This document shows positions 1 to 64,000 of a stretch of 64,000 nucleotides of DNA, one piece after another. The stretch spans positions 1 to 64,000 of the forward strand of contig JANDJE010000009.1 in NCBI GenBank assembly GCA_024331095.1, given 5' to 3'. The DNA is from Nitrospira sp. Its GTDB lineage: Bacteria > Nitrospirota > Nitrospiria > Nitrospirales > Nitrospiraceae. The notes beneath the pieces were generated by a model. The model did not search any database. It saw nothing but the letters and a program-made list of their open reading frames with translations, and was not told where the DNA came from. How positions within the stretch are numbered: position 1 is the first letter of the stretch; each line of letters starts with the position of its first letter. The translations under genes and the position numbers were made by a program.

Positions 1-634
1 CCGGTGTTTGTCTCTGATCTTTGATCAAGCCGATCAACCCCTCGCCGCGCAGCATGCCCCGCACGCCTTCCACCCAGCCGCGCCAACTCAAATGCGCCAC
101 CACGACCGTCACGAGCGAAATCATGACCCCGATGCCCGCGAAGAGGTAGAACAGATACCACTTCGTGGCGCTGCTTCTCCGCTCGACCCAACTCATGTCA
201 TGAATGAGCAGAAGCCGCCCCAGCGAATGGCCCGCGTGGTCGATCCCCACGGCGGCCACGTGCACGGGCCCCTGCGCCAGCCGCACGACGGCGGCGGGGC
301 CGGACTCGAGCGCGCCGGCTCGTTCACAGGAAATCGACGCCGGATAGGTTTGAGTTTTATAGATCAACTGATTGTGCGGGTCGCAAAATCCGACGGCGAA
401 CAGCCGTTCGTCTTGAATCACCCGTTGAAAGTACGCCAGCAATTTTGGACGCGACTCCGACGTCAGCAGGTCGGTCAGCGGTCCCTCCATCGTGCCGGCA
501 ATCAATTGCGCCCGAATCTCTATATCGCGAACGAACCATTTCAACGTGAGGTTGTCGACCAACGGAATCACGCCGTACGCGATGCCGGCCAGCACCACCG
601 TCAAGGGCAGGAGAAAACGAAGGGACAGGCGCAT
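1..634 (-). CDS. Membrane sensor-like protein, N-terminal part (window edge); possibly a trehalose-6-phosphate synthase with sensor region
   Basis: An open frame runs from the ATG at 634 to the window edge, about 211 codons without a stop. The protein starts with a membrane segment (LRFLLPLTVVLAGIAYGVIP), has an extracytoplasmic domain of about 130 residues, a second membrane segment near residues 165-185 (YLFYLFAGIGVMISLVTVVV) and the start of a HAMP-like linker. This is the topology of a periplasmic-sensing protein. A purine-rich AAAGGTG lies just before the ATG, which supports this start. The gene is divergent from the GH15 gene, 48 bases away. I recall Nitrospira trehalose-6-phosphate synthases with such an N-terminus, and a GH15 neighbour would fit trehalose or glycan metabolism, but the catalytic part is outside the window. 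It could equally be a histidine kinase or a diguanylate cyclase. The existence of the gene is well supported; its product is not. Confidence 0.7.
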   Translation of the reverse strand, partial: MRLSLRFLLPLTVVLAGIAYGVIPLVDNLTLKWFVRDIEIRAQLIAGTMEGPLTDLLTSESRPKLLAYFQRVIQDERLFAVGFCDPHNQLIYKTQTYPASISCERAGALESGPAAVVRLAQGPVHVAAVGIDHAGHSLGRLLLIHDMSWVERRSSATKWYLFYLFAGIGVMISLVTVVVAHLSWRGWVEGVRGMLRGEGLIGLIKDQRQTP

Positions 635-682
635 GCATCACCTTTCATTTACTTCCGCAGAAAAATCGCCTATGGTACCGGC

Positions 683-2467
683 ATGTATCCCTACGGATTG
701 GTGGGCAACTGCCAGACCTCGGCGCTCATCGGATTGAACGGGGCCGTCGAATGGATGTGCGCGCCGCGTCCGGACAGCCCTCCGCTCTTCGGGCGTCTCC
801 TCGATCCGGACGGCGGACACTTTGAAATCGCGAGCGCCGCTCCGACGGAAAGCGTGACGACCCGACAACATTATCTGCCCAACACCAACGTCCTCGTGAC
901 GACGTTCACCACCGCCCGCGGTGACGCGTTTCAAATCACGGATTTTTGCCCCCGTTTCGAACAGTACGGACGCGTCTATCGACCGACGGCGCTATTCAGA
1001 CTCGCCGAGCCGCTCCAAGGCACCCCCACCATTCGCGTCAGTTGCCGCCCGGTCTCAGGATGGGACAAAACGCCGGTGCAACCCCTGCGAGGCAGCAACC
1101 ATTTACGGTACGAAATTCGAGGCGAGCCGCTCCGACTGTTGACCAACATGCCGCTCACCTATTTGTGCGAGGAAACACCGGTGGCCTTGACCCAGAAATT
1201 TTATTTCGGATTGACCTGGGGGCTCGGCATCGAAAACGATTTGGTCGCCGTGACGCATGACTTTCTTGAACAAACGATACGCTACTGGCGCACGTGGGTC
1301 AAACATTGTTCGGTTCCGCTGCTGTATCAAAAAGAACTGATTCGCTCCGCGTTGGCGTTGAAACTTCACTGTTTCGAGGACACGGGCGCGATCTTGGCCG
1401 CTCTGACGACGAGTCTTCCCGAACAGCCGGGCGGAAGCCGAAATTGGGACTACCGGTACTGCTGGCTGCGGGACGCCTACTTCGCCCTGACGGCGTTTCA
1501 TAATCTTGGGCACTTCGAAGAAATGGAGGCGTTCCTCAAGTTTCTGCTGAACATCGCGCACGCGCAAGAAGACTCCCGCGATCGCCTGCGCCCCGTCTAC
1601 ACATTGAGCCAAGGACTGCCTCTTCCGGAAATCGAACATACCAACTGGGCGGGCTATCGAGGCAGCGTTCCGGTACGCAGCCACAATCAGGCGTCCGATC
1701 AAGTTCAGAACGACGCCTACGGAGAAATGATCCTCGCGTTCACCCCCATCTTTTTCGATGAACGCTTTATCGACTTGCGCACCCGCGATCTTGACGGATT
1801 GCTGGCTCATCTGGCCGGGCTGTGTGAACGGAGCATCGGGCAGCCGGACGCGGGGCTCTGGGAAATTCGCCGCGCTTGGCAAGAGCATTCGTTCACCAAT
1901 CTGATCTGTTGGGCCGGACTCGAACGGTTGGAGCGCATCAAGCGGACCGACCATCTGTCTTCCCTTTCTCTCAACGTCACGGCGGCCAGAATTCGGGCGG
2001 CTGAGGCTCTGCTTCGCGCCGTGCAGGATGACGCGGTCAGAAACGGCCCATTCGATATGAGCTACGACGCGGCGCTCGCACATCTGCCGATCCTCGGCTA
2101 TCCGAATCGTCGGCTTTGCGAGACCACCACGTTGCAAATCGTCAGCAACTTGGCGTTTCCGGCAGATGACCAAAAAACAGGGTTCTTTTATCGCTACGTG
2201 CGTGAAGACGATTTTGGGAAACCGGAAGCGGCGTTCGTCATTTGTTCATTTTGGATCGCACAGGCTCTGGCTCGTCTCGATCGAACGGCCGAGGCGAGAG
2301 CCATCTTGGATCACGTTCTTTCCTCGGCCAACCACGTGGGTTTGTTTTCCGAACATTTCATTCCTTCCGCGCGCATCCAATGCGGAAATTTTCCTCAAGC
2401 CTATTCTCATATCGGCCTCATCAACGCTGCCTTCGCCGTCAGCCCTCCCTGGAGCGAAATTCTCTGA
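683..2467 (+). CDS. Glycoside hydrolase family 15 protein (glucoamylase/trehalase-like)
   Basis: About 594 residues, the usual length for bacterial cytosolic GH15 enzymes, which hydrolyse alpha-glucosidic bonds (glucoamylase, trehalase, glucodextranase) with inversion. The protein opens with the family's N-terminal signature (YGLVGNCQTSALIG, then WMCAPRPDSPPLFGRLLD). The (alpha/alpha)6 barrel carries NWDYRYCWLRDA near residue 254 and PDAGLWEIR near 390, where Glu394 should be the general acid. GNFPQAYSHIGLINAA at the C-terminus is the usual last motif, and a Glu just upstream (SEHF) is the likely general base. No signal peptide is seen, so it is probably cytosolic. The frame stays open far upstream, but that part is antisense to the divergent gene, so the ATG at 683 is taken as the start. 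Substrate cannot be told from sequence; a trehalose or storage-glucan role is inference from context. Confidence 0.88.
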   Translation: MYPYGLVGNCQTSALIGLNGAVEWMCAPRPDSPPLFGRLLDPDGGHFEIASAAPTESVTTRQHYLPNTNVLVTTFTTARGDAFQITDFCPRFEQYGRVYRPTALFRLAEPLQGTPTIRVSCRPVSGWDKTPVQPLRGSNHLRYEIRGEPLRLLTNMPLTYLCEETPVALTQKFYFGLTWGLGIENDLVAVTHDFLEQTIRYWRTWVKHCSVPLLYQKELIRSALALKLHCFEDTGAILAALTTSLPEQPGGSRNWDYRYCWLRDAYFALTAFHNLGHFEEMEAFLKFLLNIAHAQEDSRDRLRPVYTLSQGLPLPEIEHTNWAGYRGSVPVRSHNQASDQVQNDAYGEMILAFTPIFFDERFIDLRTRDLDGLLAHLAGLCERSIGQPDAGLWEIRRAWQEHSFTNLICWAGLERLERIKRTDHLSSLSLNVTAARIRAAEALLRAVQDDAVRNGPFDMSYDAALAHLPILGYPNRRLCETTTLQIVSNLAFPADDQKTGFFYRYVREDDFGKPEAAFVICSFWIAQALARLDRTAEARAILDHVLSSANHVGLFSEHFIPSARIQCGNFPQAYSHIGLINAAFAVSPPWSEIL

Positions 2468-2480
2468 CCGCGCCGATCCC

Positions 2481-2520
2481 TTCAGGATCTCGATCCTGAA
2501 AACATGAGGCTTCGTCGTTA
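2481..2520. other. Hairpins between convergent genes
   Basis: The gap between the converging GH15 and zinc-ribbon genes holds a perfect 9-base inverted repeat (TTCAGGATC / GATCCTGAA, 2481-2489 and 2492-2500). A 7-base repeat (TTCGTCG / CGACGAA) follows about 12 bases later. Neither has a clear T-run, so these are at best weak or Rho-assisted terminators. Confidence 0.35.
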
Positions 2521-2579
2521 CGCGACGAACGGCAGGAGCCGCAGGGTACGCATGAGAAGGAACTCCGCACGCGAGCCGA

Positions 2580-3125
2580 TTACTCCTTCCCTTTTGGCCG
2601 TGTTTTTTTATCCGGCCCTTGCCATGTCACCCGCGCCAGAACGTCTTGATGCGCCCAACGGGTGGTTACCCGACCTTTGTAGGCCTTGACCATTTCTCGT
2701 CCCAGCCGTTGCGCCAGTCGATCGCTCGTGGTCTGCACTTCCAAATCATGCCCCGCTCTTATGATTTTCATCACACGCTCGAGCGGGTTGACGGAAAGAG
2801 CTCGCTCCTCCACGTTGGCGATCAAGTTTCTGATTTCGGCTTCATGCTCTCGGAGGGCCGACCATTTCAGCGTCACGATGCCTTCCGGATAGTCGTCCCG
2901 GATTTTCTGGCAAGCAGGGCAGAGCACCGTGCGAGTGGATCGGGATGTCCACAACTCACCGGCCTCGACGCGATCAAGATACCACCGTTTGTTGGCGTAG
3001 ATGGCATGGCATGAGCGGCAGACCACGGTTCCTTTTGGCGCCTTCAGCATCGCATAGGGGTCCTGCTTGGGATGCGGTCTTTCTTTGTACGAGATCGTGT
3101 AGGGCTTTCCTTTTCGAGTGCTCAT
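2580..3125 (-). CDS. BCAM0308-like zinc-ribbon protein
   Basis: A 181-residue protein that resembles the BCAM0308 family, uncharacterised proteins named after a Burkholderia cenocepacia gene. It has two CxxC pairs (CRSCHAIY near residue 36 and CPACQKIRDD near 69), which should make one zinc ribbon. The second half is alpha/beta (VEERALSVNPLERVMK and DLEVQTTSDRLAQRLGREM) and recalls the fold of the NMD3 zinc-ribbon region. N- and C-termini are Lys/Arg-rich, which would suit nucleic-acid binding. No catalytic motif is seen and the function is unknown. The ATG at 3125 has an AGGAAG upstream. The gene stands alone, convergent with GH15. Confidence 0.75.
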   Translation of the reverse strand: MSTRKGKPYTISYKERPHPKQDPYAMLKAPKGTVVCRSCHAIYANKRWYLDRVEAGELWTSRSTRTVLCPACQKIRDDYPEGIVTLKWSALREHEAEIRNLIANVEERALSVNPLERVMKIIRAGHDLEVQTTSDRLAQRLGREMVKAYKGRVTTRWAHQDVLARVTWQGPDKKTRPKGKE

Positions 3126-3602
3126 GGGGAGTTTTCTTCCTTTCTTTTTCTCCTCATCGGACGGGAGGCGTCACTTGCCTGACGAAAGAACGCTCGGCAA
3201 GCTTTATGCCGTGGAACAAGTGAATTCCTTGCTCCATCGCCCTTCGTTTTTGCTCACAGATAAAAAGAACGATGAAACTCCGCCCGAATCGCTCAAGGCA
3301 AAAGACCACAGGCCCGCTCATAGAACTGTTGCAGGATGCTACAAAGACGAATGCGCCGATCGAGAGCCGGAGACTCATAACAGCCTCGATGATCGACCTG
3401 GTTATGAGCGCCCCCCTGCGCGTCGCCGGGCATCAAACATTTGCTCTGCGCATCTCATGATGCAATGACTTCATCAGAAGTCATGTCGGAACCACGATGG
3501 GGCCGACGTTGGCAAGAATGCCTTTGTGATAATATGGAACATGGATCGATCGTCGCACAGCGTGGTAAGCCTCATGTCTCACTATCACCAAGGCGTCGCG
3601 GC
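3126..3602. other. Intergenic region with no supported gene
   Basis: About 475 bases separate the divergent zinc-ribbon and protease genes. Short open frames exist on both strands (for example 3378-3154 minus), but they lack a good ribosome site, recognisable domains and the local codon style. Both upstream regulatory regions must lie here. I see no clean -35/-10 pair and no stable repeat. If the protease starts at an earlier in-frame codon (3483 or 3534), the 3' end of this region is coding. Confidence 0.5.
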
Positions 3603-4718
3603 ATGACGTTGACCGTCGCCGGGCTGAAGGTTCGGCTTGGATTCAGTTGGACTCTTCTGACCCTGTTCCTGATTTGGTCGCTGGCCCAGAGCTACTTCCC
3701 AACCTCCTATTTGGGATTGGAGAATCGGACATATTGGTGGATGGCGCTCATCGGCGCCGCGGGTTTCTTGGGCTCGCTTCTCTTTCATGAATGGGCTCAT
3801 GCCGCGGTTGCACGGCGCCGTCAATTTCCCGCCGCCGCCTCGACACTTTTCCTCTTTGGAGGAGTCGCCGACACGAACACGGAGCCGCCGCCCCCCCAAA
3901 CAGAATATGCGATCGCTCTCGCGGGCCCTATCGCAAGTTTCGGCCTTGGCGCCGTATGGTACGTGGCTTTTGAAGTCGGCTATCGCGCCAACTTCCCTCT
4001 GGCGGTCTTGGGAGTATTCGGTTTTTTGGCCTTCGCGAACACTCTCCTTGGGGGAGTCAATCTTATCCCCGCTTTCCCTCTTGACGGGGGATGGCTTCTC
4101 AGGGCCTGGCTGCGGCGCCGCAACAACGATCTCCGGCAAGCCACCCGCCTCGCCTGTTCGGCCGGTTCACTGTGCGGTTTCGTGTTCATGATGACGGGAT
4201 TCGTTCAAGTCATTACCGGCCATCTCCTGGCCGGAGCCTGGTGGTTCGTCCTCGGGTTTTTTCTTCGAGAAACGGCCGGCGCTTCCTATTACCGGATGGT
4301 GACCCAGACGACGTTGGCAAGCATGGCGATTCGACGCATCATGACGCCCGATCCCGTCACCGTTTCATCCGACACATCCGTTCAACAATTGGTCGAAGAC
4401 TATTTCCATCGGTCCTTTCACAATATGTATCCCGTGATGGAGGATACCCGTCTGATCGGCTGCGTTGGCCCCAAACAAATCTCCGCGGTTCCTCGTGATC
4501 GATGGGCGGAACTGACGGCCCGTGATCTCACGATTCCCTGCTCCAAAGACAACACCATCGACGTCGACAGCGACACGGAAGCGGCTTTGTCTTTGATGAA
4601 CAAAACAGGCAACAGCCGTCTGCTCGTCGTGGACGGCGGTCGGTTGGCCGGCATCGTGACGCTGAAAGACCTCTCACAATTTCTGACGCTGAAATTGAAC
4701 GTCAAACCGGTATCCTGA
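3603..4718 (+). CDS. Site-2 protease family (M50) metalloprotease with CBS domains
   Basis: An intramembrane zinc protease of about 371 residues from the ATG at 3603. This start places the first membrane segment (LGFSWTLLTLFLIWSLAQ) at the N-terminus, as is usual in this subfamily; the frame is open from 3441, so a longer form is possible. The zinc site HEWAH is at about residues 62-66 and the third ligand lies in NLIPAFPLDGGWLLRAW (Asp161). About four more hydrophobic segments follow. A pair of CBS domains, which often bind adenine nucleotides, begins at IMTPDPVTV (about residue 246) and reaches the C-terminus. Relatives cleave membrane-bound regulators or act in sporulation or envelope stress. 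The substrate here is unknown; no sigma or anti-sigma gene is adjacent. Confidence 0.88.
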   Translation: MTLTVAGLKVRLGFSWTLLTLFLIWSLAQSYFPTSYLGLENRTYWWMALIGAAGFLGSLLFHEWAHAAVARRRQFPAAASTLFLFGGVADTNTEPPPPQTEYAIALAGPIASFGLGAVWYVAFEVGYRANFPLAVLGVFGFLAFANTLLGGVNLIPAFPLDGGWLLRAWLRRRNNDLRQATRLACSAGSLCGFVFMMTGFVQVITGHLLAGAWWFVLGFFLRETAGASYYRMVTQTTLASMAIRRIMTPDPVTVSSDTSVQQLVEDYFHRSFHNMYPVMEDTRLIGCVGPKQISAVPRDRWAELTARDLTIPCSKDNTIDVDSDTEAALSLMNKTGNSRLLVVDGGRLAGIVTLKDLSQFLTLKLNVKPVS

Positions 4719-4907
4719 CGGAACCGGCATTGTCTGGAATCTCCGTTGCGTCATTGCCCGAGTTTGTCGCGGCTCGATTGCGTCACAAGCCGATCGTGAT
4801 TGCATCCGCCCCAAATACCACATGGAAGTTCGCGACGATAGGCTCTGACTCATCCCACACGATGCTCGCCCCCGATCCCTTTGGAACATCGACGGATGCT
4901 CTGTCTT
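4719..4907. other. Intergenic, convergent 3' ends, nothing recognised
   Basis: This 189-base stretch follows the protease stop and the 3' end of a minus-strand small gene. I see no hairpin with a T-run and no supported frame. Confidence 0.4.
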
Positions 4908-5207
4908 TCATTCCTTTGGATAATGAAAGAGCTTCGCGAACACAGCGCCAAACACCGCGGAAGGACCAAACCCAGCCAGACCGGAAGAAGAGATAAGGCG
5001 ATACGAATACAGCCTAACCTCCGCCCACGCCCACACCGTACTTTCCTGTTCAGCCGTACACGACTGGAGCAGCAACAGCATACCGAAAAAAAGAGCAAAG
5101 ATACCGGGCCAGATCATCAAGAGCGCACCCAGAGCCAGGACTAACACCATCGATTTCAATACCCACCGGACAATCCAAAGCCTGTTTCGAATCGTGAGAT
5201 ATGTCAT
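4908..5207 (-). CDS. Small hypothetical membrane protein
   Basis: A 99-residue frame whose first half is strongly hydrophobic: about residues 10-45 could form two closely spaced membrane helices (WVLKSMVLVLALGALLMIWP and then GIFALFFGMLLLL). A good ribosome site (AGGAGAG) sits about nine bases before the ATG at 5207, which is the main reason to believe it. The second half is less regular and resembles no family I know. It lies alone on the minus strand between the protease and the MscS channel. It may be a local ORFan; confidence is moderate because the length is modest. Confidence 0.5.
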   Translation of the reverse strand: MTYLTIRNRLWIVRWVLKSMVLVLALGALLMIWPGIFALFFGMLLLLQSCTAEQESTVWAWAEVRLYSYRLISSSGLAGFGPSAVFGAVFAKLFHYPKE

Positions 5208-5648
5208 TTTGCCGCTCTCTCCTCATTCTTCTTGTGTGAGAGCCCGTCTGTGCACAAATTTCAAGGGGGTACGCTGACACGTTCTCCCCCCAAAGACATC
5301 TAGGGAATATACTAAAAAATGACGGAATGCTTACCAGTTGAACATTTTCCGGAACGTCCTTCGATTTTCATTCCGGCACTGTTCGGTCACACAGGTACTC
5401 TGTGAACATGAACGACAGATTGATTAACAGAAGCTACCATCGTTTGCGATCAGGAATTCGACCGACTCGGGGCGAATCGGTTCGGTAGAGCCAGAGCAAC
5501 ACAAATCCGTCAAGCAAGAGTGGCGTACGGCATAAGGCTATGGCACAATCGGAAAAGACCGCTCAAACAAAAGGAGCACAGAATTCTTGTGCTGAACAAC
5601 AACGGACGACGATCTCTTCAAAGGAGTCCGTGCGTTCGCCGCCTGTAC
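5208..5648. other. Intergenic region upstream of the MscS-type gene
   Basis: About 440 bases with no supported gene. It is AT-richer than its surroundings. A TATACT near 5308 could be a -10 element on the plus strand, but no good -35 sits 16-18 bases upstream and no frame follows it. The reading frame of the channel gene is open from 5520, so the end of this region could be coding if a start before 5649 is used. Confidence 0.4.
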
Positions 5649-7676
5649 ATGACCTGGTACGTCATTGCGCTTGTCTTGACATTAACCGCGCCGACCGGAG
5701 CCGATCAGCCGTCTCTCGGTTCGAACGCTCCGGTACGATTCAAGGGAGAAACTCTCTTCGTCATTCATACCGGACTGGCTGATATCGATCCCGCCACCAG
5801 AGCCGCTGCCATCGAGAAACGGCTTGAGCGGCTTGCCCATGTGGCCCCTTCAATAATCGATAGTCTTACGATCGAGGATCATGAGGAAACTTCTTATGTC
5901 GTCACTCGCGAAGAAGTGCTCTTCGTCGTCACCGAGCAAGAGGCGAAATTAGTCGGAACACCGCGTTATTTGCTCGCCCAGGAACGGGCGGAGCTTATCC
6001 AACGGGCGTTTCGGACGATTGCACTCCCTCCCGTAGAAACCGAGCCCCCGCCGCCTGCATCGATTCATCTGAGGGATCTGTTATGGGCCGGCCTGGCGAC
6101 GGCACTCCTTATTTTCCTCGCCGTGGCAGCACACGTCGGATTTCCTTTGCTCTATGAGTTCATCGATACCTGGCATGAAACACGCCTGCGCCCTCTTTCG
6201 TTTCGAGGGTTTGAATTGATCTCCGCCGACCATTTGGTGGACACGCTTTTATTCTTGAGCAGATGTGTTCGGATTGTGCTCTCCGCATTCGTCCTTTATG
6301 CCTACTTTCACTTTATTTTGGACCTCTTTCCCCAAACCCGCGATTTCGAACAGAGGTTTCTGACGGCCCTCGCCGTTCCCTTTGACAGCGTGCGTGGCAT
6401 GCACCCCAATTGGGCCGGCCTGATCGCCGGCTTACTGCTGACCGTAGTTACGACGGGATTATTTCTGGGAATTTTGAAACTCTTTCGTTCCCTCTTTCCT
6501 CAAGTAATCGAAAAAGTTTCACAATGGGGTCGCACCACTCGATACTGCCTCAAAATCCAACGAGTGGAGCTCTTGTCCGGAACGCAGATCGCGGACGGCG
6601 CCTTGGGCGCCGTCCGCATCTTGCGCGTCGTGGCGTATGCTTCGTTGGTTTATCTCTACGTTACATCGATCCTTGGATTCTTCCCCGCCACTCAGCAATT
6701 GTCTCTCGAACTGTTGGGGTATCTCATTGAACCGCTCAAATTGATCGGTCTGACGTTCGTTTCCTCCCTTCCTGATTTTATCGCGATCGTCATCATCGCT
6801 CTTGTCGCCAAATACATCATCAAACTGATTCATTTGTTCTTCACGGGAATCGAGCGAGGAGCCATCACCTTTCAAGGGTTTCACCGCGATTGGGCCACGC
6901 CCACGTACAAGATCGTTCGGTTCTTCGCACTCGTCTTCGCGGCCGTGGCCATCGTTCCGTACATTCCCGGCTCCCATTCGGAAGCGTTCAAGGGCATTTC
7001 GGTTTTTCTTGGCGTGTTGGTGTCATTGGGGGCCGCCGGATCGTTCAGCAACATCGTGGCCGGCATCGTATTGACGTACATGCGGCCGTTCAGCGTCGGA
7101 GATCGAGTCAAGATCGCTGAAACGACGGGCGATATCACCGAAAAAACTCTTCTGGTGACGAGGGTTCGAACCAATAAGAACGTGGACGTGACCATTCCCA
7201 ACGCGTTGGTCCTGAGCTCCCATATCATCAATTTCAGCTCGTCGGCCACGAACCCGCCTCCGCTTATTCTGAACACCAGCGTAACGATCGGGTACGACGT
7301 TCCATGGAGGAAAGTCCACGAATTGCTTCTTACGGCTGCCAAACGTACGACGCACATTCTGGAGACGCCGGAGCCGTTCGTTTTGCAAACGAGTCTTAAT
7401 GATTTTTACGTCACGTACGAGATCAATGGATACACCAAACACCCCAACAAGATGGCGACCATCTACGCCGAGCTTCATCAGCACATCCAGGACCAGTTCA
7501 ACGAAGCAGGTGTGGAAATCATGTCACCTCACTACACCCAGGTGCGCGACGGCAACAAAACGACAATCCCTGATGAATACTTGCCAAAAGACTACCAGGT
7601 TCCCGGCATCCGCATTTGGCCGCTGCGCTCGTCTCGCGTGCGCTCAGAGTCTCCATCTCCCGACGGAGACCGCTGA
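5649..7676 (+). CDS. MscS-family mechanosensitive ion channel, large form
   Basis: From the ATG at 5649 the product is about 675 residues, much longer than E. coli MscS (286). It opens with a likely signal peptide (MTWYVIALVLTLTAPTGA) and a periplasmic domain of about 130 residues. Several membrane segments follow from about residue 145 onward. The MscS core is clear: the pore helix region GSFSNIVAGIVLTYMRPFSVGDRV near residues 463-485 is rich in Gly/Ala, followed by the beta domain (VTIPNALVLSSHIINFS) and the cytosolic alpha/beta vestibule. Such channels release solutes on hypo-osmotic shock. An AAGGAG lies about 20 bases before this ATG, rather far, and the frame is open from 5520, so the start is uncertain. 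No operon partner is evident. Confidence 0.88.
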   Translation: MTWYVIALVLTLTAPTGADQPSLGSNAPVRFKGETLFVIHTGLADIDPATRAAAIEKRLERLAHVAPSIIDSLTIEDHEETSYVVTREEVLFVVTEQEAKLVGTPRYLLAQERAELIQRAFRTIALPPVETEPPPPASIHLRDLLWAGLATALLIFLAVAAHVGFPLLYEFIDTWHETRLRPLSFRGFELISADHLVDTLLFLSRCVRIVLSAFVLYAYFHFILDLFPQTRDFEQRFLTALAVPFDSVRGMHPNWAGLIAGLLLTVVTTGLFLGILKLFRSLFPQVIEKVSQWGRTTRYCLKIQRVELLSGTQIADGALGAVRILRVVAYASLVYLYVTSILGFFPATQQLSLELLGYLIEPLKLIGLTFVSSLPDFIAIVIIALVAKYIIKLIHLFFTGIERGAITFQGFHRDWATPTYKIVRFFALVFAAVAIVPYIPGSHSEAFKGISVFLGVLVSLGAAGSFSNIVAGIVLTYMRPFSVGDRVKIAETTGDITEKTLLVTRVRTNKNVDVTIPNALVLSSHIINFSSSATNPPPLILNTSVTIGYDVPWRKVHELLLTAAKRTTHILETPEPFVLQTSLNDFYVTYEINGYTKHPNKMATIYAELHQHIQDQFNEAGVEIMSPHYTQVRDGNKTTIPDEYLPKDYQVPGIRIWPLRSSRVRSESPSPDGDR

Positions 7677-7930
7677 CCGTGAACGTGTTTATCCGTGTTT
7701 TTTCACGCCGGACCGACAGGGTTTTCACACGGGAGAGACGGCGAGTCCGAGTCCGAACGCTCAAAAACCGCGAGCACCCAAGCTTCTTTATCCATGAACG
7801 TTTTTTCACTCCAGTCCCGGCTCGATGATCTCTCATCGGCGAAACCGTTATGGATAGACCTCCCAAAAACGCGTTTTTATGTTTCCCTACCTTGACTCAC
7901 GCGGATCAACCACGTTAATTTCCAAGCCGT

Positions 7931-8006
7931 GGCGGTGTAGCTCAGTTGGCAGAGCAGCGGACTCATAAGCCGCGGGTCGGGGGTTCGATCCCCTCCACCG
8001 CCACCA
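7931..8006 (+). tRNA. tRNA with CAT anticodon (tRNA-Met, elongator type; tRNA-Ile2 not excluded)
   Basis: A 76-base cloverleaf with acceptor stem GGCGGTG / CACCGCC, discriminator A and an encoded CCA end. The D arm carries GTAGCTCAGTTGGCAGAGCA and the T arm GGGGGTTCGATCCCC. The anticodon loop is CTCATAA. G1-C72 pairing shows it is not an initiator tRNA, which usually has a 1-72 mismatch. A CAT tRNA of this kind is either elongator Met or the Ile2 species whose wobble C becomes lysidine; the sequence alone does not decide. Genes on either side are unrelated. Confidence 0.95.
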
Positions 8007-8085
8007 CGTTGATGCCGCCTTCTTTCTCGGTTTTTCATCGTTTGACTGACAAATCGCATCTGCCCAAGCCGATACGGCGCGTGTC

Positions 8086-8454
8086 TTAGTGCCCCATGAT
8101 GCCCTTCATCTCGTTTTTCATGCCTTTCATCTCATCTCCCATACCTTTGACGTCGCCCTTGATCTCCTCACCGGCTTCTTTCATCACATGTCCCTTGTGT
8201 TTCATCTCGTCGGCCTTATCCTTCGCGTCCGCTTTCATCTCTTCTTTCTTGCCGGTCATCTCTGCGCGAGCTTTGTCTTTCTGACCAAGCACGCCGGAAG
8301 TCATTTGGTCTTTCTTGCCCATGACATCAGCCCTCACCGCTTCTTTCTCGCTCCGAACATCGGCTTTGATCTTACCGATCTCATCCGCATCGGCAGACAG
8401 GTTCATTCCTACCAAACACGCAAACGCCAAGGTGATGGACCTAAGTTTGCTCAT
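8086..8454 (-). CDS. Exported Lys/Met/Glu-rich helical protein, hypothetical
   Basis: A 122-residue protein with a signal peptide (MSKLRSITLAFACLVGMNLS, cleavage near ADA) and a highly charged mature part made of repeating K-x-E-M/D-K units such as GKKEEMKADAKDKADEMK and MGDEMKGMKNEMKG. It should be almost fully helical, periplasmic and soluble. GGAGGT lies a few bases before the ATG at 8454. Low-complexity proteins like this often accompany envelope-stress or desiccation responses, but no family is recognised and that role is only a guess. It reads away from the ZorAB-like pair's 3' end with a plus-strand gene in between. Confidence 0.65.
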   Translation of the reverse strand: MSKLRSITLAFACLVGMNLSADADEIGKIKADVRSEKEAVRADVMGKKDQMTSGVLGQKDKARAEMTGKKEEMKADAKDKADEMKHKGHVMKEAGEEIKGDVKGMGDEMKGMKNEMKGIMGH

Positions 8455-8605
8455 GACGACACCTCCGGGAGGTTAAAGTTAAAATAACGGACGGTACAAC
8501 ATTTCACGCCCGTTCCCGCTTTCACGGAAACCGATACGGCAGATCCGCGTGCCATGAAGTCGGCCGCAATCGACGAGACGGGCTCAAGAGTTATATCATG
8601 GGTCG

Positions 8606-8791
8606 ATGGGACTCCGATGGAAAATCCTGATCGGACTCGGGGTGAGTCTCATTTCATTAGGTCTGATCGGTAACTGGCCTGCGGAGAGTGATCCGACACT
8701 TCCGGACACCCGGTCGTTTTTCTTGTTCTTGGGAGGAATCGTGGCAATCGCCGGATTGCTGATCGCGATCCGACAGGGAGAAGATACCTAG
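8606..8791 (+). CDS. Small two-helix membrane protein, hypothetical
   Basis: A 61-residue frame with two membrane helices (ILIGLGVSLISLGLIGNWP near the N-terminus and FFLFLGGIVAIAGLLIAI near the C-terminus) joined by a polar loop ESDPTLPDTRS. The pattern of two helices with a short charged tail is typical of real small membrane proteins. The ribosome site is poor. It is divergent from the exported protein at 8086-8454 and convergent with the ZorB-like gene, so no operon supports a role. Confidence 0.5.
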   Translation: MGLRWKILIGLGVSLISLGLIGNWPAESDPTLPDTRSFFLFLGGIVAIAGLLIAIRQGEDT

Positions 8792-8828
8792 AAATTGTCA
8801 CGCCGCCGGCCGACGCCTCGGGACAGAG

Positions 8829-9482
8829 TCACCCCCTGGCGGCTGATCGGAAATACAGTTTGAACACCACGCGCCTGCTTCTCTCTCGGTCGGGAAACCC
8901 TAAAGCGTTCCGAAGAAGCTCGTGGCTCCCTCTTCCGTTCGCCGACACCTTCCGTTGAAAGCAGTCATAGGTCCACGGTGCACGGTCTCGAATCGCCAAG
9001 AGGCTTTTTGACAGTACGGCAAATGAACGTTCTTGGCTCAACTTCAGGTTCCCGATATCGTCCCCCCGGTCGTCGGTGTGGCCTTCGATCACAAACGTCT
9101 CCACCTCATCACCGAGCGGTCCGCAAAGAACGGCCGCATAGCGAGGCATCGCTTCTGTTAAGAACGCCTCGGCCGCCGGAGAAAGTGCGCTCTTGCCGAA
9201 CGCAAAGTTCAGGACATTGTCCGGCACCGCCACCCTGAGCAGTAACGGATCATCCGCCCGCTCGATCGTAAGACCGTCGGCCTCCATCTCCCGACGAAGC
9301 ACGTCAACGGCGGAAGTCGTGGGCGCCGGCGGCGATGGATTGTCTCCAGTCCCCGTGACACTCTGGGCCGCCAGCAACAACATACACACCACGGCAAGCG
9401 ACGTCATGAGATCGGTCGTCCCAGCCGCAGTTGAGAAGCTTCCCTCTTCGGAATCATGCGGCCCGAGCGATTGATGTTTCAT
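8829..9482 (-). CDS. zorB: ZorB-like OmpA/MotB-type motor protein
   Basis: A 217-residue protein with the ZorB/MotB plan: a short cytosolic N-terminus, one membrane helix starting with Asp (TTDLMTSLAVVCMLLLAAQ, Asp24) and a C-terminal OmpA-like peptidoglycan-binding domain from about residue 88. The helix Asp matches the proton-carrying Asp of MotB and of ZorB (Asp26 in E. coli). The OmpA domain shows FAFGKSALSPAAEAFL, IEGHTDDRGDDIGNLKLSQE and RRVVFKL, the usual order. AAGGAAGG precedes the ATG at 9482. It follows the ZorA-like gene by 30 bases, so they are surely co-transcribed. In Zorya systems ZorAB is a membrane motor that senses phage and needs ZorC/D or ZorE; none is adjacent here. A stator of another motor is the alternative, but the pairing and ZorA-like features favour Zorya kinship. 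Confidence 0.75.
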   Translation of the reverse strand: MKHQSLGPHDSEEGSFSTAAGTTDLMTSLAVVCMLLLAAQSVTGTGDNPSPPAPTTSAVDVLRREMEADGLTIERADDPLLLRVAVPDNVLNFAFGKSALSPAAEAFLTEAMPRYAAVLCGPLGDEVETFVIEGHTDDRGDDIGNLKLSQERSFAVLSKSLLAIRDRAPWTYDCFQRKVSANGRGSHELLRNALGFPDRERSRRVVFKLYFRSAARG

Positions 9483-9512
9483 GTCCTTCCTTGTCTTCCT
9501 CCGCCACGGCGC

Positions 9513-10757
9513 CTACGGCCACAGGCGAGACAACCGCCATCCAGCCCTCTGAACCTCTGAGGTAGCCGAAGGTGCAGCCTTCCTTCTCTGTCGATCGCCG
9601 AGCCGCTCGATCAAACGGTTGACATCGCGGGCGGACAACGCATCGGGCTGCCGCAGCGACTCAAGAGACCGGCGCAGTTCGTCAACGGCGACACAGACGG
9701 GATTCGTGATTCGGGCGAGCGCGTCCCGTACTTCTTCACCGATCGTCGACGCTAAGCGTTCCCGTTGAACCAGCAGATCTTCTTTTCTCAATAAAGCGAG
9801 GCTCTTGGAAATCTCCTGCAGAACCTCGACCGCCTCGTCCATCCGCTGATGGACGGCCTTGATCCCTTGAAGCACCGTACGATCCGCACCGACGTTCTCA
9901 TACTCGCCGACGCCCGTTGAAGCCGACGCGCGGGCGAGCGCGCCATGGTCGCGAACCTTCTGCGGAAACATCTCGTCGAGAAGCGCGACGATTCGGCAAT
10001 GACGATCGGCCAGTCCGTGCCAACCCGATTTTTCCATCAGGAGAAAGACGTTGGCGCACGCGAGGCCAATGATCGAGGTCACAAATTTTCCGGCCAGACC
10101 GTTGATGAATCCGGGAAGTCCTTCGATCTGAGTTCCATTTGCGTGCAGTTTGCCGAGCCCGATCAGAATGGCCAGAAAGGTGAACAACAAGCCAATCCCC
10201 GTCAGAAAAGACGGAAAGTGTCGGTAGAACTGATGGTTCACATGGCGTGTGCAGGCCGCCTCAAACGAAAAACATTCCGCCGCCGATTTATCGGCATACA
10301 CGGTCGGCTCCAGAAACCAGGACGATTGTTCGATCGAAAGACTTCTGCGGAAAACCAGCCAGTCTCGCGCATAGGTCGGCTCTCCGCCCATGATCCGATC
10401 CAAGGCCATGAGATCATCGAGATCTCGCTGCTCCACCGGCTCCTTCACCCTGTTTGCCCGTTTCCTCGCTTCATCGGGGAACACGACCCACTCCGGAGCG
10501 GCTTGCCGTCTTCTTTGAGCAAGCAGCACAAGTTGCGGCTCGATCCGCTCCGTCACCGTGCGCAGCCTCCGGATGCCTCGCAGGAAACATCCGCCGTGCC
10601 AGAGGAAAAGAACCATGATCCCCACGGCTCCAATGCAGCTCGCCAACGGGATTTGAAATCCGTCAAGAAGGGGCACATCGCGCGTCACCCAGGTCCACAC
10701 GTCATTGACGGTCGGTAGGAAGTTCATGCTCGCGCGCCCTCTCACGGATTCAACCAT
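9513..10757 (-). CDS. zorA: ZorA-like MotA/TolQ/ExbB proton-channel protein, short tail
   Basis: About 414 residues from the ATG at 10757 (an ATG at 10727 is also possible; neither has a strong ribosome site). Three membrane helices are visible: about residues 35-57 (IPLASCIGAVGIMVLFLWHG), 182-204 (FPSFLTGIGLLFTFLAILIG) and 230-248 (FVTSIIGLACANVFLL), with a large cytosolic loop of about 120 residues between the first two. This is the MotA/TolQ/ExbB arrangement, and the FLTGIGLLFTFLAILIGL and GKFVTSIIGLACAN signatures resemble ZorA. After the last helix only about 165 residues remain, partly coiled coil (MDEAVEVLQEISKSLALLRK), while E. coli ZorA has a tail of several hundred. The pair with the ZorB-like gene lacks known Zorya effectors. 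Anti-phage function is inference. Confidence 0.72.
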   Translation of the reverse strand: MVESVRGRASMNFLPTVNDVWTWVTRDVPLLDGFQIPLASCIGAVGIMVLFLWHGGCFLRGIRRLRTVTERIEPQLVLLAQRRRQAAPEWVVFPDEARKRANRVKEPVEQRDLDDLMALDRIMGGEPTYARDWLVFRRSLSIEQSSWFLEPTVYADKSAAECFSFEAACTRHVNHQFYRHFPSFLTGIGLLFTFLAILIGLGKLHANGTQIEGLPGFINGLAGKFVTSIIGLACANVFLLMEKSGWHGLADRHCRIVALLDEMFPQKVRDHGALARASASTGVGEYENVGADRTVLQGIKAVHQRMDEAVEVLQEISKSLALLRKEDLLVQRERLASTIGEEVRDALARITNPVCVAVDELRRSLESLRQPDALSARDVNRLIERLGDRQRRKAAPSATSEVQRAGWRLSRLWP

Positions 10758-10938
10758 GAACGATGCTTTCAAGATTCACGCCGCGCGATTTATCGTTCCG
10801 TCATGAACTTGAGAAGCCTTCGCGAGAAAAGAGATCCCCATGAGTAGGCATTTGTGTCCAGGCCAGGTAAATTTTTCCTAACAATGGAGAGATCAGGAAA
10901 GGAATATCGCCGGTTGGTCAGAATAAGATGCGGGGGTT

Positions 10939-11208
10939 TTACTCTTTCAGCAAGAGACGGTTTGCCTCCGCAATCGCCTTGAGAAGAGCAGTCCGCTCCT
11001 TCTGATTGTGCCTCAAAGTCGGCACGCTGTCCGCAAATCGTTTCGCGGCTTGACTCAAGGCTTGCAACGTATCAGCCAGGGGATCGCCCCCCGATGAGGG
11101 ATCACGTTCGGCATCTTGGAATAGCTTATGACGTCTTCTCGGTCCCACATAAAGTTGTGGTGCAACCGGGTTGTCCTTTTCCAATTCAGGTCGTCTGAAG
11201 ATTCCCAT
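10939..11208 (-). CDS. Small hypothetical protein (89 aa) upstream of the ZorA-like gene
   Basis: A GGAG six to seven bases before the ATG at 11208 marks this start; the frame is open further upstream but that part is low in character. The product is charged and soluble: an Arg/Lys-rich N-terminus (MGIFRRPELEKDNPVAP, GPRRRHKLF) and a helical C-terminal half (LQALSQAAKRFADSV, KAIAEANRLLLKE). No family is recognised. It is on the same strand as the ZorAB-like pair, 180 bases upstream of it, and could be part of the same unit. Confidence 0.55.
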   Translation of the reverse strand: MGIFRRPELEKDNPVAPQLYVGPRRRHKLFQDAERDPSSGGDPLADTLQALSQAAKRFADSVPTLRHNQKERTALLKAIAEANRLLLKE

Positions 11209-11393
11209 TGTTTTCTCCCACAACGACGCTTCACGCTGCTCCGTACCACGTGGCATGAGCCGACCGATTCTCCCACCTCCAGGAGGGGGAGAGTTTGAAT
11301 GGAGACCATACTCGCTCTCCCCGTCCCGACGCTGTCTCGTTTCTGTGCTGGATCGCGCACCTCCCTCTTGTCCGGGGAAGAAACGGGAACCCC

Positions 11394-11723
11394 CTAGTGA
11401 TACCGGACGATCAATCGTCCTCTTTTTCTTCGCCCAACAAGAGAAAGCCGCACAGGAACCCACTCTTCCTCTCTCACCGGCACGGCCAACATGATCATCG
11501 AAAGTCTCTGGTACATTTTCTCCAATTCCCGGCACCGTTTGACAAAACGACCGGAGGAGAGTTTCGGGAAATAGCCGCGGTATTTCTCATAAAACCGCGC
11601 CCGCTCTTTCCACCGCTCCGCATAACATCTGAGCAGCCAAGCGGCCGACTCCCATAGACGAAAGGGCTCCCGTTTTATCGTCTGAAGCCTTGTGGTCGGC
11701 GGAGCCATGATCATGTCTTTCAT
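11394..11723 (-). CDS. Small hypothetical basic protein (109 aa)
   Basis: An excellent ribosome site (AAGGAGGAG, seven bases upstream) supports the ATG at 11723. The product is rich in Arg and aromatic residues (RLWESAAWLLRCYAERWKER, YEKYRGYFPKL) with a predicted helical middle and no membrane segment or signal peptide. No family is recognised. It precedes the 89-aa gene on the same strand with a 185-base gap, so the two and the ZorAB-like pair might form one transcription unit. A nucleic-acid or membrane-surface role would fit the charge but is not shown. Confidence 0.6.
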   Translation of the reverse strand: MKDMIMAPPTTRLQTIKREPFRLWESAAWLLRCYAERWKERARFYEKYRGYFPKLSSGRFVKRCRELEKMYQRLSMIMLAVPVREEEWVPVRLSLVGRRKRGRLIVRYH

Positions 11724-11899
11724 GTTCTCTCCTCCTTTGTTGATCCCCGTGCCGTGGGATTAAACATCGTTTCTTGCCCGCACCGCCACTATAATTGCGT
11801 ATCATGAGAACGGCATTAGTCCAACATGAAAACCATCTCATGAAGACAACGTCCATAAATGGAATGAAAAATCCCGTCACCTTCGATCAACCGCGACTT

Positions 11900-14518
11900 T
11901 TATTCCTCTCGCAATCCTTCCACAATCGACTGTCTCGCCGCCCAGCGTGAAGGGAAGTAGCCTGCCATCAATGTGGCTGCGGCGGCCAATCCGACCGCTT
12001 GCAGGATCCCGCCAAGCGGGACGATCATGTGGATCGTCCAGCCGAAGGATTGCTTGTTGATGACCTCGATCAGCAACACGGCGAGCGCTCCTCCGCCCAC
12101 CAACCCTAGTCCTATCCCTATTAAGCCCAGGTACGTCGCCTCCCATAAGACCAACTGTCCTATTTGCCTTTCGCCGGCTCCGATGGCCCTGAGCGTGGCG
12201 AACTCCCTTCGACGTTCCAGCACCGACGTCACCAGGGTGTTGACGATACCGAGCATGGCGATCACGACCGCAATCGCTTCAAGCACGTAGGTCAAAAGAA
12301 ACGTCCGGTCGAAAATCTCCAGCACTTCCTTGCGAAGTTCGGCGTTGCTGATCAGCAGCGGAGGGAGACGTCCGCCGACCTCGCTCAATCGAGCCGCCAT
12401 GCGTTCTCGGACCAGGTCAAGATCGGCTCCTTGGTCCAGATACACGGGAAACACAGTGACGAGGTCGTCTTGCCACAACGATTGATAGAGCCGGCGATCC
12501 ATGAGGACTTTTCCTCCGTCGGTTGCATAGTCATAGAACACGGCGACGACGGGAAACCGTCTGGCTCCTTGTGGCGTGACCAGCTCAAGACTGTCGCCTT
12601 CTCGGATCCCAAGCTGATCGGCCAAGATTTCGGAAACCAGCACGCCGTCGGTATCCGCCGCGCGGACGAGCCGGTCGGCGGAATCACCGTGACGGACCCA
12701 ATATCGGCTCATCCGGGCATGCATCCGCAAGTCGCGCGACACGATCGCAGCCCGCCTCCCCTGCACGGTCACGCGAACATCTCGATACGTATCGACCCCC
12801 GCGACGCCGGGAATCGACGACAAGATCTCCGACCAGAATCCCGGCAAACTCCTTCCCGTGCTGCCGGCTTCCGTCCCACGCAGCCAGAGCGACGGCGCGA
12901 CGATCACGTCCGCCATGACAGTCTCCGACACCCAGACTTCCACCGTGTTTCTGAAGCTTTTAATCATGACCAGCACGCCGATCATGATGGACAGCCCGAC
13001 CATCAAGGCGGAGATGCTCACCCCGTTGCGGCCGGGATTGCGCGACGCATGATCGATCGCGATCGCCCGCATGACTCCCCCCATCGTCGATTGAAGCCCG
13101 GGCTGCCGGAGTCCACGGCGCCAACCGGTCACGCAAACGGGGGCCATGCACGACAGACCGGCCAGTAAGCAAAGCGTTGCGGCGTACCCCGGCACGGGAA
13201 CTCCATCGATGGGATCGGCCGTGCTCAACACTCCCGCGACGACGAGCAGGATAAATCCGCCCATGCCCAACACACCGACTCGCAGTCGCTGTCCCGCCTC
13301 GTAATCACCGGGCGCCAAGGCCCGCACGGGAGCCGTCCGAGCCGCGTTCATGCTCGGTCCGACCGAACCGATCATGGAGACGGTGCAGCCGACGAGAATC
13401 CCTTCCGCAGCCAACCGCCAGAGCCAATCGGACTCCAGGGCAAGACCGTTCCCGACTCCCACGGGAACGTACAAATCCGAGATCGTTCGACTCAGCAGTC
13501 TCACCAATTCTCTGGCCAGAAGAAACCCCGCCGCGCTTCCAATCAAACCACCGGTCAACCCCAACACGGCGGCTTCGGATAAAAACAAACCGGCCACCCT
13601 CGCTTGCGTCATCCCGATCGCACGATAGATTCCGATCTCACGCCGCCGTTGCGCAACCGCAAAGGCCATCGTGTTATAGATCAGAAACATGCCGATCAAC
13701 AGACCGACCCAGCTCAGCACCGTGACGTTCAGGCGAAAGGCCCGCATCATGTGATCGACCTGCGCGGTGCGACTCGACGGACGCTCGACCGTCACGGTCG
13801 GCGGAACGATCGCGCGCACCGCTTGCGCGATCTCTTCGACGTCACGATCCTTCTCCGTGACGAGATCGATCCGATCCAACCGCCCGATCATGCCGAACGT
13901 CACCTGTGCCGCCGCAATATCCATGACAGCAAGACGACTCCACAGAGCCGTCCGATCCGTCGCGTCTTCAAGCAGCCCGACGATCCTGCAGGTCGTCAAG
14001 CCGGGCCCCACCTGAAGATCGATCGTCTCGCCTACGGAGACCCCCCATTCAGAAGCCAATCCCTTCCCCAATAAAATGGTGTTCGGATCAAGCATGGCCT
14101 CCAACCGGCGATCCGCCGATTGTCGGCTCAGATGAAAGCCTCGCGATTCAACTTCCGCAAGAAGATCCAAACCAAGCACCTGGACGGCTTCTTGACGATC
14201 ACCGCGCGTGATCACTGCCGTTTGCAGAATGACCGGAGCGCTTGAGCGAACGCCCGGCACGTGTCGGATCGCCGTGATGACTCGTTCGTCAAGCCCAAGC
14301 TCCCCTCCGGAGATTTCCAGAGTTGTGGGCCCCGCCACGGTCAAGACTGCCTGTTCGAACGAGCGCAGGACATCGACGTTGGCCGTCCGCACCGCCACCG
14401 AGGCGGAGACGCCGAGCGCCACGCCGATGACCGTCAATCCCGTGCGAAGGGGTCGTTGAAAGATTTGCGCGGCGAGAATCAACCGCAGCACTTTCAGGAA
14501 GGACACGGCGGCCATCAT
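11900..14518 (-). CDS. FtsX/MacB-type ABC transporter permease, duplicated domain
   Basis: An 872-residue permease with the large YbbP/SalY-type plan: N-terminal helix (RTGLTVIGVALGVSASVAV), an extracytoplasmic domain, a first FtsX domain around residues 270-400 (VLSWVGLLIGMFLIYNTMAF, QRRREIGIYRAIGMTQARV), a middle with extra helices near residues 415-455, a second extracytoplasmic domain and a second FtsX domain at the C-terminus (LERRREFATLRAIGAGERQI). Such permeases work with a LolD/MacB-like ATPase in extracting lipids or lipoproteins or exporting small molecules. The natural partner may be the ATPase gene at 15840-16535, which is on the same strand but separated by pyrD and a plus-strand luxR-type gene. 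Substrate unknown. Confidence 0.87.
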   Translation of the reverse strand: MMAAVSFLKVLRLILAAQIFQRPLRTGLTVIGVALGVSASVAVRTANVDVLRSFEQAVLTVAGPTTLEISGGELGLDERVITAIRHVPGVRSSAPVILQTAVITRGDRQEAVQVLGLDLLAEVESRGFHLSRQSADRRLEAMLDPNTILLGKGLASEWGVSVGETIDLQVGPGLTTCRIVGLLEDATDRTALWSRLAVMDIAAAQVTFGMIGRLDRIDLVTEKDRDVEEIAQAVRAIVPPTVTVERPSSRTAQVDHMMRAFRLNVTVLSWVGLLIGMFLIYNTMAFAVAQRRREIGIYRAIGMTQARVAGLFLSEAAVLGLTGGLIGSAAGFLLARELVRLLSRTISDLYVPVGVGNGLALESDWLWRLAAEGILVGCTVSMIGSVGPSMNAARTAPVRALAPGDYEAGQRLRVGVLGMGGFILLVVAGVLSTADPIDGVPVPGYAATLCLLAGLSCMAPVCVTGWRRGLRQPGLQSTMGGVMRAIAIDHASRNPGRNGVSISALMVGLSIMIGVLVMIKSFRNTVEVWVSETVMADVIVAPSLWLRGTEAGSTGRSLPGFWSEILSSIPGVAGVDTYRDVRVTVQGRRAAIVSRDLRMHARMSRYWVRHGDSADRLVRAADTDGVLVSEILADQLGIREGDSLELVTPQGARRFPVVAVFYDYATDGGKVLMDRRLYQSLWQDDLVTVFPVYLDQGADLDLVRERMAARLSEVGGRLPPLLISNAELRKEVLEIFDRTFLLTYVLEAIAVVIAMLGIVNTLVTSVLERRREFATLRAIGAGERQIGQLVLWEATYLGLIGIGLGLVGGGALAVLLIEVINKQSFGWTIHMIVPLGGILQAVGLAAAATLMAGYFPSRWAARQSIVEGLREE

Positions 14519-14568
14519 TCGGGCAGGATCACGAGACGCTCGGAGAAGCGGGCAAATCGCTCGATTCG

Positions 14569-14597
14569 TTTACACATTTTCGATCCTTTGTTAGACT
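14569..14597 (+). promoter_or_regulatory. Predicted sigma-70 promoter for the LuxR-type gene
   Basis: TTTACA (14569-14574), 17 bases, TAGACT (14592-14597), in the divergent gap before the LuxR-type gene. The -10 overlaps a short palindrome GTTAGACTAAC (14590-14600), which could be an operator. Confidence 0.4.
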
Positions 14598-14628
14598 AAC
14601 TTTGTTCAATTGAAAGGAGTGCACGGAG

Positions 14629-14895
14629 ATGCGAAGCAGAGGCAACACGGCGATTCAGAGTCCGCGAGCGAAACGTTCTCACCGCGCGTCCGGCCGTCTG
14701 ACCCCTCGGCAATCCCAAATCTTGACCATGGTCGCCATGGGCCACACCAACAGAGAAATCGCAGCCGCGCTGGACATCAGCATCCGCACGGTCGAAGTGC
14801 ATCGCTATCACTTGATGCACCGGCTGGAGGTCCGCAACGTCGCCCAACTTCTCCGTCGATCATTGAAATTGGGGCTGTTGCCGCGCCGCTTCTGA
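14629..14895 (+). CDS. LuxR-type single-domain HTH regulator
   Basis: An 88-residue protein that is almost only a LuxR/FixJ HTH domain: LTPRQSQILTMVAMGHTNRE begins near residue 24, followed by IAAALDISIRTVEVHRYHLM with the Thr-Val-Glu-x-His recognition helix and a last helix RRSLKLGL. There is no receiver or ligand domain, as in GerE-like regulators. A GAAAGGAG lies about ten bases before the ATG at 14629 and a promoter-like pair lies upstream. It is divergent from the 872-aa permease and convergent with pyrD. Targets are unknown; the permease gene is the obvious candidate. Confidence 0.85.
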   Translation: MRSRGNTAIQSPRAKRSHRASGRLTPRQSQILTMVAMGHTNREIAAALDISIRTVEVHRYHLMHRLEVRNVAQLLRRSLKLGLLPRRF

Positions 14896-14910
14896 AAATA
14901 AGCCCCAACT

Positions 14911-15840
14911 CTATAACTCCTTGACGGCTCCTCGGAAGTCCTCGATCGAGCGGTATCCTTTCTTGGCCATCAATGCGGCCAACTCGGTCTCGAGCCTGCC
15001 GAACACGTCGAGCCCTTCTTCCACCAACGTCGTTCCGATCTGCACGGCGGACGCTCCGCACAGGATGTGCTCAAAGGCATCTCCGCCGTCCACGACGCCG
15101 CCCGTGCCGATGATGGGAACGGCGCCCTGAAACAATTTGTAAAACGCGCGGACGTTGGCCAGGGCCACGGGCTTGATGATTTTGCCGCCCACTCCCCCGA
15201 ATCCTCCCTTCGGTTTGATGACCACGGTTTCCCGCTCGGGATCGACGACCAACCCGTTGCCCACCGAGTTGATCACGTTGAGAAAATCGACGCCGCTTCG
15301 CGCGATGACCTGTCCCATCGCCTCATGATGCGCCGGATCAAAATACGGCGGAAGTTTCACACCCATGGGAACCGTGATCAGCGCGCGTGTCCGTTTCATG
15401 ACCCGCTCCGAAGCCTCCAGGTCATAACCGATCTGCGGTTTTCCCGGAATATTCGGACAGGACAGGTTCACTTCGATCAAATCCGGTCCCGCGGCATTGA
15501 TCGCATCGGCGATGATCGAAAAATCCTCTTCGCACAGCCCCGCGACGCTCGCGATGACCGGCTTTCCAAATCGTTTGAGATCCGGGATCAATTCCGCGTA
15601 GGCCCGGTAGCCGAGATTGGGAAGCCCCATGGAATTGATGGATCCGCCCGGGAACCCATAATACCGAGGCTCCGGATTGCCCCGCCGCGGCTCGACCGTC
15701 ATCGACTTGGTGACGATGGCGCCGGCACGCGACCGTCCCAACGCCGTCAGATCTTCTCGCGTTACGCACAATGCGCCGGACGCATTCATGAAGCAAGCGG
15801 GAAACTTGACCCCCGCGATCGTCGTGGACAGATCCGTCAT
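14911..15840 (-). CDS. pyrD: Dihydroorotate dehydrogenase, class 1A-like
   Basis: The FMN-dependent enzyme oxidises dihydroorotate to orotate in pyrimidine synthesis. The 309-residue protein lacks a membrane anchor and so is the cytosolic class 1 type. It has the active-site Cys128 in NLSCPNIPGKPQIGYD; class 1 enzymes use Cys as the base and class 2 use Ser. Other motifs are FMNASGALC, NSMGLPNLG, VPMGVKLPPYFD and the FMN-phosphate region PIIGTGGVVDGGDAFEHILC. Class 1A enzymes use fumarate, but 1B cannot be excluded without checking for pyrK, which is absent nearby. The ATG at 15840 overlaps the stop of the ATPase gene by one base (TGATG), implying translational coupling. Confidence 0.87.
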   Translation of the reverse strand: MTDLSTTIAGVKFPACFMNASGALCVTREDLTALGRSRAGAIVTKSMTVEPRRGNPEPRYYGFPGGSINSMGLPNLGYRAYAELIPDLKRFGKPVIASVAGLCEEDFSIIADAINAAGPDLIEVNLSCPNIPGKPQIGYDLEASERVMKRTRALITVPMGVKLPPYFDPAHHEAMGQVIARSGVDFLNVINSVGNGLVVDPERETVVIKPKGGFGGVGGKIIKPVALANVRAFYKLFQGAVPIIGTGGVVDGGDAFEHILCGASAVQIGTTLVEEGLDVFGRLETELAALMAKKGYRSIEDFRGAVKEL

Positions 15841-16535
15841 CACGAAACCGCTTCCTCCACCCGATCGACTCGCGCCACGAGTCGACCGTCCTGCATCGTC
15901 CAAACGTAGTCGGCGGTCTGAGCCGCGTGCCGGCTGTGCGTTACCAGCAGGACCGTTTGGCTCCCCGCCGTCGCCAGTGTTTTCAACAATGTCATGATCG
16001 CGGCGCCCTGATGGGAATCAAGGTTCCCGGTCGGCTCGTCGGCCAGAAGAAGCCGCGGACGATGGGCCAACGCCCTGGCGATCGCCACCCGCTGCTGCTC
16101 TCCGCCGGATAACTCTCCCGGCCGGTGGTTTCGCCTTGGATCCATTCCCACCATCTCCAACATTTCATCCACGCGCTTCATCACGTCGCGCCGTCCCTCC
16201 CCACGCAACAGCAACGGCAGCGCGATATTCTCCTCCGCCGTCAACGCGGGGACCAAATGAAACGCTTGAAACACGATTCCGATGATTTCGCGGCGCAAGG
16301 CCGTCCATTCGGCGCTGCTGAATCCCGCGGTGGATCGCCCGCCGAGAATAATCTCGCCCGACGTCGGCTGGTCCAACCCGGCGACGAGATTCAGCAATGT
16401 GCTTTTGCCGCATCCGCTCGGCCCCACGAACGCGCAAAAGTCGCCTTCTTTTATTTCAAGATCCACCTCGCGCAACGCGGTGACGAGAGTCCCGCCTCGG
16501 ACATAGGTCTTCGACAGTCGTTTAAGAACAACCAT
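15840..16535 (-). CDS. LolD/MacB/YbbA-like ABC transporter ATPase
   Basis: A 231-residue ATPase. Walker [11 protein letters not shown] is at about 38-47, the Q-loop is in [12 protein letters not shown], the signature [14 protein letters not shown] is near residue 140, Walker B is [12 protein letters not shown] and the switch His is in LLVTHS. The FQ-x-FHLVP and [10 protein letters not shown] strings place it in the MacB/LolD/YbbA subfamily that pairs with FtsX-type permeases. The 872-residue permease at 11900-14518 may be its partner though they are not adjacent. The ATG at 16535 gives the usual N-terminus ([14 protein letters not shown]); the frame is open further upstream. Translationally coupled to pyrD. 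Confidence 0.87.
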
Positions 16536-16572
16536 GCACGCCCGCGTCTCCGAGGAGTGAAGCGCCGTCGCT

Positions 16573-16615
16573 CCGGTTCGGCACGAACGGGCAATCGTAT
16601 AACATACCGGTTCGG
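16573..16615. repeat. Direct repeat CCGGTTCGG in the divergent ATPase/comF gap
   Basis: CCGGTTCGG occurs at 16573-16581 and 16607-16615, 34 bases apart. Further bases agree downstream (CACG against AACG). The two copies flank an AT-rich core with TATAAC on the plus strand and a TTATAC-like -10 on the minus strand. They could be operator half-sites for one or both genes. Confidence 0.35.
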
Positions 16616-16652
16616 AACGGCACAACCTTGACAGAACCCATGCTTTCGGCTT

Positions 16653-17501
16653 ATGGACCAGTGTCATCGATTTATCGTCGGAATGATGCCATCGATGGCC
16701 GGTTCGTTCATCGATTCCGTTCGCGGGATAACCAGGCAGGCCGTGCGGTTTCTGTTGCCGGTCGACTGTGCGGCCTGCGGCCTTCCTCTGGCCGATAGTC
16801 CGATTCCTTGCTTCTGTATCGGTTGTTGGAATTCCATTGCTCCCACCGCCTCTTCCCGCTGTGCCCGTTGCGACTACCCGTTTCTCTCGCCGGCCGCGAC
16901 GTCCCATGCGCCCGATCATATGTGCCAATCCTGCAGGAAACGTCCTCCCTCTTATACGAAGGCCTGGACGCTGTATCCTTACCGCTCGCCTCTGCGGGAA
17001 GCTTTACATCTGTTCAAGTACCAAGGAAAGGTCTCGCTGGCCGCTCCTTTGGCCGATCTTATCACCGACCGCCTTCCTCGATTCGAGTCCCTTGACGTCA
17101 TCATTCCGGTCCCCCTCCATATTGAACGACTGCGCGAACGAGAGTTCAATCAATCATTGCTCCTGGCGGATCGGATCGGTCGCCACCTCGGTCTTCCCGT
17201 ATCTTGCACCAATCTGATCCGCCACCGATCTTCTCCGGCACAAATCACGCTGAGGCGGAAAGAACGGCTCAAAAACCTCCGCGGCGCGTTCACCGTCCTA
17301 CACCCTCACGCCGTGGCCGGGAAACGCATCTTGTTGATCGACGACGTCTTCACGACCGGCGCGACGATCAACGAATGTGCCAAGGCGCTCCGCAAGGCCG
17401 GGTCAAGCGACGTGTTCGCCCTCACGCTGGGGCGAACGATGGATGTGAGCCATGTCCCCGATCGGCTGTTTCAACAACGGGATGATCGGCCGTCAAGCTA
17501 A
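16653..17501 (+). CDS. comF: ComF family phosphoribosyltransferase-like protein
   Basis: About 282 residues from the ATG at 16653; internal Met codons at 16683 or 16686 are equally plausible starts. The N-terminal zinc-ribbon region has CAACG, CIGC, CARC and CQSC pairs (about residues 39-94). The C-terminal half is a type I PRTase fold with the PRPP-binding loop ILLIDDVFTTGATINEC near residues 226-242 and the typical HLFKYQGKVSLA and REREFNQS motifs. ComF proteins aid DNA uptake in competent bacteria, and many non-competent species keep them without known role. It is followed closely by the FmdB-type zinc ribbon gene, probably one transcript. Confidence 0.88.
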   Translation: MDQCHRFIVGMMPSMAGSFIDSVRGITRQAVRFLLPVDCAACGLPLADSPIPCFCIGCWNSIAPTASSRCARCDYPFLSPAATSHAPDHMCQSCRKRPPSYTKAWTLYPYRSPLREALHLFKYQGKVSLAAPLADLITDRLPRFESLDVIIPVPLHIERLREREFNQSLLLADRIGRHLGLPVSCTNLIRHRSSPAQITLRRKERLKNLRGAFTVLHPHAVAGKRILLIDDVFTTGATINECAKALRKAGSSDVFALTLGRTMDVSHVPDRLFQQRDDRPSS

Positions 17502-17520
17502 CGAAGAGGAGAATGCACCT

Positions 17521-17877
17521 ATGCCGATTTACGAATACGTGTGTCGAAGTTGCAAGAAACGGAGCTCGCTGTTGGTGTTGAATTATCGCAACCGGCTCTC
17601 GGCTTCCTGCCGCCATTGCGGTGGTCTTGAGTTGGACCGTGTCATGTCGCGGTTCGCCGCGCCAAAATCCGAGGAAGCTCGGATGGAGTCTCTGGCTGAG
17701 TCCGCCGATCTCGATGGACTGGACGAACAGGATCCGCGAAGCATGGCCCGTTTCATGCACAAGATGAAACGTGAAATGGGCGAAGACTTCGGCGACGACC
17801 TGGACATAGACGCCATGATGGAGCAAGAAAGCCCTATGGAACAAACCGGAGAATCGGGCGATAGTGACAGCGAATGA
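17521..17877 (+). CDS. FmdB-family zinc ribbon protein
   Basis: A 118-residue protein. It begins with the FmdB signature MPIYEYVCRSCKK and a second pair CRHCGG, forming a zinc ribbon in the first 40 residues. The rest is acidic and low-complexity (SLAESADLDGLDEQDP, MMEQESPMEQTGESGDSDSE). A purine-rich GAAGAGGAG before the ATG at 17521 fixes the start. FmdB was first seen as a regulator in formamidase operons; most members are uncharacterised. The gene lies 19 bases after comF. Confidence 0.85.
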   Translation: MPIYEYVCRSCKKRSSLLVLNYRNRLSASCRHCGGLELDRVMSRFAAPKSEEARMESLAESADLDGLDEQDPRSMARFMHKMKREMGEDFGDDLDIDAMMEQESPMEQTGESGDSDSE

Positions 17878-17884
17878 CAGCCAT

Positions 17885-17928
17885 TGTCACACATTTTCCT
17901 TGACAATCTCCGCATGTGGCCGGACAAT
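17885..17928 (+). promoter_or_regulatory. Predicted sigma-70 promoter with inverted repeat at the -35
   Basis: TTGACA (17900-17905), 17 bases, GACAAT (17923-17928), upstream of the HTH-mraZ genes. The -35 is the right half of an inverted repeat TTGTCA-N11-TGACAA that begins near 17885, so a repressor could bind there. Whether the HTH protein or MraZ does so is not shown. Confidence 0.5.
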
Positions 17929-17990
17929 GCGCTTCATTGCCATGATGCGCGTGAAAAGGCTTCTTCGCGAACACAGACCGTGGTGGCGGG

Positions 17991-18188
17991 ATGGGCGCGC
18001 TTCCGAAAAGCGAATTGATGACGGTCGAAGAAACGTGTCGTTATCTGAAAATCACTCGCCGCACGCTTTATCGGTATTTGAGGAGCCATCAGATTCCCGC
18101 GTTCAAGTTGGGAAAAGAATGGCGGTTCGTCCGATTGGATCTTGAACAATGGATTCGCAACCGGACCAGAACCGTGGCCAATCGCTGA
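17991..18188 (+). CDS. Excisionase-family (MerR-like) HTH DNA-binding protein
   Basis: A 65-residue protein that is one winged-helix domain of the excisionase type: LMTVEETCRYLKITRRTLYR, followed by a wing with IPAFKLGKEWRFVRLDLEQW. These proteins bind DNA as small regulators, and despite the name most are not linked to an integrase; none is present here. The start follows GGCGGG. It lies 19 bases before the mraZ ATG on the same strand and shares the predicted promoter, so it may be part of an mraZ transcript. Confidence 0.82.
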   Translation: MGALPKSELMTVEETCRYLKITRRTLYRYLRSHQIPAFKLGKEWRFVRLDLEQWIRNRTRTVANR

Positions 18189-18207
18189 GCTGACGAGGCC
18201 GGGCGCC

Positions 18208-18648
18208 ATGTTCGCCGGAGAATATCTGTGCAAACTGGATGAAAAAGGGCGCTTTATCGCCCCCTCCCCTCTTCGCGAGCAAATCGAAGCGGAAGGGCAG
18301 GCGGTCGTCTTTTTGAAAGGCCAAGAGCAATCGTTGTTGTTGTACTCGGCGAAGGAATGGAACCAAGTGCTCGAGCGCACGAAAGCCTCGCTGGATGACG
18401 ATCAAAGCCGTCTTTTCATGCATTTCGTCGTGTCGGAAGCCGGCACCTCGGACATCGATAAAGCGGGCCGCATTCTGATCCCCGCCCGTTTGCGAAAAAT
18501 GCTGCCGCTCGATGACGACCAGGAAGTCATCCTGGTCGGTCTGTACCATCGAATCGAGATTTGGAGCCCCGGCGAATGGCGGCGCTATCTGACTCGCACG
18601 GAAGATCGGTATGAGCAGAACATGGCCAAGATCATGAATCTCCTGTAG
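18208..18648 (+). CDS. mraZ: MraZ transcriptional regulator
   Basis: A 146-residue protein from the ATG at 18208, giving the family N-terminus MFAGEYLCKLDEKGRFIAPS. Two SpoVT/AbrB-like swapped-hairpin domains are visible; the second has DKAGRILIPARLRKML, with the DxxGRxxxP signature in both. MraZ forms a ring-shaped oligomer that binds repeats in its own promoter and usually heads the dcw cell-division cluster before rsmH (mraW). Here the next gene is RusA-like and no division gene follows. The C-terminal half (IEIWSPGEWRRYLTRTEDR) is canonical, so the protein looks intact. Confidence 0.9.
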   Translation: MFAGEYLCKLDEKGRFIAPSPLREQIEAEGQAVVFLKGQEQSLLLYSAKEWNQVLERTKASLDDDQSRLFMHFVVSEAGTSDIDKAGRILIPARLRKMLPLDDDQEVILVGLYHRIEIWSPGEWRRYLTRTEDRYEQNMAKIMNLL

Positions 18649-18656
18649 CTCGATTC

Positions 18657-19247
18657 ATGCCCTCACGTCGCCCACGATTCATCCGGCGCTCCTTTCGGCT
18701 TTCCGCTCCGGTGCTCTCGATTCGCTCCCACAAAAAAGAGCCGTTCTCCGTCTCTTCGCTCACGCGCGCTCGTTCCATCGAATCAATCCCGCCGCCTACG
18801 GTTCAAAAACTGAGGCACCGAGCTGAACGTCTCTCTGCCGTCACGGTGACGCCGGAACGGCTGTCGATGATTCTGCCCATTCCTCCCAGCATCAACCATC
18901 AATATGCCACCGTGAACGGCCGCCGCGTGCTGTCCTCCGCCGGTCGGTCGTACAAGGCTCTGGTCAGCCGCCATATCTGGATCGCCCTGGCCCAATCACC
19001 GGCCCGCGATTCCTTGATGAAACGGCTTCAATCGACGCCGCTGGCCCTCTCGATCCATTTTTATTTCACGACGCCGCTGCGTCGCGACGTGGACGGCGGT
19101 TTGAAGATCACGCAGGATGCCGTCTGCGAAGGACTGGGCATCAACGACAACCGCATTGTCGAAACCCATCTGTACAAACGGATGGACAAACTCAGCCCTC
19201 GGATCGAAGTCTGTCTGACCGCTGCCGACTCCCCGCCCACGATTTGA
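18657..19247 (+). CDS. RusA-like Holliday junction resolvase
   Basis: The last 125 residues or so match RusA: LPIPPSINHQYATVNGRR, then the acidic catalytic motif RRDVDGGLKITQDAVCEGLG with Asp144, Asp146 and Asp154 in positions of RusA Asp70, Asp72 and Asp91. The Asn normally after the second Asp is Gly here. RusA cleaves four-way junctions and is mostly prophage-borne. The first 65 residues are Ser/Arg-rich and unlike the family, so the true start may be a later codon (around 18840-18867). It follows mraZ by eight bases. No other phage gene is nearby; it may be a phage remnant or a domesticated enzyme. Confidence 0.7.
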   Translation: MPSRRPRFIRRSFRLSAPVLSIRSHKKEPFSVSSLTRARSIESIPPPTVQKLRHRAERLSAVTVTPERLSMILPIPPSINHQYATVNGRRVLSSAGRSYKALVSRHIWIALAQSPARDSLMKRLQSTPLALSIHFYFTTPLRRDVDGGLKITQDAVCEGLGINDNRIVETHLYKRMDKLSPRIEVCLTAADSPPTI

Positions 19248-19321
19248 CAGCCGCGCGTTCAAGCTTTTATTTTCCCGCACTGTGTTGTGGGGGTACTCTG
19301 CACAAGAGAGAAACAAAGAGT

Positions 19322-19564
19322 ATGCGCCACCTTGTTGTCGGCGAAAAAGTCCCCAATTCTTATGGGGCGTATGTTCCTGATCTGCCGGGCTGCGTCGCAG
19401 ATGGAGAATCCAAGGAGGAAATAGAAGCCGCATATCGACGTGTTAGAAGGAGACACACAGCAAACCGCACATCCTTCAACACGAACGTTAGGCGGACAAG
19501 GTGGTTCAGGTGTGGGAACTTATCCAGCATTGCAGCGCGGGGGAGGAGTCTAGCAGCTTGTTGA
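19322..19564 (+). pseudogene. Broken hicB-like antitoxin gene
   Basis: The first 38 codons after the ATG at 19322 encode MRHLVVGEKVPNSYGAYVPD and LPGCVADGESKEEIEA, the start of a HicB antitoxin. HicB proteins then continue with a helix and a C-terminal DNA-binding domain; here similarity stops around 19440 and the frame runs into unrelated Arg/Thr-rich sequence with a stop at 19564. No other frame restores the family sequence. No hicA toxin is seen on either side. This looks like a truncated remnant of a type II toxin-antitoxin locus. Confidence 0.65.
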
Positions 19565-19607
19565 CAAACTGTTAGGTAACTTGGATAACCGCGCGGTCTT
19601 GAATCGA

Positions 19608-20102
19608 ATGCTCATGAGATCATTTTTGAACGGCTGGGGGGTAGCGGCCCTACTTATTCTCCTTTTAGTTCACTCATGCGACGAACATGACGAAATTCAA
19701 AAATTAAGAAAAGATTTAAGAAAGCACGTGCGTGAACTGAAGAGCGCTTCCGTTAATCTTACCCCGGGATCGAACGGCTATCAGGCTATTCGCCATCAGC
19801 TTGGCTCCGCAACGCTCAGTCTGAAAGAGATAAAAGCACATGCAAGGGGTAGCATCGCAACATTGGAAATTGGAAATCTGACTTCTGTGGACATAACAGA
19901 AGCCACCATGGAGATTGGATATCCAGACCCTTCAAACCCTTCTGTTGAGCATTCTTCCAAGTATGATTTTCAGAAAACGCTAAAGGCAGGGCAAGCAACA
20001 AAGATTACCGTGGTTCTAGAGGGAGTACATACCTCAACGGTCACCTATCTCCGCATTTCAGACTTTCAACCAAAAGGCATTCGCCTCATTCAAGCAGACT
20101 AA
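19608..20102 (+). CDS. DUF3251 (YajI-like) lipoprotein
   Basis: About 164 residues from the ATG at 19608 (a TTG at 19581 is also in frame). The N-terminus is hydrophobic (NGWGVAALLILLLVHSC) and ends in a plausible though not ideal lipobox, followed by a coiled coil (DEIQKLRKDLRKHVRELKSA). The domain LTPGSNGYQAIRHQLGSATL to VVLEGVHTSTVTYLRISDFQ matches the DUF3251 pattern of E. coli YajI, a lipoprotein of unknown role. The gene is visibly AT-richer and uses codons such as AAA, AGA and TTA more than its neighbours, a sign of transfer. It sits alone between the hicB remnant and macB. Confidence 0.72.
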   Translation: MLMRSFLNGWGVAALLILLLVHSCDEHDEIQKLRKDLRKHVRELKSASVNLTPGSNGYQAIRHQLGSATLSLKEIKAHARGSIATLEIGNLTSVDITEATMEIGYPDPSNPSVEHSSKYDFQKTLKAGQATKITVVLEGVHTSTVTYLRISDFQPKGIRLIQAD

Positions 20103-20301
20103 ACGTCCCATGAGTGATCAATCATCACCCACCAAGCTGGTTGTCTCTTTGGTTCACCCGGACTCCACGCCTGCAGCACTCCACCGTTGACATCTACGAT
20201 AGGTTCCCCCTTTTTATGAGCAGGTGTCTACCGGTGGAGTAGAATTCGAGAGGATGCTCTTACTTCTCAGGAAAGACAGAAGTCGGCCGCTCCTGCCCAT
20301 A

Positions 20302-21537
20302 CTATTCGAACCGGAGAGCGTCGATGGGATTCATCCAGGCGGCCTTGTTGGCGGGATACAAGCCGAAGAACAGCCCTACGGCCACGGAGAACACAAACGC
20401 GGCGATCACCGTTTCCGGCGAAATAATCGTCGGCCATCCGGCGACAACCGTCGTCGCCCGCGCGCCCAGAATGCCGACAAGGATTCCCAGACAGCCTCCG
20501 AGGACGCTCAAGGTCATCGCTTCGACCAAAAACTGAATCAGAATGTGTCGCCTGGTCGCTCCCACCGCCATCCGCACGCCGATTTCTTTGGTCCGTTCCG
20601 TCACCGACACCAAGAGAATGTTCATAATGCCGATGCCCCCGACCAGCAAAGAGACGGAGGCGATGGAAAACAACATGATCGTCAACGTCTCACTCGTATC
20701 CTCATGCACTTTTCCGATGTCGACCTGCGTGCGGATGAAGAAATCGTCGTCTTGATCGGGCTGCAACCGGTGCCGCTGCCTCAGTACTTCGCGAATCTGC
20801 GCCACCGCGGGCACGAGATCTTCCGGTCGCTCCGTCGAGGCGAATAACGCCCCGACGGAGCCTAAAAAACGGGTGCCGAAGACTTTCCGCTCGGCGGTGC
20901 TGAAGGGAATAAAAATAACGTCGTCCTGGTCCATTCCTTGGGCCGACTGCCCCTTCAGAGCCAACGTGCCGATGACGCGAAACGGCACGTGGTTGATGCG
21001 GATGATGGAGCCGATCGGTTCTTCCCCCGGTTCGAATAAATTGTCAACCGCCGTTTGCCCGAGCACGGCGACGCGGGCCGCCGCATCAAGATCCTGTTGC
21101 GTAAAGGGTCCGCCGCCGGTGAACGACCACCCCCGAATCGTCAGATAGCTGGGCGAAATTCCATTGACCGTTCCATTCCAATTCTTGTTGCCATGGACGA
21201 TCTGCATCACGTCGCGCCTGGCCCATCCGGTTTCGCGGAGGAGGGGAACGCGCTTTTTCAGTTCGGCGGCATCGGCCGTCGTCAACGTCACCGCCCCTCC
21301 TTGACCTCCCCGCACACCGCCGGTCGCGACGGCCCCGGGCAGAATCAGGATGACATTGGTCCCGATGCTGGCCACCCGTTCGGCGACGGCGGCCTTCGCT
21401 CCCTCGCCGATACTGACCATTGCAATGACCGCTCCCACGCCGATCACGATCCCCAACATGGTCAATCCGGTTCGGAGCCGATTGCGACCGAGAATCCGAA
21501 CCGCGGTCAGAACGGTCAACAACAAAAAGGTGGGCAT
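20302..21537 (-). CDS. macB: MacB-like ABC transporter permease
   Basis: A 411-residue permease of the MacB C-terminal type: N-terminal helix (RTGLTMLGIVIGVGAVIAM), a large periplasmic domain from about residue 45 to 280 and three C-terminal membrane helices with the FtsX motif (SVTERTKEIGVRMAVGATRR). In MacB the ATPase and permease are fused; here they are two genes. Together with the ATPase and MacA-like gene upstream it forms a tripartite pump with an outer-membrane TolC-like protein encoded elsewhere. Such pumps export macrolides, siderophores, peptides or lipids; the substrate is unknown. Its ATG overlaps the ATPase stop by one base (TAATG). Confidence 0.87.
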   Translation of the reverse strand: MPTFLLLTVLTAVRILGRNRLRTGLTMLGIVIGVGAVIAMVSIGEGAKAAVAERVASIGTNVILILPGAVATGGVRGGQGGAVTLTTADAAELKKRVPLLRETGWARRDVMQIVHGNKNWNGTVNGISPSYLTIRGWSFTGGGPFTQQDLDAAARVAVLGQTAVDNLFEPGEEPIGSIIRINHVPFRVIGTLALKGQSAQGMDQDDVIFIPFSTAERKVFGTRFLGSVGALFASTERPEDLVPAVAQIREVLRQRHRLQPDQDDDFFIRTQVDIGKVHEDTSETLTIMLFSIASVSLLVGGIGIMNILLVSVTERTKEIGVRMAVGATRRHILIQFLVEAMTLSVLGGCLGILVGILGARATTVVAGWPTIISPETVIAAFVFSVAVGLFFGLYPANKAAWMNPIDALRFE

Positions 21538-22256
21538 TATGCCTCGACCGACAGAGCGGACGCGCCGGACGGTGTTTTGCGATCCGTTAAAATACGGCCG
21601 TCTTTCATAACGACTTCCCGTTCGGCGTAGGCTGCGATGTCCGTCTCGTGCGTCACCAAAACGATGGTAATCCCCTGCTTTTTGTTCAAACCATCGAGAA
21701 TCGCCATAATTTCCAGACTCGATTGGGTATCGAGGTTGCCCGTGGGCTCATCGGCCAGCAAGAGCGATGGAGAAGCGACCAACGCCCGCGCGATCGCAAC
21801 CCGCTGCTGTTGTCCCCCGGAGAGTTGCGACGGATAATGGTTCTCTCGGCCCTGAAGTCCGACGCGCGCGAGCGCCTCCGCCGCGAGGGCCCGCTGTTGC
21901 CTCAGCGGCAGGCCTCGATAAAACAACGGGAGTTGCACGTTTTCCAACGCGCTGGTGCGGGGAATCAGATTGAAGTTCTGAAACACGAAGCCGATCCGGC
22001 GGTTTCGAATCTCGGCCAATTGATCGGCGCGCAATCCTCCGACATCGACCCCTTGCAGCCGATAACAGCCCTTTGTTGGCCGGTCCAGACAACCGAGTAT
22101 ATTCATCAGCGTCGATTTCCCCGAGCCGGACGCCCCCATGATCGCGACGAACTCCCCTTCCTCAATGAGCAAATCAACCCCTCGGAGAGCCTGAACCTCC
22201 ACGTCGCCGAGACGATAGATCTTCCAGAGATCCTCACAAGAAATGAGCGCGGTCAT
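21537..22256 (-). CDS. macB: MacB-like ABC transporter ATPase
   Basis: A 239-residue ATPase with Walker [17 protein letters not shown]-loop [11 protein letters not shown], signature [15 protein letters not shown], Walker [14 protein letters not shown] and the switch His in VLVTHETD. The LDRPTKG and [16 protein letters not shown] strings are typical for MacB-type ATPases. It works with the permease just downstream. It is 110 bases after the MacA-like gene on the same strand, so the order is macA-ATPase-permease in one operon. The split form is common outside Proteobacteria. Confidence 0.88.
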
Positions 22257-22366
22257 CGGCGCCGATCCTCTTCATCATCTACATGATGATCGCGGAAATC
22301 ATGGCATGGTCCAAAACGCGAGCCATTTTTCGATTGATCCCGCGACGATCATCATTGAACGTCGAA

Positions 22367-23620
22367 TCACCGGCGGCGACCGCCGCCGAAACCGGGAGGC
22401 AATTCGCTTGACCTCCGTTCACTCCTGGACGATTCAAGCCCGACGATGACCGAATCTCCCTCTTTTACATCACCATCCAACACTTCCGTCCATACGCCGT
22501 CTGAAATGCCCGTCCGAATGACCAGCGGTTCCGGCTCATCGTCGATCGCCGGTCTCCAAACTCTTTTTGCCGCTCCGCCCTGTTCTGGAACCGCGGACTC
22601 ACCGTTCACTCTTCCTCCCGCCTTCGTGCCCTGCTCGTTCTTCCCCTTCGTATCCGGTCGATCTTTCTGAGGCGGGCTGAATCGTAGTGCGGCGTTGGGC
22701 ACCTTCAAGACGTCGTTCTTTTTGGCGACAACGATCGAGACGTTCGCCGTCATCCCCGGCTTGAGACGCAAATCACGATTGTCGACGCCCACCACCACGT
22801 TGTAGGTCACGACGTTTTGCACGTTGATCGGAGCCAAGCGAACCTGGCGAATGACGCCGTTGAACTGAACGCCCGGGTAGGCGTCAACGGTAAACGTCGC
22901 CTCCATGCCTTCGACGATCCCTCCGATATCGGACTCGCTGACGTTGGTATCCACTTGCATTTGAGTCAAATCCAGCGCAATCAAAAACAGGTTCGGCGTC
23001 GCAAAGCTCGCGGCCACCGTCTGCCCGACTTCCACGTTGCGCGCGACGACGATGCCGTCCACCGGCGAGCGAATGATCGTGTACTTGAGATCAAGCTCGG
23101 CCGCATTGAGCGCCGCCTCCGCCTGTCTGACCTGCGCTTCGGCGACCCGAACTTGCGCCTCGGCGCTCTCATAATTGGTCGTGGCGAGATCGACGTCATT
23201 TTGCGAGACGAACTGTTCCGCCATCAACGGTTTCAGCCGCTCAAGCTCACGCCTGCGCTGCGCAAGGTCCGTCCGCGCTTTGGCCAAGGCGGCTCGAGCC
23301 ATTTCCAGGTTGCTCGCGGCCTGCTCGCGACGGGCCCTGAACGGTTCAGGGTCGATCACCGCCACCGTCTGTCCCGCTTTCACCCGCGTATTGAAATCGG
23401 CGTGCAGACTCTTGATCATGCCGGACACCTGTGTGCCCACTTGAACCGACACCACAGGATTGATCGTTCCGGTGGCGCTGACGACCGAAACCACGGCGCC
23501 TCGCTCTACCTTGGCCGTCCGATATCGAACAGGCTCTTTCCGATCTCCGCTGAATAGGACGTATCCACCGACGGCCAACCCGACGGCGACGACGGTGAAG
23601 ATCATGCCGACGCGCTTCAT
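22367..23620 (-). CDS. macA: MacA-like periplasmic membrane-fusion protein
   Basis: A 417-residue adaptor: one N-terminal membrane anchor (IFTVVAVGLAVGGYVLFSGD), a lipoyl-like domain split by a long helical hairpin (residues about 90-170, rich in Ala/Glu/Arg with LAQRRRELERLKPLMAEQFV), the second lipoyl half (KYTIIRSPVDGIVVARNVEV), then beta-barrel and membrane-proximal domains. The segment after residue 320 is a Lys/Gly-rich linker (PPQKDRPDTKGKNEQGTKAG) not found in classic MacA, and the C-terminus is Arg/Gly-rich. It links the inner-membrane ATPase/permease pair to an outer-membrane channel. Confidence 0.87.
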   Translation of the reverse strand: MKRVGMIFTVVAVGLAVGGYVLFSGDRKEPVRYRTAKVERGAVVSVVSATGTINPVVSVQVGTQVSGMIKSLHADFNTRVKAGQTVAVIDPEPFRARREQAASNLEMARAALAKARTDLAQRRRELERLKPLMAEQFVSQNDVDLATTNYESAEAQVRVAEAQVRQAEAALNAAELDLKYTIIRSPVDGIVVARNVEVGQTVAASFATPNLFLIALDLTQMQVDTNVSESDIGGIVEGMEATFTVDAYPGVQFNGVIRQVRLAPINVQNVVTYNVVVGVDNRDLRLKPGMTANVSIVVAKKNDVLKVPNAALRFSPPQKDRPDTKGKNEQGTKAGGRVNGESAVPEQGGAAKRVWRPAIDDEPEPLVIRTGISDGVWTEVLDGDVKEGDSVIVGLESSRSERRSSELPPGFGGGRRR

Positions 23621-23677
23621 GCCTGTATCCTGAAAACCTCCGGCACACGTATCTTAACAGGAAGCATCCGGCCAATC

Positions 23678-23694
23678 ATCTTGTGGAACAAGAT
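23678..23694. repeat. Short perfect inverted repeat upstream of macA
   Basis: ATCTTGT and ACAAGAT around GGA, a 7-base stem with a 3-base loop. It lies between the accC stop and the macA start on the minus strand, and could be an operator for macA or a weak terminator after accC. No T-run follows. Confidence 0.35.
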
Positions 23695-23799
23695 CCACCG
23701 CGATCCACGCCCCAGATTCCCACGGCGGGACTGGTCCGGCGGCCGTGCGATTCGGGCCGGTCTGACGATCGCTTTGCGGTCGGAAAACCTTGGGATGAG

Positions 23800-25140
23800 C
23801 TATCGAGCCAGAAGCTGATCAAGGAAAGCGGTTGAGACGTGTCCCTTCTGAAAATCGGCGTCCCCGAAAATCTTGCGGTGAAGCGGAATCGTCGTCTTGA
23901 TTCCCTCGATCACGAATTCATCGAGCGCGCGCCTCATTCGCGCGATCGCTTCCTGTCGATCCTTGCCGTGAGTGATCAACTTCGCGATTAGAGAGTCATA
24001 GTGGGAAACGACCGTGGCGCCCTGCTCCATGGCCGAGTCGACCCGCACGCCGAATCCTCCCGGCACGCTGTACTTGGTGATTTGACCCGGGCACGGAATG
24101 AACTTGTCGGGATCTTCGGCGTTGATACGGCATTCCATGCTGTGGCCGTTCATCGTCACGTCCTGTTGCCGAATCGACAACGGATACCCGGCAGCCAAAC
24201 GAATCTGCTCTTTGATCAAATCGATGCCCGTGACCATTTCGGTGATCGGATGCTCGACCTGAATCCGGGTATTCACCTCCATGAAAAAAAAATTTCGCTC
24301 CTTATCGAGCAAAAACTCCACCGTTCCGACGTTGCGATACTGCACGGCTTTGACCGCCTCGACGGCGACCCGCCCGATCTCACGGCGAAGTTTGTCGTCG
24401 ACGGCGGGAGAGGGAGTTTCCTCGACCAGCTTTTGATGACGCCGCTGAATGGAACAGTCCCGCTCGCCGAGATAAATGACGTGTCCCCGATAATCGGCCA
24501 GCACCTGAACTTCGATATGGCGCGGCTCCAGAAAATATCGTTCAAGATAAACCCCTTCGTTTCCGAACGTGGACTTGGCCTCCGCCTGGGCGGCTTGAAA
24601 GGCCCTGGCCAAATCTTCCGCCTTGTTCACGACGCGCATTCCCCGTCCTCCGCCGCCGGCCGTCGCCTTAATGATGACAGGAAAGCCGATTTTCTGGGCG
24701 GCCTGCATCGCTTCGTCTTCATTTCGCAGTTCGCCGAGACTGCCGGGCGTGACCGGCAACCCTCGCTTGGCGACGGTTTCGCGCGCTTTGGCCTTGTCGC
24801 CCATCAGAGCGATATTTTCCGACGTGGGGCCGATAAATTTGATGCCGATGGATTCGCACACCTCCGCGAAATGCGCGTTTTCCGCCAAGAACCCATATCC
24901 GGGATGAATGGCATCGACGCCGGTCACTTCAGCGGCGCTCAGCACGTTTGGAATGTTGCGATAGCTCATCGACGCATCCGCAGGCCCCACGCATATTTTT
25001 TCGTCGGCGGCCCTGACGTGAACGGCGCCGCTATCGGCTTCCGAGTGGATGGCGACGGTCTTGATTCCCAGCTCTTTGCAGGCTCGAATCACCCGCAGCG
25101 CGATTTCCCCGCGATTGGCGACAAGAACTTTCTTGAACAC
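23800..25140 (-). CDS. accC: Biotin carboxylase subunit of acetyl-CoA carboxylase
   Basis: A 446-residue enzyme that carboxylates the biotin of AccB with bicarbonate and ATP, the first half-reaction of malonyl-CoA synthesis. The N-terminus MFKKVLVANRGEIALRVIRA and HPGYGFLAENAHFAE are family signatures. The ATP-grasp part has KATAGGGGRGMRVV, ERDCSIQRRHQKLVEETPSP and FFMEVNTRIQVEHPITEMVTG. Length equals that of E. coli AccC (449). It lies 41 bases after accB, in the efp-accB-accC run. In nitrite oxidisers with a reductive TCA cycle, similar proteins can be pyruvate carboxylase parts, but the pairing with accB favours fatty-acid synthesis. Confidence 0.94.
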   Translation of the reverse strand: MFKKVLVANRGEIALRVIRACKELGIKTVAIHSEADSGAVHVRAADEKICVGPADASMSYRNIPNVLSAAEVTGVDAIHPGYGFLAENAHFAEVCESIGIKFIGPTSENIALMGDKAKARETVAKRGLPVTPGSLGELRNEDEAMQAAQKIGFPVIIKATAGGGGRGMRVVNKAEDLARAFQAAQAEAKSTFGNEGVYLERYFLEPRHIEVQVLADYRGHVIYLGERDCSIQRRHQKLVEETPSPAVDDKLRREIGRVAVEAVKAVQYRNVGTVEFLLDKERNFFFMEVNTRIQVEHPITEMVTGIDLIKEQIRLAAGYPLSIRQQDVTMNGHSMECRINAEDPDKFIPCPGQITKYSVPGGFGVRVDSAMEQGATVVSHYDSLIAKLITHGKDRQEAIARMRRALDEFVIEGIKTTIPLHRKIFGDADFQKGHVSTAFLDQLLAR

Positions 25141-25181
25141 GATTTCACCCCGGAATCACGGTGAGGAGTGCGTTGACGTTA

Positions 25182-25742
25182 TCAGCGACCTTTGGGGTCT
25201 ATGAGAAACAGAGGCTGTCCATACTCGACCGGCTTGGTGCTTTCGGCCAACACTTTGACGATCCGGCCGTCCGTTTCGGACTCGATTTCGTTCATGAGCT
25301 TCATGGCCTCAACGATGCACAAGACTTGCCCTTTTTTGACAAAATCACCTTCTTCCACATAGGGATCCGCGTCAGGAGACGGAGACCGGTAAAACGTTCC
25401 CACGATGGGCGAGGTGATCGTCACCAAGCCGGAGGCGTCCTCCTCCGTCGGCATCGATTCCCCCTCCGGACGGGGGCTCGTTTGGGGAATGCTCGCCGCC
25501 GACTCGGCCGAGGAAGTTGAACCGGGTCTGGCGCCGACTTCGTGGCGGACTCGTATGCGCAGTCCCTGCCGCTCAATCTCCAACTCGGTCAAGTTGTTCC
25601 GACGAAGCAGGTTGATGAAATCTTGGATCTGCCTGACCTGCTCGGCGGTCAACAACGGTTCTTGATTCGGCTGGCCAAGCACGTTCGACGAAAGGCTTCG
25701 GTTGGTTTTCTTTTTTGAAGGAGACGACGGTTGCGCGCTCAC
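25182..25742 (-). CDS. accB: Biotin carboxyl carrier protein of acetyl-CoA carboxylase
   Basis: A 186-residue carrier. The C-terminal biotinyl domain has the [11 protein letters not shown] motif, where Lys is biotinylated, and the thumb region [20 protein letters not shown] of AccB. The N-terminal half has a helical part ([20 protein letters not shown]) and a Pro/Ser/Glu linker. Length is slightly over E. coli AccB (156) because of a longer N-terminus ([12 protein letters not shown]). Its first four bases overlap the end of efp (ATGA type), so the two are translationally coupled, an efp-accB order seen in many bacteria. Confidence 0.94.
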
Positions 25743-26299
25743 CGGACACGCTCCACATATGATCTGGTTCGGGTATCGATTTTGATGACGGTTCCCACTT
25801 CCAAATACAGCGGCACTTTGATGGTGGCTCCCGTTTCGACGACCGCCGGCTTGGTGCCGCCGGACGCGGTATCTCCGCGAACACCGGGCTCCGCGTCGAC
25901 GACCTTGAGCTCGATAAAATTCGGCAATTCGACGGCGATCGGCCGATGTTCGTAAATAAGAATTTTCACCACCATGTTTTCTTTCAGAAGATCGACGTTT
26001 TCTCCCAGAGCTTGTTTTTCAAAGGAAAGCTGCTCGTACGTTTCCGTATCCATGAAGGTGTACGAATCCCCCGTCGCGTACAGAAACTGCATTTCCCGCT
26101 CTTCGAGATTCGGTTCCTCGAACCGTTCACCGGACCGGAACGTTCGGTCCAAGACGTTTCCCGACAGATAGCTTTTGAGCTTTGTGCGGACAAACGCCCC
26201 GCCTTTCCCCGGTTTGACGTGTTGGAATTCAACGATGTAAAAAGGCTCGCCATCGACCATGAGGCGAACGCCATTGCGAAAATCGACGGTCGAAATCAC
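25739..26299 (-). CDS. efp: Translation elongation factor P
   Basis: A 186-residue EF-P that relieves ribosome stalling at polyproline. The start is GTG at 26299 ([19 protein letters not shown]), with GAAGGGAG upstream. The tip loop is [16 protein letters not shown], with Lys32 at the modified position. Domain II ([18 protein letters not shown]) and domain III ([20 protein letters not shown]) are complete. No epmA/epmB/epmC or earP gene is nearby; Lys at the tip fits either unmodified or lysyl-modified EF-P. Confidence 0.95.
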
Positions 26300-26376
26300 T
26301 CTTTGCTCCCTTCAGTCAAGAATAACCCCGTTTCTGCTCCACGCCTTGCTTCATCGCCTCCGGTCTCGGTCTCTCC

Positions 26377-26853
26377 CTATTTTGCACCGGGTTTTGAAGC
26401 AATGTCTCCCGCCACCTGTTGAGAGAGGTGCGCGTGCAATCCCCGCAATGCCAATAGATACCCTGTGGGCCCGAACCCTGTAACCTGACCATGCACGACG
26501 TCGGAAATGTACGAGCGCCGACGAAACGCTTCACGGCGATGAATGTTCGTGAGATGCACTTCCACCGCCGGAACGGAGACGGCCGCCAAGGCATCTCGTA
26601 TGGCGACGCTGGTATGGGTATAGGCCGCCGGATTGATGATAATGCCCTGATAAACCGCCTTGGCCTCTTGAATCCACGTGACTAACTCCCCCTCGTGATT
26701 CGACTGGCGAACGTCGAGTTTGATTCCCAGTTCATCGCCGAGCTTGGAGAGAGACTCATTGATGGCCTCAAGCGTCGCCGTTCCATAAACGGACGGCTCT
26801 CGGCTACCCAACAAATTCAGATTCGGTCCATGAAGGATCAGCACCCGCATCAT
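26377..26853 (-). CDS. aroQ: Type II 3-dehydroquinate dehydratase
   Basis: The shikimate-pathway enzyme converting 3-dehydroquinate to 3-dehydroshikimate. From ATG 26853 (MMRVLILHGPNLNLLG; the next codon is also ATG) the protein is 158 residues, near the family norm of about 150. Active-site features are GPNLNLLGSREPSVYG with the catalytic Tyr in SVYG, QSNHEGELVTWI, INPAAYTHTSVAIRDAL and VHLTNIHRREAFRRRSYI. A longer upstream frame exists but is not conserved in character. It sits between a TPR gene and efp in the minus-strand block. Confidence 0.92.
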   Translation of the reverse strand: MMRVLILHGPNLNLLGSREPSVYGTATLEAINESLSKLGDELGIKLDVRQSNHEGELVTWIQEAKAVYQGIIINPAAYTHTSVAIRDALAAVSVPAVEVHLTNIHRREAFRRRSYISDVVHGQVTGFGPTGYLLALRGLHAHLSQQVAGDIASKPGAK

Positions 26854-26962
26854 AAAAGCCGACACTGCACCTTCGCCGCGATTGCAATTTCGCCCATCCG
26901 CCTTACCGTCGGTGGGCGGCATTGTAACGCTCCGTCAAAACGGGGTCAAACGATCCAAGGAA

Positions 26963-27643
26963 TCATACGGCTTGGCCGCTCGCAGCACGTTGATCGCGTC
27001 GGCGCAGTTGAATGGCGGCAAGCCACTGTTCAAGCCGCGCTGCAATCATCTTTTTTCGCTCAAGAGAGACACCCGGCTTATCCGACGAATTTTCCCCCTC
27101 ATGTACCTGATCGACAACCGCAGAGGATCGATTCTCTTCCTTCGGCATCGTCTTCGCCACCGATATGACAGAGGCCTGTCCCGATCGACGGAGCGACCGC
27201 TCTTTTTCAGTTTCTATCGGCGGCGCACCTAGCAGAGCGCAAATCGAGAGAGCCTCTTGATCCTGCGGGTTGACCTCCAGAATGACACGACATGACCGCA
27301 CCGCGGCATCCTTCCGACCCTGAGCGGCGTAGATCTTAGCGAGCGTTCGATGCGCTCGAAGGTTTTCCGGGCTGACCCGTACGGCCTCTTCCAAGATCGC
27401 CGCAGCCTTAACGGCCTGCCCCAGTTGATCATAAGCTCTGCCCAGCGCCACCATTGCCGTGATGAAATTCGGATAGGCCTTCAATCCGTCTTCCAGGACG
27501 GCGGCCGCTTCTTCCCACATCCCGGCCTTCCCGTATTCTTCCGCCAATGAAAGAAAGGCCTTCGATCCCGGCTCTTTTGCCACGATCAAGGCCAGCCGAT
27601 CGATTTCCGCCGCGTTCGCCGGTTTCTCGTATTTCGATCCCAT
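26963..27643 (-). CDS. Tetratricopeptide repeat protein
   Basis: A 226-residue cytosolic protein with about three to four TPR units in residues 10-135 (LAEEYGKAGMWEEAAAVLED, YPNFITAMVALGRAYDQLGQ, AHRTLAKIYAAQGRKDAAVR). The rest is a polar linker and a short C-terminal helix KKMIAARLEQWLAAIQLRRR. TPRs mediate protein contacts; the partner is unknown. It lies only six bases after coaBC, so it is co-transcribed with it. There is no signal peptide. Confidence 0.8.
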   Translation of the reverse strand: MGSKYEKPANAAEIDRLALIVAKEPGSKAFLSLAEEYGKAGMWEEAAAVLEDGLKAYPNFITAMVALGRAYDQLGQAVKAAAILEEAVRVSPENLRAHRTLAKIYAAQGRKDAAVRSCRVILEVNPQDQEALSICALLGAPPIETEKERSLRRSGQASVISVAKTMPKEENRSSAVVDQVHEGENSSDKPGVSLERKKMIAARLEQWLAAIQLRRRDQRAASGQAV

Positions 27644-27649
27644 GCCACG

Positions 27650-28897
27650 CTACCCTACCGAGATGACCGACCGGGGATGACAGTCGGTCCGCAAGTTTCT
27701 CACTTCGGTCAGAAGTTCATCCGCCAACTTTCGTTTTGACATCAACTCTAATTCCCTCTGCCGACCCCCGCGCGTAAGAATGACGGCCGCATTGCTCTCG
27801 CTCCCGAATCCGGCGCCTGCTCGCGTCACATCGTTGGCGACGATCATATCGAGCCCCTTCTCTTTCAACTTGGCCTCCGCATGGGCGAGAAGTCGCTCGG
27901 TCTCAGCGGCGAATCCGACCAAAATCTGATTGGTTTTCCGAGCGGACAGCATCGCCAGGATATCAGGTGCCGGCTCAAGCTCGAGCACAAGCGATGTCCG
28001 GCCGTGTTTTTTCAATTTGTGCGGCGCCTGTTCCTTAGGGCGAAAGTCCGCGACGGCGGCAGCCATGACGACAACGGTCGCCCATGAAAACCGTTGGCAG
28101 AGCGCCTCCGCCATCTCCTTCGCCGTCGTGACGGAAATAACCTCCACGCCGGATGGCCTGGTCAAAGAGGTCGGCCCCGTTACCAATACCACATTGGCCC
28201 CTCGATCTCGTGCCGCCTCCGCAATGGCATAGCCCATCTTGCCCGACGATCGATTGGAAATGAATCGCACCGGATCAATCGCTTCTTGCGTGGGGCCGGC
28301 GGATATCAACACGTTCTGTCCTTGCCAATCCGATCGTGGAGTCAGAGCCGCCAAAACCGCTTCAACAATGTTCGACTCCGTTGCCAACCTTCCCTGCGCC
28401 ACCTGCCCGGAAGCCAACGGGCCCTCTTCCGGGTCGATCACGCGTACGCCGCGGGCTCGAAGAAGGTCCACGTGCTCAACCACGGTGGGATGCCGCCACA
28501 TTCCACCGTCCATGGCCGGCGCGACGATAAGAGGACAGCGCGCGGCCAACAACATGGTGGACAGCACGTCATCCGCCAATCCCAAGGCCGCTTTCGCCAG
28601 AAAATTGGCCGTCGCGGGGGCGACCACGATCGCATGCGCGTTTTCGGGAATGGTGAGGTGTTTCATTTCTTCATGCGCGTGAAACAAATCCGTGACGACC
28701 CGTTCTTCGGACAGGACTTCGAAAGTCAGGGGAGCGACAAATTTCGTCGCGGCCGCCGTCATAACGACCGACACGGCGGCCCCCTGCGCCTTGAACATCC
28801 GCAGCAATGAAACGGCCTTATAGGCGGCGATACTCCCCGTCACCCCTAAGACAAGCCGCTTCCCCTGCAAGATTCCCGGTGAATGATCCGACTCCAT
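27650..28897 (-). CDS. coaBC: Bifunctional phosphopantothenoylcysteine decarboxylase/synthase
   Basis: A 415-residue CoaBC that makes and then decarboxylates 4'-phosphopantothenoylcysteine in coenzyme A synthesis. The N-terminal CoaC flavodomain has GVTGSIAAYKAVSLLR, the ATANFLAKAALGLADD region and the PAMDGGMWRHP substrate loop. The CoaB half starts at about residue 185 with VLISAGPTQEAIDPVRFISN and RSSGKMGYAIAEAA, then VVMAAAVADFRPKEQAPHKLKK. Length equals the usual size. It follows rpoZ by two bases, and the gmk-rpoZ-coaBC order is widely conserved. Confidence 0.94.
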   Translation of the reverse strand: MESDHSPGILQGKRLVLGVTGSIAAYKAVSLLRMFKAQGAAVSVVMTAAATKFVAPLTFEVLSEERVVTDLFHAHEEMKHLTIPENAHAIVVAPATANFLAKAALGLADDVLSTMLLAARCPLIVAPAMDGGMWRHPTVVEHVDLLRARGVRVIDPEEGPLASGQVAQGRLATESNIVEAVLAALTPRSDWQGQNVLISAGPTQEAIDPVRFISNRSSGKMGYAIAEAARDRGANVVLVTGPTSLTRPSGVEVISVTTAKEMAEALCQRFSWATVVVMAAAVADFRPKEQAPHKLKKHGRTSLVLELEPAPDILAMLSARKTNQILVGFAAETERLLAHAEAKLKEKGLDMIVANDVTRAGAGFGSESNAAVILTRGGRQRELELMSKRKLADELLTEVRNLRTDCHPRSVISVG

Positions 28898-28899
28898 AA

Positions 28900-29259
28900 C
28901 TACTCTTCGGTCTGAGCTTTCGACGGCATGGCGGTGTCGTCAACATACACGCTGAGTTCTTTCTTGATTTCCTGAGCATCCTCGCCGGTCATCATGGCGA
29001 TCCGTTCGGTCTCGCCGTCTTTTCCGCGCTTGGCCTCTTTCATCGCCTCGCGCGCGCTTTTTCCGGTCAAATACGGAACTTTGCCGCGCAAGACTTCATC
29101 GAGCGCGATGGTCGTCTCTTTGGCGAAGCGCGAACTCCCGACCGGTTTCGCCCCTTGCGTGAGATGCTTGGCCCGCTGGGCGGCGACGATCACCAACCGG
29201 TAACGGGAATCGAATTGTTCGGGCGTGTACTGCGGCAACAAATTCAACATATCCCCCAT
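28900..29259 (-). CDS. rpoZ: RNA polymerase omega subunit
   Basis: A 119-residue omega subunit, which supports assembly of beta-prime and can bind ppGpp. Typical motifs are DSRYRLVIVAAQRAKHLTQG, SSRFAKETTIALDEVLRGKV and a charged C-terminal tail. The gene lies between gmk and coaBC, its usual place. The start ATG at 29259 (GDMLNLLPQYTPEQFDSRYR) is preceded by AGGAGCAG within about ten bases. Confidence 0.92.
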   Translation of the reverse strand: MGDMLNLLPQYTPEQFDSRYRLVIVAAQRAKHLTQGAKPVGSSRFAKETTIALDEVLRGKVPYLTGKSAREAMKEAKRGKDGETERIAMMTGEDAQEIKKELSVYVDDTAMPSKAQTEE

Positions 29260-29276
29260 AATGACTGCTCCTCTTC

Positions 29277-29993
29277 TTAGTTGGATAGAGAACGGTTCCG
29301 ATTGCTCTGCACGGCGTCTGCGTCGAGCGCGAATCGGCGCTCAAACCAGCTCGTGTCCACCCGCGAAGTTTTGAGCCGCTCCGCAAGAAAGACGCTTTGC
29401 AGATCTCGAAGAGATTGCGACAAATCATCGTTCAAGACAATATACCCATATTCATGAAAACTGCGGACTTCTTCTTTCACCTTTTGGAGCCGGCGACGGA
29501 TCTCTTCCGGAGTATCCGAGCCCCGTCCTTCAAGTCGAACTCGCAGCGTATCAAGAGACGGTGGAAGAATGAAAATCAAAACGGCGTCCTCAAAATGTTT
29601 TTTGATTTGCAAGGCGCCTTGAACGTCGATTTCGAGTAATACGTCGATGCCTTGCGCCATCCTGTCGATCAAGACCGCCCGTGGTGTCCCATACCAATTG
29701 CCGTACACGTGGGCGTATTCCAAGAATTCTTGGCGAGCCACCATGCCCTGAAACACGTGTTCTTCGACAAAATGATATTCGCGTCCGCTCTCTTCTCCGA
29801 CACGCGGCTTTCTCGTCGTATAGGAGACGGAATGCCACAACCCTGGAACGGAGGCCACCAATCGCTTGCAGAGCGTCGTTTTACCGGTCCCGGACGGCGC
29901 TGAAATGACAAAAAGAATCCCTTTCCGCCGATAGGGATATTGACCCGATACATGGTCACCCTGTTGCGCCTCAACCGACATCGCGGCAGTCAT
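29277..29993 (-). CDS. gmk: Guanylate kinase
   Basis: Phosphorylates GMP to GDP. The P-loop is SAPSGTGKTTLCKRL, the GMP-binding part is SVSYTTRKPRVGEESGREYH and the lid region is FILPPSLDTLRVRLEGRGSD. The 238-residue protein is longer than E. coli Gmk (207) at both ends: about 25 extra residues precede the core (MTAAMSVEAQQGDHVSGQYP) and a tail follows (WFERRFALDADAVQSNRN). Its start overlaps the yicC stop by four bases, so a later start is unlikely to be used by coupling. Confidence 0.93.
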   Translation of the reverse strand: MTAAMSVEAQQGDHVSGQYPYRRKGILFVISAPSGTGKTTLCKRLVASVPGLWHSVSYTTRKPRVGEESGREYHFVEEHVFQGMVARQEFLEYAHVYGNWYGTPRAVLIDRMAQGIDVLLEIDVQGALQIKKHFEDAVLIFILPPSLDTLRVRLEGRGSDTPEEIRRRLQKVKEEVRSFHEYGYIVLNDDLSQSLRDLQSVFLAERLKTSRVDTSWFERRFALDADAVQSNRNRSLSN

Positions 29994-30868
29994 TCCACGT
30001 TTTGGACTTGCTCGCGGAGACGTTCCAGCTCCGCCTTCATCTGAACTACGGATCCGGTGATGGCAAGATCCCCGGCTTTCGATCCAATGGTGTTCACTTC
30101 GCGTCCCATTTCCTGAATGAGAAAATCCAACGTTTTTCCAGCCGGTTGAGTGCTCTCGACTGTTTCCTGAAACTGTATCATATGTGCATTGAGTCTGACT
30201 AATTCTTCTGTAATATCGCTTCGGTCCGCGTACACGGCCAGTTCTTGATAAAGCCGTTGGACGTCCGGCATCTCCCCGTTGAGCAGCCGCTGAACCCGTT
30301 CTTTCATGCGGGAGAACGATTCTTGTGCCGTAAACGGAGCCCGCTCCGCAATTCGTTTCTTTAATCCGTCGATTGTCTTCAGGCGATCCAGGAGATCACG
30401 GGCAAGCAACGCTCCTTCTTTTTTCCTCATTGCGGCGAGGTCTTTGATCGCCTGCGCCCCGAGCTTTTCCACCAACTTCTCGAGTTTTGGATCGTCAGCC
30501 GGTTGATCAGAAAGAACGAAGATATCGCGAAACCCCGCGATAAGTCGGATATCAAGGGAGCCTCTCAGCTTTAAGGTTCGCTGAAGAAATCGAAGGGCGT
30601 CATGGTACTGTTTTGCCATCCCAGCGTCAAGGTGAAGAGACCTTGTGCCCGCTTTTCCTCCTTGCAACATGACGGTCAGCTCAATGCGGCCTCTGGTGCA
30701 GTGATCCTGCACGGCTTTTTTGAGCCGGTCCTCAAGGACCCCCATGGACTTGGGAACGCGGATCACAACTTCCAAAAACCGGTGGTTCACGGATCGCACT
30801 TCGACGGTCACGCTCCCATCCGCCCAGGCGGCCTGCCGCCGACCGAATCCCGTCATGCTTGTAATCAT
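29990..30868 (-). CDS. yicC: YicC family endoribonuclease
   Basis: A 292-residue protein from the ATG at 30868, giving the invariant N-terminus MITSMTGFGRRQAAWADGSV. Other family motifs are EVRSVNHRFLEVVIRVPK and FLIQEMGREVNTIGSKAGDL near the C-terminus. YicC proteins were recently shown to be RNases, and E. coli YicC affects RyhB stability. The frame stays open upstream, but that part overlaps nth. Start and the nth stop overlap by four bases. yicC-gmk adjacency is common across bacteria. Confidence 0.92.
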   Translation of the reverse strand: MITSMTGFGRRQAAWADGSVTVEVRSVNHRFLEVVIRVPKSMGVLEDRLKKAVQDHCTRGRIELTVMLQGGKAGTRSLHLDAGMAKQYHDALRFLQRTLKLRGSLDIRLIAGFRDIFVLSDQPADDPKLEKLVEKLGAQAIKDLAAMRKKEGALLARDLLDRLKTIDGLKKRIAERAPFTAQESFSRMKERVQRLLNGEMPDVQRLYQELAVYADRSDITEELVRLNAHMIQFQETVESTQPAGKTLDFLIQEMGREVNTIGSKAGDLAITGSVVQMKAELERLREQVQNVE

Positions 30869-31524
30869 CGTCGTTGTTTTCCTTTCCACTGACACAGGTC
30901 GTACAACGAACAGGCTCCGCACCGGGGCGTTCGCGCAAGACACACGTATCGCCCGTGCAGCAAGAGTCGCTGGGACAGACCTGTCCATTGACGTCGAGGG
31001 AACACGCGCTGCAGATCGTGCTCGATGCGTTCCGGATCGTCCGAATTGGTCAAATTCAACCGATTGGCCACACGTTTGACATGGGTATCCACAACGACGG
31101 CGGGACGACCGAAGGCGGCGCCCAGAATAACGTTGGCGGTCTTTCTCCCCACCCCAGGAAGAGAGGTCAGCTCCTCTATCGTCGCGGGAACTTTCCCGCC
31201 GAATCGCTCCACGATCGCTCGCCCGCACTCGATCACGTGCCTTGCTTTCGTTTTATAAAATCCGGTCGGCTTAATGATCGACTCGACCTCGATCGGATCC
31301 GCTTGCGCCATATGACGGGGGCTCGGATATCGACGAAACAAATCCGGTGTGACTTGATTCACCCGTCGATCAGTGCACTGGGCGGATAGGATCGTGGCCA
31401 CCACCAATTCCCAGGGAGAATGATAGTCCAGCTCGACTTTCGCAGTTTTCATGGCTCTCATGAGAACGGCCGCAATCGCGGCCGGACGGTCGCCATGTGG
31501 GGGGGCAGGCGTTCGCGTTGTCAC
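30865..31524 (-). CDS. nth: Endonuclease III
   Basis: DNA glycosylase/AP lyase for oxidised pyrimidines. The HhH motif LPGVGRKTANVILGAAFG holds the catalytic Lys, and VDTHVKRVANRL holds the catalytic Asp. The iron-sulfur loop CLARTPRCGACSLYDLC has the C-x6-C-x2-C-x5-C spacing, so the 4Fe-4S cluster should be present. The 219 residues are close to E. coli Nth (211). It lies 27 bases after hflX and overlaps yicC. Confidence 0.94.
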   Translation of the reverse strand: MTTRTPAPPHGDRPAAIAAVLMRAMKTAKVELDYHSPWELVVATILSAQCTDRRVNQVTPDLFRRYPSPRHMAQADPIEVESIIKPTGFYKTKARHVIECGRAIVERFGGKVPATIEELTSLPGVGRKTANVILGAAFGRPAVVVDTHVKRVANRLNLTNSDDPERIEHDLQRVFPRRQWTGLSQRLLLHGRYVCLARTPRCGACSLYDLCQWKGKQRR

Positions 31525-31551
31525 GGTCTCACCCCGGATCGATCTGGCTGA

Positions 31552-33276
31552 TCAACGGAAGACAAGGTCGGCGCTCTCTTGAGAGACGTGCGTTGAAGAA
31601 CCTTCTTGATGCTCCGGTGTCAATCTTGATGCGGCCTTCTCGATCACCTCCAACAACGGAGGCCACGTGTGAGGTTGGAGCGCGGAGATGCCGATCGCAT
31701 GATAGCGGCGACAGAGCAGATCCACCTGCTGAGCAGGCAGTCGATCGCACTTATTGAAGACGAGCACGCGCGGAATTTCATCTAAATCGAGATCCCGTAT
31801 AATGTCGGCGACAGCCGCAATCTGCCCGTCGATATCCGACACGCCGGCATCGACGACGTGAAGCAACAAATCCGCTTCCCGTAATCCTTCCAACGTCGCG
31901 CGGAACGTTCGAATCAATTCCTGGGGAAGATCGCGAATAAACCCGACGGTATCGGTCATGATGATTTCACGGTCTCGAGGGAAACGAAGGCGTCGGCTCG
32001 TGGTATCCAGCGTCTCAAACAGCCGGTCTTTCGCGGACACGCAGCTACCGGTCAATTGATTCAACAGCGTGGATTTTCCCGCGTTGGTGTATCCGACGAG
32101 CGACACGATCGGAAGACCGTATCGCCGGCGCCTGACTCGGCGTCGGTCTTGCTGTTTGGAAAACAGTTCAAGCTCCCGTTCAAGGCGCGTAATGCGATCC
32201 CGAATCCGGCGCCGATCGGTTTCCAGTTTTGTTTCCCCGGGGCCTCTGGCGCCGATTCCGCCGCCGAGTCTGGACAGATCGGCTCCTTTCCCTGAAAGTC
32301 TGGGCAGCAGGTACCGGAGCTGCGCCAGCTCGACTTGTACTTTCCCTTCACGACTGTGCGCTCTTCTGGCAAAAATATCCAGAATCAATTGCGTCCGGTC
32401 GATCACTTTGATGTCGGTCATTTCAGCGATGGCACGCGATTGGGCCGGCGTCAACGTTTGATCGACGATCACCATGTCCGCTCCCTGATGAAGCGTTCGA
32501 ATCAACACCTCCTTCAATTTTCCGCTTCCCAGTAAATACCGTTGATGCCCATCGTCCGTCCGTTGCACGACACGATCGATCACGGTTACACCCGCAGAAC
32601 GGGCAAGCTCGGCAAGCTCGGTCAACCGTTCCTCCTGCTCGCCCCTTCCCTGCGGCGACGCGCTCACCAAAATGGCGGCCTCATGACCCTTCTTGATAAC
32701 TTGGTGGCCGCGGGCTGCTTGGACCTTTGCTTCCAGATCCTCAATAAATCGGTCGAATTGAATGGCGCAGCGGTGGAATGGAACCGCCCCCAGGACGTTG
32801 CAAAGTTTATTTTCCTCGTTGGGTGGAAGAATGTGCGCGAGATAAAAACGACCGGGGGTCCCCTCGGGCGAAACAGAAAGAGCGCCGATCAAGTCCAGCC
32901 GCAGATAAGCAAGATCCGTGATGGCTTCTTGGCTCAGCGGTTGATCATGCAGTTGTGTTCGGATAAATCGCAAGCCTCGCAATGACCGAGGGCCGGCCCG
33001 GAATTTTGCCGCCGTCGTAGGGGTCAAACACAAATCGGTTCCTACAATGACCTCCTGGACAATTCCGCGTCGCGTCAGAACAACTCCGATAGGACGGCGG
33101 ACAGCAAAGGTCAATTGACTCATGGCTTTGGCCAACTCTGATCCCAGGACCTGGTCCGCAGCCACACGGCGTCGATACAGCCGCTCGATCGCCGTGATTT
33201 GGCTCGGCCGAAGGCCGGCTATCTGGCCATGCACCTCAGGAATGGAGGGCCTCTTCTTTCCAAACGCTTCCGACAT
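31552..33276 (-). CDS. hflX: GTPase HflX
   Basis: A ribosome-associated GTPase that splits stalled ribosomes under stress. The G domain has G1 GYTNAGKSTLLNQLTG, G3 DTVGFIRDLP and G4 NKCDRL. The glycine-rich HflX segment RLGGGIGARGPGETKLETDR precedes the G domain after the subdomain with VIVDQTLTPAQSRAIAE. At about 574 residues it is longer than E. coli HflX (426) because of an N-terminal extension of about 150 residues, a form also seen in other phyla. The ATG at 33276 lies inside the tsaD 3' end (41-base overlap); a TTG at 33315 is in frame. Confidence 0.92.
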   Translation of the reverse strand: MSEAFGKKRPSIPEVHGQIAGLRPSQITAIERLYRRRVAADQVLGSELAKAMSQLTFAVRRPIGVVLTRRGIVQEVIVGTDLCLTPTTAAKFRAGPRSLRGLRFIRTQLHDQPLSQEAITDLAYLRLDLIGALSVSPEGTPGRFYLAHILPPNEENKLCNVLGAVPFHRCAIQFDRFIEDLEAKVQAARGHQVIKKGHEAAILVSASPQGRGEQEERLTELAELARSAGVTVIDRVVQRTDDGHQRYLLGSGKLKEVLIRTLHQGADMVIVDQTLTPAQSRAIAEMTDIKVIDRTQLILDIFARRAHSREGKVQVELAQLRYLLPRLSGKGADLSRLGGGIGARGPGETKLETDRRRIRDRITRLERELELFSKQQDRRRVRRRRYGLPIVSLVGYTNAGKSTLLNQLTGSCVSAKDRLFETLDTTSRRLRFPRDREIIMTDTVGFIRDLPQELIRTFRATLEGLREADLLLHVVDAGVSDIDGQIAAVADIIRDLDLDEIPRVLVFNKCDRLPAQQVDLLCRRYHAIGISALQPHTWPPLLEVIEKAASRLTPEHQEGSSTHVSQESADLVFR

Positions 33277-34318
33277 CGAGCAAAGACCCGACCTGAAGCG
33301 TCGGTTGAATGTCAAAGTCTCGCGTCCAGCAGGGATAAGTCATCAAGGCATGCCGGCCCGCCGCAGCAATCATGGCTGCGTTGTCCGTACAATACTCAAT
33401 GGGAGGCACGATCAGTCTCACTCCTTCTTGCTGTGCACGATCCCGTAGCAACGTCCGTAATCTGCTGTTCGCCGACACTCCTCCGACAACCGCCAGAGCG
33501 GAGAGTCTCTCCTGAGCAAGCGCGACAAACGCCTTCGTGACCAACGTGTGAACGATGGCTTCCTGGTATCCCGCCGCCAGATCGGCAACGTGCCTTGTCC
33601 GCTCCTCTTGACCCATATCGCGCAGTTTGTACAGCAACGACGTCTTGAGTCCGCTGAAACTGAAATCCAAACGACTTTTCCGATGATGGAGACGGGGAAA
33701 CGGAATCGCATTCGGATCGCCCTGTTTTGCAAGCTTATCGATCGCCGGCCCCCCGGGAAATTCCAAACCCAGCATTTGCGCGCCCTTGTCAAAGGCTTCT
33801 CCAGCCGCATCATCCCTCGTACAGCCAAGTAAGACGCAGCGGCCGTTCCGTTCCCGTCTGAATAAATGAGTATGCCCCCCGGAGACGACCAATACAATGC
33901 AGGGAAGGGGAAAATCCGGATCGGCAAGCCAAGCCGAAGAAATATGTCCTTCCAGATGATTGACCCCGATTAATGGAATATTAAGGCCGTAACTGAGAGC
34001 TTTGGCATAATTGACACCCACCAAGAGCGAACCCGCCAACCCAGGTCCTTTGGTCACGGCTATCGCCCCAAGGTCTTTTTGCTCAATACAGGCTTGTTTT
34101 AACGCCTCGTCGACGACTCCGTTGATCGTTCCAAGATGGGCTCGGGCGGCCAATTCAGGCACCACCCCGCCGAACTTCCGGTGGACGGCAATTTGGGATG
34201 AAATGATGTTCGACAAGACCCGGCCGTCTCTATCAATGACAGCCGCGGCCGTCTCATCGCACGAGGATTCGACCCCAAGGATGGGGCGTAAATCCCATGC
34301 AGTATGACGTGCCAACAT
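33236..34318 (-). CDS. tsaD: tRNA threonylcarbamoyladenosine transferase TsaD
   Basis: Transfers threonylcarbamoyl to A37 of ANN-decoding tRNAs with TsaB and TsaE. From ATG 34318 the product is 360 residues (E. coli 337). The N-terminus RPILGVESSCDETAAAVIDR and the metal-binding NHLEGHISSA are diagnostic, as are LVVSGGHTHLF and VVGGVSANSRLR. tsaB is at 44783-45604. The gene is 143 bases downstream of clpC and overlaps hflX. Confidence 0.94.
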   Translation of the reverse strand: MLARHTAWDLRPILGVESSCDETAAAVIDRDGRVLSNIISSQIAVHRKFGGVVPELAARAHLGTINGVVDEALKQACIEQKDLGAIAVTKGPGLAGSLLVGVNYAKALSYGLNIPLIGVNHLEGHISSAWLADPDFPLPCIVLVVSGGHTHLFRRERNGRCVLLGCTRDDAAGEAFDKGAQMLGLEFPGGPAIDKLAKQGDPNAIPFPRLHHRKSRLDFSFSGLKTSLLYKLRDMGQEERTRHVADLAAGYQEAIVHTLVTKAFVALAQERLSALAVVGGVSANSRLRTLLRDRAQQEGVRLIVPPIEYCTDNAAMIAAAGRHALMTYPCWTRDFDIQPTLQVGSLLDVGSVWKEEALHS

Positions 34319-34461
34319 TGTCCGGAAGCCAAGACCTGCGGATAGATTGGAAAGCCGAATTACGACACAATCAAAAAATGACCCCTCTGGGACTTTGCAA
34401 GGACGTGTCAAACACCCCGATCACAATCGAACCATGCGAACCATGACCGCCATCAGAAAAT

Positions 34462-36888
34462 CTACACGCCCGCCATCGCCTCTTGTTGAATAAAGACCGG
34501 CGCACCATCCCGAAGCACCACTTTTACCTTGCGGCACTCTTTGAAGCGGCCGCGAATGAGCTCGTCGGAGAGAGGATCGCCGATCGCTCGCTGGATCGCT
34601 CGACGCATCGGCCTTGCTCCGTACAAGGGTTCGTACCCTTCTTTGATAAGCCACTGCTTCACTTCGTCATCGACTTCTATTTCAATCCCTTTCTCAAGGA
34701 GGCGACTGTTCAGCTCCCGAATCAAAATATCCAGAATGCTGTACAGATGCTCTTTCTCCAATTGATGGAAGATAACGATTTCATCGATTCTGTTCAAAAA
34801 CTCCGGGCTGAACGACTTGCGCAGCTCTCCCATCACTTCTTCCTTCTTTCGGCGGACGACTTCATCTTCGGTGCTTTGGAACCCCAGCGAAACTCCCTTC
34901 TGGATGTTCTTGGTTCCGATATTGGACGTCATAATGACGACCGTATTCTTGAAGTCCACCTTACGACCCAAACTATCCGTCAATACTCCATCATCCAGTA
35001 CTTGGAGCAAGACGTTGAAGACGTCAGGATGCGCCTTTTCAATTTCATCAAAGAGAACGACCGAGTACGGCCGGCGACGAACTTTTTCTGTGAGCTGCCC
35101 CCCTTCCTCGTAACCGACGTAGCCGGGCGGAGCGCCAAAAAGCCGCGAGCTGGTGAATTTTTCCTGATATTCGGACATGTCAACCCGAATCAATGCGTCT
35201 TCGCTGTTGAAGAGAAACTCCGCCAACGTCCTCGCCAGTTCGGTTTTTCCAACCCCTGTGGGTCCCAAAAAGATGAACGAACCGATCGGCTTCTTGGCCT
35301 CTTTTAAACCGGCGCGCGATCGTCGAATCGCTCGCGCGACCGCCGAAATGGCCTCATCTTGGCCGACGACGCGCTTATGGAGAAACTCTTCCATTCTCAG
35401 CAGCTTGTTCGACTCTTCTTCTTCCAGCTTAAAAAGCGGGATGCCGGTCATCTTGGAAACCACATAGGCGACGTCTTCTTTGCCGATCACCGGTTTATTT
35501 TTCTCTTGGCTCTTTTTCCATTCCCGCTTCGATTCCTCCAACAGCTTGCGCAGCCGCTCCTCCTCTTCCCGATAGCGAACGGCTTCTTCAAAATTTTGCA
35601 TGGAAATGGACAGCTCTTTCTCACGAGAGACTTTTTTGAGTTCTTGTTCCATCGCCTTCAATTCCGACGGAAGCGCATACGTCTGCAGCTTGGCGCGCGA
35701 GCCCGTTTCATCGATCAAATCGATCGCTTTATCAGGCAAAAACCGATCCGTGATGTATCGATCAGAAAGCTTGACGGCTTCCACGATCGCCTCTTCTGTA
35801 ATTTCGACTCCATGATGCTCTTCATACCGATCCCGTAGTCCATTAATGATCTGAATCGTTTCATCCACGCTGGGTGGTTGCACATAAATGGGCTGAAATC
35901 GGCGCTTCAACGCCCCGTCTTTTTCGATATGCTTTCTGTATTCATCCAAAGTCGTCGCTCCGATACATTGAATTTCCCCTCGCGAGAGAGCGGGCTTGAG
36001 CATGTTCGACGCATCGATGGACCCCTCGGCGGCCCCGGCTCCGACCAGCGTGTGAAGCTCATCAATGAAAATAATGATATTGCCGGCTTGCACGATTTCT
36101 TTCATCACGACCTTGAGCCGTTCTTCGAATTGGCCCCTGTACTTTGTGCCAGCCACCAACGACCCCAAATCCAATGCAATGACTCGCCTGGATAACAAAT
36201 TATCAGGAACCTCGGATTGAACGATTCGCTGAGCCAATCCTTCGACGATCGCAGTTTTGCCCACCCCCGATTCACCGATAAGCACGGGATTGTTCTTGCT
36301 TCTCCGGCTCAGAATTTGAAGAACCCGCTCGATTTCATCCGCCCTTCCGATCACCGGATCCAGTTGACCCTCTTGAGCCAACTGAGTCAGATCGCGCCCG
36401 AATTCATCCAGTGCCGGCGTATTGCTTTTCCGATCGCGCTCGCGAGGAGCGGACTTTCGCAAAAAGGTCACCGTCAATTGCCGCGCTGTCAGCAAGTTGG
36501 CCCCCAAGCTTCGAAGGATTTTCCCGCCGATGCCCTCCTCTTCACGCAGCAACCCCAGGAGAAGATGCTCGCTTCCGATGTGATTATGGCCCAATAATCT
36601 GGCTTCCTCGACTCCATACTCGATCACCTTTTTTACTCGCGGGCTGAAGGGGATCTCACCGAACGTCATGGTGGTCCCCCCCCCAGGGAGATTGCGCTCA
36701 ATCTCGAGGCGAATTTGCTCCGTAGAAAGCCCCATTTTCTTCAAAATCATGAGGGCGATCCCGTCCGCCTCGCGAAGGATGGCCAAGACAAGATGCTCTG
36801 TGCCTAAGTAATCATTTTGATGTCGCTCGGCTTCCTCACGCGCAAGGATGATGATTTTTCGACCCTTGTCCGTAAATCGTTCGAACAT
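34462..36888 (-). CDS. clpC: ATP-dependent Clp protease ATP-binding subunit ClpC
   Basis: An 808-residue AAA+ unfoldase that feeds ClpP. Two N-terminal Clp repeats start at FERFTDKGRKIIILAREEAE. D1 has Walker A GESGVGKTAIVEG. A middle UVR-type coiled region (MQNFEEAVRYREEEERLRKL) marks ClpC rather than ClpA or ClpB. D2 has GPTGVGKTELARTLAE, SEYQEKFTSSRLFGAPPGYV and a ClpP-contact region near GFQSTEDE. The start ATG at 36888 follows GAAGGAGG. A strong promoter lies 70-100 bases upstream. No mcsA/mcsB or ctsR is nearby, so the Firmicute-type regulation is not expected. Confidence 0.94.
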   Translation of the reverse strand: MFERFTDKGRKIIILAREEAERHQNDYLGTEHLVLAILREADGIALMILKKMGLSTEQIRLEIERNLPGGGTTMTFGEIPFSPRVKKVIEYGVEEARLLGHNHIGSEHLLLGLLREEEGIGGKILRSLGANLLTARQLTVTFLRKSAPRERDRKSNTPALDEFGRDLTQLAQEGQLDPVIGRADEIERVLQILSRRSKNNPVLIGESGVGKTAIVEGLAQRIVQSEVPDNLLSRRVIALDLGSLVAGTKYRGQFEERLKVVMKEIVQAGNIIIFIDELHTLVGAGAAEGSIDASNMLKPALSRGEIQCIGATTLDEYRKHIEKDGALKRRFQPIYVQPPSVDETIQIINGLRDRYEEHHGVEITEEAIVEAVKLSDRYITDRFLPDKAIDLIDETGSRAKLQTYALPSELKAMEQELKKVSREKELSISMQNFEEAVRYREEEERLRKLLEESKREWKKSQEKNKPVIGKEDVAYVVSKMTGIPLFKLEEEESNKLLRMEEFLHKRVVGQDEAISAVARAIRRSRAGLKEAKKPIGSFIFLGPTGVGKTELARTLAEFLFNSEDALIRVDMSEYQEKFTSSRLFGAPPGYVGYEEGGQLTEKVRRRPYSVVLFDEIEKAHPDVFNVLLQVLDDGVLTDSLGRKVDFKNTVVIMTSNIGTKNIQKGVSLGFQSTEDEVVRRKKEEVMGELRKSFSPEFLNRIDEIVIFHQLEKEHLYSILDILIRELNSRLLEKGIEIEVDDEVKQWLIKEGYEPLYGARPMRRAIQRAIGDPLSDELIRGRFKECRKVKVVLRDGAPVFIQQEAMAGV

Positions 36889-36959
36889 CCTGCCTCCTTC
36901 TCCTGGATCCCGCCAGCGTAAGATCGCTCGAGAACAAACCACGCGAAAAAGTTGAACTA

Positions 36960-36988
36960 ATTTTAACCGCGGCATCCCTATGAGTCAA
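36960..36988 (-). promoter_or_regulatory. Predicted sigma-70 promoter of clpC
   Basis: On the minus strand TTGACT (36988-36983), exactly 17 bases, TAAAAT (36965-36960). This is the best promoter match in the window and predicts a 5' leader of about 65 bases before the clpC ATG. It may drive the long housekeeping block down to accC. Confidence 0.65.
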
Positions 36989-37185
36989 GGTTGCGTCTGA
37001 AAGGATGGGATCGATCATTATAATTCCGATTGCAGGAGTGGTCGTGGCTGTTGCACAATCAAACAGAATAATGGTTTGAGAGTAGTTGTAAGCGTATTTT
37101 CATTGTTGAGAGGGACAGAATCGTCTCGATAGAGTCATCGGCCTTTCCTATAACAGAACCGCCCTCCTCCGATTCAATTCTCTTT
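36989..37185. other. Divergent clpC/nadK intergenic region
   Basis: About 200 AT-rich bases. The nadK promoter must lie here; no convincing -35/-10 pair was found on the plus strand. No gene is seen. Confidence 0.4.
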
Positions 37186-38046
37186 ATGAAAAGTAAAACG
37201 ATCGGGTTGCTCATCAAACCAAAATCCCCTGAAATAAAACCTACCCTTCAAGGAGTTGTCGCTTGGCTGCGGGAACGGTCCATCCCTGTTCTCCTGGATA
37301 CAACGGCCGCCGCCTTGTTGAACGAACTCGGCGGTATTCAAAAGATACAACTGGCCAATCAAGCCGACATCTTGCTCGTTTTAGGGGGAGATGGAACCAT
37401 TCTGTCCGCCGCCAGGCTGGCGGCGGACAGAAGCATCCCTATTCTCGGCGTCAATATGGGAGGCCTTGGATTTCTGACGGAAGTGCGGCTTGACAATCTC
37501 TACGCTTCTCTTGATCGAGTGTTCGCCAATGATTTTGCGGTCGATGAACGATTGATGCTCCAGGCCCACATCCATCGACATGGAGAAACTGTGGCGCAGG
37601 GTACCGTCTTAAACGACGTCGTAATCAGCAAAGGCACCTTGGCCCGCATGATCGAATTGAAAATCGCGATCCAGGGCCAATTTGTCACCAATCTTCGAGC
37701 GGACGGCTTGATCATCAGTACTCCGACAGGTTCAACCGCGTATTCCTTATCTGCCGGCGGGCCCATCATCAATCCCTCCGTTCAGGCTTTGATTTTGACC
37801 CCCATCAGTCCACACACGTTGACCCACCGCCCACTGATCGTCCCGGGAAACGTAGACATTGAGGTCACCCTGACCAGCAAGGACGACGGGGCCATGGCGA
37901 CCCTGGACGGCCAAGTCGGCATCGCCATGGTTCAAGGAGACACCGCGCTTGTCAGGACTTCCGATCGCCGAACCAAACTGATTCGGTTTCCCGAGAGCCA
38001 CTACTACGAAGTGCTGAGGGAGAAGTTAAAGTGGGGAGACGGATGA
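37186..38046 (+). CDS. nadK: NAD kinase
   Basis: Phosphorylates NAD to NADP. A 286-residue enzyme with GGDGT at about residues 67-71, the catalytic Asp included, LNDVVISKG (the usual NE/ND motif) and DGLIISTPTGSTAYSLSAGG. The C-terminal part (LTHRPLIVPGNVDIEVTLTS) is canonical. ATG 37186 gives the standard N-terminus MKSKTIGLLIKPKSPE. The gene is alone on the plus strand, divergent from clpC and convergent with the FAD oxidoreductase. An unusual 31-base palindrome lies in the coding sequence right after the GGDGT codons. Confidence 0.94.
   Translation: MKSKTIGLLIKPKSPEIKPTLQGVVAWLRERSIPVLLDTTAAALLNELGGIQKIQLANQADILLVLGGDGTILSAARLAADRSIPILGVNMGGLGFLTEVRLDNLYASLDRVFANDFAVDERLMLQAHIHRHGETVAQGTVLNDVVISKGTLARMIELKIAIQGQFVTNLRADGLIISTPTGSTAYSLSAGGPIINPSVQALILTPISPHTLTHRPLIVPGNVDIEVTLTSKDDGAMATLDGQVGIAMVQGDTALVRTSDRRTKLIRFPESHYYEVLREKLKWGDG
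37401..37431. repeat. 31-base perfect palindrome inside nadK
   Basis: Arms TCTGTCCGCCGCCAG (37401-37415) and CTGGCGGCGGACAGA (37417-37431) around a single G. It codes for about ten residues after GGDGT (LSAARLAADR), where other NadK proteins have similar sequence, so it is not an insertion. Confidence 0.8.
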
Positions 38047-38073
38047 CGTGTCTGCTGTCGGCTTGCAAGAGGC

Positions 38074-39426
38074 CTAGGCCAAGCCCCGTTCAATCACCTG
38101 AAGCATTTCCTGATTACTTGCGTATTTGAATTCACCGATACAGTCCGCTTTCCCCTGATGCGCTCGTTCCGCCGCTTCAAGCACCCGCAAGTCCTGAACG
38201 GTAACAGGGCGACTCTTTCTTTCTTTCAAGATCCGATGCAATTTCTCAAGAACGAGTGAGACAGCGTCGCCAGGGGCCTTCGTTGCAAGGTAACGTTCCA
38301 CGACCTCCGCACACCAGTCACCATCTCGCTTTGCAACGCCGACGAGCCCTTCGCTCGCTTTTCTCGCCCATCCTGCCAGAAAGACACCGTCCACAACTTT
38401 CCCGGCCGATTCGTCATACGCTTGAAACAACGCGTCGTCCGGCTCGTTCCCGGTTTTATTGGGATTGGTCACGAAGGTGCCTCCTTTGTAAGGAAGGCCG
38501 AGTGTTTCATCCGCCTTGTCACCGACGGCGAAAATCACGGCGTCACAAGGGAACTCATAATAGTGTTTCAGTCCCACGGCAACCGTATCGTCGCCCTTTG
38601 GCTCCAGCTTGTTGTCCTCGATCTCCAGTCCTCTGACACGGTTGTCCCCATCCACAAGAATGCGTTTCGGTGACGCCAAAAACCGAAATCCCATTTTCGT
38701 TTCGCTGACCTTCGGTTCGCATTTGGTGAACTCGTCCATGAGACCTTTCAGCACCTCATCGGCATTCTGCCCAACGGCGGCCATGCGATCTCTGATACGG
38801 TCGAACTCTTGACGGATTTCTTCAAGATCCATATTGGAGCAGACGGCCCGAATTTCCTTCGGGTTATACTTCCGCTCAACCGGTCCGCGACGAACAATGG
38901 CGGTGACCCGCTCTATCTTTTTATAGCGGATCAACCAATGGGCGATATCGACCATCACGTCTCCGGCGCCTATCACCGCCACATGGTTCCCCATCTCAAA
39001 CGGCCGATCACCAAAGCCCGGCAAGCGGTTGAAGTGGTAGACGACGTCTTTCGCGTGATAGACCCCTCTCGCGGAGTCGCCTTCAACGCCGATGGCCTTG
39101 GTTCCCTGCGCGCCGACCGTGAACACGACGGCTGAAGCGCCGAGCCCCCGCACATCTTCAACCGTAAGATCTCTTCCGTTCCCGACCGACACATTGCCGA
39201 AATAATGGACATTCGGCTGTTCCAGCAACTCCCAGTATTGTTTCTTGAGACCGCCGCGCAGTTTGAGCTTGGCCGGAAAAATTCCGTATTCGGCCAAACC
39301 GCCGAATTTGATATCACGATTCAACACGATCACTTCATGGCCGGCTTTTGCCAACGTACTCGTCACCGCCATGCCTGCGGGCCCGGCTCCCACGACAATA
39401 ACAACATGTGATTGTTTTTCGCTCAT
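38074..39426 (-). CDS. FAD/NAD(P)-dependent oxidoreductase (ferredoxin-NADP reductase/GltD-like)
   Basis: A 450-residue two-dinucleotide-binding flavoprotein. The FAD Rossmann motif is VGAGPAGMAVTSTLAKAGHE at the N-terminus, followed by FGGLAEYGIFPAKLKLRGGL. The NAD(P) motif VAVIGAGDVMVDIAHWLIRY near residue 155 is followed by VTAIVRRGPVERKYNPKEIR, typical of adrenodoxin-reductase and GltD-like enzymes. FLAGWARKASEGLVGVAKRD near the C-terminus is the usual FAD-closing motif. Such enzymes pass electrons between NADPH and ferredoxin; in Nitrospira with a ferredoxin-dependent carbon pathway this would matter, but the partner is not shown. ATG 39426 follows AAGGG. Confidence 0.82.
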   Translation of the reverse strand: MSEKQSHVVIVVGAGPAGMAVTSTLAKAGHEVIVLNRDIKFGGLAEYGIFPAKLKLRGGLKKQYWELLEQPNVHYFGNVSVGNGRDLTVEDVRGLGASAVVFTVGAQGTKAIGVEGDSARGVYHAKDVVYHFNRLPGFGDRPFEMGNHVAVIGAGDVMVDIAHWLIRYKKIERVTAIVRRGPVERKYNPKEIRAVCSNMDLEEIRQEFDRIRDRMAAVGQNADEVLKGLMDEFTKCEPKVSETKMGFRFLASPKRILVDGDNRVRGLEIEDNKLEPKGDDTVAVGLKHYYEFPCDAVIFAVGDKADETLGLPYKGGTFVTNPNKTGNEPDDALFQAYDESAGKVVDGVFLAGWARKASEGLVGVAKRDGDWCAEVVERYLATKAPGDAVSLVLEKLHRILKERKSRPVTVQDLRVLEAAERAHQGKADCIGEFKYASNQEMLQVIERGLA

Positions 39427-39819
39427 CCATTGACCCTTGCAGAGATTAAATAAGCTGCATAAAACCCAACGGTCTGCGGAACTTAACACAGCAAATTGAC
39501 AACTGTCAAAAGACGAACCCGTAAGAGCGTTTTGCCTACTCCTTGCTCATAACACATCGGTCGTCTAGAATGACGCACAAGGTTCCGCCTGCCTGAGAGG
39601 CTGGGCAGCTTTTCGTTGTAAACGTTGTCGCCTTTGCTTCCGTTTTCGTCGTTTTCTTCATCGTGGAGAGGATCGGCCCCGACACACGGCAATCACTCCC
39701 CTTGCAGGCCCATAATCCGATTCAATCGCACTCGACAATACGGGGTGGCGAGGCTTCATTACGCTCGTGCGCTCGTGCGGCGGCCACTGCTTTCATAAGA
39801 CAACTTCTCTAGGACTTCC
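39427..39819. other. Divergent intergenic region with TTGACA/TGTCAA repeat
   Basis: No gene is supported in these 390 bases. TTGACA-AC-TGTCAA (39496-39509) is an inverted repeat. Read on the minus strand it also provides a -35 TTGACA, with TTAAGT 17 bases on, upstream of the FAD oxidoreductase gene. A small GC hairpin with a short T-run lies near 39590-39615 on the plus strand. The direct repeat GCTCGTGC occurs twice near 39765. Confidence 0.4.
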
Positions 39820-40794
39820 ATGCGTTACCGCAGAATCACTGTACCGGAAGAAATCCCTCATCGGATTCAACTCAAACCGGACGAAGCCTTCGTGGTGCCA
39901 TCCTTCGAGTTAGCCGAAGCATTGATCGCCCGTGGAGCCGACAGCGCCTGCATCGCCATCACCCCGCATCTCCCATCAAACGAGATCTGCTCGGATTATG
40001 TCTGGAACAGTCCGAACGGACCGCTGATCCCTCGAACCGCTTTTCATTTCGACCAATCCGTTCTTGTCGTCCTGCCCACGTACAATGAGCGGCAAAACAT
40101 CGAGGCCGTGACGCAAGCGATCGGCAGATATTTGGCGGCGGACATTTTGATCGTCGATGACAACTCACCGGACGGCACCGGTCGGATAGCGGACGAACTC
40201 AGCCGACGGCTCCCGCATATCCACGTTCTTCACCGCCCCCGCAAAGAAGGGTTGGGCTCCGCCTATGTGGCGGGATTCCAATGGGCGCTGGCGCGGTCCT
40301 ATCAGCTCGTCCTCGAGATGGACTGCGACCTCAGCCACGCGCCGTGGGATTTGCCTAGACTGGTTCATCACAGCGCCGCCGCCGATCTTGTGATCGGGAG
40401 CCGATATATCCCCGGTGGCGGCACGGAAAATTGGGACGTGCGACGACGTCTCGTCTCAAAATTCGGCAATGCCTACGTCAGGTTGTTTCTAGGATCGGCA
40501 ATACAAGACTGGACCGGAGGGTTCCGCTGTTTTCGGCGCGAACTGTTGGCCGCAATGGACCTTGCCGGTGTCATGACCAAAGGATACGTCTTTCAAGTCG
40601 AGATGGCATGGCGGGCGATTCGTCTGGGAGCGCGAGTGCGCGAAGTCCCCATTCGGTTCCGCGATCGCGCCCACGGTCGCAGCAAACTTGGCTGGTCTAC
40701 AATCTATGAAGCCGTCAGAGAAGTGCCGCGCATGTCCTGGCGACGCTTCCCGTCGAAAGGATCGTTCCCGCCCGTTTCCGAACCAAAGAGATGA
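39820..40794 (+). CDS. Polyprenol/dolichol-phosphate mannosyltransferase-like GT2 enzyme
   Basis: A 324-residue GT2 glycosyltransferase. The catalytic domain starts at VLVVLPTYNERQNIEAVTQA (about residue 85) with DDNSPDGTGRIADEL, the DxD-type EMDCDLSH, and FGNAYVRLFLGSAIQDWTGG FRCF-type acceptor motif, as in DPM1. It should move mannose or another sugar from GDP/UDP to a polyprenyl phosphate. There is no C-terminal membrane domain. The first 80 residues are an extra N-terminal region (RYRRITVPEEIPHRIQLKPD) not part of the GT fold, with unknown role. The 3' end overlaps the convergent lipoprotein gene by 91 bases. Confidence 0.84.
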   Translation: MRYRRITVPEEIPHRIQLKPDEAFVVPSFELAEALIARGADSACIAITPHLPSNEICSDYVWNSPNGPLIPRTAFHFDQSVLVVLPTYNERQNIEAVTQAIGRYLAADILIVDDNSPDGTGRIADELSRRLPHIHVLHRPRKEGLGSAYVAGFQWALARSYQLVLEMDCDLSHAPWDLPRLVHHSAAADLVIGSRYIPGGGTENWDVRRRLVSKFGNAYVRLFLGSAIQDWTGGFRCFRRELLAAMDLAGVMTKGYVFQVEMAWRAIRLGARVREVPIRFRDRAHGRSKLGWSTIYEAVREVPRMSWRRFPSKGSFPPVSEPKR

Positions 40795-41501
40795 AAAGAG
40801 GAAGGCCCGACGGATTCCGTCTTCGGCGGAGAAACGGCCAGCTTGCTCAAATCGACGACCAACTCGTCTTTGGTATTGGCGAAAAGAGTGTCCAGCAGAC
40901 TGCTCTCCTGCTGAATCACCGCATCGGCCGGTTCAAAGAGGAGATCGAACCCTTTGGCAGCGGTGGGTCTCATCGGGTATCGCCGGTCATAGATCATGCC
41001 GTAAGCGGGAATACCGTAGATAATCTTCCAGTTTCCCAATATGATGTGCAGCTCCTTGCCACGCACGTACATTCCTCCCGACGTCACCATCCGCCGGAAA
41101 AAGGTCAGGGGTTCGCTCAGATAAAACGTCACCCGCTCATTGTAGCGAGCCTGCTCCAATCCTTCCGCCAACTGTTCCGACAGCAGTGTCACTTCCTCTT
41201 CGTCAAAAGCCGGAACGATTGGCGCCTCCCCTTGGATCCATTGCTGCGGGGCAATCCGATGTTCTTGAACCTTGAGCCCCGACAAAACGGCTCGCAAGAC
41301 ATCTTTCCCCAACGTCGCGGGATGAGAAAAATGGCCTTGAGGCCACTCCGGGAGAACGGTCTTGTCGGTTTCCAACCGAACGAAATTGACGGGATCTTCA
41401 TAGACAATGCGAGACGGCACGTGGGGGATAGCGCATCCGGCCGTCAGCACGGCTCCGATCACGACGGAGACCGCGCCTCGGCACATCGATTTCAAATCCA
41501 T
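40704..41501 (-). CDS. Hypothetical lipoprotein
   Basis: A 265-residue exported protein. The signal peptide CRGAVSVVIGAVLTAGC ends in the lipobox LTAGC, so it should be acylated. The mature part has a YEDPVNFVRLETD region, a helical segment (EEVTLLSEQLAEGLEQARYN) and a basic C-terminus. No family is recognised; similar Nitrospira-type lipoproteins are unstudied as far as I know. It is the last gene of the minus-strand run radA to here, 38 bases after the cyclophilin gene. Its last 30 codons overlap the opposing glycosyltransferase gene. Confidence 0.75.
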   Translation of the reverse strand: MDLKSMCRGAVSVVIGAVLTAGCAIPHVPSRIVYEDPVNFVRLETDKTVLPEWPQGHFSHPATLGKDVLRAVLSGLKVQEHRIAPQQWIQGEAPIVPAFDEEEVTLLSEQLAEGLEQARYNERVTFYLSEPLTFFRRMVTSGGMYVRGKELHIILGNWKIIYGIPAYGMIYDRRYPMRPTAAKGFDLLFEPADAVIQQESSLLDTLFANTKDELVVDLSKLAVSPPKTESVGPSSFHLFGSETGGNDPFDGKRRQDMRGTSLTAS

Positions 41502-41539
41502 GCTTCACTCACTCCGCCCTCCCGCTTAATTCTCCCGCC

Positions 41540-42052
41540 TCATCCCTCTTGTACCGTCACCGTCATCTCCGCTCGCTCCAACGGATTGTCTCGTCCGTCG
41601 CGTTTCATGCTGACCACCTTGTCAACGACGTCCATTCCGCTGACGACTTCACCGAACACGGTATATTGCCAATCCAAAAAGTTCGAGTCGGCGACGCAGA
41701 TGAAAAATTGCGAGCCGGCGCTGTCGGGATCATTGCTTCTGGCCATTGAGACGATCCCCCGCCTGTGCGGCTTACTGTTGAACTCGGCCTTGATCGTATA
41801 GCCGGGACCGCCCATTCCGTGCAGAGAGCGATCCGATTTTTTACTGTTGGGATCTCCCCCTTGAATCATGAAGCCGGGAATGACGCGATGGAACGTCGTG
41901 CCGTTATAAAAGCCCTCCCGCGCAAGCTTCAAAAAATTGCTTACATGGCCCGGCGCGACATCCGGGAAAAATCTGAGCACGATCTCCCCCATCGGAATCC
42001 CCTTGGTGGTCACAGAGATGGTCGCCCGAACATCTTGAGTCGAATCGGCCAT
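41540..42052 (-). CDS. Cyclophilin-type peptidyl-prolyl cis-trans isomerase
   Basis: A 170-residue cyclophilin. Motifs include FHRVIPGFMIQGGDP, the substrate loop and AGSQFFICVADSNFLDWQYT with the usual FGEVVSGMDVVDKV following. The catalytic Arg is in FHRV. No signal peptide is present, so it is cytosolic like E. coli PpiB. The sequence begins ADSTQDVRATISVTTKGIPM before the core strand. It lies 38 bases downstream of the beta-propeller gene. Confidence 0.92.
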   Translation of the reverse strand: MADSTQDVRATISVTTKGIPMGEIVLRFFPDVAPGHVSNFLKLAREGFYNGTTFHRVIPGFMIQGGDPNSKKSDRSLHGMGGPGYTIKAEFNSKPHRRGIVSMARSNDPDSAGSQFFICVADSNFLDWQYTVFGEVVSGMDVVDKVVSMKRDGRDNPLERAEMTVTVQEG

Positions 42053-42090
42053 TGTTCTTGTCCTTTCCCTGTTTGTTTAAGTTTGGCGCG

Positions 42091-43170
42091 TTACTCTCGA
42101 AACGGAAATGGAGGAGGCACCGCTCCCCCCTTAAGGCCCTGATTGACGGCGATCCAGGCGAGGCCGTCGTCGCTCCGAAACACTCCCTCACTGGTTCCCG
42201 CGTACAGACTTCCGTCTTCGGCGCTGATCAATGTCTGGACCGACAAGCTCGTTAATCCCTTGTTGACCGGCGTCCAGCGCTTGCCCTTGTCTTGAGTTTT
42301 AAAAACGCCGTTTCCTGTCGCGACGATCACGTCCTGTCCCCACAACACGATCCCGCGAATGGAATCATTGGGAAGAGCGCGGCTAATGGGGCGCCACGTC
42401 ATTCCCCCGTCGATGCTCCGAAACACCCCACCGTCAAACGTGCCGGCCAGAATTTCATTTTCTTGATCGATCACCAACACACGAATGAAATTCTCGATCA
42501 TCCCTTCATGATTTTTCAATCCTTGCCGCAGACGCTCCCAACCGGAAGACCGTGGTACGAAACGGAGCACGCCCTTGCCGGACGTCCCGGCGTACAACGT
42601 CCCGTCCGCAGACCGAGCCAAGGTATGGACCAGGACGTCGTCAAGCCCCCCGGCGAAAACCGACCAGCGGTCATCCGCCTCATTGAGACGGTACACGCCG
42701 TCAGCCGTCCCCGCGTACAGCCCGTCATCCGTCGTCATCAGGGTCTTGACCTCCAATCGCTTGAGTCCCGCGTTCACGGATTGCCAGCTCGCGCCGTTGT
42801 CCCTTGAACGAAAGACGCCGCCGCGCAAAGTGCCAGCATAGACGGAACCGTCTCGCACGACGATCAAGCTCAGGATGAAGGGATCGGTCACCCCGCCCCC
42901 CACGGACGTCCATGTGACGCCTCGATCGACGGTGCGGAAAATCCCATGGCCGAACGAACCGGCATAGACCTCGCCCCTCCGGCTCATTGCCAGCGCTTGC
43001 ACACTGACGGGAAATCGATCTTGTCGTTCCACTCCGGACGTCCGTTCGACAAGAACATCCCCCGCAGCCATGGCTTCCGTGTCAAACCGATCGAGTGAAG
43101 GGCCGAGCAACAAGAGCCCCGGAATCACGGCCGCGTGAACGATCGGAGCAACGCGGGATCGGTTTTTCAT
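42091..43170 (-). CDS. Exported BNR/YCF48-like beta-propeller protein
   Basis: A 359-residue protein with an N-terminal hydrophobic signal (VAPIVHAAVIPGLLLLGPSL) and about seven repeats of the type GSVYAGTLRGGVFRSRDNGA SW, with conserved YAGT, GVFRS and TW positions. This is a beta-propeller of the BNR/sialidase-repeat or YCF48 kind. No sialidase active-site residues are evident. YCF48/HCF136 aids photosystem II assembly, and relatives in non-phototrophs have unknown roles, often in envelope complex assembly. It overlaps the tatC stop by four bases, an unusual partner pairing. Confidence 0.82.
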   Translation of the reverse strand: MKNRSRVAPIVHAAVIPGLLLLGPSLDRFDTEAMAAGDVLVERTSGVERQDRFPVSVQALAMSRRGEVYAGSFGHGIFRTVDRGVTWTSVGGGVTDPFILSLIVVRDGSVYAGTLRGGVFRSRDNGASWQSVNAGLKRLEVKTLMTTDDGLYAGTADGVYRLNEADDRWSVFAGGLDDVLVHTLARSADGTLYAGTSGKGVLRFVPRSSGWERLRQGLKNHEGMIENFIRVLVIDQENEILAGTFDGGVFRSIDGGMTWRPISRALPNDSIRGIVLWGQDVIVATGNGVFKTQDKGKRWTPVNKGLTSLSVQTLISAEDGSLYAGTSEGVFRSDDGLAWIAVNQGLKGGAVPPPFPFRE

Positions 43171-43943
43171 CGTATCCTTGTTCCCGCCGTTCCCATCGGC
43201 AAATCAGGATCAAGCGGAAGGTCCACCCGATCATTGGCGGGGCGGCGTCCGAAGAATTTGGCGCCGAGTATGCCGATTTCATAGAGGAGCATCAACGGAA
43301 CGGCCATCAGCAACATCGTGAACACGGTCGCGTCCGGAGTGACCACGGCCGACACAATCAGCGCCGCCAGAATCGCATGCTTGCGATATCGAGCGAATGT
43401 CGCCGCCGGCACCGCTCCCGCGACCCCCAAAAGCGTCATGGCCAGCGGCAATTCGAACGCGAATCCAAAAATCAGAAGGAACTTGACGTTAAAATCGATG
43501 TAGGTTCCGACGCTGAGCTGCGGCGTTACGTCGCGATCGAGGCCGAAACTGACGAAAAAGTCGATCGCCAGAGGAAGGACGACCACGTTGCAAAACACCA
43601 AGCCGAGACCGAAGGAGCCTCCCGCCAAACACAACAGTGGAACGGCCCAGCGCCGTTCGTTGGGCAGCAGGGCCGGCGCGATGAGTTTCCAAATCTGATA
43701 AAAGATCACCGGCAGACTCAGAATGACGGCCGCGAGAAACGAGACTTTGATCGAGGCAAAGAGCGCTTCCGTGGGGCCGTAAAAGGCAAGCTGATTCCGG
43801 AAAGGTCGGTTCATCCATGCCATGATGTCGGTCGAAAAGGAAAACGCGACCAACAGCCATCCGAGGATGGTTCCTCCAACCACGATCAATCGGCGTTTGA
43901 CGGTTTGAAGATGAACGGTAAGCGGATTGACGATGGGATCCAT
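43167..43943 (-). CDS. tatC: Twin-arginine translocase subunit TatC
   Basis: A 258-residue six-helix membrane protein that binds twin-arginine signal peptides and, with TatA/B, exports folded proteins. The N-terminus has RRLIVVGGTILGWLLVAFSF. Family signatures are VSFLAAVILSLPVIFYQIWK and the periplasmic P-L-Y-type segment LLPNERRWAVPLLCLAGGSF. No tatA gene is adjacent. The stop overlaps the next start by four bases. Length matches E. coli TatC (258). Confidence 0.93.
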   Translation of the reverse strand: MDPIVNPLTVHLQTVKRRLIVVGGTILGWLLVAFSFSTDIMAWMNRPFRNQLAFYGPTEALFASIKVSFLAAVILSLPVIFYQIWKLIAPALLPNERRWAVPLLCLAGGSFGLGLVFCNVVVLPLAIDFFVSFGLDRDVTPQLSVGTYIDFNVKFLLIFGFAFELPLAMTLLGVAGAVPAATFARYRKHAILAALIVSAVVTPDATVFTMLLMAVPLMLLYEIGILGAKFFGRRPANDRVDLPLDPDLPMGTAGTRIR

Positions 43944-43988
43944 GGCGATGGCACAGCCGCCGGCCGAGCCGGCGGCCGGTGGCCTCCC

Positions 43989-44228
43989 TTAATGGGCCGC
44001 GGACTGCAATTGGTCGCGGTAGACTCGAATCAGCTCGGCGAGCTTGTCTTTTTTCGCCAGCTTTTCTTTTTGGATGCGCTTCTTTTCGACTTCTTCGGCC
44101 GGCGTCAGAACGTGACGTTTCTGCAATTCGCTTAACTCCAGATCCAAGCGATGATGGGACGCTTCCAGTTCGCGAAACTCCGGATTGGATCGGCGCAGCT
44201 GCTCTACGATGACATCATCCGTCTGCAT
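43989..44228 (-). CDS. DUF465 (YdcH-like) small protein
   Basis: From the ATG at 44228, with an ideal AGGAGG five to six bases upstream, the product is 79 residues (MQTDDVIVEQLRRSNPEFRE). It is a single helical hairpin with HHRLDLELSELQKRHVLTPA and KKRIQKEKLAKKDKLAELIR, the DUF465/YdcH pattern. The function is unknown. It lies 45 bases before tatC and 16 after rimI. Confidence 0.85.
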   Translation of the reverse strand: MQTDDVIVEQLRRSNPEFRELEASHHRLDLELSELQKRHVLTPAEEVEKKRIQKEKLAKKDKLAELIRVYRDQLQSAAH

Positions 44229-44244
44229 ATGCACCTCCTGGTTA

Positions 44245-44793
44245 TTATTCATGAACATGCGCTGAAACCGATTCTCCGTCGCCCCTCCGTTCATGGCTCG
44301 GCTGCAAACCGGCCGGGGCCCTTAGCGGATCCATTTCCATCACGACCGCGTCTTCCACAGGTTCCGAATAATAGCCACGCCTGACACCGATGGACACAAA
44401 CCCTAATTCTCGATAGAGCCGTTGGGCTGCTTCATTGGAGCTTCTGACTTCGAGCACCGCGCGTGACGAGCCCTCTGTCATTCCCATGCCGATGGCTTCT
44501 GCGACCAGGGTTCGTCCGACGCCTCGTCTTCTCATCGACTCCCTGACGGCCAGTTTCATGAGTCGAAGTTCTTCGAACACGATCCAAAAACAATGAAACC
44601 CGATCAGGCATCCGCCGCCAGGGCGCAGAGGGTCCGCCGTGACGGCGACCAGCACGTGCGCGAACGGGTTGTTGATCAGTTCAGCTTCCCACATTTTGCT
44701 CGTCCAGGGGGGGGAGAAGCAAGTTCGTTCTAATTCCAACAGCTCCGGCAACAGCTCCGCCGTCGCCGGCATGATCCGAAACTCACGCGCCAT
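44245..44793 (-). CDS. rimI: RimI-like ribosomal-protein alanine N-acetyltransferase
   Basis: A 182-residue GNAT enzyme with LELERTCFSPPWTSKMWEAE at the start and the acetyl-CoA site LAVRESMRRRGVGRTLVAEA (RxxGxG), followed by VLEVRSSNEAAQRLYRELGF, the RimI signature. RimI acetylates the N-terminus of protein S18. It overlaps tsaB by 11 bases, the usual tsaB-rimI pairing. A C-terminal extension (PSHERRGDGESVSAHVHE) is extra. Confidence 0.9.
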   Translation of the reverse strand: MAREFRIMPATAELLPELLELERTCFSPPWTSKMWEAELINNPFAHVLVAVTADPLRPGGGCLIGFHCFWIVFEELRLMKLAVRESMRRRGVGRTLVAEAIGMGMTEGSSRAVLEVRSSNEAAQRLYRELGFVSIGVRRGYYSEPVEDAVVMEMDPLRAPAGLQPSHERRGDGESVSAHVHE

Positions 44794-45604
44794 TCGCCCT
44801 CCCCGGACGGATTGCCGGTCTCCCTTGCCGCGGCGCCTGCGTCAGACGCCGAGCGACTTTGGCCGCCACCCGCTCCTGCCGCCGGACGGCCGGGGAGATT
44901 CCTCCCGACCGCTCATAGACGAGTTCCGCTTCGGCTCGCTGCACGTACAGCGGCATGACGCAGTCGCCGGCGATTTCCCCCTGACGGAGCTTTTGCAGAC
45001 CGAGAAGCCCGACGGCTACGGCGGAGGGCTTCGCATGACCAGCCGACGCCGGAAGCAGGGTGATCGAAGGAGAAAGCGCCGCGCGGATTTTCGGCTCCAT
45101 CTTGAACCATCCTTCGCCGAACACCGTCGTCTCGTGGCCAAGGCTGGCGGCCACCGCCTCGGGAGGACCGACGTGCTCGGGCAGAATGCGTTCAAGCCGT
45201 CCGTCCTTCATCCTCCGAAATATCGCCCAATACAATTCTCCCGTTCGTCCCATCAACATGGGGCACAGCCGGGATGCCGCCGACTCGACGTCCATCGCCA
45301 TGGCTTCCAACGTCGGGACCAACATGAGCGGAAAGCCGGTCGCCGTGCGAAGCCCGAGGCACGTCGCCACGCCCACACGAATACCCGTGAAAGAACCGGG
45401 GCCGATAGAACAGGCCAAGCCGTCAAGGTCGGTCACTCGAAGAGCCGTCCGCTCAAACAACCGATCAATGGCGGGCAACAACGTCAGACCATGAGCGCCG
45501 CCGGCATCCTGCTCTTCTTTCGCCAAGACGACGTCCTCTTCAAGAATCGCGACGCTTTGCCACGACGTGGCCGTCTCGACCGCCAAGATCCTCTTCCCTT
45601 TCAC
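44783..45604 (-). CDS. tsaB: tRNA threonylcarbamoyladenosine biosynthesis protein TsaB
   Basis: A 273-residue partner of TsaD in t6A synthesis. The GTG start at 45604 gives KGKRILAVETATSWQSVAIL; LACSIGPGSFTGIRVGVATC and GLRTATGFPLMLVPTLEAMA are family motifs. The metal site of TsaD is absent, as expected. The GTGA overlap with the preceding lipoprotein stop is four bases. C-terminal residues after about 240 are Arg-rich and extra. Together with rimI and tsaD in this window it completes most of the t6A set; tsaC and tsaE are outside. Confidence 0.92.
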   Translation of the reverse strand: MKGKRILAVETATSWQSVAILEEDVVLAKEEQDAGGAHGLTLLPAIDRLFERTALRVTDLDGLACSIGPGSFTGIRVGVATCLGLRTATGFPLMLVPTLEAMAMDVESAASRLCPMLMGRTGELYWAIFRRMKDGRLERILPEHVGPPEAVAASLGHETTVFGEGWFKMEPKIRAALSPSITLLPASAGHAKPSAVAVGLLGLQKLRQGEIAGDCVMPLYVQRAEAELVYERSGGISPAVRRQERVAAKVARRLTQAPRQGRPAIRPGRANGA

Positions 45605-46455
45605 AACACCTCCCCCAACTCCTCCGTCTTGATTGTTTGATTGGGCAGGATTTCATGAAACGTGATCTGAATACTCCCGTGGCCACGCCCGTCTTCAAGG
45701 GAAATTTTGAACGGCCGAACCAGCGCGCTTCTCCGTTCGAGGGGCCATGAATCTCCTGTCGCCTCTTCTACCGGTCGAAAATCCTCATAGTAAATGGTGG
45801 CCTCGACGTCGCCGCTTATCGCCAGCCGGTCTTCCTGCACGACGAACAACGTTCGGCGATCAAACCAGAGGCGACGGATCGGTGTTATTTTGCTGATGTC
45901 GCTTCGGCCGTCGGCGTACACGTCTAACCGATAGCGATCCCCCGCTTCAACCAGCCTCACGGTTTCGCCGTTTGCGATCACTCCGGTGCCGAGCACGCCT
46001 CCGACCGCCCAGATACTCAGTTGAAACGGGCGCGCCAGCTCGTGTCTCGTCGCCATCTCCGCCTGCCGGCCCGTCAAGACTCGACCCATCGTCGGCAATC
46101 TGAGTTTATACAGATCGCCCGCTTGAACAAATTCGAACAGCTCGCCGCCGATCGGCGTGAATCCGCGCAGCCTCACGGCATCGGGACGACGATAATACAC
46201 CGTGCCTTCGACTCGCGACGCAATAGGAATCAGGCCGCCTCGGATTTTCGCCGTAAACAGTCCTTTGAGCGAATGAATCGCCGCTTCCCGTTGGCGCAGC
46301 AGTGTCGTCAACTCCTCCGCCGTGGTCGGCAAGCCCCGTTCGACCGACGCTTCTTTCTTGGGCGCCATCAGCGGACAGCCGACCAGCAACAGGCACATCA
46401 GAAGGCCGCAGATCCCGCCCCGTGCCAGGCGTCCGTCACGGCTAAGCCAAGACAA
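45601..46455 (-). CDS. LolA/LolB-like (DUF4292-type) lipoprotein
   Basis: A 284-residue exported lipoprotein: signal GGICGLLMCLLLVGC with lipobox LVGC, then a beta-rich domain with LTTLLRQREAAIHSLKGLFT and SRVEGTVYYRRPDAVRLRGF. The curved-sheet pattern and the phrase 'RRPDAVRLRGF' recall the LolA/LolB superfamily that carries lipoproteins or lipids. The start is TTG at 46455, supported by GGGAGGCG upstream; it overlaps the radA end by 14 bases. Function is inferred from fold only. Confidence 0.75.
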   Translation of the reverse strand: MSWLSRDGRLARGGICGLLMCLLLVGCPLMAPKKEASVERGLPTTAEELTTLLRQREAAIHSLKGLFTAKIRGGLIPIASRVEGTVYYRRPDAVRLRGFTPIGGELFEFVQAGDLYKLRLPTMGRVLTGRQAEMATRHELARPFQLSIWAVGGVLGTGVIANGETVRLVEAGDRYRLDVYADGRSDISKITPIRRLWFDRRTLFVVQEDRLAISGDVEATIYYEDFRPVEEATGDSWPLERRSALVRPFKISLEDGRGHGSIQITFHEILPNQTIKTEELGEVL

Positions 46456-47830
46456 CGTTCAGCGCCTCCCTCACGTCTTGAATGCCGATCAATTCCATCC
46501 CGTCAATCATATCCAATTTCATCAGATTCCGCTCGGGCAACAGACACCGTTTGAACCCCATCTTTGCCGCCTCCCGGATGCGCAATTCCGCCTGACCGAT
46601 CGCTCGTACCTCCCCGCCGAGACCGACTTCGCCGAGAATCAACAGCCCCGGCTCGACCGGTACCTCGCGCAGGCTGGACGTGACCGCCGCAACAATGCCC
46701 AAATCGGTCGCCGGCTCGTCGATCCGCAGACCTCCCACGACGTTCACATAGACATCCTGTCCGGACAAATGAACACCCAGCCGTTTCTCCATCACCGCGA
46801 GCAGCAACGACACACGGTTGAGATCCACGCCGTTGGCCACCCGTTTCGGCATGGCATAGCCGGTCGAGGACACGAGCGCTTGCAGCTCGACGAGAATCGG
46901 CCTGGTTCCTTCGAGACTCGACACGACCACCGAGCCGGTGCTGCGCTGCGGACGTTCGGCCAAAAACAGCTCCGAGGGATTGCCGACTTCTTCGAGCCCC
47001 GCATCTTTCATTTCGAACACGCCGATTTCGTTCGTGGAGCCGAAGCGATTCTTGACGGCGCGAAGAATGCGATAGCTGTGTCCCCTGTCGCCCTCGAAAT
47101 ACAATACCGTATCGACGATATGTTCCAACAAACGCGGCCCGGCGATGGCTCCTTCTTTTGTCACGTGGCCGATAATGAAAACCGGCACCCCGGTCCGCTT
47201 GGCAAACCACATCAACTGCCCGGCCACCTCCTGCACTTGACTGATGCTTCCGGGCGCCGAAGTCAACTGCTCCGTATAGACGGTTTGAATCGAATCCACC
47301 ACGATCGCGGCCGGCTGGATTTCCTGAACCGTTTTCAGAATCTGTTCCAGCGAGGTTTCGGCGAGAATCAGCAAACGGGGATGCTCGATGCCCAGCCGCT
47401 GTCCGCGCATCTTGATTTGACGGGGCGATTCCTCGCCCGAGACGTACAGCACCGGCGCCGAGGCGGTCGCCAATCGCGGCAGGGCTTGGAGCAGCAGGGT
47501 GGTCTTCCCGATCCCCGGATCACCGCCGATCAGAATCACCGCGCCGGGAATCACTCCGCCACCCAACACCCGATCAAACTCTCCGATGTGCGTGAGACGG
47601 CGGTCCTCGCCGACCACTTCGATCTCGCCGATGGGCGTCGCCTGCGCCTGCGCGGTCTTGAGGGCCAGGGGGCGGCCTTTGCCGGTCACCGCCTGCCGCT
47701 CCTCTTTCATCGTGTTCCATCCGCCGCAGTCGGGACAGCGCCCCAGCCATCGTGGAGCTTGATGTCCGCAGGATTGACAGGAAAAGGTGGTTTTGGCTTT
47801 CAAATCCAGCGCCTTCGGCAAACAATGCAC
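46442..47830 (-). CDS. radA: DNA repair protein RadA
   Basis: A 462-residue RecA-like protein that promotes branch migration in recombination repair. The zinc finger CQSCGHQAPRWLGRCPDCGG is at the N-terminus, Walker A is GGDPGIGKTTLLLQ and the RadA-specific KNRFG motif (AVKNRFGSTNEIGVFEMKD) is present. The C-terminal half is a Lon-like domain (GVDLNRVSLLLAVMEKRLGV). A GTG at 47830 opens the frame; a TTG at about codon 9 (before KAKTTFSC), preceded by AAGG, would give a more typical start. Confidence 0.93.
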   Translation of the reverse strand: MHCLPKALDLKAKTTFSCQSCGHQAPRWLGRCPDCGGWNTMKEERQAVTGKGRPLALKTAQAQATPIGEIEVVGEDRRLTHIGEFDRVLGGGVIPGAVILIGGDPGIGKTTLLLQALPRLATASAPVLYVSGEESPRQIKMRGQRLGIEHPRLLILAETSLEQILKTVQEIQPAAIVVDSIQTVYTEQLTSAPGSISQVQEVAGQLMWFAKRTGVPVFIIGHVTKEGAIAGPRLLEHIVDTVLYFEGDRGHSYRILRAVKNRFGSTNEIGVFEMKDAGLEEVGNPSELFLAERPQRSTGSVVVSSLEGTRPILVELQALVSSTGYAMPKRVANGVDLNRVSLLLAVMEKRLGVHLSGQDVYVNVVGGLRIDEPATDLGIVAAVTSSLREVPVEPGLLILGEVGLGGEVRAIGQAELRIREAAKMGFKRCLLPERNLMKLDMIDGMELIGIQDVREALNVVLA

Positions 47831-47981
47831 TCTGAAGAGAGCATCTTAAAAGAACAGTCTAACCAAAAGAAAGGATTGAGAAAGAGACTTCTTCACAGAT
47901 CAGCTCTGAAAAGCCGGATAGCGATCTCAATGGGGGACCGTCTCAGAACATACCTTGAGGATGACAACACCTGCTACGATC

Positions 47982-48005
47982 AAAAAAAGCCGACGATCGC
48001 GGCTT
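47982..48005 (-). terminator. Rho-independent terminator after the LNS2-like gene
   Basis: On the minus strand AAGCCG-CGATCGT-CGGCTT is followed by seven T (plus-strand A-run 47982-47988). The stop codon of the exported LNS2-like gene lies about 40 bases upstream, and a second GGCC hairpin precedes it. Spacing and T-run make this the clearest terminator in the window. Confidence 0.7.
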
Positions 48006-48041
48006 GCCCTCCTCGGGCGACCGGCCCACAAGGCCGACTGC

Positions 48042-48926
48042 TTACAGTTTTTTTCTTACCTCCTTCCAATCCTTGGCCACGCGGGCTTTCGGAGGCGGCT
48101 CACCGGACAGCTCCGGCACCATGACGGCTTGCAACCGCCGATTGAGAAAGGCTTCGACAAACGCCGTCGACCGGCCGATACCGATCTTCAAGGTCTTCCA
48201 TCCGTCCGCGCGCAGTTCATCAAGTTTTTCCCCCAACGCGTCACCGCCCGGCGGGGACACTAAAACATAGCCGGTCGGAAATTGATGAGTATTCAGCCAC
48301 TCCCGCGTTTGATTCGCGGCGCGAAAGCCATCCGCACCCGGAGAAGGCAGCAAAACGACGTAGATGACGCGATAATAAAACTGAGTCAGCTTGGCAAGCT
48401 CCTCGGCGGCGTTCGACATCGGTTTCCGTTCCGGATCGAGCGCGGCACCGATCAGGGGAACGGGGGACGGCGCGGGCGGTTGCTCCATCAACGCCGCCAA
48501 TTCAACCGCGACAATGGGATTTCGCTGCTCCCACACGACCAGGTTCGCCCGCCCTTCAGCCGGCAAGACGCGCGAACTCTTTCCGACGCGAACGCGGATC
48601 GGCAACGCGCCTTGCACGTTTGAACGATAGCTCAGAAACACCCGTCCGTCTCCCCCGGTCATGCCGGTCGCGACGACTTTGTCTTCCACTAACAGTTCGA
48701 TCGGCTCCCCGCCTATCCCCGCCGTTGCCCACGGTCCAACGGTCGAAAGCCGAGCTTCGATCGTCGTCGATCGACCGGGAATCGTCAGCGCGTCCTTCAC
48801 AAGCAGCGTCGCGGCGGCCTTGTCGGTCGCGGGAAGAGCATCACCCGGATGAGAGAGGGAAATAACGAAGAGAAAACCGATAAGACCGGCCGCACGAGCA
48901 TCTCTTGTCGCCAGCCGCATCACCAT
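48042..48926 (-). CDS. Exported LNS2/HAD-like protein, degenerate
   Basis: A 294-residue protein with a signal peptide (GLIGFLFVISLSHPGDALP). The middle is an Ig-like beta domain (VGPWATAGIGGEPIELLVED). From about residue 150 it looks like the LNS2 domain of lipins: NPIVAVELAALM where the HAD motif DxDGT would be, then FRAANQTREWLNTHQFPTGY VLVSP-type and KTLKIGIGRSTAFVEAFLNR. The nucleophile Asp pair is absent, so phosphatase activity is unlikely. Relatives with intact motifs act on phosphatidate. The domain call is by pattern only. A strong terminator follows. Confidence 0.6.
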   Translation of the reverse strand: MVMRLATRDARAAGLIGFLFVISLSHPGDALPATDKAAATLLVKDALTIPGRSTTIEARLSTVGPWATAGIGGEPIELLVEDKVVATGMTGGDGRVFLSYRSNVQGALPIRVRVGKSSRVLPAEGRANLVVWEQRNPIVAVELAALMEQPPAPSPVPLIGAALDPERKPMSNAAEELAKLTQFYYRVIYVVLLPSPGADGFRAANQTREWLNTHQFPTGYVLVSPPGGDALGEKLDELRADGWKTLKIGIGRSTAFVEAFLNRRLQAVMVPELSGEPPPKARVAKDWKEVRKKL

Positions 48927-48971
48927 GGTGAGAAAACAGGTGAAAAACCGGACGCTTCAACAGGATAAACG

Positions 48972-49439
48972 CTACGACTTCAAGGCAGCCAGCACCTGAT
49001 CGGCATGGCCGTCCACCTTCACTTTTCTGAAAACAGCCTTCACCTTTCCTTCGGGATCGATAATGAACGTGCTGCGCTCAATCCCCCAGTACTTTTTCCC
49101 GTACATGTTTTTCTGTTTGTACACCCCGTAGGCCTTGGATACGCGGGCGTCCTCGTCGCTCAACAACGGAAAGGGCAGTCCGAATTTCTTGATGAATTTC
49201 TGGTGGGACTCTTGACCGTCCAGGCTGACTCCGAGGATCGTGCCTCCCGCCCGCATGATTTGCGCTTCGGTGTCGCGAAAATCGCAGGATTCTTTGGTGC
49301 AGCCAGGAGTATCGTCTTTGGGATAAAAATACAACACGACGTGTTTCCCCCTCAGGCCGTGAAGCGTCACGATCCTTCCATCCTGATCCGGAATTTCGAG
49401 TTCTGGTGCCTGGTCTCCAACCGCAAGTTCTTTAGCCAT
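48972..49439 (-). CDS. bcp: Thioredoxin-dependent peroxiredoxin BCP
   Basis: A 155-residue peroxiredoxin of the BCP/PrxQ group. The active site is FYPKDDTPGCTKESCDFRD with the peroxidatic Cys47 and the resolving Cys52 five residues on. LPFPLLSDEDARVSKAYGVY and the rest are canonical. It reduces peroxides using thioredoxin, which is encoded at 60927-61274. No signal peptide. The ATG at 49439 starts MAKELAVGDQAPELEIPDQD. Confidence 0.94.
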   Translation of the reverse strand: MAKELAVGDQAPELEIPDQDGRIVTLHGLRGKHVVLYFYPKDDTPGCTKESCDFRDTEAQIMRAGGTILGVSLDGQESHQKFIKKFGLPFPLLSDEDARVSKAYGVYKQKNMYGKKYWGIERSTFIIDPEGKVKAVFRKVKVDGHADQVLAALKS

Positions 49440-49486
49440 AGACCGCGCCCCTCTTTTTTATACGAAGATATTAAATGTTCTTATTT

Positions 49487-49939
49487 CTACCGAGACATCC
49501 CGCCGAACGTAGGCCGTTCCGTTCCATAAGGACGGCCTTTCGTTTGTTTCCTCGTATCGGGATCGCCGTACGGTGCCAATGCCGGAGAATCCCAAATGAC
49601 CTTGTCGCCGGGCGCCAAATTCGCCGCCTCGAGAAAATGGTGCCGAGCCGCCGCCGCTTCTCCAAGCGCGTTCAATGCCAATGCGTAATTGTAATGGGCT
49701 TGCCCCGACCCAGGCGCGGCCGCCATGGCTTCGGCAAAATACTTCTTCGCCTCGCCGAATTGCTTTTCTTGATAGGCCCTCGTCCCTTGCTCCGTCAAAG
49801 CAACCGCCTCGCGACTGATTCCGACCTCGGTCAACGTCAACGGAACGAGCGGCTTTCGTTTGGATGAACAGCCTCCGGCCTGAATCACGAACATCAATGC
49901 AGCGCTCAGAACCACAAGCCATGTCGTTCGGCTGCTCAT
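49487..49939 (-). CDS. TPR lipoprotein
   Basis: A 150-residue protein from ATG 49939, preceded by AAGGGAG. The signal VLSAALMFVIQAGGC has a lipobox AGGC. Two to three TPR units follow (EQGTRAYQEKQFGEAKKYFA, SGQAHYNYALALNALGEAAA). The C-terminus is polar with YGDPDTRKQTKGRPYG. It may act in an envelope complex. It lies 31 bases after a DUF507 gene. Confidence 0.78.
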   Translation of the reverse strand: MSSRTTWLVVLSAALMFVIQAGGCSSKRKPLVPLTLTEVGISREAVALTEQGTRAYQEKQFGEAKKYFAEAMAAAPGSGQAHYNYALALNALGEAAAARHHFLEAANLAPGDKVIWDSPALAPYGDPDTRKQTKGRPYGTERPTFGGMSR

Positions 49940-49970
49940 GACTCCCTTCTCCCGTCTCTTTTTTAGCCTC

Positions 49971-50243
49971 TCACAGGGCTCTCTTCCGAGTTTCTTCTTC
50001 AAACGTCTTCCGGTAGAGGACTTCCCACTCCGCACTCCCCTCGACAATGCCCCGAGAATAAGACGCGAGCTTCGCCTTGACCTTGCGATCGATCTCCGCC
50101 TCCTGCGCCAACTCGGCGGCGAGGACCCGCTTGATTTCCTTGAGCACCCGTTCATCGTCACCGCGCAGGGTGGCGGACTGGTGACGTTTCACGGCCTGTA
50201 GAATCACGTGCGAGAGGTGACTGACCTTGTCTTCACTCAACAT
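49971..50243 (-). CDS. DUF507 family protein (second copy)
   Basis: A 90-residue helical protein: VSHLSHVILQAVKRHQSATL and KEIKRVLAAELAQEAEIDRK, with EVLYRKTFEEETRKRAL at the end. This is the DUF507 pattern, occurring in Aquificae, Nitrospirae and Deltaproteobacteria. Function unknown. Its neighbour at 50301-50582 is a paralogue (both start with M-L/R-L-S-x-x-K/R-V and end with a YxKxF unit), so a tandem duplication is likely. Confidence 0.82.
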   Translation of the reverse strand: MLSEDKVSHLSHVILQAVKRHQSATLRGDDERVLKEIKRVLAAELAQEAEIDRKVKAKLASYSRGIVEGSAEWEVLYRKTFEEETRKRAL

Positions 50244-50300
50244 TCGACACGCGCTGTTCGTCCGTGCAGCCCCGCCTTGTCGTTCTGCCCTGTCGAACTT

Positions 50301-50582
50301 CTAAAGAATAAGACCTCGTTCGCGGATCAGCTTCTGTTTGATCAACTGAAACATTTTCTGATAATCGACCTGCCCCTGCTCGATCTGCTTTTCATACATC
50401 TTGAGCATATGGCGCACTTCGGCGTTCAAGCGATCTTCCAACGACAGTTCATCAGTGATGGCCCGCTCCAGGGCGTCGGTCAACGATTTGCGATCACCGA
50501 CCGTCTCAAGGTACCCCTCCTCTCGAAGACGACCGACGACGGCCTCGGCCATGTGTCGCACGCGCTCTTTTGACAAGCGCAT
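50301..50582 (-). CDS. DUF507 family protein (first copy)
   Basis: A 93-residue helical protein with LSKERVRHMAEAVVGRLREE, LERAITDELSLEDRLNAEVR and YEKQIEQGQVDYQKMFQLIK. The last is the typical DUF507 end. GGAGATAG lies upstream of the ATG at 50582. It sits five bases after the cyclophilin-like gene, so both DUF507 copies and the TPR lipoprotein probably share a transcript. Confidence 0.84.
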   Translation of the reverse strand: MRLSKERVRHMAEAVVGRLREEGYLETVGDRKSLTDALERAITDELSLEDRLNAEVRHMLKMYEKQIEQGQVDYQKMFQLIKQKLIRERGLIL

Positions 50583-50587
50583 GACGC

Positions 50588-50971
50588 CTATCTCCGTTCG
50601 ATCCGAATGATCGAGGCACCCATCGCGCGGCGCAATTGGGTCGCGTCTCCCACAATCCGTCCGACGACGTTGACTCGGTCAGCCGGAACCGGATCGCCGC
50701 CGGTGCTCATCGGAGTCCTCCCGAAAAAAATCGCCAGGACGCGGCCGATTCCCCAGTAGGCGACATCGCCGATCCGTACACTCGTCGTGGCGGTTTCGCG
50801 ATAGTCGGTCACGCCGGGAAACGTACAGTAAAACTCTTCGCCCCAGGCGTGGACCGGAGCTTCATGCGGAAGCGCGGCATAGATCTGATCGGCGGTTTTG
50901 GTGCCGTTAAGTTCCGCGTCGAGATGCACTCCTCCGATTACGATACGGATATGTTTCGGCGGCTGCGCCAT
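50588..50971 (-). CDS. Cyclophilin-like fold protein (TM1367-type)
   Basis: About 127 residues from ATG 50971 (a TTG at 50983 is in frame). The protein has a compact beta-barrel pattern: HIRIVIGGVHLDAELNGTKT, TADQIYAALPHEAPVHAWGE and DVAYWGIGRVLAIFFGRTPM, which match the TM1367/DUF3830-type cyclophilin-like family. Catalytic Arg of true cyclophilins is not seen, so isomerase activity is not expected. Function unknown. It opens the minus-strand run with DUF507 genes. Confidence 0.78.
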   Translation of the reverse strand: MAQPPKHIRIVIGGVHLDAELNGTKTADQIYAALPHEAPVHAWGEEFYCTFPGVTDYRETATTSVRIGDVAYWGIGRVLAIFFGRTPMSTGGDPVPADRVNVVGRIVGDATQLRRAMGASIIRIERR

Positions 50972-51094
50972 GCTAACGAGCAACGAAATGAACGAACTAT
51001 TCGTCGGTATGGGGGATTCAACGCGTGATCAGCGATTGACGAACGAGGCAACTCTAGCTTGTCTCCCATCTGAAATCAAGGCTACAATCCGTGC

Positions 51095-51892
51095 GTGTTG
51101 ACCTCCACGTTCATTCTTCTTCAGGGCGTGGGCCCCGCAACCGAACGACGCTGGTGGCGAGAGGGACTGCTTGATTGGCGCAGCTTCATCGCGCGTCCCC
51201 GTGTCACGGGGCTCTCTCCGGAGCGGAAAACCCTCCATGATCGAACGCTCACCCTCGCGCAGGCCGACTTTGACGAGGGCAATCTGCAATCGTTGGCGGC
51301 GCGAATCCGAAGACCGGAACATTGGCGGTTCTACGACAATTGCCGATCCGGCACTCTCTACCTTGACATCGAAACGAACGGCTTTTCCCTTCATGATCCA
51401 AGAGGAACCGTGACCCTCGTCGGCCTTCACCGAGACGGCCGAACCCTCACGCTCGTTCAAGACGAAACCTTAACGGTAGATCGACTTCAAACCGAGCTCA
51501 ACCAATGTACGTTGCTCGTGACATTCTTCGGGACCGGATTCGACGTGCCCTATTTACAAGCCAAGTTTCCCCGTCTTCGTTTTCCCATGCCGCACTTCGA
51601 TCTCTGCTTGGCCGCCCGCCGTCTGGGACTGCACGGAGGGCTGAAACGATTCGAACGGGCGATGGGAATCGAACGAGAACCGGCCCTAGCCGGCCTTGAC
51701 GGCGGAGACGCGGTCCGCTTGTGGTCGCAGTGGCGCCGCGGCAACCGCGCCGCGCTCGATGTCCTGTTGGCCTATAACACCGCCGATACGGAAAATCTTG
51801 TCCCGCTCGCAGACCTGGTCTATAAAGAAATGCGGGCTCGGTTCGGCCCCGAACCCGTAAAGTCGTCTTCCATTACGTGGCCATCGTCATAA
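51095..51892 (+). CDS. RNase H-like exonuclease (YprB-type ribonuclease H-like domain)
   Basis: A 265-residue protein starting with GTG at 51095. After an N-terminal helical part (ILLQGVGPATERRWWREGLL) the RNase H-like core has TLYLDIETNGFSLHDPRGT with catalytic Asp/Glu, LVTFFGTGFDVPYLQAKFP with Asp, and YNTADTENLVPLADLVYKEM with the last Asp. Spacing fits the DEDD/RNase_H_2 group, like YprB of Bacillus. Substrate may be single-stranded DNA or RNA. It is 16 bases before the PP2C gene on the same strand. Confidence 0.8.
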   Translation: MLTSTFILLQGVGPATERRWWREGLLDWRSFIARPRVTGLSPERKTLHDRTLTLAQADFDEGNLQSLAARIRRPEHWRFYDNCRSGTLYLDIETNGFSLHDPRGTVTLVGLHRDGRTLTLVQDETLTVDRLQTELNQCTLLVTFFGTGFDVPYLQAKFPRLRFPMPHFDLCLAARRLGLHGGLKRFERAMGIEREPALAGLDGGDAVRLWSQWRRGNRAALDVLLAYNTADTENLVPLADLVYKEMRARFGPEPVKSSSITWPSS

Positions 51893-51908
51893 CAGATTCA
51901 TCACGCTT

Positions 51909-52661
51909 ATGAGCACGTGGATCGGCACCGGTCGCAGCGAGGTCGGCTTGGTACGGTCCAGCAACCAAGACGCCTACTTGTTGCTGGACCGGCTCGGCCT
52001 TTGGGCCGTCGCCGACGGCATGGGCGGTCACGTGGGAGGCGACGTCGCGGCCGAGACCGCGATCACCACCATCAAGGCTCACGCGTTGAAAGCAGCCGAT
52101 GTCATCCGAACGGAACAACAGGACGCTCCGTCGGCGTTTTTGGCGGATCTGATCCAACACGCCCATGAAGCAATCCTCGAGCGGGCCCGACTCGACTCTT
52201 CGCTGAAAGGAATGGGCACGACGATCGTCCTGCTGTTCATCCGCCCACAGCCCACTCCCATTGCACATGTCGCGCATCTCGGAGACAGTCGTGCCTACCT
52301 TTTCCGCTCCGGCGTACTCACCCCTCTCACGCGAGATCATACGCTCATTGAAAAATATCTCGAACGCGGGATCCTCACGCCCAAGACGGCGCGAACACAC
52401 CCGGAACGACACGTTCTCACGCAAGCGCTAGGCGTCTCTTCCTCTGTAAAACCTTCCTTCTCGTCTTGTCCCCTGGAGCAAAACGACCTCTTGCTGCTCT
52501 GTTCGGACGGGCTGACGAAAATGTTGGACGACGAACAAATCCGAGACATCTGTTGGAAAGCCCACAGTGATCCGATCAAAACCTGCGATAGCCTGATCGC
52601 CGCCTCTCTTGACCGTGGCGGCACGGACAACGTCACCGTGCTAGTCATCGGCCACGTGTGA
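51909..52661 (+). CDS. PP2C-type serine/threonine protein phosphatase
   Basis: A 250-residue phosphatase with the metal-binding sites: SNQDAYLLLDRLGLWAVADG, ADGMGGHVGGDVAAETAITT, MGTTIVLLFI, HLGDSRAYLFR, DLLLLCSDGLTKMLDDEQI and GGTDNVTVLVI. This is the full bacterial PP2C set (like Stp/PrpC). It should dephosphorylate Ser/Thr targets of a Hanks-type kinase, none of which is in the window. Probably co-transcribed with the nuclease gene. Confidence 0.93.
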   Translation: MSTWIGTGRSEVGLVRSSNQDAYLLLDRLGLWAVADGMGGHVGGDVAAETAITTIKAHALKAADVIRTEQQDAPSAFLADLIQHAHEAILERARLDSSLKGMGTTIVLLFIRPQPTPIAHVAHLGDSRAYLFRSGVLTPLTRDHTLIEKYLERGILTPKTARTHPERHVLTQALGVSSSVKPSFSSCPLEQNDLLLLCSDGLTKMLDDEQIRDICWKAHSDPIKTCDSLIAASLDRGGTDNVTVLVIGHV

Positions 52662-52727
52662 TGGCACAGCGACCGACCGTTATCCCCGGTCATCGCCGAT
52701 AGATCATGGATCAACGGAGAGCCATAG

Positions 52728-52757
52728 TTGACAACTCCCGGTTGAACCGTGTAGCTT
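52728..52757 (+). promoter_or_regulatory. Predicted promoter of the SnoaL-like gene
   Basis: TTGACA (52728-52733), 18 bases, TAGCTT (52752-52757). The -35 is perfect and the -10 weak. It lies about 75 bases before the ATG at 52831. Confidence 0.35.
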
Positions 52758-52830
52758 CCCCTTCCAATCTTTGATAGTCCTCTTCTCCTTAGAAGAATAA
52801 GAAGAGATCTCTTACACAGGGAGCTACGGT

Positions 52831-53712
52831 ATGGGTCGTTTCGTCGGAGCGTGGGTGTGTTACCTGGCCGGCTTGCTCGTCGTTTCATCATCCGTGTTTG
52901 CGGGAACGCCGGATCCCGACACTCCGGAAGCGGTCATCCGTAGGCTCGTTCAAGCCAACGCCGAAAAAGACATGTCGGTTATTTCCCGCCTCATGGCGCA
53001 CGACGCCGATATCAGAAGTTACTCGGTCGGGGGCCGCAAGTACGTCGGATGGCCGGAATTCGAACGCGAAATGCAGGAAGAATTCGTCAACGTCGAAAAA
53101 CTCGAAATCCCGATTCTCGAGCTCGCCGTGTGGAGCAAGGGGGACGTCGCCTGGTTTTCAATGGAGCTGGATTACATCCGATACGTCGGTACGGGGGCGA
53201 ACCAGACCCGCACGGTCCTGCCTCTTCGGGAAACCGGGGTCCTGGAACGACGGAACGGACAATGGATTTTGTTGTCTTTCCATGAATCATTCCGCTCGGC
53301 CCAGATGACCGGCCCGACGGCCGAATCGGCCTCGGCGTCATCCCAACAGCTTCTGGTCAGCAATCCTCCCGCTTCCACGATGCCGGATCTCAGCGGCGAA
53401 TGGGACATTCTTGAAGTCGAAGATAACAAACGCTACAAGGCCACGTTGGATAAAAACGGGAACGGTCCCTATACGCAACATGGCGGTCGCTTCGTCACGA
53501 CGAAATTCGCGGATCGCCTGTGGCAAGGCACCTGGCATCAGCCGGGTAATGATCGCGAGGGGGGATTTGAAGTTCTCCTGTCAGAGGATGGGATGCAGGC
53601 TAAAGGAATTTGGTGGTACACCCGCGTGGGCAAGCAGAAAGGCATCCCCCCCCGGGAACACGGCGGGACATACGAGTGGAAACGATTGACGCCGCCCGGC
53701 CCTTCTCAATGA
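52831..53712 (+). CDS. Exported SnoaL/NTF2-like protein with C-terminal lipocalin-like part
   Basis: A 293-residue protein with signal peptide (VCYLAGLLVVSSSVFAG). Residues 30-150 form an NTF2/SnoaL-like domain (TPEAVIRRLVQANAEKDMSV, DIRSYSVGGRKYVGWPEFER, QWILLSFHESFR). A second, beta-rich part (LSGEWDILEVEDNKRYKATL, GTWHQPGNDREGGFEVLL) follows. Such domains bind small molecules or act as immunity-like folds; no catalytic residues are evident. GGGAG lies seven to ten bases before ATG 52831. The next gene is the His-rich protein, 82 bases on. Confidence 0.78.
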   Translation: MGRFVGAWVCYLAGLLVVSSSVFAGTPDPDTPEAVIRRLVQANAEKDMSVISRLMAHDADIRSYSVGGRKYVGWPEFEREMQEEFVNVEKLEIPILELAVWSKGDVAWFSMELDYIRYVGTGANQTRTVLPLRETGVLERRNGQWILLSFHESFRSAQMTGPTAESASASSQQLLVSNPPASTMPDLSGEWDILEVEDNKRYKATLDKNGNGPYTQHGGRFVTTKFADRLWQGTWHQPGNDREGGFEVLLSEDGMQAKGIWWYTRVGKQKGIPPREHGGTYEWKRLTPPGPSQ

Positions 53713-53794
53713 CCGCCGATATCGTTCATCTGAAAACTCCACGGAGTCCGGTTCAAAACACGGTCTTTTATTTTCTCTTCTGCTTGGAGGTTAT

Positions 53795-54802
53795 ATGCGA
53801 CGATTTCTGATTGCCTTCATCTTGGTCTTCATGGGTTCATCGGCCTATGCGGACGGCACCCACAAGCATGACCACCATGCGGTCCCCACGTTGAAAAAAC
53901 ACGTCGGGTCGAAGATCACCTATGGAGAAAACACCGCAACGCTCACGTTCGGTCCCATCGATCTTCCCACCGGTCATAACGAAGGCGACATGGGCGACTC
54001 CATGCCCCGCTTTCACTTCCAACTCCCCGAAGATAAGTATCTGATAGGCTTTAAATCCGCTCTGTCAACGGTTGACGGGAAAGAACTGCCGAGAAACTAT
54101 CTCCATCATATTCTGATGATCAACAACAGCAAGCCCAGCTTGACCTGTCCCGGCGAGCCGCTCTTCTTCGGCGGAGCCGGGTTGGAAATGGCCGAAACAC
54201 ATTTTCCCGACGGGTACGGGGTGAAACTCGCAAAAGACGACCGGCTCATGACCGTTGTCGCCTTCTATCACGGCGCCCCTCCCACTAAAGACGTGATCGC
54301 CACCTTCACCATGTACTTCGCGCCCAAGGAACACACAGTCAAGGAGCTGGATGTCTATCAAGTCGGGGTCAACATCGTCTGCTTTACCAAATTCGGCGAC
54401 CGTCCGCCCGACCAAACGGATGAAGGAATCGAGATCAAACCGGGCGTCCAAGTTCACACGGCCCCCCTCAAGTTCAGCGTCGACGGGTGCGTCAAGTTCG
54501 CCTACCCGCACGGCCACGACGAACTGCTCATGATTGCGCTGGAGAATAAGACCAAAAAACAGACCCTGCTCAGAACCGTGCCGGACGTGGAGCGAGACGG
54601 GACGCTCCGCGAATTTCTTCCTCATCAAATTTATCGTGATGGTCGGGGATTTCCCATCAATACCGTCGACGACTATGAAATGGTGATGGTCCATCACCAC
54701 CCGCTGGAAAAGACCGAGCTGCAGCATGGGATGGGCAATTACCTTCTATACATGACTCGAGAAGCCTGTCCTGAAACAAACAATACGGCCGCTGCCTATT
54801 AG
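53795..54802 (+). CDS. Exported His-rich protein, Nod19/PHM-like fold
   Basis: A 335-residue protein with a clear signal peptide (FLIAFILVFMGSSAYA) followed by a His cluster (DGTHKHDHHAV). The body resembles the Nod19 / copper type II monooxygenase-like beta-sandwich pattern: RNYLHHILMINNSKPSLTCP, VVAFYHGAPPTKDVIATFTM, CVKFAYPHGHDELLMIALEN and MVMVHHHPLEKTELQHGMGN. Many His residues lie where copper ligands occur in PHM-type domains, but the classic Cys pattern was not verified. Copper binding or oxidation is therefore inference. GGAGG before ATG 53795 supports the start. Confidence 0.65.
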   Translation: MRRFLIAFILVFMGSSAYADGTHKHDHHAVPTLKKHVGSKITYGENTATLTFGPIDLPTGHNEGDMGDSMPRFHFQLPEDKYLIGFKSALSTVDGKELPRNYLHHILMINNSKPSLTCPGEPLFFGGAGLEMAETHFPDGYGVKLAKDDRLMTVVAFYHGAPPTKDVIATFTMYFAPKEHTVKELDVYQVGVNIVCFTKFGDRPPDQTDEGIEIKPGVQVHTAPLKFSVDGCVKFAYPHGHDELLMIALENKTKKQTLLRTVPDVERDGTLREFLPHQIYRDGRGFPINTVDDYEMVMVHHHPLEKTELQHGMGNYLLYMTREACPETNNTAAAY

Positions 54803-54810
54803 CTTCAGTG

Positions 54811-54865
54811 TTTTGATCAAGGGGAGAGGTTTATCAAAAAACGCTGTTCGAACGGACCTCTCCCC
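54811..54865. repeat. Interleaved inverted repeats, possible H-type pseudoknot
   Basis: Stem A: TTTTGAT (54811-54817) with ATCAAAA (54833-54839). Stem B: GGGGAGAGGT (54821-54830) with ACCTCTCCCC (54856-54865), perfect over ten bases. The left arm of B lies in the loop of A, the pattern of an H-type pseudoknot. It starts nine bases after the stop of the His-rich gene. No T-run follows on the plus strand. Confidence 0.5.
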
Positions 54866-55144
54866 CGACCGTCCGTCACGCCACTCATCTCTCGCAAGGC
54901 CCTGACTCAACGCTTCTTCCTGTAACGATCGATCTTCTGAACACATCAACGTTTTTGCCTGATTGCTTCGTCAATTTACGGGCTCACTCCCTCTCATTCG
55001 CTTGAAAATCCAATCCGCTGGCTGAAACAGGCCTTGCCGGGTATACTTGCTCCCGATGACGACATGATGCTCTCTGGCATACGGCACTCCATCTCCAAGG
55101 GTGCGGTCGGTCACGTGCCCCGATGAGGAAACGTTCAAGCTCCC
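54866..55144. other. Intergenic region before the histidine kinase gene
   Basis: No gene is supported. A minus-strand frame (54971-55204) lacks a ribosome site. The kinase promoter should lie here; I found no convincing elements. Confidence 0.4.
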
Positions 55145-56410
55145 ATGACGGATTTTTCCTTTCCTCATATGAACATGGCTCCCGAAACCACCGAATTCTT
55201 CCATCAGTTAAGAGACTTTTTAGAAGATATCGGGAGGATCCCGACGCTTCCGTTGCTTGCCGAACGAATCCTCACGGAACTGTTGACGCACACACGCGCC
55301 GCTCAAGGTTGGCTGTATCTGCTCGATCAAGAACAGGCGAATCTTTATCATTTGGCCGCTGATCAATCTGATAAATCGAGAGCCGCCCCCCGAACATTGA
55401 CGCTTTCTCATCCGCTTGTCCATGAGCTCGCTCATCATCGTGAAATTCTCGACCGATTCTCACCCCACGACGTCGACGCTCACGTCGGCGTGGAGTCATC
55501 GGGCTTCCTCGATTGCGGCTTGGCGATTCCTTTCGTCAATCGCGGTCGGCTGCTTGGATTCGCCATTCTTCGATCCGACTCGAACATATCGGCCTTCTGC
55601 CGGGAAAACACGGACCTCTTGCGAATCATCGCGCAAAGCGGAGCGAGCTCATTGGACTGCCTATTAATAATAAGTGGCAACGATCCTCATTCTTCGCAAG
55701 AGCTGGCCCGCCGAACGGATCGACTGCGATCTCTTGAAACATTGGCCGGTGGATTTGCTCATGAAATTAGAAACCCGCTGACGTCGATCAAAACCTTCAT
55801 TCAACTGACCCCCGAACGAAAAGACGACGCCGAATTCATACGAGAATTCAGCCAAGTGGTGCTTGGCGACGTTCATCGCATCGAGCGATTGATCGATGAG
55901 ATTCTCGGCTATGCTCGCTCCATAGCCCCTCACCTGACCGAGGCAGACATCAACGCCGTGGTCTCCTCATGCCTGTACTTGCTTGACGCCAAGGCCCGCG
56001 GTCGAGGGGTTACGATTCAAAAAGAGTTGGCGCCTGAGCTGCCTCGTGTCATGTTGGATCAGCAACAAATCAAACAGGCGCTGTTGAATCTCTTCGCGAA
56101 CGCTCTGGATGCCATGGGGAACCATGGAGGCACGCTTCTAGTCAAAACGCACGCCGTGGATCGATGGAAAGGCAGGATGGAGGTGCAGATCGACATCGAA
56201 GATACCGGTCACGGCATTCCCGCCGCCGACCTGGATCGTATTTTCGACCCCTTTTATACCAGCAAGCACAAAAGCTCCGAGCATGAAGGCACGGGACTGG
56301 GTTTGTTCATCGCCCATCAAATCATTCAGGAGCATCAAGGGACCATTCACGTCAGAAGCACGGAAGGAGCCGGCACGGTTTTCCGCATCACCCTGCCGTC
56401 CTTGGGGTAA
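55145..56410 (+). CDS. GAF-domain sensor histidine kinase (NtrB-like)
   Basis: A 421-residue soluble kinase. A GAF domain covers about residues 30-175 (LAERILTELLTHTRAAQGWL, VNRGRLLGFAILRSDSN). The HisKA motif GGFAHEIRNPLTSIKTFIQL puts the phospho-acceptor at His206. The HATPase_c domain has N-box LLNLFANALDAMG, G1 IEDTGHGIPAADLDRIFDPF and G2 EGTGLGLFIAHQIIQEHQGT. No membrane segment is seen. It is 15 bases before a sigma-54 activator gene, so they form an NtrBC-type pair. The ATG at 55145 has no clear ribosome site; 55169 or 55175 could also be used. Confidence 0.9.
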   Translation: MTDFSFPHMNMAPETTEFFHQLRDFLEDIGRIPTLPLLAERILTELLTHTRAAQGWLYLLDQEQANLYHLAADQSDKSRAAPRTLTLSHPLVHELAHHREILDRFSPHDVDAHVGVESSGFLDCGLAIPFVNRGRLLGFAILRSDSNISAFCRENTDLLRIIAQSGASSLDCLLIISGNDPHSSQELARRTDRLRSLETLAGGFAHEIRNPLTSIKTFIQLTPERKDDAEFIREFSQVVLGDVHRIERLIDEILGYARSIAPHLTEADINAVVSSCLYLLDAKARGRGVTIQKELAPELPRVMLDQQQIKQALLNLFANALDAMGNHGGTLLVKTHAVDRWKGRMEVQIDIEDTGHGIPAADLDRIFDPFYTSKHKSSEHEGTGLGLFIAHQIIQEHQGTIHVRSTEGAGTVFRITLPSLG

Positions 56411-56425
56411 GACGAAGAAAGGAAG

Positions 56426-57880
56426 ATGGTGGGAAGCGACGTTCCGAAGAAACGCGTTCTTTTGATCGACGATGAAGCGCGGGTTCGCGCCGCCCTGAAG
56501 TCGGTTCTTGAGCCGTCGTACGAGATTCTTCAAGCGGCGGACGCACGGGAGGGGCTCACCGTGTTTAGAACGGAAGGTCCGGACCTTGTGTTGCTCGACG
56601 TCATTCTTCCGGACACCGACGGATTGGCCGTACTTCAAGCCATCCGCTCCGAAAGCAAAGCGGTGCCGATCATCATGCTGACCGGCACCAAATCCATTAA
56701 GACCGCCGTCGACGCCATGAAGTTGGGAGCGGCGGACTATTTATCCAAACCTTTCGATATCGAGGAACTGCGCATCACCGTCGACCGCGCGATGAACGCC
56801 TCCGAACTGGAGCGGGAGGTCAAACGGTTGCGAAGCCAGGTTGTGCAACGATACGCCTTTCACAACCTGATAGGAAAAAGCGACGGCATGCAGGAGATCT
56901 ACGCCAAAATCGAGCAGGTTGCGGACAGCCGCACGACCGTGCTCATCACGGGAGAAAGCGGCACCGGCAAAGAACTGGTGGCGCGGGCGCTGCACTACAA
57001 CAGCTCACGGCGAGATCGACCGTTCGTGGCCCTGAACTGCGCGGCGCTGCCGGAAACTCTGATTGAAAGCGAGCTGTTCGGCCATGAAAAAGGCGCCTTC
57101 ACGGACGCCACCGCTCGACGGACCGGCCAGTTTGAGCTGGCCAACACCGGCACTTTGTTCCTCGATGAAATCGGAGAACTGAGTCTGGTGACGCAGGCCA
57201 AACTGCTGCGGGTGCTTCAAGAACGGGAATTCACGCGAGTGGGAGGCGTTCAGCCGATCAAAGTGGACGTTCGAATCGTGGCGGCCACCAATAAAAACTT
57301 GGATGAGCTGGTTCGGAAAGAGCAATTTCGAGAAGATTTGTATTATCGGATCAACGTCATCGCACTGTATCTTCCTCCGCTCCGGGATCGCGGCGAGGAC
57401 ATCGCCCTCCTCGCCAAGCATTTTCTCGCGAAACGGCTTGAAGAGGACAAGCGTCCGCCGATCGAGTTTTCGAAAGACGCGCTGGAGGCCCTTATGCATT
57501 ACCACTGGCCCGGGAACGTCCGCGAACTGGAAAACGTGGTGGAGCAAGCCCTCATTTGGTCGCAAGGCGCTTCTCAGATCACCTCCGAACATCTGCCAGC
57601 CTTGCTCAAAGGCGACATTCGCTCATCTTCACTTCACGACGACATCATCGCCGGCCGCGTATCGCTCGAAAAAGCGGTCATGGAGTTCGAGCGGGACATT
57701 ATTCTTGACGCGCTCAAACGCACGAACTACGTGCAAACCCATGCCGCCAATTTGCTGGGAATCAGTCGGCGCATGCTCAAATACCGCATGGATACGTTGG
57801 GAATCAGCAGACCGGATCCTCACCCGACCGCACCGGGCGACGATGAAATCAAAAATGAGCCATCCGGACCATGTCATTAG
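56426..57880 (+). CDS. Sigma-54-dependent response regulator (NtrC family)
   Basis: A 484-residue activator. Receiver domain: DDE acid pocket, Asp58 in LLDVILPDTDG, Lys near KPFDIEEL. AAA+ domain: Walker A GESGTGKELVAR at about 166, the sigma-54 contact loop reads GAFTDA (213-218) instead of the usual GAFTGA, Walker B TLFLDEIGE. HTH: ANLLGISRRMLKYRMDTLGI, a Fis-type domain at about 445-465. AAGGAAG precedes ATG 56426. It should drive sigma-54 promoters for an unknown regulon in response to the GAF kinase. Confidence 0.92.
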   Translation: MVGSDVPKKRVLLIDDEARVRAALKSVLEPSYEILQAADAREGLTVFRTEGPDLVLLDVILPDTDGLAVLQAIRSESKAVPIIMLTGTKSIKTAVDAMKLGAADYLSKPFDIEELRITVDRAMNASELEREVKRLRSQVVQRYAFHNLIGKSDGMQEIYAKIEQVADSRTTVLITGESGTGKELVARALHYNSSRRDRPFVALNCAALPETLIESELFGHEKGAFTDATARRTGQFELANTGTLFLDEIGELSLVTQAKLLRVLQEREFTRVGGVQPIKVDVRIVAATNKNLDELVRKEQFREDLYYRINVIALYLPPLRDRGEDIALLAKHFLAKRLEEDKRPPIEFSKDALEALMHYHWPGNVRELENVVEQALIWSQGASQITSEHLPALLKGDIRSSSLHDDIIAGRVSLEKAVMEFERDIILDALKRTNYVQTHAANLLGISRRMLKYRMDTLGISRPDPHPTAPGDDEIKNEPSGPCH

Positions 57881-57924
57881 ACAAATTCGCGCCACCGTGT
57901 GTTGTCCGACTCATGGGACAGGTG

Positions 57925-57981
57925 CCATATGGACGTATCGCCCACTACAGATGGCCATATTGACGGCGGAATCACCATATG
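57925..57981 (+). promoter_or_regulatory. Three CCATAT boxes upstream of the HD-GYP regulator
   Basis: CCATAT occurs at 57925, 57955 and 57975, thus at spacings of 30 and 20 bases. The first two extend to CCATATGGACG and CCATATTGACG (10 of 11 identical). The regular 10-base phasing suggests binding sites on one face of the helix. Confidence 0.4.
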
Positions 57982-58007
57982 ATTGCATCCGGCATCGTTG
58001 ACGGAGC

Positions 58008-59240
58008 ATGATGAAAAACGACTTTCCCGTTCCGCGACAAACCGACCGATCACCGACGGTAAACCATACCGTGCTTTCGGGCAATGGTCAGAGAAAACCC
58101 GCGATCCTTGTCGTAGACGATGAGCCCGGCCCGCGCGAAGCACTGAAAATCATCCTTCATTCTTCTTTCGACGTGTGCCTGGCGGAAACCGCAGCGGCCG
58201 CGCTTCGGGTTCTTCACGCGCAGCCGGTCGATCTTGTGGTGCTCGATCAAAAACTTCCGGACCGGTCGGGTATCGACCTGCTGCAAGACATCAAACGGAC
58301 CCACGCCCACGTCGAAGTCATCATTATTACCGGGTACGGCAGTCTCACATCGGCCCTGACGGCCATTCATCACGGAGCAGCGGGATACCTGCTGAAGCCA
58401 TTCAATACGAACGAGCTTCTTGCACTCGTGAACCACACATTGGAGAAAAAGCGCCGCCTTGACTTTATCCGGACTTTTCTCCGTTCATCTTCGGAACTTT
58501 GGGGGTCCGAAGAAGAAACCGCGCGAGCTTGGCAGGTGTTGAAGCACGACTATCGTGCGATGGCCGTCCATGCGCACGAGGACATCTCGCCTCACCCCGA
58601 CTTACCCGATTGTCTGCCTCTTCTTTCGGATATCATCGAAGCGACGGACCGTCGGTTATGGGGCCATTCATGCCGCGTGAGCTTTTATGCGGGGTTGATA
58701 GGGACTCGGCTGAATCTCACCGACCGCGATCAACGGTCACTGACGATCGGAGCGTTTCTTCACGATCTCGGCAAGACTTCGCCGACCCTGCGAGGCTCAT
58801 CACTGGAAGACCAGAATCCGCTTGCCTGCATCATGAAAACGGAAAAACAGCATCCTCTCATCGGCGCAAGCGTCATCCGCCCGTTGGGGTTGCCGGCCGA
58901 AGTCAGCCAAATCATCTTGTATCACCATGAACGGTGGGATGGGCTTGGCTATCCGCATGGACTGAAAGGCGAGGGCATTCCCTATTTTGCGCGAATCGTC
59001 AGCGTATCCGAAGCATTCGACTACATGACCGTCGAAGCGCCCGATCGCTCGGACCTAACGATCGAAGAAGCCGCCTGCAGCATTTCCCGTGAATCTGGCT
59101 CATTCTTCGACCCCTCGCTGGTCGATTTGTTCGTCGAAGTTCTGAGCCGTCACAGAGCGTCCCTCCCCCCCTTGGCCGTCACCCCCGTCACCATGCCCGG
59201 AAAGCTCCCGACCATTCCGGCATCGTTGATTACTCAGTAG
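58008..59240 (+). CDS. Response regulator with HD-GYP domain
   Basis: A 410-residue protein: receiver domain with Asp80 in VVLDQKLPDRSG and Lys in LLKPFNTNE, then an HD-GYP domain from about residue 200 (GHSCRVSFYAGLIGTRLNLT, GAFLHDLGKTSP, HPLIGASVIRPLGLPAEVSQ, HHERWDGLGYPHGLKGEGIP). HD-GYP enzymes hydrolyse cyclic di-GMP. The HD, GYP and HHE motifs are present; the later VaDxxD-type motif reads VSEAFDYM, so a usual metal-ligand Asp is replaced by Glu. It may still be active. ATG codons at 58008 and 58011 follow GGAG. It ends with an 11-base overlap with recN. Confidence 0.9.
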   Translation: MMKNDFPVPRQTDRSPTVNHTVLSGNGQRKPAILVVDDEPGPREALKIILHSSFDVCLAETAAAALRVLHAQPVDLVVLDQKLPDRSGIDLLQDIKRTHAHVEVIIITGYGSLTSALTAIHHGAAGYLLKPFNTNELLALVNHTLEKKRRLDFIRTFLRSSSELWGSEEETARAWQVLKHDYRAMAVHAHEDISPHPDLPDCLPLLSDIIEATDRRLWGHSCRVSFYAGLIGTRLNLTDRDQRSLTIGAFLHDLGKTSPTLRGSSLEDQNPLACIMKTEKQHPLIGASVIRPLGLPAEVSQIILYHHERWDGLGYPHGLKGEGIPYFARIVSVSEAFDYMTVEAPDRSDLTIEEAACSISRESGSFFDPSLVDLFVEVLSRHRASLPPLAVTPVTMPGKLPTIPASLITQ

Positions 59241-60909
59241 CGCCGCCGATCAGCTCCGCGGCCGTTTCCCTGATCTTTTTGGTAACCGTCTCCCCCGCAA
59301 GCATGCGGGCGATCTCCTTCTCCCGTCCGCTTCCCTTCAACAAACGGACCGCCGTCGTCGATCGATTCTTCACCAGCGCTTTTTCAAGGTACCAATGGTG
59401 GTCGGCCTGAGACGCCACCTGTGGAAGATGAGTCACGCACAGCACTTGATGATTGCGGCCCAACGCCTTGAGCCGTTTCCCGATCGCCGCCGCGGCGGCT
59501 CCCCCGACACCCGTATCGATCTCGTCAAAAATGATGACCGGCACTCGATCGACGCCCGCAAGGGCGGACTTGAGCGCCAGCATCACTCTGGAGAGTTCCC
59601 CGCCGGAGGCAACCCGTGACAACGGCTTGAGCGGCTCGCCCCTATTCGCCGACAAGAGAAACTCCGCGCGATCCGCTCCTTCCGAACCGTAGGCGTCGTC
59701 TCCCTCTCCCGTCGCGATCTCGATCTGAAATTGCGTCTGATCCATTTTGAGCGCGTCAAGTTCTCGACGCACGATTTCCGTCATTCGCCCTGCCGCTTCC
59801 CTGCGTTTCTCGCTCAGCTCTCGCGCCAACCGCTCAACCTGCGCCCGACGTTCCTGGATCAGGGTGTCGTACCGGCCGATCTCTTCGTCTGAACGTTGAA
59901 TGCTCTCCAATTCCTCCCTGATTCGGCAATGAGACTCCAACGCCGCCTCGACGGTTCCGCCATATTTCTTCTTGAGCCGATGAATCAGAGCCATGCGATC
60001 CTCGATCACGGCCAATCGGCCGGGATCGGCCTCCAATCGACCGGCGTAGTCCCGCACACGATCCGCGACTTCCTTGACGAGCACCTTCGCATCGGCGATC
60101 AACCGAACCGGCTCCTGCATGGTCTGATCGAGTTTGGCCATTTCGCCAAGAATCCGCTCAACCAAAGCCGTGTTCGGCAGAATCCCGTCGTTCTGCTCCA
60201 CCAACCGAGCTTGAGCCTCCCCCGCCAACTCTCCCAATCGACGAGAAGCCGCCAACCGCCGGCGTTCGGATTCGAGCGCTTCTTCCTCTCCGACGCGGAG
60301 CGCCGCGTCGTCCAATTCCCGACATTGAAAAATCAGATACTCCTCGCGCTGCGCCGCCTCCTGCGCTTTGGCCGCCACGCTCTCCCGTTCCCGACGCAGC
60401 CGTATCCAATCTCGATAACATTCCTGATACCGACCCCGTAATCCGTGAAGACGGCCGAACGCATCAAGGGCTTCCAGTTGCGTCGAGGGGGCCAGCAGAG
60501 ACTGCTGATCATGCTGGCCGTGAATGTCAATGAGCACCCCTCCCAGAGCCTCCAGCGCATGGACCGAACTCATCACTCCATTGAGATACACCCGATTCCG
60601 CCCCGATCTTGAAAGAACACGCCGCACGACGAGATGCGTGTCCGTTTCACCCAATACTCCTTGAGCGCGCAACGTCGTCAGGATCGGGTGATCGGATGGA
60701 ACGTCAAAAGAGGCTTCCACGACGGCCTCTTCTTGTCCGAACCGAATCTGATCGCCGGAGGCACGTCCGCCCATGAGCAGTCCAATGGCATCGATCAGAA
60801 GAGATTTACCGGCCCCGGTTTCCCCCGTGAGCACGGTAAATCCCGACTCGATGGTGAGCTCGATCTGTTCCAGAACGGCGAAATTGGAGATGCGCAGCGC
60901 GGTCAGCAT
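59230..60909 (-). CDS. recN: DNA repair protein RecN
   Basis: A 559-residue SMC-like ATPase for double-strand break repair. Walker A GETGAGKSLLIDAIGLLMGG is near the N-terminus. The helical hairpin with coiled coils covers residues 150-360. The C-terminal signature LSRVASGGELSRVMLALKSA and Walker B VIIFDEIDTGVGGAAAAAIG are complete. Length equals E. coli RecN (553). It is convergent with the HD-GYP gene. No lexA box was identified upstream. Confidence 0.94.
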   Translation of the reverse strand: MLTALRISNFAVLEQIELTIESGFTVLTGETGAGKSLLIDAIGLLMGGRASGDQIRFGQEEAVVEASFDVPSDHPILTTLRAQGVLGETDTHLVVRRVLSRSGRNRVYLNGVMSSVHALEALGGVLIDIHGQHDQQSLLAPSTQLEALDAFGRLHGLRGRYQECYRDWIRLRRERESVAAKAQEAAQREEYLIFQCRELDDAALRVGEEEALESERRRLAASRRLGELAGEAQARLVEQNDGILPNTALVERILGEMAKLDQTMQEPVRLIADAKVLVKEVADRVRDYAGRLEADPGRLAVIEDRMALIHRLKKKYGGTVEAALESHCRIREELESIQRSDEEIGRYDTLIQERRAQVERLARELSEKRREAAGRMTEIVRRELDALKMDQTQFQIEIATGEGDDAYGSEGADRAEFLLSANRGEPLKPLSRVASGGELSRVMLALKSALAGVDRVPVIIFDEIDTGVGGAAAAAIGKRLKALGRNHQVLCVTHLPQVASQADHHWYLEKALVKNRSTTAVRLLKGSGREKEIARMLAGETVTKKIRETAAELIGGATE

Positions 60910-60926
60910 GGCTGCGACGGCGTCGC

Positions 60927-61274
60927 TTAAGCGGCGCCGGCGTGTTTGGCAAGGAGCGAGTCGATCACTTCCTTAAACTGCCGCTTGGGCCTGGCCCCGA
61001 CAAGCTTTTCGACCGGTTGGCCGTCCTTGAAGAAGATGATTGTGGGAATGCTCATCACCTGATAACGGCCGGCGATTTCCGGATTTTCATCCGTGTTGAG
61101 CTTGCGAACCTTGACTTTGCCCGCGTACTCTTCCGCCAACTCGTCGACGATCGGCGCGACCATTTGACAAGGACCGCACCACACCGCCCAAAAATCGACC
61201 ATCACGAGTTCGCTCGCCTTCATCACCTCGGCATCCCAGGTAGACTCTTCGACTTTTAAGGCATTTCCCGCCAC
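60927..61274 (-). CDS. trxA: Thioredoxin
   Basis: A 115-residue thioredoxin with GTG start at 61274, supported by AAGGAGGG upstream. The active site is [11 protein letters not shown] (Cys33 and Cys36) and the cis-Pro is in [14 protein letters not shown]. Length is as usual. It should reduce the BCP peroxiredoxin and ribonucleotide reductase among others. It lies 17 bases upstream of recN on the same strand, so recN may be read from the trxA promoter. Confidence 0.94.
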
Positions 61275-61323
61275 GTGTCTTCCCTCCTTAAGAGAAATGA
61301 GCACACGATTACCGTGCGTCGGC

Positions 61324-61352
61324 ATCGTACCCCACCCTCATGGTGCTGTCAA
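61324..61352 (-). promoter_or_regulatory. Predicted sigma-70 promoter of trxA
   Basis: On the minus strand TTGACA (61352-61347), 17 bases, TACGAT (61329-61324). It gives a leader of about 45 bases before the GTG start. Confidence 0.5.
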
Positions 61353-61409
61353 ATGCTCGAGCCCGCCGTCGACCGCCACGACGTCCATATCCCAGGTTCC
61401 GAAACTCGC

Positions 61410-63872
61410 CTAGCGGGACCCCGCCGAAACTCCCTCGGCCGCCGACGTTCCGTCCGTCCTGCCGTATTGTCCCCACGGCACATACCATGGGAGACCTTTC
61501 TCGCCCCACAGGAGAGGAGACAGGATCGACCGCATCACGGCGGTACCGGTGTTCTCGGTCCAGCCCAGCCCCGTCAGACTGAGCATGAAGTTGAATTGAT
61601 GGCGATCGGGGAATTGCACGTAATAGAACCCCACCGACCAGCACTTGCAAGGATTTTGGTACAGCGCGACGACGTCGTACTCCGGGCTTTTTCGCTGCTT
61701 CACGTCGTAGTACCCCTTGGCTCCGATCGTCCACCCCCAAGGGGTCCGAAACGCTCCCGAAGCCGTCAAGAACAGAATTTCTCCCGTCGGCGCATAGACT
61801 TCGTTGAAGGAGATGGGATTCCAGATGTCTCCCCGCCTCACGCGAGGGCCGCTCCGAGAATATCGCTGACCGATCTCGACATACCAATTGCTCTCTTCCT
61901 GCAATCGAATGTCGGTATTGACTTGGCTCACCGTGCCCTCGTACGGATCGATAAACGCATCGAGCATCAGATATCGATTGATCGGCGGCCGCTCGCCCGC
62001 CCCCAGCAGACCCGCCGCGCGATCGAACCCCGCCGCGTCCAACTGGGACCTGACTATGTGAGGCATATTGTTGCCGATGACGGCGCGCACCCAGATGTCG
62101 GAAAATTTTCTGCCTTGGATGGGAACCGTCCTCGGTTGGATCGGCTGCTCGACCGATCCCAGAAACGGATCGACGCCCGGCGTAAAATCCCTCGCCAACG
62201 TCTGCACGCCCCCCACCTGATAACTTTGGGCGACCGTCAAATCCAGCCAATTGAAAGACCAGGCATTGTTCTGCTCCAACACCCGGCTCCGAAACGCATA
62301 GGTCAACAGATTCTTCCTCGGCAAATCGTCGACTTGATCGATCAGCGTCAAGTTCGATTGGTCCGTTGCGGGCACGTACTCATACGTCACCGTCGGTTCG
62401 ATCGTGTGCAGCAGACTGCCGCCCCCCTCCAAACCGTAGCGGCGCGTCAATTTCGACATCGCATCGACTCCGATCCAAAAGGTTTCCCGATGTTGGGACG
62501 CGGCCGTCCGCGCGCCGCGGCTGTAGTACACCTCGCGGAATTTGGCCTGCGGTCGGACGCCGACCACGTGTCCGAAGTCGATCACGTCCGTCGCGATCCC
62601 CGGCGTCACGTCCACGCGATTCAGCGTGAACCCCTGTTCGCGATAAAAATTGACGAAATTCCCTTCGGCCCCGAACAGCACCGGAGAGTTGAACAAAGGC
62701 ACTTCCGGCAGGTTATAGCCCGCCTCCGGAAGGCGTTGAAACGTATCCCGCCCGCCGGCTTGCAACGGCTGGAGGTATCGCCCCAGGAGATACAGATTCC
62801 CGTACGGCAACCGCTGCGTCGCCAGCAAGTTGGATTCATTGCTCGGCGAGGCCCTCAAGGTCCCGGAGTTGCTGAGCTGTTGAAAGTAATTCGGATCGGT
62901 GACAAAACCGACGTTCGCCCGAAGCAATAACGTATCGGAAAACATCTGCGTGTGACTGCCGGTGATCGTCGCGCGCGCGCGTTTGACGTCTTCCGTTTGG
63001 CTTACCCCCGCCACGTTGGGCAACTCCGTCTGCTGCAGATATCCCACGTGCCACTGCCCGCGCGACTGCCGATTCAGCACATAACGGTAGTCAAAATCCG
63101 ATCCGTAGCCGAGGTTGCTGTAATACTTCGGGGCGATCGTGAGGTCTTGGCTCGGATTGATCGCCCAATAAAAACCGGCTTGTGCGTGGAAACCGAACCG
63201 ATTGTCGTACGAGACGACGGGAATCAGCAGACCCGTCTTCCGTCTGGTCAAGGGATAGGTGAATCCCGGCACGGGAATCAGCGGCACGTCGTTGACACAA
63301 AACCATCCGCGGCTGAACGACAACGTGTCGCCGATCCTGGCGTCAAGATCCTCGAATTTCAATCGCCAGGCCGGTACCTCCCCTTCCTGCGCGTCGCAGT
63401 TGGTGAAACTGCCGTCCTTGACCCGATAGTGGGAGTCGGAGAAACGTTGAACCAACCGACCGGTCACGTACGAGTTGGTGGACGACGCAAAGAGCCGGCC
63501 GTGAATCACGATGCCTGCTTCGGTATTGACGTTCAATTCCAGCCGTTCGGCCGTGAGATCCGTTTGAGGGTCCGTCAGGTGAACATGGCCGCTGGCGGTG
63601 AGAATTCCCGGCAGCATGTGAATCGTCACGCGATCCGCCGTCAGCGTGATGGCTCCATAACGAACGACGACCGACCCTTCCGCCTCATACACCTCTTGGT
63701 CCTGCCGAGACTCCAGCCGCGCCGCCGTGACGTCCAACGGTGTGGAAGAGCGTGGCGGACCTCCGGTGTCCGTGTCCGTTTCGGCGGCAAACGCAATGGG
63801 CGCGATCCAGAACAGCACTGCGGCCAAGGCAAGCACGCGAGAACGGCGCATCATCCGCCCAAAGCCCGGCAT
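61410..63872 (-). CDS. lptD: LPS-assembly protein LptD
   Basis: An 820-residue outer-membrane beta-barrel that inserts LPS with LptE. The signal peptide is VLALAAVLFWIAPIAFA. The N-terminal OstA/LptA-like domain (residues 45-170) has VYEAEGSVVVRYGAITLTAD and GHVHLTDPQTDLTAERLEL. The large C-terminal LptD barrel follows, with many alternating strands. Cys residues at NCDAQE and FCVND and the PCKCW pair near the C-terminus recall the disulfides of E. coli LptD. It starts two bases from the folC stop (TAGCATG), so it is coupled to folC. This supports an LPS-bearing Gram-negative cell. Confidence 0.9.
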   Translation of the reverse strand: MPGFGRMMRRSRVLALAAVLFWIAPIAFAAETDTDTGGPPRSSTPLDVTAARLESRQDQEVYEAEGSVVVRYGAITLTADRVTIHMLPGILTASGHVHLTDPQTDLTAERLELNVNTEAGIVIHGRLFASSTNSYVTGRLVQRFSDSHYRVKDGSFTNCDAQEGEVPAWRLKFEDLDARIGDTLSFSRGWFCVNDVPLIPVPGFTYPLTRRKTGLLIPVVSYDNRFGFHAQAGFYWAINPSQDLTIAPKYYSNLGYGSDFDYRYVLNRQSRGQWHVGYLQQTELPNVAGVSQTEDVKRARATITGSHTQMFSDTLLLRANVGFVTDPNYFQQLSNSGTLRASPSNESNLLATQRLPYGNLYLLGRYLQPLQAGGRDTFQRLPEAGYNLPEVPLFNSPVLFGAEGNFVNFYREQGFTLNRVDVTPGIATDVIDFGHVVGVRPQAKFREVYYSRGARTAASQHRETFWIGVDAMSKLTRRYGLEGGGSLLHTIEPTVTYEYVPATDQSNLTLIDQVDDLPRKNLLTYAFRSRVLEQNNAWSFNWLDLTVAQSYQVGGVQTLARDFTPGVDPFLGSVEQPIQPRTVPIQGRKFSDIWVRAVIGNNMPHIVRSQLDAAGFDRAAGLLGAGERPPINRYLMLDAFIDPYEGTVSQVNTDIRLQEESNWYVEIGQRYSRSGPRVRRGDIWNPISFNEVYAPTGEILFLTASGAFRTPWGWTIGAKGYYDVKQRKSPEYDVVALYQNPCKCWSVGFYYVQFPDRHQFNFMLSLTGLGWTENTGTAVMRSILSPLLWGEKGLPWYVPWGQYGRTDGTSAAEGVSAGSR

Positions 63873-63873
63873 G

Positions 63874-64000
63874 CTATCCTCGCAGCACCGATGGCCGGCC
63901 GCCGCGCAGAGCCGCCTTCACATCGCCGAGAAGCATCAGCGACCCCGTCACGCAAATAAGATCGCGCGCGGTCGCATGTTGCTTGGCCAGTCGAAGGGCT
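63874..64000 (-). CDS. folC: Folylpolyglutamate synthase/dihydrofolate synthase, C-terminal end (window edge)
   Basis: The last 42 codons of a minus-strand frame that enters from outside the window. The segment ATARDLICVTGSLMLLGDVK is the typical FolC C-terminus (VTGSLYLVG in many homologues). Only the end is visible, so catalytic motifs cannot be checked. It overlaps nothing and stops two bases before the lptD ATG. Confidence 0.72.
   Translation of the reverse strand, partial: ALRLAKQHATARDLICVTGSLMLLGDVKAALRGGRPSVLRG

What the first reader, a model, noticed from the sequence alone, without database searches (positions are those of the whole stretch)
8829..10757. Orphan ZorAB-like motor pair without zorC/zorD/zorE
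Two adjacent minus-strand genes encode a MotA/TolQ-like three-helix protein and a MotB/OmpA-like protein with a transmembrane Asp24. The FLTGIGLLFTFLAILIGL signature and the TTDLMTS helix start look like ZorA and ZorB of Zorya. The ZorA tail is short (about 165 residues after the last helix, against several hundred in E. coli), and no helicase, nuclease or other Zorya effector is nearby. It may be a minimal phage-defence motor with a new or trans-encoded effector, or a motor with another role such as envelope sensing.
Basis: partly seen in the sequence, partly recalled or inferred. Interest (0 to 1): 0.75.

Follow-up and report, generated by a model that had tools for sequence, protein, structure and literature searches.

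The report
Effector-less Zorya-type motor of Nitrospira
Two adjacent genes in a Nitrospira genome encode a predicted ion-driven membrane motor closely related to the one in the Zorya anti-phage system, but with a much shorter inner tail and no Zorya effector genes beside it, and the same pair sits alone in most of the related genomes searched, so it likely does a job other than Zorya defence.

Summary
ZorA-like (9513-10727, minus; 404 aa) and ZorB-like (8829-9482, minus; 217 aa) genes lie 30 bases apart. HMMs, solved-structure searches and predicted folds place them nearest ZorA/ZorB, not TolQR/ExbBD or flagellar MotAB, whose likely genes lie elsewhere in the genome. The ion-path residues (ZorA T183, S218; ZorB D24) and most peptidoglycan-binding residues are invariant. 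The ZorA tail is shorter than in every Zorya compared (152-229 residues in 47 rows, against 404-618 in 16 type I and 277-320 in 3 type II rows). The pair is no local oddity: by my count 121 of 175 Nitrospiraceae genomes carry the short ZorA, plus 7 genomes of a sister family. In the 41 short-pair loci examined it stands as A then B in six different neighbourhoods, and no third gene is shared by all. A ZorC match occurs in 5 of 175 genomes, only at full Zorya loci. The best tree nests the pair inside type I Zorya, but that direction is not firmly shown (AU p 0.064). Most likely it is a stand-alone, Zorya-derived envelope motor with a non-Zorya cytoplasmic partner. It is not a Zorya system by membership. 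Function, ion flow and rotation are untested. New variant of a known kind.

The parts
9513..10727 (-). ZorA-like motor subunit, 404 aa (ORF open from TTG 10772; in-frame ATG 10757; likely start ATG 10727)
8829..9482 (-). ZorB-like subunit, 217 aa: short N-terminus, one predicted transmembrane helix with Asp24, OmpA-type peptidoglycan-binding domain
9945..10238 (-). ZorA core helices (model residues 164-261) with T183 and S218, the ion-path positions, invariant in 47 of 47 rows
   Evidence: dN/dS 0.05-0.13
9516..9893 (-). shortened ZorA tail region (residues 279-404), two amphipathic predicted helices 279-316 and 322-358 and a weaker third 366-384
9411..9413 (-). codon of ZorB Asp24, the ion-carrying aspartate of the family
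8832..9242 (-). ZorB OmpA-type domain (residues 81-217) with T136, D137, L148, R152, R203, R204 invariant in 44 of 44 rows

Best explanation
The two genes encode a stand-alone ZorAB-type motor, predicted to be ion-driven and anchored to peptidoglycan, that likely works in the cell envelope without any Zorya effector. Five ZorA subunits would surround two ZorB helices (inferred from the solved relatives). The OmpA-type domains of ZorB would grip peptidoglycan, and ions would pass Asp24 of ZorB along the T183/S218 ring of ZorA. ZorA would then turn against the wall-held ZorB, and this movement would be passed to a cytoplasmic partner by a short helical rod in place of the long Zorya rod. The partner is likely not ZorC and would be encoded elsewhere. 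The trigger would be strain on or damage to the cell wall, as proposed for Zorya. The pair probably descends from a type I Zorya motor that lost zorC, zorD and most of the ZorA tail in Nitrospirales and was then kept as a chromosomal two-gene unit. Shown here: kinship, residue conservation, tail length, distribution, lack of a ZorC match in 170 of 175 genomes. Inferred: stoichiometry, ion flow, rotation, wall sensing, partner, direction of descent.
Against: No experiment shows function. The AU test does not reject Zorya type I as one clade apart from the pair (p 0.064 for A+B; 0.38 A only, 0.037 B only), and the tree program warned of long branches meeting, so the pair could be older than Zorya. 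The pair's tree conflicts with RpoB: family f1 as one clade p 0.0039, genus g1 as one clade p 0.0142, so it has moved between lineages or been duplicated and lost; such movement also fits a defence gene. 31 of 114 good genomes had no ZorA match, so it is probably dispensable. One of the neighbourhoods has a DEAD-box helicase (L078 and its clade). The ZorA model is modest (pLDDT 71, pTM 0.49) and single-chain, so 5:2 assembly was not modelled. The tail evolves faster (dN/dS 0.23-0.60).
Confidence: 0.55

Rival explanations
1. A reduced phage-defence system: the motor senses phage-damaged peptidoglycan and recruits a new, trans-encoded effector shared by Nitrospirales.
For: The sensor features of Zorya are kept; the nearest relatives outside the clade are type I Zorya; the pair moved between lineages.
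Against: Nearly always single copy, conserved neighbourhoods within clades, ordinary neighbours. No ZorC match in 170 of 175 genomes. ZorE-model matches in 92 of 175 genomes are short pieces of 20-30 bits, none in the own genome. ZorD-model matches over 580 bits only in the same five genomes. In print, ZorA tail deletion and loss of any component abolish protection (PMC11890865 section 6, read whole).
Confidence: 0.22
2. An ancient stand-alone motor that is ancestral to type I Zorya: Zorya grew from it by a longer tail and by adding zorC and zorD.
For: AU tests do not firmly reject it (p 0.064 and 0.38).
Against: In the best A+B tree type I Zorya is not one clade and surrounds the pair; ZorB alone rejects it weakly (p 0.037); in the phylum sample the short form was met in one order only, while Zorya is found in many genera (PMC11890865).
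Confidence: 0.15
3. A divergent TolQR/ExbBD-type or flagellar stator.
For: Same 5:2 motor superfamily; weaker fold matches to ExbB and MotA.
Against: Poorer scores than ZorA, no PF01618 match at the locus. The same genome has four PF01618 matches on other contigs, which I read as a MotA/MotB-like pair next to a CheY-like gene and three ExbB/TolQ-like genes with ExbD/TolR-like partners (named by my reading of the ORFs, not by a family search). No TonB, TolA or flagellar gene was seen among the neighbours scanned.
Confidence: 0.04
4. A decaying remnant of a lost Zorya system.
For: Missing effectors and shortened tail.
Against: Open frames in most relatives, dN/dS under 1 outside the ZorB linker, invariant ion-path residues in 47 and 44 rows.
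Confidence: 0.04

Closest known systems
Zorya type I ZorA/ZorB (E. coli 8qyd, Shewanella 8vvn)
   Same: ZorA fold including a cytoplasmic part with strands, T183/S218 equivalents, ZorB Asp24 and OmpA-type peptidoglycan-binding domain, gene order A then B
   Different: Tail 152-229 residues instead of 404-618, no zorC or zorD beside it, mostly single copy and family-wide; ZorC, the type I marker, is in 5 of 175 genomes of the same family
Zorya type II ZorA/ZorB (Sulfuricurvum 8vvi)
   Different: Type II ZorA is shorter at the N-terminus, has a 277-320 residue tail in the three rows compared, and works with ZorE (PMC11890865)
Full type I Zorya of Nitrospirota (L093, L094, L138, L140)
   Same: Nearest relatives in the tree; A and B of L093/L094 are 35-38 percent identical to the pair over the matched part
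   Different: Full-length ZorA (609-703 aa) followed by zorB, zorC and zorD
ExbBD / TolQR and flagellar MotAB
   Same: Ion-driven 5:2 motor superfamily
   Different: Worse fold scores, other gene partners; likely copies lie elsewhere in the same genome

Membership tests
Zorya (any type) | ZorA with MotA/ExbB-type core and Zorya-type cytoplasmic domain | tested here: met
   the strand feature of Zorya-type proteins is from PMC12505986 Fig. 4 legend (passage)
Zorya (any type) | ZorB with transmembrane Asp and peptidoglycan-binding domain | tested here: met
Zorya (any type) | long ZorA cytoplasmic tail (type I 236-696, type II 100-378 in the solved proteins) | tested here: not met
   figures for solved proteins from PMC11890865 section 6
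Zorya (any type) | curated NCBIfam cut-offs for ZorA/ZorB models | tested here: not met
   best ZorA model 31.3 bits against 100, best ZorB model 32.1 against 400
Zorya type I | zorC (EH signature) and zorD next to zorAB | tested here: not met
Zorya type II | zorE next to zorAB | tested here: not met
   no ZorE match anywhere in the held assembly (80 percent complete), so none beside the pair; one of several ZorE models was used
Zorya type III | zorF and zorG | tested here: inconclusive
   PF11828 in 0 of 175 genomes, but the control genomes were silent too; zorG not searched
Zorya (any type) | protection against phage | not testable with these tools
   needs plaque assays
Flagellar MotAB | best fold match and linkage to flagellar genes | tested here: not met
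   a MotA/MotB-like pair lies on another contig
ExbBD / TolQR | PF01618 match and TonB/TolA partner | tested here: not met
   likely separate copies in the genome

The most novel reading that the evidence does not exclude
A rotary motor born in an anti-phage system was taken over by a whole bacterial order: Nitrospirales cut the long Zorya rod down to a short one, dropped the effectors and kept the wall-gripping ion motor as a resident envelope machine with a new cytoplasmic partner.
Probability: 0.4. Interest if true: 0.75.

Novelty: new variant of a known kind. Interest (0 to 1): 0.55.

Why it matters
Zorya is told as a motor adapted from the cell's own machinery for defence (PMC11890865, Discussion). 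This family is a candidate for the reverse path, and gives natural short-tailed ZorAB motors with which to ask what the ZorA tail does. It also warns that ZorAB hits in Nitrospira genomes should not be counted as Zorya defence. It points to an unstudied, likely ion-driven envelope motor in nitrite-oxidising and comammox bacteria of this order (their ecology is general knowledge, not from a call).

Full report
Observation. The window lies in an unnamed, 80 percent complete assembly of 2.6 Mb whose closest named relatives at this locus are Nitrospira MAGs. The ZorA-like gene most likely starts at ATG 10727 (404 aa), as its closest relatives are 404-407 aa. The ZorB-like gene is 217 aa, 30 bases downstream.

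Motor parts. In 47 short-form ZorA rows T183 and S218 are invariant, as in all 16 type I and 3 type II rows compared. In 44 ZorB rows D24, T136, D137, L148, R152, R203 and R204 are invariant. By motif and spacing H135, T136, D137, L148, R152 and R203 correspond to H186, T187, D188, L199, R203 and R254 of type I ZorB, residues tied to peptidoglycan binding in PMC11890865 (section 6, read whole). H135 is Tyr in 17 of 44 rows, and R259 corresponds to K208. This mapping is my inference from spacing. dN/dS against five close orthologues is 0.05-0.13 in the ZorA core, 0.19-0.35 in the first part, 0.23-0.60 in the tail, 0.08-0.24 in the ZorB N-terminal part and 0.16-0.25 in the OmpA domain; the 35-residue ZorB linker shows no constraint (0.60-3.83).

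Tail. Residues after E232: 152-229 (median 177) in 47 short rows, 404-618 (median 467) in 16 type I, 277-320 in 3 type II rows. Two predicted tail helices are amphipathic (14 and 0 of 2000 shuffles as periodic); the third is not clearly so (133 of 2000). So a short helical rod is likely but not shown.

Distribution. In 175 genomes of the window's family a ZorA match was found in 124 (83 of 114 good genomes). By my count from the table 121 are the short form; G131 and G055 have only full-size ZorA and G078 a fragment. The ZorB-like protein was found in 128 of 175, as a rule just downstream of ZorA; a few genomes have only one of the two or have them on different contigs (for example G036 and G138 ZorB only, G041 split over contigs). 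In 395 genomes drawn over the phylum, 94 matched. Outside the family but in the order, seven genomes of one sister family have the short form; the four matches outside the order are full-size (open frames 639-706 aa). Of those four, two are followed by zorB, zorC and zorD, one by zorB and a zorC cut by the contig end, and in one the contig ends before zorC could be seen.

Neighbourhood. In 46 loci examined (41 with the short pair, 5 full Zorya) the ZorA cluster is in all. ZorB follows in each of the 41; my gene caller missed it in L074, L076 and L085, where (L074; G020, G011) show it. The next commonest clusters are in 19 or fewer loci. Six kinds of surroundings were seen: 13, 8, 6, 5, 5 and 4 loci. 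Of about 40 neighbour clusters printed I scanned 20 with Pfam: they include FtsX and MscS-type proteins, RsmA-like, PdxA, a GGDEF response regulator, PTPS, an FGE-sulfatase-like protein, a DEAD-box helicase, an MltC-like transglycosylase, a T2SSE ATPase, an HflX-like GTPase, a PAS histidine kinase and DUF748; four had no match. None of the 20 looks like a Zorya or other dedicated defence gene to me. In the window itself see the observation check.

Effectors. The ZorC domain (EH signature) occurs in 5 of 175 genomes, at six places, all full Zorya loci. Three of these genomes (G100, G124, G159) also have the short pair, so pair and Zorya can coexist. ZorE and ZorD models give only partial, lower matches elsewhere, with two unexplored ZorD-like fragments (G077, G104). 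ZorF gave nothing, but its control was silent. Many of these genomes are incomplete, so a missing match is not proof of absence.

History. A tree of 48 rows (ZorA core plus ZorB) rooted on type II puts the 30 short rows in one clade (100/99) inside type I Zorya, next to Zorya loci of Nitrospirota. The program warned of long branches. The AU test does not reject type I as one clade (p 0.064; A only 0.38, B only 0.037 without L153 and L154), so loss of effectors is the better but not the proven direction. An RpoB tree of 26 genomes largely agrees with the pair within clades but not at depth. The data reject one clade for the family f1 rows (p 0.0039) and for the genus g1 rows (p 0.0142). The pair has therefore moved between lineages as a two-gene unit, or was duplicated and lost.

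Mechanism. [quoted passage not shown] The pair keeps the motor and wall-grip residues, has a short tail and lacks the Zorya nuclease genes beside it. I therefore infer an envelope motor whose rod acts on another cytoplasmic partner. Published deletions of the tail, and loss of any component, abolished protection, which argues against defence by the pair alone. None of this was tested in Nitrospira.

Noticed in passing
L094 (G100), L096 and L148 (G124), L095 (G159): Genomes that carry the short pair and also full type I Zorya; G124 has two full Zorya loci.
   Followed up: partly
L143, L146, L147 (sister family) and L086, L087 (genus g17): A long protein of one cluster stands just upstream of the pair, pointing away from it, in two lineages whose pairs also group together in the tree, against RpoB; the L087 copy is a PAS histidine kinase by Pfam, the others are assigned by BLAST only.
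   Followed up: no
L078, L089, L090: A protein of one cluster lies upstream of the pair in one clade; the L090 copy is an MltC-like lytic transglycosylase by Pfam, a possible hint of a link to peptidoglycan.
   Followed up: no
L074 against L078, L079: The pair sits near the same genes (T2SSE and neighbours), but the L074 ZorA is closer to the window's (41 percent) than the L078 ZorA is (29 percent), as if replaced at one site.
   Followed up: no
window 8086-8454: Minus-strand 122-aa ORF with a signal-like start and repeated Lys/Glu/Met/Asp-rich segments, close to the 3' end of the pair.
   Followed up: no
G077:C124:186258-187445 and G104:C161:11701-13234: ZorD-like fragments (mostly C-terminal) without a ZorC match in the genome, perhaps remains of Zorya.
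   Followed up: no
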